A stretch of DNA of 21,704 nucleotides from a virus, in IMG/VR virus record IMGVR_UViG_3300010883_000585, positions 1 through 21,704 of that record; one strand, given 5' to 3'. Positions 1 to 21,704 of the stretch are shown piece by piece (positions within the stretch are counted from its first letter, which is position 1; each line of letters opens with the position of its first letter). A program made the translations under genes and the position numbers. Under the pieces are notes generated by a model. That model ran no database searches. It was not told the origin of the DNA and was given only the letters and a program-made list of their open reading frames with translations.

Positions 1-449
1 GGTACTGGTCTTGCCGCCAATGGCGAGCAGGGAAGAAAGTGGAAGGATCTCATCCGGGTTATGATTGGGATGGAGAAACTATCTTTGATCATGAGGATTT
101 GTTGGCTATTAATCCTAAATTAGCTTTCGCGGAGGAAATTGAAGCTAAACCCACTCCAGAGGACTATATGTTTAATAATCCGGGTGAAGCTACCAAAAAA
201 GCAAAAGAGATGGGACTTGACGGTATTCACTCACACAAGGATGGAGATAAGACTATTTTCATGCCCGGGGCTAGTCATAAAGCTCTTATGGATAAGATAG
301 AGTCTGATGCGAGTATCTGGGAGAATATACGCAAGAAAAGAGAGAGAATAAAAAAAGGTTCTGGAGAGAAGATGAGAAAAAAAGGAGAGAAAGGCGCTCC
401 TACTGAAAAACAAATTAAGAAAGCTCAAAAACCTACAAAAAGCTCTTAG
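1..449 (+). CDS. 5'-truncated phage protein with C-terminal GxHxH...MPG module
   Basis: The frame is open from base 3 with no stop before the left edge, so the true start lies outside the window. A GTG at 39 is an internal alternative that would give 136 residues. The visible part has an acidic N-terminal half, then a compact segment of the form EATKKAKEMG...GIHSHKDGD...MPGASH. I recognise this short His/Gly/MPxxxH module as one that recurs at the C-termini of phage proteins, but I cannot name its function. A strongly basic tail rich in Lys and Arg follows, suggesting nucleic acid or assembly contacts. The neighbour on the opposite strand ends 5 bases away (convergent). It could be the tail of a head-associated protein; that is a guess. 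Confidence 0.6.
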   Translation, partial: YWSCRQWRAGKKVEGSHPGYDWDGETIFDHEDLLAINPKLAFAEEIEAKPTPEDYMFNNPGEATKKAKEMGLDGIHSHKDGDKTIFMPGASHKALMDKIESDASIWENIRKKRERIKKGSGEKMRKKGEKGAPTEKQIKKAQKPTKSS

Positions 450-454
450 AGTTT

Positions 455-1651
455 TTATTCCGGGACCAACTCATGAAGCGGTTGAGTTTTTTGGACATCT
501 TTTTCAATAAAAGAATTGGATTTAGTAAGATTATCCGTAGCCCAAAGGGGCTGAAGGTTTAAAAGATTAAAACATTCCATCTGAACCTCTAATAGAGTAA
601 AGTCCATATTCTTGATGAAGTAATCTACAGGCTTAATATGGTCTATATGCCATTCTCTCTTTCCGTAATGACCGCCTCCATGATTTTCCCATGTCATTCC
701 GGGAGTAAAAAGAGATTCGAAATGGTCAAACACCTGTCGCCAGCTTTGCGCGCCTAATAAATTAAGAGTCTTGTCTTTCTTTGTGGCATCGACCCCGATC
801 CTCTTACAGGTGCTTATGGCGTTCCACACGCTAGTCCTTAGATTACTAGTTAGTTTAAACAGGGGATCTGTTTTCATTCTGTCCTTGGCATAATGGGGAT
901 GCTCCTTACGCCAGACCTTGATTTTGTTTTCTTTCCAGCAGGTTTTGCATTCTCTCCGTGGAGTGGGGTCCGCGGTGCACTTGGCATAAAAATTGTCTAA
1001 TGTCATTAGTACCTTACAGCTTTTGCATTCCCGTTCTTTTTCTGTACCATTTTCAAAAAGGGAAAGCCCCCATCGGGTATTAATCCATCCGCTCTTTCCC
1101 TTGTACTTCACATCAGAACGCCCCGCGCCAGTTTTAATTTTTATTTTTGTATGGGTATGTTTTTCGGCTTTCCTTATGTCCTTATATAATTTTACTAAAG
1201 AAGCTTTCATAGGGAATTTTCGGCCTTTAAAGCCGTAAGCATAGGGGCGAGACGGATAATCTAATTCTTCTGTGATTTGCTCGCGAGTCATGGTTTGACC
1301 TAATTTTTCAACTTTAGTCAAAAATTCCTCAAAACCCCCATTTAAAAAAATTAAATCGTTACCGCAGGAACAGCATATAGGAAGATGAACAACGTCTCTT
1401 CGAGTAGAGTATCTTTTAATATGATAATGTCTAGAGGGATATTCATAAAACACATGATCGTGTCTTTTGCACCTTATTTTTACGGGAGGATGCATCGAAT
1501 TAAAAGTCTCATTAAATTCCGACATTTTTTTGCCGGACTTCCACCCCGACACCCGCAGGTCGGGGTTGATCACCGTCTCGCTGTAGTCGTATTTGTCTCC
1601 ATGTACCTTTCTTGACCTTTCAATAAAGGATGTCCGAGAAATTCCGCTCAT
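455..1651 (-). CDS. HNH endonuclease, homing type, with N-terminal DNA-binding and central zinc-finger domains
   Basis: A 398-residue protein in three recognisable parts. Residues 8-28 (FIERSRKVHGDKYDYSETVI) match the start of the DUF723-type module seen in phage and homing endonucleases; Cys61 and C93/C94/C96 may belong to it. Residues 209-238 form a CxxC...CxxC zinc finger (C209, C212, C235, C238). The C-terminus holds the HNH core: WHIDHIKPV (334-342), then NLLNLQPLWATDNLTKSNS (362-380), the usual His-Asp-His and Asn pattern of phage HNH enzymes. Such proteins nick or cleave DNA and spread by homing. It stands alone on the minus strand between unrelated genes, as mobile endonucleases often do. 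No Shine-Dalgarno precedes the ATG; an AT-rich TTTATTAT lies 8-15 nt upstream. All key residues are present, so it looks intact. Confidence 0.88.
   Translation of the reverse strand: MSGISRTSFIERSRKVHGDKYDYSETVINPDLRVSGWKSGKKMSEFNETFNSMHPPVKIRCKRHDHVFYEYPSRHYHIKRYSTRRDVVHLPICCSCGNDLIFLNGGFEEFLTKVEKLGQTMTREQITEELDYPSRPYAYGFKGRKFPMKASLVKLYKDIRKAEKHTHTKIKIKTGAGRSDVKYKGKSGWINTRWGLSLFENGTEKERECKSCKVLMTLDNFYAKCTADPTPRRECKTCWKENKIKVWRKEHPHYAKDRMKTDPLFKLTSNLRTSVWNAISTCKRIGVDATKKDKTLNLLGAQSWRQVFDHFESLFTPGMTWENHGGGHYGKREWHIDHIKPVDYFIKNMDFTLLEVQMECFNLLNLQPLWATDNLTKSNSFIEKDVQKTQPLHELVPE
468..492 (+). terminator. possible weak intrinsic terminator after the truncated gene
   Basis: AACTCA (468-473) pairs with TGAGTT (483-488) across a 9-nt loop, and the T-run continues to 492. 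It sits just past the stop at 449 and inside the 3' end of the opposing HNH gene. The stem is only 6 bp, so the call is weak. Confidence 0.3.
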
Positions 1652-1717
1652 AAACCAATAATAAACAATCTCTCTCTAGTTTTCAAAAATACTTTTAGAA
1701 AAACGAACGATCACTAC

Positions 1718-1724
1718 GTATGAT
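1718..1724 (+). promoter_or_regulatory. putative -10-like element before the zinc-ribbon gene
   Basis: GTATGAT ends 8 nt before the ATG at 1732, the same spacing as the GTGTAAWAT motif elsewhere in the window, but the match is loose. No Shine-Dalgarno is visible. Confidence 0.3.
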
Positions 1725-1731
1725 TCAATAA

Positions 1732-1968
1732 ATGAAAACATGCACAAATTGCAGAGGGCAAAAGCCCCTGAAAGACTTTAGAAAACAGAGCAGCACCAAA
1801 GATGGATTAAAATATTATTGCAAGGCCTGTGACGATACGACAGCGAAAAAATACTACGAAAAAAACAAAAAGAAGATAATAACGAAAGTTACGGAATGGC
1901 AGAAAGACAATCCCAAGAAAGTAAAAGATTACAAGAAATCTTACTATAGTAAAAACAGACCAGACTGA
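1732..1968 (+). CDS. small zinc-ribbon protein
   Basis: 78 residues. Two CxxC pairs (C4/C7 and C31/C34) frame a segment reading KPLKDFRKQSSTKDGLKYYC, the standard zinc-ribbon found at the N-terminus of many phage HNH proteins. The rest is very Lys/Tyr-rich (KKYYEKNKKK, then KKVKDYKKSYYSKN) and has no HNH core, so it is either a free-standing DNA-binding domain or the remnant of an endonuclease. The neighbouring HNH protein carries an analogous finger at its residues 209-238. The start codon lacks a Shine-Dalgarno sequence and lies 8 nt after a -10-like element. Function beyond zinc and probably nucleic acid binding is unknown. Confidence 0.7.
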   Translation: MKTCTNCRGQKPLKDFRKQSSTKDGLKYYCKACDDTTAKKYYEKNKKKIITKVTEWQKDNPKKVKDYKKSYYSKNRPD

Positions 1969-2002
1969 TTTTCAAAAAAAAAATGGATTATTTAACTTTA
2001 TT

Positions 2003-2011
2003 GTGTAATAT
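2003..2011 (+). promoter_or_regulatory. GTGTAAWAT-type promoter motif
   Basis: GTGTAATAT, a perfect copy of the window-wide motif, with the TGTAAT core ending 11 nt before the ATG at 2020. No Shine-Dalgarno follows, so the transcript would be almost leaderless. Confidence 0.55.
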
Positions 2012-2019
2012 TGAATAAC

Positions 2020-2448
2020 ATGGGCTTAAATTTAAATTATACGCGGTCAGATGGCCAAACCGCAAACTATTGGAAGATCAGCCGAATGGAAAATTGGTTT
2101 GATGGGACTACGGGCCCCCAGTACGGAACAAATGTGAACGTAGAGGGTTTTACTACTTTCGCTTATCGTGAGGCAGGCGCGCCAAGTATAGAGAATAATA
2201 TGTATACTTGCAATTATGCAAGTGGTACTGATCTATATGAATACCAAGATCTAACCGGAGTGAGTGGGGTTGTGACCGGACAACAACGGTTGGGTCCAGA
2301 CTTACCAGCAGGCTGGGATTCTGCAGAAAACGGTGTATCTGGTTGGATGCAACGGAGTGATGACGAAAGAAGCGGAGCCTATGACTGGCTAAAAGTTTGC
2401 GTTCCTTTCTTTTCTGGAGCGACTTCTCAATTAACACGGGGAGAATAA
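2020..2448 (+). CDS. virion-like protein, first of a tandem paralogous pair
   Basis: I chose the ATG at 2020 over the in-frame TTG at 2011 because the TTG overlaps the promoter motif. The protein has 142 residues and is rich in Gly, Ser, Tyr, Trp and Asn with few charges, typical of beta-structured fibre or decoration proteins. Its second half (CNYASGTDLY, LTGVSGVVTG, QRLGPDLPAGW, VSGWMQ, VCVPFFSGAT) matches the next gene segment by segment, so the two arose by tandem duplication. The next ATG lies 3 nt after its stop. No signal peptide is visible. I do not recognise the family; a small virion or host-attachment protein is the likeliest role. Confidence 0.7.
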   Translation: MGLNLNYTRSDGQTANYWKISRMENWFDGTTGPQYGTNVNVEGFTTFAYREAGAPSIENNMYTCNYASGTDLYEYQDLTGVSGVVTGQQRLGPDLPAGWDSAENGVSGWMQRSDDERSGAYDWLKVCVPFFSGATSQLTRGE

Positions 2449-2451
2449 ATT

Positions 2452-2886
2452 ATGGCATTATATAAAGCACTTACAACGGACGCCGGGAGCACCCTTAATT
2501 ATTGGGACTACGGCAAGATTGAATTTAATACTTCCTCACCCCTACATGCAGATCAAAGCGCTAATGTTAATTTTTGGGGCTATCACGATGTAGATTACTA
2601 CAATGATAAAAAGCCCGCTATTGACAAATATAAGTCTTACAGCTGTAATTATGTCAGCGGCACCGATCATTATCCTTATGGGAGTTTAACCGGCGTTAGC
2701 GGCGTAGTCACTGGAACCCAGAGACTTGGCCCCGCCCTTCCCGCAAACTGGAGCTGGACAGCTAACAGTGTTTCGGGTTGGATGGCCAGTAGTTCTGACA
2801 TTCGTAATGGCGCAGAGGCATGGGCTTTGGTTTGTGTCCCTGAGTTTTCAGGAGCTACGGTAACAGGTCAAGCTTATCCAGATTGA
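2452..2886 (+). CDS. virion-like protein, second of a tandem paralogous pair
   Basis: 144 residues with a GGGGAG Shine-Dalgarno upstream, as expected for an internal operon gene. It aligns with the preceding gene through CNYVSGTDHYPY, LTGVSGVVTG, QRLGPALPANW, NSVSGWM and VCVPEFSGAT, while the N-terminal halves have diverged except for the NYW motif and aromatic-rich patches. The pattern (conserved C-terminal half, diverged N-terminal half) suggests a common fold or attachment module with different exposed parts. The stop overlaps the ATG of a 47-codon ORF (TGATG). Function unknown; a virion surface protein is plausible. Confidence 0.7.
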   Translation: MALYKALTTDAGSTLNYWDYGKIEFNTSSPLHADQSANVNFWGYHDVDYYNDKKPAIDKYKSYSCNYVSGTDHYPYGSLTGVSGVVTGTQRLGPALPANWSWTANSVSGWMASSSDIRNGAEAWALVCVPEFSGATVTGQAYPD

Positions 2887-3029
2887 TGCCTACTATGAAT
2901 CTGGAGAGAGAGATCTTGGAATATAGAACCACTAAGATAAAGATATTTCTTCTTAAGTTGTGGTTTAGGTACTTGGGAGATTATGATCCGCCCAAGATTC
3001 TATGGGAAAGCTATTGGCCTAAAGGCTGA
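2886..3029 (+). CDS. 47-codon ORF translationally coupled to the paralogous pair
   Basis: The ATG overlaps the TGA of the preceding gene in a TGATG arrangement, typical of translational coupling. The product begins MPTMNLEREILEYRT and ends YWPKG, with a central stretch KIFLLKLWFRYL that could be an amphipathic or short membrane-associated helix, and several Trp residues near the end. The gene fills an otherwise empty gap before the next Shine-Dalgarno. It is short and has no recognised homologue, so support rests on the overlap and the clean fit to the gap. Confidence 0.45.
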   Translation: MPTMNLEREILEYRTTKIKIFLLKLWFRYLGDYDPPKILWESYWPKG

Positions 3030-3070
3030 AATTTATAAATCATCTTTGTTAATCTTAGGAGAAAAAAATT

Positions 3071-3295
3071 ATGACACAACAAGAACTATATAACGCAAAC
3101 AAGCATAGCACGAGCAAAAATGACGGAAACGTCGGAGCTGGATCATCTACCCCTCCCCCCGCACCCGCACCTGCTGCGCCTGCCGGAAACGTAGGAGCAG
3201 GTTCGTCCGCTCCTCCTCCGGCCCCAAAACCGGCCCCAAAGCCGGCCCCAGAACCGAAACTGAAACCTGACCCTTCGGGCGATGGCACAGCTTAA
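3071..3295 (+). CDS. Pro/Ala-rich repeat peptide
   Basis: 74 residues behind a strong AGGAG Shine-Dalgarno at 3058-3062. After about 18 ordinary residues the sequence is low-complexity: the unit GNVGAGSS-(T/A)PPPAP occurs twice, then runs of Pro-Lys-Pro-Ala follow, ending in SGDGTA. Such segments are unstructured linkers. There is no signal peptide, membrane segment or globular domain. A TATAAAT sequence at 3034-3040 could be its promoter, and a terminator follows the stop, so it may be its own transcription unit. Function unknown; a flexible virion tether or a decaying linker fragment are both possible. Confidence 0.6.
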   Translation: MTQQELYNANKHSTSKNDGNVGAGSSTPPPAPAPAAPAGNVGAGSSAPPPAPKPAPKPAPEPKLKPDPSGDGTA

Positions 3296-3326
3296 ATAAA
3301 TATCAATTAGGATCTGATCCTTTTAG

Positions 3327-3358
3327 TCGCAGTCTCTTAGGGGGCTGCGATTTTTTTT
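3327..3358 (+). terminator. intrinsic terminator after the Pro/Ala-rich peptide
   Basis: TCGCAG (3327-3332) pairs with CTGCGA (3345-3350), followed at once by eight T residues. It closes the + strand block of virion-like genes. Confidence 0.75.
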
Positions 3359-3387
3359 GTTTATTTGATGGAAAAAAGAACTGGTAG

Positions 3388-3396
3388 GTGTAAAGT
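3388..3396 (+). promoter_or_regulatory. GTGTAAWAT-like promoter motif with a longer leader
   Basis: GTGTAAAGT matches the core of the window-wide motif but lies 46 nt before the ATG at 3440, unlike the usual 8-12 nt. A start about 7 nt after the core would put the mRNA 5' end at the inverted repeat at 3400-3431. Confidence 0.35.
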
Positions 3397-3399
3397 AAT

Positions 3400-3431
3400 T
3401 AACCACTTATGATTACGTGATTAAGCGGTTA
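3400..3431 (+). repeat. imperfect inverted repeat in the leader of the two-helix membrane protein
   Basis: TAACCACTTA (3400-3409) is the reverse complement of TAAGCGGTTA (3422-3431) with one mismatch, around a 12-nt loop. It could be a 5' stem-loop or an operator. It lies just before the start codon and replaces any visible Shine-Dalgarno. Confidence 0.4.
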
Positions 3432-3439
3432 CAATTGTT

Positions 3440-3736
3440 ATGAAAAAAATGACTATTATAAAAATACATATACTCTCCGCAGCGAACTTTTTGGGTTTGA
3501 TGGGGATTGCTACTGGTACTATCAAGGGAGTAGTGCTTCCGGTGTTGGCTTTGGTCGGCTCGGGCGCATTAGGTGACGTTGATGGTGGGATAAGTAAGAT
3601 TAGTACGGCTGTTTCTTCCGATTTAGGAAGTATCGCGGCTTTTGGAATCGGAGGTTGGGTTGGAGGCGCAGCTTATGCGTGGATAGCCAATTGGGTGCTT
3701 CATTTCACTCATGGTATCTCTGTCGAGACCAAATAG
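3440..3736 (+). CDS. small membrane protein with two predicted helices, holin candidate
   Basis: 98 residues. A hydrophobic stretch at about residues 10-45 and another at about 62-92 (IAAFGIGGWVGGAAYAWIANWVLHF) flank a short polar linker (GDVDGGISKISTAVSSDL). Both helices are rich in Gly and Ala. The two-helix layout with a short charged C-terminus (ISVETK) is compatible with a small holin, and DUF3566-like membrane proteins have a comparable layout, but no family is certain. It begins the island of envelope-directed genes and ends at a double hairpin. A lysis role is inference only. Confidence 0.6.
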   Translation: MKKMTIIKIHILSAANFLGLMGIATGTIKGVVLPVLALVGSGALGDVDGGISKISTAVSSDLGSIAAFGIGGWVGGAAYAWIANWVLHFTHGISVETK

Positions 3737-3745
3737 TATACTATT

Positions 3746-3766
3746 AAAAGCTCTTCTGGAGCTTTT
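3746..3766 (+). terminator. perfect 8-bp hairpin, first of two after the membrane protein
   Basis: AAAAGCTC (3746-3753) and GAGCTTTT (3759-3766) pair perfectly around a 5-nt loop, ending in four T residues. As the arms end A-rich and T-rich it can act in both directions. Confidence 0.55.
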
Positions 3767-3769
3767 AGG

Positions 3770-3800
3770 AAACCCTTCACCTAACGGTGGGGGGTTTTTT
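3770..3800 (+). terminator. strong intrinsic terminator between convergent genes
   Basis: AAACCCTTCACC (3770-3781) pairs with GGTGGGGGGTTT (3786-3797) over 12 positions, two of them G-U in RNA, with a TAAC loop and a run of six T residues (3795-3800). It reaches the stop codon of the opposing lipoprotein gene, so it separates two convergent units. Confidence 0.75.
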
Positions 3801-4302
3801 ATTCTGGGCCGGGAAAAGGCTCCGTAGTGAATGTTACGGTATTGCTCGTGTTTGTCTGCACCCCTGAATGCTTTAACCACTTGGTGGCGTAGATCCAATT
3901 ACATCCATAGTAATGAACACCTTTTGTTGGACTACCGTTGTTTTTGATGTTGTCAGCATAAACACGAGCGATGTGGCCATCCCAACCATAAGTCATTTGG
4001 AACGTTCCATTTTGGGGGTTTGGGCTTTTAACCTTTTTGGGTGGTACCGGAGTAATCGTAATTACATCTCCCCCAATTTCATTTGACGACAAAGCAACAG
4101 TTTTTCCCGCCGCTACTATTCCAGAATCGGGCCCCGTCATAGCCCAAGTTTGTGCCCATTTCATAGGGGAGTCGGTATCGTTGATTACAGTTAACGTAAA
4201 CTTAGCTGGAGCTACGGATACATCACTAGTCATAACTTTTGTATAGAAGCATCCTGTAAATAAGAACGCTGTTGCCAGTACAGTTAGGGTTTTATTTTTC
4301 AT
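3799..4302 (-). CDS. putative outer-membrane lipoprotein
   Basis: 167 residues. MKNKTLTVLATAFLFTGC is a textbook type II signal peptide with lipobox FTGC and lipidated Cys at residue 18. The mature part alternates beta-strand-like segments (KFTLTVIND, MKWAQTWAM, VITITPVPP, VTFTTEPF) with Trp-rich turns and has no membrane helix. It is the last of three genes read from a motif at about 4946: spacing to the HMA gene is 4 nt. Phage lipoproteins often act in superinfection exclusion or as outer-membrane spanins; this one is long and beta-rich for a spanin. Function not determined. Confidence 0.72.
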   Translation of the reverse strand: MKNKTLTVLATAFLFTGCFYTKVMTSDVSVAPAKFTLTVINDTDSPMKWAQTWAMTGPDSGIVAAGKTVALSSNEIGGDVITITPVPPKKVKSPNPQNGTFQMTYGWDGHIARVYADNIKNNGSPTKGVHYYGCNWIYATKWLKHSGVQTNTSNTVTFTTEPFPGPE

Positions 4303-4306
4303 TTTT

Positions 4307-4618
4307 TTATGGGGAATTATATCGTTGAGGTTTTTTCTTTTTCAGCCATTTGATAGATGACACTTCGTAGCCAGCATCTTTAACCATTTTTTTTATTTTA
4401 GATGGATGGATTTCTATACCCCAGTAAGCAAGGGAAAGGGTGCCTTTTTTTGTGTCTATTTTTAGGGATTTTACATGAGAGTTTTTGTTAAAAGCGTTTT
4501 TAAGACCTACGGCACAACTAGGACAGACGAGACCGTTGATACTTATTTCCACATCTGGAGTTGTTTTTGGAGCCGCGTTTAACGATAGAGCGAAAATAAA
4601 AGGTAAAAAATATCTCAT
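4307..4618 (-). CDS. exported heavy-metal-associated (HMA) domain protein
   Basis: 103 residues. Residues 1-16 (MRYFLPFIFALSLNAA) form a short signal peptide. The mature protein is a single HMA fold: strand VEISINGLVC, metal site CPSC (C32, C35), helix AVGLKNAFNKN, strand VKSLKID, strand GTLSLAY, helix IHPSKIKKMVKDAGYEV. This is the ferredoxin-like arrangement of MerP and copper chaperones, with GLVCPSC in place of the usual GMxCxxC. The C-terminus is Lys-rich. HMA proteins bind soft or thiophilic metal ions such as copper or mercury. A GGGAAG Shine-Dalgarno precedes the ATG, 2 nt from the upstream gene's stop, so it is operon-internal. A phage-borne exported metal-binding protein is unusual; the metal and role are unknown. 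Confidence 0.82.
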   Translation of the reverse strand: MRYFLPFIFALSLNAAPKTTPDVEISINGLVCPSCAVGLKNAFNKNSHVKSLKIDTKKGTLSLAYWGIEIHPSKIKKMVKDAGYEVSSIKWLKKKKPQRYNSP

Positions 4619-4620
4619 TA

Positions 4621-4929
4621 CTAACTTCCCGACTTTCTGGGACTATTTTTAGTTCCCTGAGCGTTATGTCGAGCAATGTCAACTTCTATTAGACGGAGAC
4701 GAGTTTCTATTTGATCTATGTCTCCCGTATTTCCGGCTATGGCGTTTTGTAGGACTGCCATTTCAGTAATTTTCTTATCCATTTGAATTAGCTTATCGTG
4801 AACCTTTTCAAATTCAGCCTTACTTGGAAACAATGTCTGCAGGTAACCCAAAACTAAAAGGGCTATCATGGGGGCTACCTTAAGAAATCCGTCAAGGTCC
4901 GAAAAACCTACTTTGTTTTTATCTGGCAT
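4621..4929 (-). CDS. single-helix membrane protein with coiled coil, inner-membrane spanin candidate
   Basis: 102 residues. A short cytoplasmic N-terminus is followed by a hydrophobic helix at about residues 16-34 (VAPMIALLVLGYLQTLF), then a long heptad-patterned segment (FEKVHDKLIQMDKKITEM, later IETRLRLIEVDIARH) predicted to be coiled coil. This N-in/C-out layout resembles inner-membrane spanins and also other anchored coiled-coil phage proteins; no sequence family was recognised. It starts a three-gene minus operon (this gene, HMA protein, lipoprotein) behind a GTGTAAC motif, and the operon's lipoprotein could be a partner. The lysis assignment is inference. Confidence 0.6.
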   Translation of the reverse strand: MPDKNKVGFSDLDGFLKVAPMIALLVLGYLQTLFPSKAEFEKVHDKLIQMDKKITEMAVLQNAIAGNTGDIDQIETRLRLIEVDIARHNAQGTKNSPRKSGS

Positions 4930-4937
4930 TTAATAAA

Positions 4938-4946
4938 AAGTTACAC
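4938..4946 (-). promoter_or_regulatory. GTGTAAWAT-type promoter motif, minus strand
   Basis: Read on the minus strand the sequence is GTGTAACTT, with its core ending 11 nt before the ATG at 4929. It lies back to back with a plus-strand copy at 4961-4969, forming a divergent pair. Confidence 0.5.
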
Positions 4947-4960
4947 GAGAATAAAGAGAA

Positions 4961-4969
4961 GTGTAAAAT
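4961..4969 (+). promoter_or_regulatory. GTGTAAWAT-type promoter motif
   Basis: GTGTAAAAT, with its core ending 9 nt before the ATG at 4976. There is no room for a Shine-Dalgarno between the motif and the start, so the predicted leader is about 2 nt. Confidence 0.58.
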
Positions 4970-4975
4970 ATATCA

Positions 4976-5290
4976 ATGAATACCTTAATTTTCTACGAGG
5001 GAATTGTGGAGCCACCCAGCGAATCACTAGCAATAAGAGGACTTTGTCTTTATCTTAATTTTTTTCAAAAACAGAGAGAGATCTTGCTAGAAACTGAACG
5101 TGAGAATACCGACATATATTATAAGTGGGTGAAATATAATGGGTTATGGGACTTCATTGAAGAGATAATTCATCCAGAACACAATGTTTCCGGTTTGAGG
5201 GTAGCCACCACCATAGTAAGGTCCCCTTGCATAAAAGTAGACAGAATATCTTGGGATAACATTCACGAGATGCTCCACAGGGTAAAATAA
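4976..5290 (+). CDS. uncharacterised 104-residue protein
   Basis: A soluble-looking protein with no signal peptide, membrane helix or recognised motif. It mixes aromatic-rich helices (LCLYLNFFQKQREILLETE, IYYKWVKYNGLWDFIEEII) with a strand-like C-terminal third (LRVATTIVRS, IKVDRISWD). Although it sits among envelope genes it appears cytoplasmic. It has its own motif promoter and runs alone on the plus strand between minus-strand genes, the pattern of a small independently expressed accessory gene. The convergent neighbour ends 30 nt away. Function unknown. Confidence 0.62.
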   Translation: MNTLIFYEGIVEPPSESLAIRGLCLYLNFFQKQREILLETERENTDIYYKWVKYNGLWDFIEEIIHPEHNVSGLRVATTIVRSPCIKVDRISWDNIHEMLHRVK

Positions 5291-5320
5291 GCCTATTATC
5301 TTCTTAAAGGGATAAGTTTT

Positions 5321-5797
5321 TCAATTGATGAATACCGGGATATTTATTGGAGGATTTTCAAACTCCGGGAGTAGTTTCTTTTTAACGATCTCTTTTCCAC
5401 AGGCCTTATCTACAACAGACCCCGCCAACCCTATTACAGACACGATTGTCGTCGCGTTTTTTACTGCTGGAGAAGTCAACATAAATTGGTCACCACCGGG
5501 GAAAATCAAAATCGTCCCGACTGGAAGCTCGGTGGAAAGTGGGAAAACCGTTAAAGAAGTAGCTCCATGAGAATACCCTTCAGCGAAATTGATAGTAGCA
5601 GTAATTTTGCGGGGCTGTAACGCACTTATTAATTTTTCCTTTGTTTTTTCGACAGCTTCTTCCACTACATTCTCCACTAGGGCCTCTACGGCCTTCTCTA
5701 CGGCCTTTTCTTTAATATCTTCTCCCTTGATAGCCCAAAAAGCAAATGCGGCTATTAGAGCTAAAACTATGACCCCTATAATCAGATTCTTCCTCAT
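5321..5797 (-). CDS. membrane-anchored protein carrying a module shared with the tail-tube-like protein
   Basis: 158 residues. Residues 4-22 (NLIIGVIVLALIAAFAFWA) form an N-terminal anchor. Residues 26-58 are an amphipathic helix built of repeated KAVEKAVEALVE-like units. Residues 66-127 form a compact domain (GYSHGATSLTVFPL, LPVGTILIFPGGD, FMLTSPAVKNATTIVSVIGL) that matches residues about 452-513 of the tail-tube-like protein at 15970-17646, at both protein and DNA level. A short tail with Cys133 follows. No signal peptidase site is evident, so it probably stays anchored with the domain outside the cytoplasm. It has its own motif promoter. Known use of the module in a virion protein suggests an assembly or surface role; its purpose here is unknown. 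Confidence 0.72.
   Translation of the reverse strand: MRKNLIIGVIVLALIAAFAFWAIKGEDIKEKAVEKAVEALVENVVEEAVEKTKEKLISALQPRKITATINFAEGYSHGATSLTVFPLSTELPVGTILIFPGGDQFMLTSPAVKNATTIVSVIGLAGSVVDKACGKEIVKKKLLPEFENPPINIPVFIN
5439..5518 (-). repeat. copy 1 of an inverted DNA module shared with 17407-17486
   Basis: The reverse complement of these 80 bases matches 17407-17486 at 71 positions by my hand alignment, including 26 consecutive identical bases (5439-5464 against 17461-17486). Weaker similarity extends through about 5585. The reading frame is the same in both genes. Confidence 0.85.
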
Positions 5798-5802
5798 ATC
5801 TT

Positions 5803-5811
5803 ATATTACAC
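5803..5811 (-). promoter_or_regulatory. GTGTAAWAT-type promoter motif, minus strand
   Basis: Reads GTGTAATAT on the minus strand, with its core ending 8 nt before the ATG at 5797; the predicted leader is about 1 nt and no Shine-Dalgarno exists. Confidence 0.58.
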
Positions 5812-5847
5812 GGATTGGGGGTATTAACTCAATCTTTTAGGTTGGAA

Positions 5848-5860
5848 GGGGACTATCCCC
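5848..5860. repeat. small hairpin in the divergent spacer
   Basis: GGGGA, CTA, TCCCC form a perfect 5-bp stem in the 145-bp spacer between divergent genes (5798-5942). There is no T-run, so an operator or simple hairpin is more likely than a terminator. Confidence 0.3.
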
Positions 5861-5912
5861 CATATGAAATCTCGAAGAGTCTTCAAAACCTAGAAAATGA
5901 GCACTTTATGAC

Positions 5913-5928
5913 TGGCATGATTCTTGCA
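5913..5928 (+). promoter_or_regulatory. sigma-54-like -24/-12 element
   Basis: TGGCATGATTCTTGCA matches the sigma-54 consensus TGGCACGNNNNTTGCW at every fixed position but one, with the correct 10-bp gap between GG and GC. A predicted start near 5939 would leave about 4 nt before the ATG. It overlaps the surroundings of a competing -10-like element. Confidence 0.35.
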
Positions 5929-5937
5929 GTATAATAT
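5929..5937 (+). promoter_or_regulatory. variant of the GTGTAAWAT promoter motif
   Basis: GTATAATAT differs from the perfect motif GTGTAATAT by one base and its core ends 8 nt before the ATG at 5943, the same spacing as elsewhere. It also equals a consensus TATAAT -10 box. Confidence 0.5.
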
Positions 5938-5942
5938 TCGTT

Positions 5943-6485
5943 ATGTTTATTAAACGTATACTAAAAATCGGGCTGGTTGCTATTGTGGCGTCAGCGTTAA
6001 CAACTGTTCAAGCTCAGGCTCCAAAACCAGCACCTAAACCAGATAAAGAAAAACCCGAGCGTGGTGGTAAGAAGTGGGACCCCACAAAGGTTAAAGAACG
6101 CCTTAAGGCTGCTTTTGATAAGCGCAAGAAACGTCGCGGAGACGCCAAGAAAAAGGGTCATAAGATTCATGACCGCAAGAAGGGCGACAAGAATGGCGGG
6201 AGCTTTGGAAAACTTATAAGAGATGACGCCAAGATCAAGGAGCTGAAGAAAACGTTTGCTACTGCTGCTAAGAAACATAAGGGAGCTTTTGATAGAGCCG
6301 CATGGAAAGATGCCACGGACGAGGACAAAAAGGCCCTAAGGGAGAAGCTAGCAGCTTCTAGAAAAGGGTGGACGGAGCAAATGAGAGCTCACCAAAAAGA
6401 AGTGCATGCCCGCATCAAGGAAATTCGCGAAGAGTTTAAAAATAACCGGGATAAAGTTATTGATGGTAACAAACCCGGAGAATAG
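5943..6485 (+). CDS. secreted, highly charged Lys/Arg-rich helical protein
   Basis: 180 residues. Residues 1-25 form a clear signal peptide (basic MFIKRILK, hydrophobic core, VQAQA cleavage region). The mature protein begins with a Pro/Lys linker (KPAPKPDKEKPER) and continues as helical segments packed with Lys, Arg, Asp and Glu (KEERLKAAF-type, EEDKKALREKLAASRKGW, HARIKEIREEFKNNRDKVID). There are no Cys or membrane helices, so it is predicted to be periplasmic or secreted. From memory the C-terminal ALREKLAASRK...FKNNRDKVID pattern resembles periplasmic proteins of Verrucomicrobiota, which could mean acquisition from a host; this needs a search. It looks more G/C-rich than its neighbours. 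It has its own promoter and a strong terminator, so it is an independent unit. Confidence 0.7.
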   Translation: MFIKRILKIGLVAIVASALTTVQAQAPKPAPKPDKEKPERGGKKWDPTKVKERLKAAFDKRKKRRGDAKKKGHKIHDRKKGDKNGGSFGKLIRDDAKIKELKKTFATAAKKHKGAFDRAAWKDATDEDKKALREKLAASRKGWTEQMRAHQKEVHARIKEIREEFKNNRDKVIDGNKPGE

Positions 6486-6512
6486 GCTATCTATAATAGA
6501 TACATAAAAACT

Positions 6513-6540
6513 AAAAGCCCCGCAAAAGCGGGGCTTTTTT
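6513..6540. terminator. strong bidirectional intrinsic terminator
   Basis: AAAAGCCCCGC (6513-6523) pairs perfectly with GCGGGGCTTTT (6528-6538) around an AAAA loop, with six T residues on the plus strand and four or more on the minus. It serves the convergent pair 5943-6485 and 6565-7239. Confidence 0.88.
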
Positions 6541-6564
6541 GTTAACAAGAACAATTGATCAGTA

Positions 6565-7239
6565 TTAATATAAGTCCGAATAATCTATGGCGTTAGTGTT
6601 AGCACTAACTTTGATGCCAAATTTTTTAGCTGCTGTCTTAATCTTACGGAGAGCAGCTTTTTTAGCTTCGGGAGTAATGTCTGTTTGATCCAGTCTTGCT
6701 AAAGCGTTTCGGACATGAGCGGCGTCCGGTATTGGAAGGTGGCGAAGGGAACGAGGAACCGTTTTCCCTGAGTCATCTTTTTTTCCACCGGGTTGGATAT
6801 AGGCGAAGTCAGAGTCGGGCAAGTCATTTTTTTGCTTACTACTCATTTTGGCTGCTTCTGTTTTCTTTTTCCAGTAAGCTTTTCTTTCCTTATCGTATTT
6901 TTCGTCCTTCTTTAAATCATGAATTTCAACACTCTTTTTTTCTGAAGGCATACCCTTCTTAAGTTTATTGATTTTACCCTTGTCATCCTTGACTGCGTCT
7001 TTTTCGTGTTTCCCCTTTTCTTTTTTGGTGTCACGTTTAAGTTCCTTTTTATCGAGTTTGTCCCACTGTTTCTTTGTTTTAGCGGCTTCTGTGGTTTTCT
7101 TGACGGGAACACATTTTTTCTTATCTTCACTTACTTCGTATCCCGGCTTGCACTTCGGCGGGTAACCAGCTTTTTCTTCCGCAAGAAGACCGTCTTCCCT
7201 ATACTTTAAAATTTGATCTGTAAAATCAATATCTTTCAT
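6565..7239 (-). CDS. charged linker protein with C-terminal phage module (LPDSxFAYI...HVRNALARL)
   Basis: 224 residues. The N-terminus holds a Cys-loop (KCKPGYEVSEDKKKCVPV, C29 and C42) of the CxPGYE...C type. Residues about 45-130 are an almost continuous Lys/Glu/Asp helix. Residues about 138-214 form a domain I recognise from many phage proteins: LPDSDFAYIQPGG, KTVPRSLRHLPIPDAAHVR, NALARLDQT, ALRKIKTAAKKFGI. It usually sits at the end of larger phage head or protease proteins (I recall a DUF6582-like assignment); here it is the only globular part. No signal peptide. Motif promoter at 7246-7254. Role unknown, though a head-related origin for the module is likely. Confidence 0.75.
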   Translation of the reverse strand: MKDIDFTDQILKYREDGLLAEEKAGYPPKCKPGYEVSEDKKKCVPVKKTTEAAKTKKQWDKLDKKELKRDTKKEKGKHEKDAVKDDKGKINKLKKGMPSEKKSVEIHDLKKDEKYDKERKAYWKKKTEAAKMSSKQKNDLPDSDFAYIQPGGKKDDSGKTVPRSLRHLPIPDAAHVRNALARLDQTDITPEAKKAALRKIKTAAKKFGIKVSANTNAIDYSDLY

Positions 7240-7245
7240 TTGGTC

Positions 7246-7254
7246 TTTTTACAC
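7246..7254 (-). promoter_or_regulatory. GTGTAAWAT-type promoter motif, minus strand
   Basis: Reads GTGTAAAAA on the minus strand with its core ending 9 nt before the ATG at 7239. It straddles the 3' end region of the upstream lipoprotein gene, so the gene can be transcribed on its own. Confidence 0.52.
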
Positions 7255-7488
7255 TTATTTTTTACGAAGCGGCATTAGTTTTGGATTATTTTTTTGAAGA
7301 TTTTTTTTCTGCCGGTATATTTTATCGATCTCGGGTTTATGATCAAATATAGTAATGTCATTCTGTGAGGGGGAACTGGGGTAAAATTCCATCTCAAGTC
7401 CGGTGATGCCAAAGTCGACTTCTTTGAGGTTAGAGATACTGGTGCATCCAGTTGCTAATATTAAAGTTATTAATGTTATTCTTTTCAT
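7255..7488 (-). CDS. small lipoprotein, outer-membrane spanin candidate
   Basis: 77 residues. MKRITLITLILATGC is a type II signal peptide with lipobox LATGC and lipidated Cys15. The mature chain of about 63 residues is polar, with the Pro/Ser stretch YPSSPSQND and a very basic end (YRQKKNLQKN, MPLRKK). Size and polar, Pro-containing mature part fit small outer-membrane spanins, but no family was recognised. Its ATG overlaps the stop of the MscS-like gene by 4 nt (ATGA), so the two are co-translated. The pairing of a lipoprotein with an inner-membrane protein suggests cooperation across the envelope; this is inference. Confidence 0.65.
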   Translation of the reverse strand: MKRITLITLILATGCTSISNLKEVDFGITGLEMEFYPSSPSQNDITIFDHKPEIDKIYRQKKNLQKNNPKLMPLRKK

Positions 7489-7991
7489 CTAGGTCTTTTA
7501 GGGGTTTTTTTGGGAAGGGGGTCGTTTCCCTCCTCTAGTTTGACTTTCATTGGAGAAGGAGGAATGGGAACTTCTTCTATTCCTACGTAACCGGGGTCTC
7601 CTCCTGTAGGCAGGTAAGGGACTTTACCGTTTTGCATTAGTTTTTTTTCAATTGTTAATTGTTTAAGTTGCTCATTTGGGACGACCATTTTTGAGGCCCG
7701 ATCTGTCATGTAAAAGCAGGTAGTTCTTATGCCCACTCTTACTATTCTCGCTTGACGCCCCGATATGTAGATTATATCATCATTATTGAAGTCACTTCCC
7801 ATAAAAACCATTATGGCTTGGGCAAAATTCATTATCATGTCTTTAGCCAAAATAGCACTTAAAGCCGCCAGCACAAACCATCCGTATTCCCCTACTAAAT
7901 CCTGAGCTACTTTCTCAGCTTGTTCTGGGCTTATTGCTACTTTTCCCATTAAACCCATAGTTTGGGGGGCAGCATTTGTAATCTCATTCAT
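7485..7991 (-). CDS. minimal MscS-like mechanosensitive channel protein
   Basis: 168 residues. Residues 36-66 (YGWFVLAALSAILAKDMIMNFAQAIMVFM) correspond to the pore-lining TM3 helix of MscS, and residues 67-115 to the conserved beta domain: DFNNDDIIYISGRQARIVRVGIRTTCFY, then the PNEQL signature (VVPNEQLKQLTI) that ends the domain in MscS proteins. The first two membrane helices and the large C-terminal alpha/beta domain of the family (about 280 residues in E. coli MscS) are absent. The C-terminus is instead a Pro-rich, charged tail (VPIPPSPMKVKLEEGND). Loss of the outer helices leaves it uncertain whether it can form a gated pore or acts by joining host channels. Motif promoter at 8005-8013; lipoprotein gene follows with overlap. 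Confidence 0.75.
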   Translation of the reverse strand: MNEITNAAPQTMGLMGKVAISPEQAEKVAQDLVGEYGWFVLAALSAILAKDMIMNFAQAIMVFMGSDFNNDDIIYISGRQARIVRVGIRTTCFYMTDRASKMVVPNEQLKQLTIEKKLMQNGKVPYLPTGGDPGYVGIEEVPIPPSPMKVKLEEGNDPLPKKTPKRPR

Positions 7992-8004
7992 AACTTTACT
8001 TCTG

Positions 8005-8013
8005 TAAATACAC
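8005..8013 (-). promoter_or_regulatory. variant GTGTAAWAT motif, minus strand
   Basis: Reads GTGTATTTA on the minus strand, with its core ending 16 nt before the ATG at 7991. Weaker match and longer spacing than other copies; it faces away from the plus-strand motif at 8021-8029. Confidence 0.38.
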
Positions 8014-8020
8014 TAATTTG

Positions 8021-8029
8021 GTGTAAATT
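8021..8029 (+). promoter_or_regulatory. GTGTAAWAT-type promoter motif
   Basis: GTGTAAATT with its core ending 9 nt before the ATG at 8036. The predicted leader is about 2 nt, and no Shine-Dalgarno lies between. Confidence 0.55.
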
Positions 8030-8035
8030 ACATTG

Positions 8036-8797
8036 ATGCCGAAAGTAAAAAGCACAAGGGACCTTGAGTCTCTTGAGATTTTGGACGGGAAGGTGAAAGT
8101 TCACCAAAGAGAAACACTTAGACAAAAAGACACCTTCTACATAGATGAACTTAACTGGACAGAAAAACAGAAAAAATTCATAGAATTATCCCTTAGAAAA
8201 GAGACTAGGGTCATTTTGTGCAAAGGTCCGGCGGGGAGCTCTAAGACTCTCATTTCTGTTTATGCGGCTTTAAATCTCTTAAACCTAAGCAGAGTATCTG
8301 ATATTATTTATATGAGGTCAGCAGTTGAAAGCTCCGACTCAAGACTAGGTTTTCTTCCGGGAGACGCTGACGAAAAACTCCACTACTACAATCTTCCTTT
8401 TATGGATAAATTAGATGAGTTGTTAAGTGACGTCACGGTTAAGAAGCTACAAAAAGAGAACCGAGTTTCTATACATCCCGTAAATTTTGCACGGGGAATG
8501 AGCTGGAATTCAAAAGCTGTAGTAATGGACGAATCTCAAAACAGTTCTATTAGAGAGATTGTTACTGTCCTCACCAGAATGGGAAAATATTCCAGAGCTT
8601 TTATATTAGCCGATCCTATGCAGACCGACCTGAAAAATGGAAACAGAGGCGGATTCAATAAAATCTTCGATATTTTCGACAACCAAGAAAGCCGAGAAAT
8701 GGGAATAGAGACATTTGAGTTTAGTAATGAGGATATAGTGCGTTCAGAACTAACTAAATTTATTGTCACCAAAATCGCAGAACAAGAAACTATTTAA
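8036..8797 (+). CDS. phoH: PhoH-like ATPase
   Basis: 253 residues. I chose ATG 8036 over the in-frame TTG 8033, which fits the motif spacing. The P-loop reads CKGPAGSSKT (about residues 62-71), Walker B reads VVMDESQN (about 162-169), and ILADPMQTD (about 190-198) matches the PhoH sensor region with the D-P-Q pattern. The NWTEKQKKFI segment before the P-loop resembles the Q-motif-like entry of the family. Length fits stand-alone phage PhoH proteins. PhoH is an RNA-linked NTPase of uncertain biological role, common in marine phages. It overlaps the opposing gene by 8 nt at the 3' end. Strong assignment to the family, weak on role. Confidence 0.9.
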   Translation: MPKVKSTRDLESLEILDGKVKVHQRETLRQKDTFYIDELNWTEKQKKFIELSLRKETRVILCKGPAGSSKTLISVYAALNLLNLSRVSDIIYMRSAVESSDSRLGFLPGDADEKLHYYNLPFMDKLDELLSDVTVKKLQKENRVSIHPVNFARGMSWNSKAVVMDESQNSSIREIVTVLTRMGKYSRAFILADPMQTDLKNGNRGGFNKIFDIFDNQESREMGIETFEFSNEDIVRSELTKFIVTKIAEQETI

Positions 8798-9059
8798 TTT
8801 GTTTATTTATTAATCCGGCCAGAACGGAAGAGAATTTTCTTACTTCTCGTTCGCTTTTGTCCCAAAAGAAGGCATGTGTCACTTCCTCTATTAAGGTGCT
8901 AAGTTTTCTGCGTTTTTTTAGATCTGGGTCTACTAGGATTTTAGGGTTATCTAGTTCTGGGGAATAGCATAATCCATCCGCATTATAACTGTAATGGGGC
9001 TTTTTCCATAGCAGCTCGTATTCTATACCGTCAGAATTTTTGAATTTTACATTTTCCAT
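8790..9059 (-). CDS. metalloprotease-like small protein with degenerate HExxH site
   Basis: 89 residues. The segment KLSTLIEEVTHAFFWDKSEREVRKFSSVLAGLI has the layout of small phage zinc-protease-like proteins, in which HExxHA...W/D..SE..V is normal. Here the first zinc His is Glu, giving EEVTH. The first half (YNADGLCYSPELDNPKILVD) looks like the preceding beta hairpin. If this alignment is right the zinc site is altered and peptidase activity is doubtful. No signal peptide. Motif promoter at 9069-9077; 3' end overlaps phoH by 8 nt. An orthologous group fixed for EEVTH, rather than a decayed enzyme, is possible since the rest is well preserved. Confidence 0.62.
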   Translation of the reverse strand: MENVKFKNSDGIEYELLWKKPHYSYNADGLCYSPELDNPKILVDPDLKKRRKLSTLIEEVTHAFFWDKSEREVRKFSSVLAGLINKQIK

Positions 9060-9068
9060 ATCTTACGG

Positions 9069-9077
9069 ATATTACAC
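9069..9077 (-). promoter_or_regulatory. GTGTAAWAT-type promoter motif, minus strand
   Basis: Reads GTGTAATAT on the minus strand, with its core ending 12 nt before the ATG at 9059. It is divergent from the plus-strand motif at 9112-9120. Confidence 0.55.
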
Positions 9078-9111
9078 TTTTTTTGAAAAATCATGGATTT
9101 TCAGTAAAATA

Positions 9112-9120
9112 GTGTAATAA
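9112..9120 (+). promoter_or_regulatory. GTGTAAWAT-type promoter motif of the sigma/packaging operon
   Basis: GTGTAATAA with its core ending 9 nt before the ATG at 9127; no Shine-Dalgarno. It would drive the whole 9127-14075 operon, including the sigma-like gene, making that gene self-activating if it recognises the motif. Confidence 0.56.
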
Positions 9121-9126
9121 AAGAAA

Positions 9127-9525
9127 ATGAAAATGTATTGTTCAACTTGTGGGTGTGGCACCAGTTACAGCATGGTGAAGCCTAAATTTTGTAGTTCGTG
9201 TGGGGGAACTTTTTCGGCATTAGAAAAAACTCCGGCTAAGAGAGCATTTAAAGCTAGCCCCCAGAATCCTATTGCGACAGTTCAGCAAGAGGTAGAAGAA
9301 GAATTTGAAATGCCGGACATGAATAAACTTGATGTGGATATTAATGTCTCCAGAGCATTTAATGTTATGTCATTTAAAGAAATAGCTGGAACCATTCCGA
9401 ACCACCATGATGATGGTTTCATAAGGGAAGCAGATTCTTCTTATTCAGCAGAGTCCGTTGTTGAAGATTTTATGAGGGACGCGGGATCATCATCCAGAAC
9501 TAATGAGCAAACGCGAAAAACCTAA
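9127..9525 (+). CDS. zinc-ribbon protein overlapping the sigma-like gene
   Basis: 132 residues. The N-terminus MKMYCSTCGCGTSYSMVKPK, followed by FCSSCGG, forms a zinc ribbon (C5, C8, C22, C25; C10 is extra). The remainder is acidic (QQEVEEEFEMPDMNKLDVD) then Ser-rich and probably flexible. An ATG at 9133 is an alternative start. The gene overlaps the sigma-like gene by 23 nt, so their translation is linked, and phages of this type often pair a sigma-like protein with a small co-activator; a transcription-accessory role is therefore a reasonable guess. No enzyme motif is visible. Confidence 0.7.
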   Translation: MKMYCSTCGCGTSYSMVKPKFCSSCGGTFSALEKTPAKRAFKASPQNPIATVQQEVEEEFEMPDMNKLDVDINVSRAFNVMSFKEIAGTIPNHHDDGFIREADSSYSAESVVEDFMRDAGSSSRTNEQTRKT

Positions 9526-10189
9526 ATTCGAAGATTTTATTGGACAAATAGATCTAGAAATTAAAAAAAGAAAATCTAAATGGAATTTAACTGCGTTATC
9601 GTGGATGGATTTCGATGACGTTTCTCAAATTCTAAGAATTCATATATTCAAAAAATGGCATCTATACGACACCAAAAAGCCCCTTAATCCATGGATAAAT
9701 CGTATCATTTCTAATCAGATTAAAAATCTAATTAGAAACAATTACGGCAATTACTGTAGGCCTTGTCTTAAATGCGCAGCTGCGGAAGCTGGAGATTTAT
9801 GTTATATTTATGGAAAACAATCTGCAGCGTGCCCACTTTATGCGAACTGGGAGAAGACAAAAAAACAAGCCTACAATGCTAAACTTCCAGTTTCTATTAA
9901 TGATCATGCTCACGAATTAAATGCGGCGGTCTATATGGATTTGGACATTATGGGGATGATGACGAAATTAAATAAAAAAATGGAAACCACTTTAAAGCCT
10001 GCCGAGTGGAAAATATACAAGGCTCTTTATATTGATGACATGTCTGAAGAAGACGCCGCTTCTCTCATGGGATACAAAACCAATGAGAAGAACAGGGTTC
10101 CCGGTTACAAGCAGATTAAAAACGTAAAAAAGTCCATTATTAAAAAGGCCAAGAAGATGTTGGAAGACGGAGAAATAGAAATTATATGA
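9503..10189 (+). CDS. divergent phage sigma-like transcription factor with inserted Cys cluster
   Basis: 228 residues. Residues about 20-82 resemble sigma-70 region 2: WMDFDDVSQILRIHIFKKW, then KPLNPWINRIISNQIKNLIR, matching the D-DDV-Q--R------W...PF--W---I--N---NL-R pattern. Residues about 155-220 resemble region 4, with a helix-turn-helix LSEEDAA-type segment (MSEEDAASLMGYKT) and a basic recognition helix (YKQIKNVKKSIIKKAKKM). Between them lies a Cys cluster (CRPCLKC at 85-91, C100, C110), which may bind zinc. The layout recalls late sigma-like factors of T4-like marine phages. Region 3 and the -35 surface are reduced, fitting promoters that have a -10-like element only. It overlaps the next gene by 4 nt. 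Confidence 0.72.
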   Translation: MSKREKPKFEDFIGQIDLEIKKRKSKWNLTALSWMDFDDVSQILRIHIFKKWHLYDTKKPLNPWINRIISNQIKNLIRNNYGNYCRPCLKCAAAEAGDLCYIYGKQSAACPLYANWEKTKKQAYNAKLPVSINDHAHELNAAVYMDLDIMGMMTKLNKKMETTLKPAEWKIYKALYIDDMSEEDAASLMGYKTNEKNRVPGYKQIKNVKKSIIKKAKKMLEDGEIEII

Positions 10190-11295
10190 GCTCAAATAAT
10201 ATAGAACTCACTAAAGAACAGCAGTTGACTCTACTTAACGAATGGAACAATAGGCCTGATGATCCCCCTTATATTAAAGAATTAATTGAATTAGCTTTTC
10301 CTGACATCCCCGAGGACATGAAAGATGGTCGCTCAAAATATGGAAGAGTGGTAAAAAAGTTCCTTTCAGAAAAGAGCCTCGAAGCAAAAGTCTCGCACAA
10401 ATATTATCCTAAAGAAAAGATAGAACTAACGGATAACCAAAAAGAATTCATAGAAAATAATTGTGGAGCCATGAAACCTATGGATATGGTTAAATTGGTT
10501 TTCGAGGATCCGCGAATTTCTCCTTTAGATTTGAGATATAAGATTATGTTGGAATTTTTGGGGACACTCAACAATAAGGTCAAATACTCCGACGTAAATA
10601 GCGAAGAGGCCGTGGAGGGAGGTTATGCTCCTCCTAAGTCAGAAGCTCGAGCGATGGTGCGCGTAAACAAATACGTATATCACGGTATTGATAAAAACAA
10701 AGTCACCCCTAAAATAAAAAGGAATCTAGCTACCCTAATCGGGTACATGCATACGTTCCGTTTTCTTCATCAGATAAGTACTTATAATATTGAGACAGAT
10801 AGAGAATTGTTCGAGAGTAGTTTTGTCAGATATACGTGGGACAAACCTGACCTTACTCAAGAGGAGGTCGATCAGTATATTGTACTCTCTGCGGAAGTTG
10901 TTATTGCCTCCAACATTCAACGACGCGTCGAAAGACTTCAACAACTGTTAGATCAAAACGCAGAAGATACGGAAGGCCGACGAATGGCAATGAGCTTGGT
11001 GGAAGCTATCAACACAGCTCAAACAGAATACAACCAGTGCGTAAACCGACAGACGAAACTGCTCAACGAGCTGAAGGAGAAACGAAGCCATCGGATGAGC
11101 AAGATAATGCAGGAATCCGCTTCTATATTGAACCTCGTGGAACTTTGGAAAGATGAAGAGTCCAGACATAAAATGATTAAGATAGCTGAGCTTCGGAAGA
11201 AAAACGTTTCCAAAGAGATAGAAAGGCTGAGCTCAATGGAAGAAATCAAATCTCGCATTATGGGGATTAGTGAAGAGGAGATTCTAAATGGTTAG
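10186..11295 (+). CDS. helical protein upstream of terminase, possible small-terminase-type DNA-binding protein
   Basis: 369 residues, starting in an ATGA overlap. The first 150 residues hold two similar short helical repeats: PYIKELIELAFPDIPEDMKDG with SKYGRVVKKFL, and CGAMKPMDMVKLVFEDPRIS with LRYKIMLEFL, each looking like a small helix-turn-helix. Residues about 160-230 are helical with aromatic clusters; residues about 230-369 are strongly coiled coil (IQRRVERLQQLLDQ, KLLNELKEKRSHRMSK, KIAELRKKNVSKEIERLSS). No enzymatic motif. Position two genes before the large terminase and a repeated N-terminal DNA-binding look suggest a small terminase or packaging cofactor; the coiled coil would serve oligomerisation. 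Small terminases are usually shorter, so the role stays open. Confidence 0.6.
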   Translation: MSSNNIELTKEQQLTLLNEWNNRPDDPPYIKELIELAFPDIPEDMKDGRSKYGRVVKKFLSEKSLEAKVSHKYYPKEKIELTDNQKEFIENNCGAMKPMDMVKLVFEDPRISPLDLRYKIMLEFLGTLNNKVKYSDVNSEEAVEGGYAPPKSEARAMVRVNKYVYHGIDKNKVTPKIKRNLATLIGYMHTFRFLHQISTYNIETDRELFESSFVRYTWDKPDLTQEEVDQYIVLSAEVVIASNIQRRVERLQQLLDQNAEDTEGRRMAMSLVEAINTAQTEYNQCVNRQTKLLNELKEKRSHRMSKIMQESASILNLVELWKDEESRHKMIKIAELRKKNVSKEIERLSSMEEIKSRIMGISEEEILNG

Positions 11296-12241
11296 ATGTA
11301 ATGTTTGTAAAAAAGAATTTGAAGAGGAAAGGAATCTTCATTTTCATATCAAGGCTCACAAGCTTTCTATAGGGGATTACTATCAAACTCAATTTCCTCG
11401 ACACGATCTCCATACAAAAGAGATAATAAAATTTAAAAATAAAGAGCAGTATTTTTCTACCGACTTCAACAATAAGAGAAATCTGAAAAGTTGGCTTAAG
11501 AAGGCCTCTTTGGAAAAAGCTAGAGAATATTGCAAAGGACTCTTAATAAAAAGGAAGAGAGACAAAGGTTTAGAGTATACCCCAACCGAAGTAGAACTTC
11601 GAACACTTCTAGCTCCTCCTATATCTTATTATCAGATAATTTTTGAAGACTACTACAAGTTATGCGAAGACATAGGCTTGAAGAATAAGCTCTCCCCTTT
11701 TCCTCCTAAAGATTCAGACGGGAAAATAAAATTCAAGGAGGAATTTAATAAAAAACATCTTATCTACATTGACTCGCGAGAACAAAACCCCCTTAAAATA
11801 AAGGACTTTCCCACAGAAGTTAAAGGGTTGAAGTTCGGAGACTATTGCCTTAATGACAAGGAGAAAACCGGAAACTGTTATATTGAGAGAAAGTCTGTTC
11901 CTGATCTTATTGGGACTTTGAGTGCCGGTTTGGAAAGATTTGAAAACGAAATAAAACGAGCCGAGGAGCAAGACGCGTATATGGTTATTCTGGTGGAAAG
12001 AAAGCTGGCGGAGTGTTTGGCGTTCAACAGGCTTCCGTATGTATACCAAAAAAATACTCGAGTAACTCCTGATTTTATTTTTCATAACGTCAGAGAGTTA
12101 ATTCAAAAATTTTCACATATTCAATTCCTATTTGTTGATGGAAGAGTAGAGTGCGTAAGGATAGTTAAGAAGCTCTTACTTACCCAAATATTAAAAACCA
12201 AATTCGATCTGCAGTTAGCGTACGATTTAAAATTATTGTAA
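11288..12241 (+). CDS. C2H2 zinc finger fused to an ERCC4 (XPF/Mus81-type) nuclease
   Basis: 317 residues with GAGGAG before an ATG that overlaps the previous gene by 8 nt. An N-terminal C2H2 finger (C4, C7, H20, H24) is followed by the KLSIGDYYQTQFPRHDL extension typical of phage zinc-finger proteins. Residues about 40-140 form a helical middle domain. Residues about 157-290 match the ERCC4 nuclease fold: YIDSREQ (D162, R164, E165), FGDY (D185), YIERKSVPDL (E200, R201, K202), then RFENEIKRAEE and VILVE. All core acidic and basic residues of the ERK motif are present. This superfamily cuts branched or flapped DNA. Its location directly before the large terminase suggests trimming or resolving DNA before packaging, which is inference. 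Confidence 0.83.
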   Translation: MVRCNVCKKEFEEERNLHFHIKAHKLSIGDYYQTQFPRHDLHTKEIIKFKNKEQYFSTDFNNKRNLKSWLKKASLEKAREYCKGLLIKRKRDKGLEYTPTEVELRTLLAPPISYYQIIFEDYYKLCEDIGLKNKLSPFPPKDSDGKIKFKEEFNKKHLIYIDSREQNPLKIKDFPTEVKGLKFGDYCLNDKEKTGNCYIERKSVPDLIGTLSAGLERFENEIKRAEEQDAYMVILVERKLAECLAFNRLPYVYQKNTRVTPDFIFHNVRELIQKFSHIQFLFVDGRVECVRIVKKLLLTQILKTKFDLQLAYDLKLL

Positions 12242-12242
12242 C

Positions 12243-14075
12243 ATGTGGTATTGTCCAGAGAAATATAATAAACCTATCGTAAACGTAAACAAGGAGTCCC
12301 TTGATCTACAGGGGGCGCTTGGGGATAGACAGGCGAAGATTTCATTAGCTAAGTTTATGCGGTCTAATCTCGGGTTTACGACAGAGCTTTTGTCAGGGAT
12401 TAAATTAGCCCTTTATCAAGAGATAACCCTCAAGGCGTTCTTCAACAGGAATTTCAATATGTGCGTTTGGGGTCGTGGTTGTGGTAAGAGCTTCATAGCG
12501 GCGGTTTATTGTTTTCTTCAATGCATTTTCGAGCCCCGCACTAAAATTCTGATAGCTGGACCCACCTTCCGTACGGCTAGATTTATTTTTAATAATATAG
12601 AAAAAATAGTCGAATCGAAGGAAGCGCAAATGTTAGCTCACGCTTTCGGCGCCAAATCCAAACGTAACGATCAGTTCGAGTGGAAAATCAATGAGGGGAC
12701 AATAACAGCTATTCCGTTAAGCGGAGAAAAGATTCGCGGATTTCGCGCTAACGTGTTGGTTCTTGATGAGTTCATGTTGCTTCCAGAAGAGACTATTAGA
12801 ACAGTATTGATGCCTTTTTTGGTGGCTCCTCAAGACATGGCAGAAAGAATAAAGATAAGGGAGATGGAAGACGACCTTATCGAAAAAGGACAAATGAAGG
12901 AGAAAGATAGGATTGTATTTACAAATAACTCTAAGATGATAGCGTTATCTTCGGCAAGCTATAGCTTCGAAAATCTTTATCGAACATATAAGGATTGGAT
13001 GAATAATATTTATTCGGAAGACATTATGCAATCTAATTATTTTATTTCACAAATGGGTTTCGAATCTATTCCCGAAGATATGATTGATCGTACTGTTATC
13101 GACGACGCGAGAACGGGAGGATCGTCCAGCTCATCGTTTTTGCGGGAATATGCAGCCCAGTTTACTGATGGAAGCGATAGTTATTTCAGTGCTAAAAAAA
13201 TGCATCAATGCACTATCCCTGACGGGGAGAAACAACACACTTTAGTAAAAGGAGAGAGAGACAAAGAATATATTTTGGCTATTGACCCAAGTTTCAGCAA
13301 CAGCCCATCTTCTGACTTCTTTGCCATGTCTGTGCTGGAGCTAGACGAAGAAAAACCCACTTCTTCCACATTGGTTCATGGTTATGCTGTCGCGGGAGGA
13401 AACTTAAAGGATCATATCAAATACCTACATTATTTAGTAAATCATTTCAATTTCTCAATGATAATTATAGATAACGCGGGATATCAATTTATAGATAGTG
13501 CTAACGAATCCGAGCTGTTCCAAAGTTCACGTACCGAAATTAAATTTTTTGATTTTAATAGCGATAAGGAAGGAGTAGAGTACCAAAAGGTACTTATAGC
13601 CGCCAAACGGCAATACAACAAAAAAGAAAACGTAATTTGCTTCAAACAGCTCTTTTCTTCTACTTTCCTTCGGGAAGCCAACGAATATCTTCAGGCATCT
13701 ATTGACCACAAGAGAATCTGGTTCGCCTCTCGTACAGCGGCCTGCGGAAGCTTTTTCGATAAAGTCTCCGCTCAGGCAGTTCCTATAAAACTGATGCCAT
13801 ATGAAAACAAAGGGGATTTAATAGAGTTTCAAGACAACATAATATACCAATCTAAAAAACAATGTGCTCTCGTAGAAGTTAAAACAACGGCAAAAGGCAC
13901 TCAAACCTTCGATCTTCCCCAGCATCTTAAAAGAAGCACCTCGGCGAATAGGGCAAGAAAGGATAACTATACCACTTTAATGTTGGGGGACTGGGCCGTT
14001 AAATGCTATAATGATATTAAAAATACCAAAGTTGATCAAGTTAGTCACACGTTTACTCCCAGAATGATCGCTTAG
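12243..14075 (+). CDS. terL: terminase large subunit
   Basis: 610 residues, starting 1 nt after the previous stop. The ATPase domain has Walker A GRGCGKS (77-83), Walker B VLVLDE (171-176) and coupling motif SSAS (236-239). The RNase H-like nuclease domain shows LAIDPS (D348), IIIDNAG (D410) and a third Asp in RKDNYTTLMLGDW (D574), the three metal ligands expected. This ATP-driven motor cuts concatemeric DNA and packs it into the prohead through the portal. Length is normal and no residue is missing. It ends the operon that began at 9127; the portal follows with its own motif promoter. Confidence 0.96.
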   Translation: MWYCPEKYNKPIVNVNKESLDLQGALGDRQAKISLAKFMRSNLGFTTELLSGIKLALYQEITLKAFFNRNFNMCVWGRGCGKSFIAAVYCFLQCIFEPRTKILIAGPTFRTARFIFNNIEKIVESKEAQMLAHAFGAKSKRNDQFEWKINEGTITAIPLSGEKIRGFRANVLVLDEFMLLPEETIRTVLMPFLVAPQDMAERIKIREMEDDLIEKGQMKEKDRIVFTNNSKMIALSSASYSFENLYRTYKDWMNNIYSEDIMQSNYFISQMGFESIPEDMIDRTVIDDARTGGSSSSSFLREYAAQFTDGSDSYFSAKKMHQCTIPDGEKQHTLVKGERDKEYILAIDPSFSNSPSSDFFAMSVLELDEEKPTSSTLVHGYAVAGGNLKDHIKYLHYLVNHFNFSMIIIDNAGYQFIDSANESELFQSSRTEIKFFDFNSDKEGVEYQKVLIAAKRQYNKKENVICFKQLFSSTFLREANEYLQASIDHKRIWFASRTAACGSFFDKVSAQAVPIKLMPYENKGDLIEFQDNIIYQSKKQCALVEVKTTAKGTQTFDLPQHLKRSTSANRARKDNYTTLMLGDWAVKCYNDIKNTKVDQVSHTFTPRMIA

Positions 14076-14084
14076 GTGTAAAAT
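14076..14084 (+). promoter_or_regulatory. GTGTAAWAT-type promoter motif before the portal gene
   Basis: GTGTAAAAT, a perfect core, immediately after the terminase stop and with the core ending 14 nt before the portal ATG at 14096. It begins a new unit for the virion genes. Confidence 0.56.
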
Positions 14085-14095
14085 TAAAGTAAAAC

Positions 14096-15970
14096 ATGGC
14101 AGTAAGGAAGAAAACAGAACAAGGTGCGGAACCTTTGATGGCTAAGCATGAAACCGTAGCTAGCGCTACGAGAACACGGCGAAACAAGGCTGCTGACATT
14201 ATTAGGACCGACCGCTTTAGGAATATCGAAAACGGTATGATACCGTTTAAGTATTCTCGAGGAGTAACAAATAATTCAAATATTGATGTTAGGGACACTA
14301 TAATTCTCTGTCAAAAAGCTTATTATAATTTTTCAGTTTTTCGAAACACTATAGATTTAATGACCGAGTTTTCCATTAGTAATTTGTACTATACCGGGGG
14401 AAGTCGTAAGTCTAGAGAGTTTTTTGAAACCCTGTTCGGGAGAATAAATATTGATGATCTTCAAAGTAGATTTTTCCGTGAATACTATAGGTCTGGCAAT
14501 GTTTTCGTCTATAGATTTAATGCTAAAATGGACAAGTCTGACGCTTTTAAAATCAATCAAACGTTTGGGTTGAGTGAGGCTAATGAAAATATTGAAATTC
14601 CATCTAAATATATAATTCTTAATCCTTCTGATATTCAGCTCCAAGGAAGCATTGCGTTTAGTTCGGGGGTCTATTATAAAGTAGTCACCGATTATGAACT
14701 GCAAATTTTGCGGAATCCTCAAACGCAAGAACAAAAGGAAGTTTTTGAAAGCCTCCCGGAAGAAACAAAAAAACTAATAAAGGAGACTAACCGCACGGGA
14801 ATGGCTGCTGTTACCATTCCCCTTAACACGGATAGGCTCGTGGCTGTTTTCTATAAGAAGCAAGATTATGAACCATTTGCCGTACCTATGGGGTATCCCG
14901 TATTGGAAGACATCAACTGGAAACAGGAGATGAAACAAATGGACATGGCAGTGGCAAGAACCACTAACCAAGCCATTCTTCTTATAACCATGGGTACCAA
15001 GCCAGAAGAGGGAGGAATAAACCAAAAGAATCTAATGGCGATGCAGAAGCTCTTTGAAAACGAGTCTGTGGGTCGCGTATTAATCTCTGACTATACTACC
15101 GACGCCAAATTTGTTATTCCCGACATTGGCAGTATTTTAGATCCCAAAAAATATGATGTAGTCAATCAGGACATTCAAATGGGGTTGAATAACATTCTGT
15201 TGAGTGACGAGAAATTTGCCAATACGAGCATCAAGGTTCAGGTTTTTATGGAAAGACTTAAGCAGGGACGGAGAGTCTTCTTGGAGAACTTTTTGATGCC
15301 GGAAATTCGGAGGGTCTCGAAGGAAATGGGATTCAAGAATTATCCTGACGCTCATTTTGAAGAGGTCGACCTAAGAGACACGTCTGTCTATTCTAGAATA
15401 TATAGTCGACTCATTGAACTTGGCGTTCTCACCCCTGAAGAGGGAATGCAGGCTATCGAGTCAGGACGTTTTCCTACCCCAGAAGAGTCTATTGAATCGC
15501 AAAAAAGGTTCCAAGAGTTGAAGAGCGAAGGGTTATATGAACCCTTGATAGGTGGCTCAAAGATGGCACAAATGACGGGTCGTCCACCGGGGACGAAAAC
15601 GCCTAAGCAGGAAGACAAGAAAACTCCGGTAGGAACCAAAGCTACGCTTAATTTTAGTCTGGCTAAAATACAGGAGCACTTAACCCTTTCTGACAAATTA
15701 AATTTAGAAGTGGAGGCGTCTTTAAGGCGTATTCATAAGAGAAAGAGACTCAGCAAGCAGCAAAAAGAAGTAGCGAGAGAAATAACTAATATAGTTATCA
15801 CTAATGAGGACCCGCCGAATTGGCTAGCTAAAGCTGGACGATATGCCGCTGAACCAACAGACAGAAACCATGAAAGGGTTAAGCACGTACAGGATGTCGC
15901 TTACGAACATCAGGTAGACGATTTCTTAGCGGGCATATTGTACGCAAGTATTTATGAAGGGAAAAAGTAA
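14096..15970 (+). CDS. portal protein
   Basis: 624 residues directly after the large terminase. After a basic, disordered N-terminus the protein shows portal features: the ENGMIPFKYSRG and LCQKAYYNFSVFRNTIDLMTEF entry helices, the FFREYYRSGNVFVYRF strand pair, long stem and crown helices near the middle (WKQEMKQMDMAVARTTNQ), and the LIELGVLTPEEGMQAIESGR segment near residue 450 that recurs at portal wing ends. A Pro/Gly/Lys linker (GRPPGTKTPKQEDKKTPVGT) then leads to a helical tail of about 110 residues that most portals lack. The portal is the dodecameric channel at one capsid vertex through which terminase pumps DNA. Its stop overlaps the next ATG (TAATG). Confidence 0.9.
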   Translation: MAVRKKTEQGAEPLMAKHETVASATRTRRNKAADIIRTDRFRNIENGMIPFKYSRGVTNNSNIDVRDTIILCQKAYYNFSVFRNTIDLMTEFSISNLYYTGGSRKSREFFETLFGRINIDDLQSRFFREYYRSGNVFVYRFNAKMDKSDAFKINQTFGLSEANENIEIPSKYIILNPSDIQLQGSIAFSSGVYYKVVTDYELQILRNPQTQEQKEVFESLPEETKKLIKETNRTGMAAVTIPLNTDRLVAVFYKKQDYEPFAVPMGYPVLEDINWKQEMKQMDMAVARTTNQAILLITMGTKPEEGGINQKNLMAMQKLFENESVGRVLISDYTTDAKFVIPDIGSILDPKKYDVVNQDIQMGLNNILLSDEKFANTSIKVQVFMERLKQGRRVFLENFLMPEIRRVSKEMGFKNYPDAHFEEVDLRDTSVYSRIYSRLIELGVLTPEEGMQAIESGRFPTPEESIESQKRFQELKSEGLYEPLIGGSKMAQMTGRPPGTKTPKQEDKKTPVGTKATLNFSLAKIQEHLTLSDKLNLEVEASLRRIHKRKRLSKQQKEVAREITNIVITNEDPPNWLAKAGRYAAEPTDRNHERVKHVQDVAYEHQVDDFLAGILYASIYEGKK

Positions 15971-17646
15971 TGGCGAGGGAAAATGTAATTTACAATTGTC
16001 AGGCTTTGTACGTCGGGCCTGCGCCGGAAACCGAATATAATTTTTTAAATTACGGAGGAGGAGTCCCAACTAATGATCACACCGACCTTCACACAAAGAT
16101 AAACCGTCTACATAGTGTCGATAGAATCCAATCTATCAGTTATGAAATCAGTATTCCTCATACTGATATCAACCAACTGAACAAAAGGGGGATTGTTGAT
16201 CGACCCATTATAAATTCCCCAACGGTCAATTTGAATTTCGACTATTTATTGTGTGGAACAAAAAACGAAGCACGTTTGGGTCTAAACGTAAATTACCCGT
16301 TGTTTAATTTTCCTTTCGATGGGGCTCCTTATTATAGTAACAATTCTTCGGTCTCCTTATTGAGCGGTTTCTTTGAACCTAATAAAAACGCTAAAACAAG
16401 AAGATGGTGGCAGGATTTTCCCGAGAATTCATATCGGGACTGCAAGAATATTTATGTAGCGGTAAACCCGGAGGGAAACGATATTGATCAAAGTTATTAT
16501 AAAGAAGACTTCACTCAGGCAGACCTTTACCAAGGAATAGATGATAACGCTCCTAACTATCATGTTATATCTTTTGGGAATTGTTATTTGAATTCCTACT
16601 CTACGCGGGGAGCAGTGGGCACGGTTCCGGGTGCCTCGGTTTCTTATACGGCTTATAATGTTAATTTTGATTCCAGCGGTAGCGGCTTTTTAGATTCAAA
16701 CATAGAAACTAAGAGCGGAACCATTAGTCCTTCTAAAGACGTGGTAATTCCTAGAGTCTTGGCGGAAGAAGGTTATGCGGCTTTGTCTCCGGGCGATATA
16801 ACTATTAGTACGGATTCTTTTTCGGGGTTGGGCGTCGATTTTGATAAGTTGTATATTCAAAGTTACAATATTGACATTAGCCTAAATAAAGAGCCTTTGA
16901 ATAATTTAGGTTATAAGTTCCCCGTGGACAATAGGCCTAATTCTCCAGTTTTTGCGAGTTTAAGCCTGAATGGAATAGTAGAGTCAGGCAACGCTGGATC
17001 CCTTATTGATTTGATTAGTATCAATAGCGGGTATGATTTTACAATAAAAGTCGATCCTAAAGGGTGCACCGGAAGCACGGCGGCTCCAATAAATGCTGGA
17101 GCCATTCCGATTAAGAGGAAGGACGAAGCACTCCGGTATTCTTTCGTGGGGGCAAAGCTAAATAATTTTAGTTACAATACAGCAATTGGAGACAATAAAG
17201 TTTTTGATGCTTCTTTTAATGTCGAGATAGACCCAGACGATCAAACAAACGGGTTCTTCATGAGTGGAGTTTTGGGCGCTGAAAAGGTGGAGGATTTTAT
17301 TCTTTTAGAAGAGCCGCAGCCTGCTGTCTTTATCAATAACCCTGCGGGGTATTCTTTTGGAGCAACTTCGATGACGGTTCTCCCTCTCGCCTCAGATATT
17401 CCAATAGGTACGATTTTGTATTTTCCCGGTAGTGACGAATTTTTGTTGACTTCTGCAGCGGTAAAAAACGCGACGACAATCGTGTCTTCACTCGGATTGA
17501 GTAGTTCTAGTGGTCTTGTCGATGGAGAAGGTGGTTATAGGGACAAAGGCATTTGGAGCAACCCCGAAATGGGGGCTGATGATAAATTTTATTTGCAGGC
17601 GGAAACGAAAGAGTTATTAGTAACAAATCTAATCCCCCTGTATTAA
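15970..17646 (+). CDS. tail-tube-like protein with an added C-terminal module
   Basis: 558 residues, starting in the TAATG overlap with an AAGGGAAA Shine-Dalgarno. Residues 50-106 (LHSVDRIQSISYEISIPHTD, then PTVNLNFDYLLCGTKNEARLG) match the entry part of tail-tube proteins of marine phages as I remember them, and YNVNFDSSGSGFLDSNI and DFTIKVDPKG fit repeated beta segments. Residues about 452-513 form a separate module, GYSFGATSMTVLPL...FPGSDEFLLTSAAVKNATTIVSSLGL, which is duplicated in the anchored protein at 5321-5797. The module is probably an exposed decoration of the tube. Assignment rests on motif resemblance and gene order after the portal. Confidence 0.68.
   Translation: MARENVIYNCQALYVGPAPETEYNFLNYGGGVPTNDHTDLHTKINRLHSVDRIQSISYEISIPHTDINQLNKRGIVDRPIINSPTVNLNFDYLLCGTKNEARLGLNVNYPLFNFPFDGAPYYSNNSSVSLLSGFFEPNKNAKTRRWWQDFPENSYRDCKNIYVAVNPEGNDIDQSYYKEDFTQADLYQGIDDNAPNYHVISFGNCYLNSYSTRGAVGTVPGASVSYTAYNVNFDSSGSGFLDSNIETKSGTISPSKDVVIPRVLAEEGYAALSPGDITISTDSFSGLGVDFDKLYIQSYNIDISLNKEPLNNLGYKFPVDNRPNSPVFASLSLNGIVESGNAGSLIDLISINSGYDFTIKVDPKGCTGSTAAPINAGAIPIKRKDEALRYSFVGAKLNNFSYNTAIGDNKVFDASFNVEIDPDDQTNGFFMSGVLGAEKVEDFILLEEPQPAVFINNPAGYSFGATSMTVLPLASDIPIGTILYFPGSDEFLLTSAAVKNATTIVSSLGLSSSSGLVDGEGGYRDKGIWSNPEMGADDKFYLQAETKELLVTNLIPLY
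17407..17486 (+). repeat. copy 2 of the inverted DNA module shared with 5439-5518
   Basis: 71 of 80 bases match the reverse complement of 5439-5518, with a block of 26 identical bases at 17461-17486. Similarity at a lower level extends upstream to about 17345. The copies are about 12 kb apart in inverted orientation. Confidence 0.85.
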
Positions 17647-17649
17647 ATA

Positions 17650-17658
17650 GTGTATATT
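17650..17658 (+). promoter_or_regulatory. variant GTGTAAWAT motif before the fibre genes
   Basis: GTGTATATT with its core ending 23 nt before the ATG at 17679. Unlike most motif genes this one also has an AAGGAA Shine-Dalgarno, so the transcript has a conventional leader. Confidence 0.45.
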
Positions 17659-17678
17659 ATAGTAAGGCATAAGGAAAA

Positions 17679-18725
17679 ATGGCAAATAAGAAAATATCTC
17701 AATTAAACGCAGTAGACCCTTCTGTTGGTATCGGAACTGAGTCGGTGTTCCCTATGGTCTCAGGCACCAGTTCTTCCAATTATCAAACTTCGAAAGTTAC
17801 TGCTGTTGATATAGCTAAATTCGTTCTTAATCCTATTCCCGTGGGTCAACCCGGGATGGAATCTATTGGTTTCACTGGTAATAGCAACATATACTTTAAA
17901 AAAACTAACTGGGATAATGCGAGTACAAATGTAGCAGTTAACCCTTATCTGCAAGTAAATTTATCTGATGGACGGTTGATAACGGGCAGTGGAGTGGCAG
18001 TTCCTGCGGCTCTTGGGGATCAAATGGGCAACTGTACAGCTACAGAGGATCTTAAGATGCAGGGGTTTAACATTATCAGAGCTAATGAGATTTATTTTGG
18101 TGGAACGGAGGCTCAAGATTATGCTGTTATTGATTCCTCATATTACGCTGGAACCCCTCAAATAAACGTACTAAAAATTAGATCTGATGATCTTACCTTA
18201 TCGGGAACAAGACACGTAAGCATAAGCGGTCAAGCTTTGGATTTGGCAAGTACTCCAATTTCAGGAGACGTTACGTTTACAGGAGGAAACGTTACAGTAG
18301 ATCCGAGCAAAGTTTTATTTGTAAATGAGATAAACAGTTATATAGGGGCAAGCGCGGATGACAAAGCTGTTCTTAGTATTTCTGGTGCGGCTCGATTTTT
18401 TACCAATGAAGCGGATGTTGCCAGCCTTGGAGAAATTGATATAGATTGGAAAGATTCAAACATACAGTACGACACGGTAGACTCAAGTAATTTAAATTAC
18501 ATTTTTTCAAATGTTAGGGACGGCCAAACAGTAACCATGTATATTGAAAACACTAGCGCTACGGCAACTTATATCCCCGCTTTTGCTTCTGGTTCTCCGA
18601 ATAGTGTTTTGTGGGGAGGAACTGGTGGTCCCCCTCATGTGGGCCCCAACAGGACTAATGTGTATACTTTTGCCGCTATACACACGGGCATTTTCGCTTC
18701 AGCTATAACCGGATATGAATACTAA
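17679..18725 (+). CDS. tail fibre or baseplate-associated protein
   Basis: 348 residues beginning MANKKISQLNAVDP, the KISQL opening typical of phage fibre and baseplate proteins that attach through their N-terminus. The rest is rich in Gly, Ser, Thr, Asn and Val and reads as beta-structured repeats (ALSISGAARFF, LTLSGTRHVSISGQ, DVTFTGGNVTVDPS), with a C-terminal sandwich (GQTVTMYIENTSATATYI). No enzyme motif or signal peptide. Its stop overlaps the next ATG. Role: part of the host-recognition apparatus, inferred from composition and position. Confidence 0.68.
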   Translation: MANKKISQLNAVDPSVGIGTESVFPMVSGTSSSNYQTSKVTAVDIAKFVLNPIPVGQPGMESIGFTGNSNIYFKKTNWDNASTNVAVNPYLQVNLSDGRLITGSGVAVPAALGDQMGNCTATEDLKMQGFNIIRANEIYFGGTEAQDYAVIDSSYYAGTPQINVLKIRSDDLTLSGTRHVSISGQALDLASTPISGDVTFTGGNVTVDPSKVLFVNEINSYIGASADDKAVLSISGAARFFTNEADVASLGEIDIDWKDSNIQYDTVDSSNLNYIFSNVRDGQTVTMYIENTSATATYIPAFASGSPNSVLWGGTGGPPHVGPNRTNVYTFAAIHTGIFASAITGYEY

Positions 18726-19864
18726 TGTCATTAAATTTTCCCACAGCCTTTTGGAAAACTGATGCAGTCCCTGCGGCGGAAGATTTTGATATAACATGGA
18801 CAACTAGCTTGGCTCAGAGCTATGGAGATAATGAGACCACTCCCCCTTCCGAGTTCTCTTTCCCCGTGGGTAATTCATATGATTTAACAAATCATAATTT
18901 TCCTTTTGCTGTAATGGAAGGCGATGGACTCAGTGATTTTTATTTTTATTACGCTGAGACCACATGGCAAGGAGATCTTAGTGATGCTTCTTCTACTCCT
19001 TATTTCGGGTGGTACCGTAACGGGGGTACTGATACCGAGGGTAATGCTTACGATCTTTCTCCCGGCTATCATAAATCAAATCCTTGGATAATTGATGGAT
19101 TCGGAAGACAGAACGAAATTCATATTTTCTTTGAATCTGATGTAATGACCTCTTTATGGAATGGGTGGGGAGAGTATGGGGAACCGGTTCCCTATGGTTC
19201 CTTCAATAGTTTTATTCAAAGCGGAGAGGCGATAGGAACTTTTGATATCAGTAGCGCTCAGGTAGGTAAAAATTTAGTAATAAAAGTTTCAGGGTTAGGG
19301 GAAGATGAGGTGTATTTGGTCGGAGCTCAGAATTATGATGTTATGAGCCTTTATCTGGATCGTCCCAGCGTAGAGTCTGACGATTTTATTTGCTCTGGGG
19401 CTGCGCCAATGGATGGGCGTAATACGATGGGAATTCCCTCTTCGAATGCAAATTATGATATGCAGCAGGTAAAGCTGTATACAGGTAGCAATATATTCTC
19501 TCCGGCAAACGCAGACCCCGCAAATGAAACAGCGCAAGATACTTCTCCGTCAATGTCTCCCGTAGGATGGAGCCAAACTGGACTTGGAGGAACTCAGGAG
19601 GAACATGGAGTTGGAAGCGAAAGGGAAGATGGAGAGGCCCGTTCATGGGGAAGATATTTGGTTAGTGGAGCAATACGAGCAAATTCCACACAAAGCCTTA
19701 ATCAAGAGACGAGAACCACCTATACTACATCGGCCGGAGTAGGGACTTTCACAGCCTCTGATTTACAATTAGGCACTCACGAAATTAAAATAAGCGCTTC
19801 TACGGTAGATGGAACTTGGAGTAGTGGGGCTTTTTATGGTTTTTATTTTACTTTAGTCGATTAA
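18725..19864 (+). CDS. virion protein of unknown type, beta-rich
   Basis: 379 residues, with the ATG inside the TAATG overlap and no clear Shine-Dalgarno, so translation is probably coupled. It is acidic and aromatic, with Trp-rich segments (AFWKTDAVPAAEDFDITWTT, LWNGWGEYGEPVPYGSF) and a C-terminal beta domain (SAGVGTFTASDLQLGTHEIK, then TWSSGAFYGFYFTLVD). The centre holds Asp/Glu/Gly-rich turns that could bind calcium, but no defined motif. Position between two fibre genes makes a receptor-binding or baseplate role likely. Family not recognised. Confidence 0.62.
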   Translation: MSLNFPTAFWKTDAVPAAEDFDITWTTSLAQSYGDNETTPPSEFSFPVGNSYDLTNHNFPFAVMEGDGLSDFYFYYAETTWQGDLSDASSTPYFGWYRNGGTDTEGNAYDLSPGYHKSNPWIIDGFGRQNEIHIFFESDVMTSLWNGWGEYGEPVPYGSFNSFIQSGEAIGTFDISSAQVGKNLVIKVSGLGEDEVYLVGAQNYDVMSLYLDRPSVESDDFICSGAAPMDGRNTMGIPSSNANYDMQQVKLYTGSNIFSPANADPANETAQDTSPSMSPVGWSQTGLGGTQEEHGVGSEREDGEARSWGRYLVSGAIRANSTQSLNQETRTTYTTSAGVGTFTASDLQLGTHEIKISASTVDGTWSSGAFYGFYFTLVD

Positions 19865-19870
19865 AGAGTT

Positions 19871-21704
19871 ATGGCGATTACAAGATATGCAGGCGATAGA
19901 TTCACAGTCGCTCCAACGGACACTAAACCGACAGGGGTTATGCCGGGAGCTTTTCTCATCGATTCGGGGAACCAAACATCGTTTGTCAAGACTGGTTATA
20001 CCATAGATCCATGGGTTCAAATTGCTGGAGGAGGAGGAGGGGGAGGAACTCCGGCTAATCCTACTAATTCTGTCCAGTTTAATAACGGGGGCTCTTTCGG
20101 CGGGGATGCCGACTTAACTTTCACCGATGGTAACCGACTGAATGTCAATAAGTTAGGTATCTCGGGAAATATATACGACTCCAACAATTGGATTGGAGAA
20201 GGGGGAATGATTCTCGCCAATGAAGGAACAACCGGCGTTAATTGGAAAAATATTGAATCAGTTCTCTCCGGAGTAGGAGGTTCCGGCGTTGCAAACTATG
20301 TAGCTCGTTGGTCTGATGAAGATACTTTAACTTCTGGGGTTATACAAGATAACGGAACATCTGTAGGTATTAGGCAAGCTCCCGACGCTAGCAATACTCT
20401 TTCCATAAAGAGCGTAGCAAACAATGAAAATGTTCTTCAGGTAGCTGCTGATGACGGCGACGGATTATTTAATATTAGGCAATCGGCGAATGATTGTTTA
20501 ATACGCGGTTACAAGGATGGGAATGTTCAAAATATTCAGATTCATTCAGATGGCGTTTCTTATTTGAGAGGGGGCAATGTCGGCATCGGGACTAATGCAC
20601 CAGTAGCGCAGTTAAATTTATTTAAAACTGGGGCTGATAATGACATTTCTTCGTCTCTGTATTTTCAGAGAACTGCGGGCCATTATGGTTGCGCTATATT
20701 ACAAGTGGGCAACGGTAGTGCGGGTACTGAAAAGCTAATGTTCACTGCGGGTCATAATAGCAATCCTGTGCATATAAATAGTGCCAAAATGACCATCCAG
20801 CAAGACGGCAAAGTCGGCTTCGGGACAACTAGTCCCGCTGCTGATGTTCATTTCTATCAAGGGCCAGACAATCGGGTGATGATTGAATCCAATGGCCCGA
20901 CATTAGTTTTCAAGGAAATAAATTCAACAAACCAAAACTGGGCATTCTACCTCAACGCAGGGGCTTTAAATATACGGACGCTGGCTGATAATTTTGGCAG
21001 CACTGTAGACAGGATGACTTTCTTGCAAGACGGCAATGTCGGCATCGGATATAATTCTCCAACTGCTCCAGTTCATGTATCCAGACACACTCAAACAGCA
21101 GGCACTCAAGTCGATATATTAAATCTTTATACAAATGCTTTAAATGATCTTGATGGAGAGGCTTGGATAAATATAGGCAGTTCTTCTGCTACCAACCTTC
21201 CCGGTCGCCCCTATGTGAGAATCGGTGCAAACAGAAGAGATTCTTCTTCGCCGCAAATGGCGGCAATGACTTTTTGGACAAGGGAAAATGCTGTTGACGA
21301 AATCACCGAACGTATGCGGATTGATCCTGCCGGTAATGTTGGAATAGGAGACAATCTCATAGCCCCCGAACACCGTCTTCACGTTTCTGGCGATGCAATT
21401 ATTAGCGGTGTTCTTTATGACTCAACCAATTCAAGCGGAGCTGCGGGTCATGTCTTCACGAGTGAAGTAGGCGGTCCGCAATGGAAGATGATTGAGGATG
21501 TCCTTTCTGGTGTGGGGGGTAACGGTACTGCGGAATATATTCCGAGGTGGGTTGACTCAGACACAATTGGTGATTCGGTCATAGCTCAAAGCGGGAGCGC
21601 TATCGGTATCGGAACCGCTGCGCCAGAAAAAGATTTAACTATAGAATCTGCTACCTCACCCGCTCTTGGGCTTTACTCCACTTATGCAGATACCAATGCT
21701 CGCA
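19871..21704 (+). CDS. long tail fibre with GNVGIGT-type repeats, 3'-truncated by the window
   Basis: Begins with ATG 6 nt after the previous stop and stays open for 611 codons to the right edge. After an N-terminal region and a Gly-rich hinge (AGGGGGGGT) the chain is a series of beta repeats. The unit NVGIG(T)xxP, with variants such as KVGFGTTSP and SVGIRQAP, occurs about six times near 20359, 20574, 20810, 21033, 21331 and 21600, and is usual in trimeric fibres that end in an S74-type self-cleaving chaperone. A larger unit of about 85 residues containing VLSGVGG occurs twice. The C-terminus lies outside the window, so the chaperone cannot be confirmed. Likely the receptor-binding fibre. Confidence 0.8.
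   Translation, partial: MAITRYAGDRFTVAPTDTKPTGVMPGAFLIDSGNQTSFVKTGYTIDPWVQIAGGGGGGGTPANPTNSVQFNNGGSFGGDADLTFTDGNRLNVNKLGISGNIYDSNNWIGEGGMILANEGTTGVNWKNIESVLSGVGGSGVANYVARWSDEDTLTSGVIQDNGTSVGIRQAPDASNTLSIKSVANNENVLQVAADDGDGLFNIRQSANDCLIRGYKDGNVQNIQIHSDGVSYLRGGNVGIGTNAPVAQLNLFKTGADNDISSSLYFQRTAGHYGCAILQVGNGSAGTEKLMFTAGHNSNPVHINSAKMTIQQDGKVGFGTTSPAADVHFYQGPDNRVMIESNGPTLVFKEINSTNQNWAFYLNAGALNIRTLADNFGSTVDRMTFLQDGNVGIGYNSPTAPVHVSRHTQTAGTQVDILNLYTNALNDLDGEAWINIGSSSATNLPGRPYVRIGANRRDSSSPQMAAMTFWTRENAVDEITERMRIDPAGNVGIGDNLIAPEHRLHVSGDAIISGVLYDSTNSSGAAGHVFTSEVGGPQWKMIEDVLSGVGGNGTAEYIPRWVDSDTIGDSVIAQSGSAIGIGTAAPEKDLTIESATSPALGLYSTYADTNAR
20156..20413 (+). repeat. fibre repeat unit A
   Basis: Encodes GISGNIYDSNNW...NWKNIESVLSGVGGSG...YVARWSDEDTLTSGVI...VGIRQAP, ending LSIKS. 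It aligns along its length with unit B at 21401-21649. The proteins match clearly while the DNA has drifted. Confidence 0.75.
21401..21649 (+). repeat. fibre repeat unit B
   Basis: Encodes ISGVLYDSTNSSG...QWKMIEDVLSGVGGNG...YIPRWVDSDTIGDSVI...IGIGTAAP, ending LTIES. It is the second copy of the unit at 20156-20413 and probably marks a boundary between fibre segments. Confidence 0.75.

Follow-up and report, generated by a model that had tools for sequence, protein, structure and literature searches.

Large uncultured phages of mostly aquatic origin encode a sigma-70-family protein in which four invariant cysteines separate region 2 from a region-4-like domain, and they place the hexamer GTGTAA, with no -35 partner, before the transcription units of their virion genes. 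We propose, with moderate confidence, that this protein, here termed Zn-sigma, is the factor that reads GTGTAA. The window, that is, the whole 21.7 kb virus record analysed, contains PhoH, ERCC4-nuclease, large-terminase and portal-like genes, and relatives of its Zn-sigma occur in hundreds of metagenome contigs of an abundant phage group. The pair of promoter classes, the two sigma genes and the apparently near-leaderless mRNAs described below amount to a first readable transcription programme for this environmental family, and the GTGTAA rule should permit late units to be annotated in many anonymous contigs. The relevant features of the window are as follows (+, forward strand; -, reverse strand).

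2003-2011, +, GTGTAATAT motif before a 142-residue gene (ATG at 2020)
5803-5811, -, GTGTAATAT motif before the gene at 5321-5797
7246-7254, -, GTGTAAAAA motif before the gene at 6565-7239
8021-8027, +, GTGTAAA motif, 15 nt upstream of the PhoH-like gene's start codon (ATG at 8036)
9069-9077, -, GTGTAATAT motif of the divergent 89-residue gene at 8790-9059
9083-9110, +, predicted sigma70-like promoter of the sigma-terminase operon, TTGAAA (9083-9088), N16, TAAAAT (9105-9110), from clade-A conservation
9112-9120, +, GTGTAATAA candidate late-promoter motif for the sigma-terminase operon, exact match, 6 nt ahead of the Zn-ribbon-like gene's ATG
9127-9525, +, Zn-ribbon-like gene at the operon head, 132 residues
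9503-10189, +, Zn-sigma gene, 228 residues, with sigma2, a Cys4 module and a region-4-like domain, from open reading frame, profile and predicted fold
9599-9742, +, sigma region 2, residues 33-80, DFDDV...WHLYD...PWINRIISNQIKNLIRN, from Pfam Sigma70_r2 and alignment with RpoE
9755-9832, +, cysteine cluster C85/C88/C91/C100/C110 with the invariant set CxxC-x8-C-x9-C, from conservation
9947-10165, +, region-4-like helical domain, residues 149-221, from AlphaFold2 helices and Foldseek, no Pfam region 4 match
10186-11295, +, 369-residue gene of the same operon, no assigned function
11288-12241, +, ERCC4-type nuclease gene of the same operon
12243-14075, +, terminase large subunit gene of the same operon
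14076-14082, +, GTGTAAA motif, 20 nt upstream of the portal-like gene at 14096-15970

Judged from its sequence, Zn-sigma is assigned to the sigma-70 family by region 2, as the initial annotation had proposed in calling it a sigma-like factor. The Pfam profile Sigma70_r2 matches residues 33-80 (E=6.1e-6, 26.4 bits against a cut-off of 24 bits) and is matched by 18/18 diverse relatives. Over the stretch DFDDV...WINRIISNQIKN, region 2 also aligns with residues 45-88 of E. coli RpoE (hhalign P=0.0024-0.0033). The NCBIfam model TIGR02937 (sigma70-ECF), matched by 18/18 family members, covers residues 30-193 of the window's protein with E=7.6e-8, but the score of 32.1 bits is under the curated cut-off of 42.9 bits, and Zn-sigma is therefore not a canonical ECF member. 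The profile comparisons with gp55 and ECF families proposed in that annotation thus divide: ECF similarity holds for region 2 though not at the curated threshold, and a gp55-type origin was rejected (hhalign P=0.4, versus 0.0033 for RpoE region 2).

Region 4 is likely present as well, as indicated by the coverage of TIGR02937, predicted helices and fold matches, with no separate Pfam region 4 match in Zn-sigma. An AlphaFold2 model that used 50 window and locus proteins as its alignment (pLDDT 74, pTM 0.42) superseded one from a shallow alignment (pLDDT 54), and it depicts a sigma2-like helical part, a badly ordered cysteine section and four C-terminal helices (residues 149-163, 166-177, 182-188 and 200-221). 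Foldseek searches of the PDB and a viral library return almost exclusively sigma factors, including SigH, SigW and CnrH, aligned over almost the full length, so that structure prediction of the protein alone favours a sigma fold, by matches that are individually weak (every E >0.001). Profile searches of the PDB gave only weak region 2 matches to ECF chimeras (5or5, 1h3l); unrelated coiled coils that were also returned were set aside. The resulting layout joins sigma2 to a region-4-like domain, without sigma1.1 or sigma3, and replaces the linker by the cysteine module. Given the likely region-4-like domain, the earlier label of a reduced factor is not supported, and a missing domain would not explain why GTGTAA promoters have no -35 signal.

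Five cysteines, at residues 85, 88, 91, 100 and 110, lie between region 2 and the region-4-like domain, where a cysteine cluster had indeed been noticed. The last four are kept in 121/121 distinct relatives (56-100% identity) and also in a relative with 33% identity, encoded on a 186 kb contig. C85 is kept in just 88/121 relatives and is dispensable, so the conserved pattern is CxxC-x8-C-x9-C, a putative metal site with four ligands. This module sits directly after region 2.4, at the place of region 3.0 in sigma70, and all conserved cysteines fall within residues 88-110, leaving the C-terminus with none. The sequences of T4 gp55, SPO1 gp28, RpoE and FecI contain no comparable module, and the literature searched yielded no sigma factor in which a full Cys4 module separates regions 2 and 4. 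A tblastn search of phages with the cysteine region gave only chance matches (E=4-8), to a small ORF of Vequintavirinae and a protein from a tail region, which were discarded.

GTGTAAT was seen upstream of genes in the window four times, against 0.2 expected by chance, and the operon of Zn-sigma starts with the motif exactly as first described. Among relatives, unbiased counts of upstream words put GTGTAA(T) first in most of the genomes read, with TTGAC-type words forming a second class. All are metagenome contigs of unestimated completeness, with gene starts set by the longest-ATG rule, and close pairs (G010/G011, G004/G007, G009/G015) mean that pooled counts are not fully independent. Four large relatives fetched by means of sigma-2, a second sigma-family gene described below, are the better replicate: they were retrieved without use of the motif or Zn-sigma, all carry Zn-sigma, and each ranks GTGTAA first among upstream hexamers (24/3.0, 26/3.2, 21/2.5 and 23/2.7).

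The distribution of the motif is that of a promoter element. GTGTAA[ACT] occurs at -24 to -10 of 135/1355 ORFs, where control patterns were found 10, 1 and 6 times, and at 2/505 genes with an upstream gap of <10 nt. It lies at the heads of transcription units, 14-21 nt before start codons, and no -35 signal was seen upstream of it. Between the end of the -10 element and the ATG, the spacing peaks at 7-10 nt for GTGTAAN and at 10 nt for the TTGAC-N17-TAnnnT class, and Shine-Dalgarno-like sequences precede 4% and 5% of the genes in these respective classes, versus 33% of operon-internal genes. Only 1/160 sites carries both GTGTAA and a sigma70-like promoter, and the two kinds of promoter are found in different blocks of the genome: structural, portal, virion and tail-adjacent genes follow GTGTAA, and RNR and PHP genes follow the TTGAC class. 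We infer that GTGTAA is a -10-only promoter whose transcripts begin at or a few nucleotides before the AUG, and gene content suggests that the genes under it are late genes. The earlier suggestion of promoters with only a -10-like element is thereby supported, as a phage-wide promoter-like motif on structural and packaging genes, the sigma-terminase operon among them.

The sigma-terminase operon appears to be started from a promoter of the other kind. TTGAAA-N16-TAnnAT with a variable spacer is present at its start in 48/48 distinct sequences of clade A, the clade of the window, as TTGAAAAA, a variable stretch and then TAnnAT, and GTGTAA follows at 29 or 33 nt from TTGAAA. At this operon, TTGAAA-N17-TATAAT is found in two other large genomes and TTGAAG-N16-TATAAT in one more, and many relatives in clade C have a TATAAT-like -10 element there and lack GTGTAA. 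Feedback through GTGTAA would thus be optional and confined to some clades; the self-activation that had been proposed for Zn-sigma is possible where the motif is present, but it is not general, since the operon has its own sigma70-like promoter. The Zn-ribbon-like protein at the operon head, which has two conserved N-terminal CxxC pairs, is encoded directly upstream of most Zn-sigma genes found and is a possible partner of Zn-sigma.

Sigma-2 is a gene of about 200 codons (G001 54857-55456, L278:6001-6597; G002 38782-39384; also in L284, L328 and L352) whose product carries KVKFSTW and ...TQTAINLHN. It has no match in cultured phage records, and profile comparison found no similarity between it and Zn-sigma. 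Both sigmas are encoded by G001, G002 and G010 and by the five largest Zn-sigma relatives found via sigma-2 (118-186 kb). No multisubunit RNA polymerase was found in five large relatives, a point in favour of the Zn-sigma model; a search for single-subunit enzymes is uninformative, since it gave no signal in control genomes either. G010 and G011 have further sigma genes, among them a third one of RpoD/RpoH type with 280 residues (G010 26234-27076, G011 70421-71263; phrog_351, E=4.6e-60). An element, ACTTTCTAGGGAAAAGTTT, is conserved upstream of the sigma-2 operon (G001 53796 and its G002 counterpart).

Since the two sigma genes co-occur, their presence does not decide which product reads GTGTAA, and because the motif is identical in every clade, covariation of sigma and motif is equally uninformative. 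The initial annotation had named Zn-sigma as the candidate; sigma homology and the logic of its operon uphold that proposal, but the assignment is not unique, given that the unrelated sigma-2 is encoded alongside. An unlikely but substantial alternative is that sigma-2 reads GTGTAA and that Zn-sigma controls a small third promoter class or modulates late transcription. Sigma-2 is present in every near-complete relative examined, and its own operon never has GTGTAA (7 genomes), as expected of an upstream regulator. In the most divergent genome, G021, where the motif is unchanged, region 2.3-2.4 is ~30% conserved in Zn-sigma versus ~45% in sigma-2, the KVKFSTW segment being the better conserved, so that conservation of region 2.4 in Zn-sigma is comparable to or weaker than that in sigma-2. 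The region-4-like domain, moreover, would predict a -35 signal, and the moderate AlphaFold2 confidence and weak fold E-values also count against the Zn-sigma model. However, unit heads lacking both motifs revealed no third class for Zn-sigma to serve (a candidate, TCTTG, is a variant -35 element belonging to the sigma70 class), which argues for Zn-sigma as the factor acting at GTGTAA. Its operon is often not under GTGTAA, unlike what would be expected of a factor downstream in a cascade; a retained bipartite promoter with GTGTAA as an option is instead what the reading factor itself should have, and the GTGTAA found there in several clades fits autoregulation.

Two further explanations do without either phage sigma as the sole reader or without a promoter at all. 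Host sigma70 or another host sigma might read GTGTAA aided by a phage activator or by Zn-sigma and sigma-2 jointly, making Zn-sigma a gp33-like co-activator. A motif without a -35 partner is seen in activator- and co-activator-dependent systems, and a Zn-ribbon protein is encoded next to Zn-sigma, but we regard this arrangement as distinctly improbable: gp33-type co-activators lack region 2, which is complete in Zn-sigma, and the GTGTAA core differs from the TAnnnT of the sigma70 class, with which it hardly overlaps. Scarcely probable at all is a role for GTGTAA as a translation-initiation signal or repressor operator near start codons. Its fixed position before the ATG could be read that way, as could the two GTGTA copies in the window's intergenic region, which flank the TTGAAA promoter as an inverted pair, TACAC...GTGTA. 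The near absence of the motif before operon-internal genes and the identical geometry and lack of Shine-Dalgarno sequences in the sigma70-like class led us to reject a ribosome-binding signal, and mutual exclusion of the promoter classes makes it unlikely that the motif is an operator superimposed on sigma70 promoters.

With Zn-sigma as the reading factor, host sigma70 would first transcribe the sigma-terminase operon from its TTGAAA-N16/17-TAnnAT promoter. Zn-sigma would then bind the host core polymerase through sigma2 and the region-4-like domain, redirect it, and recognise GTGTAA(W) as a stand-alone -10 element. Initiation only a few nucleotides from the start codon would leave late mRNAs with no leader or almost none. 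In some clades, including that of the window, GTGTAA just downstream of the operon's sigma70-like promoter would provide positive feedback. A structural zinc most likely occupies the Cys4 module, which would stand in for region 3.0 or the sigma finger. A -10-only promoter paired with a region-4-like domain raises the question of the part played by this insertion in promoter recognition. A bolder version, tentative and rather doubtful, is that the module has supplanted region 3.0 or the sigma finger, reads GTG and sets the start at the start codon, making the whole late programme of this large and globally common phage group leaderless.

Comparison with known systems leads us to classify Zn-sigma as a probable phage late sigma factor of a known general kind, with the Cys4 module between regions 2 and 4 as its new feature. 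A tblastn search against 50,697 phage records gave no match to Zn-sigma, even at E=10 for two relatives. The late promoters of T4 gp55 (TATAAATA) likewise have a -10-like element only, and gp55 is not known to have a canonical region 4. SPO1 also encodes multiple sigmas of its own, which act in a temporal cascade, although its gp28 lacks CxxC-x8-C-x9-C. The sigma2-linker-sigma4 layout is shared with ECF factors such as E. coli RpoE, M. tuberculosis SigH and SigW; Zn-sigma differs in the Cys4 module of its linker, in -10-only rather than bipartite promoters and in the absence of a membrane-stress setting. The metal-sensing ECF factors CorE/CorE2 and OrbS resemble Zn-sigma in having a cysteine-based metal site, putative in our case, inside an ECF-type sigma. 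They have C-terminal Cys-rich domains, and the sigma2-sigma4 linker of CorE contains a CXC (PMC8999054, PMC9023288), whereas Zn-sigma, unlike the CorE type (ECF44/ECF238), carries a complete Cys4 set in the linker and no Cys-rich C-terminus.

The closest functional parallels come from phage late sigmas that work with host polymerase. Middle and late promoters of phiEco32 gp36 consist of a single element, tAATGTAtA, with the start 6-8 nt downstream, and gp36 is described as lacking region 4 (PMC8948821). Zn-sigma would similarly redirect host RNA polymerase to late structural genes through a single element without a -35, its start site being taken only from the distance to the ATG, but it differs in motif, in having a region-4-like domain and in its Cys module, a feature not described for gp36. 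Phage 7-11 gp47 is a late sigma with region 4 that works with host core polymerase, as Zn-sigma is predicted to do; its promoters, however, are bipartite (GTAAtg-N16-aCTA), and no metal site is described for it (PMC8948821).

Several minor observations concern the relatives. The sole match in a genome collection is L082 (NZWA01000041.1), a phage-like contig of 77 kb binned into a Flavobacteriales MAG. TTGAC-N17-TAnnnT promoters are unlike the Bacteroidota consensus, which makes this bin assignment doubtful. A recurrent GTTTTCGGGAATTAAAAAATG stands right before several start codons in L266-L269 (G8c) and L260-L261 (G016) and is possibly a regulatory or recombination element. Directly after a GTGTAA-driven gene lies a gene for a tubulin/FtsZ-family GTPase (L086:9850-11115, G001 69850-71115; PF00091, E=3.2e-11), possibly a phage tubulin in this group. 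Another GTGTAA-driven gene of G001 (L089:3202-4794, G001 123202-124794) encodes a 530-residue protein with ankyrin repeats and a weak match to guanylate/adenylate cyclases.
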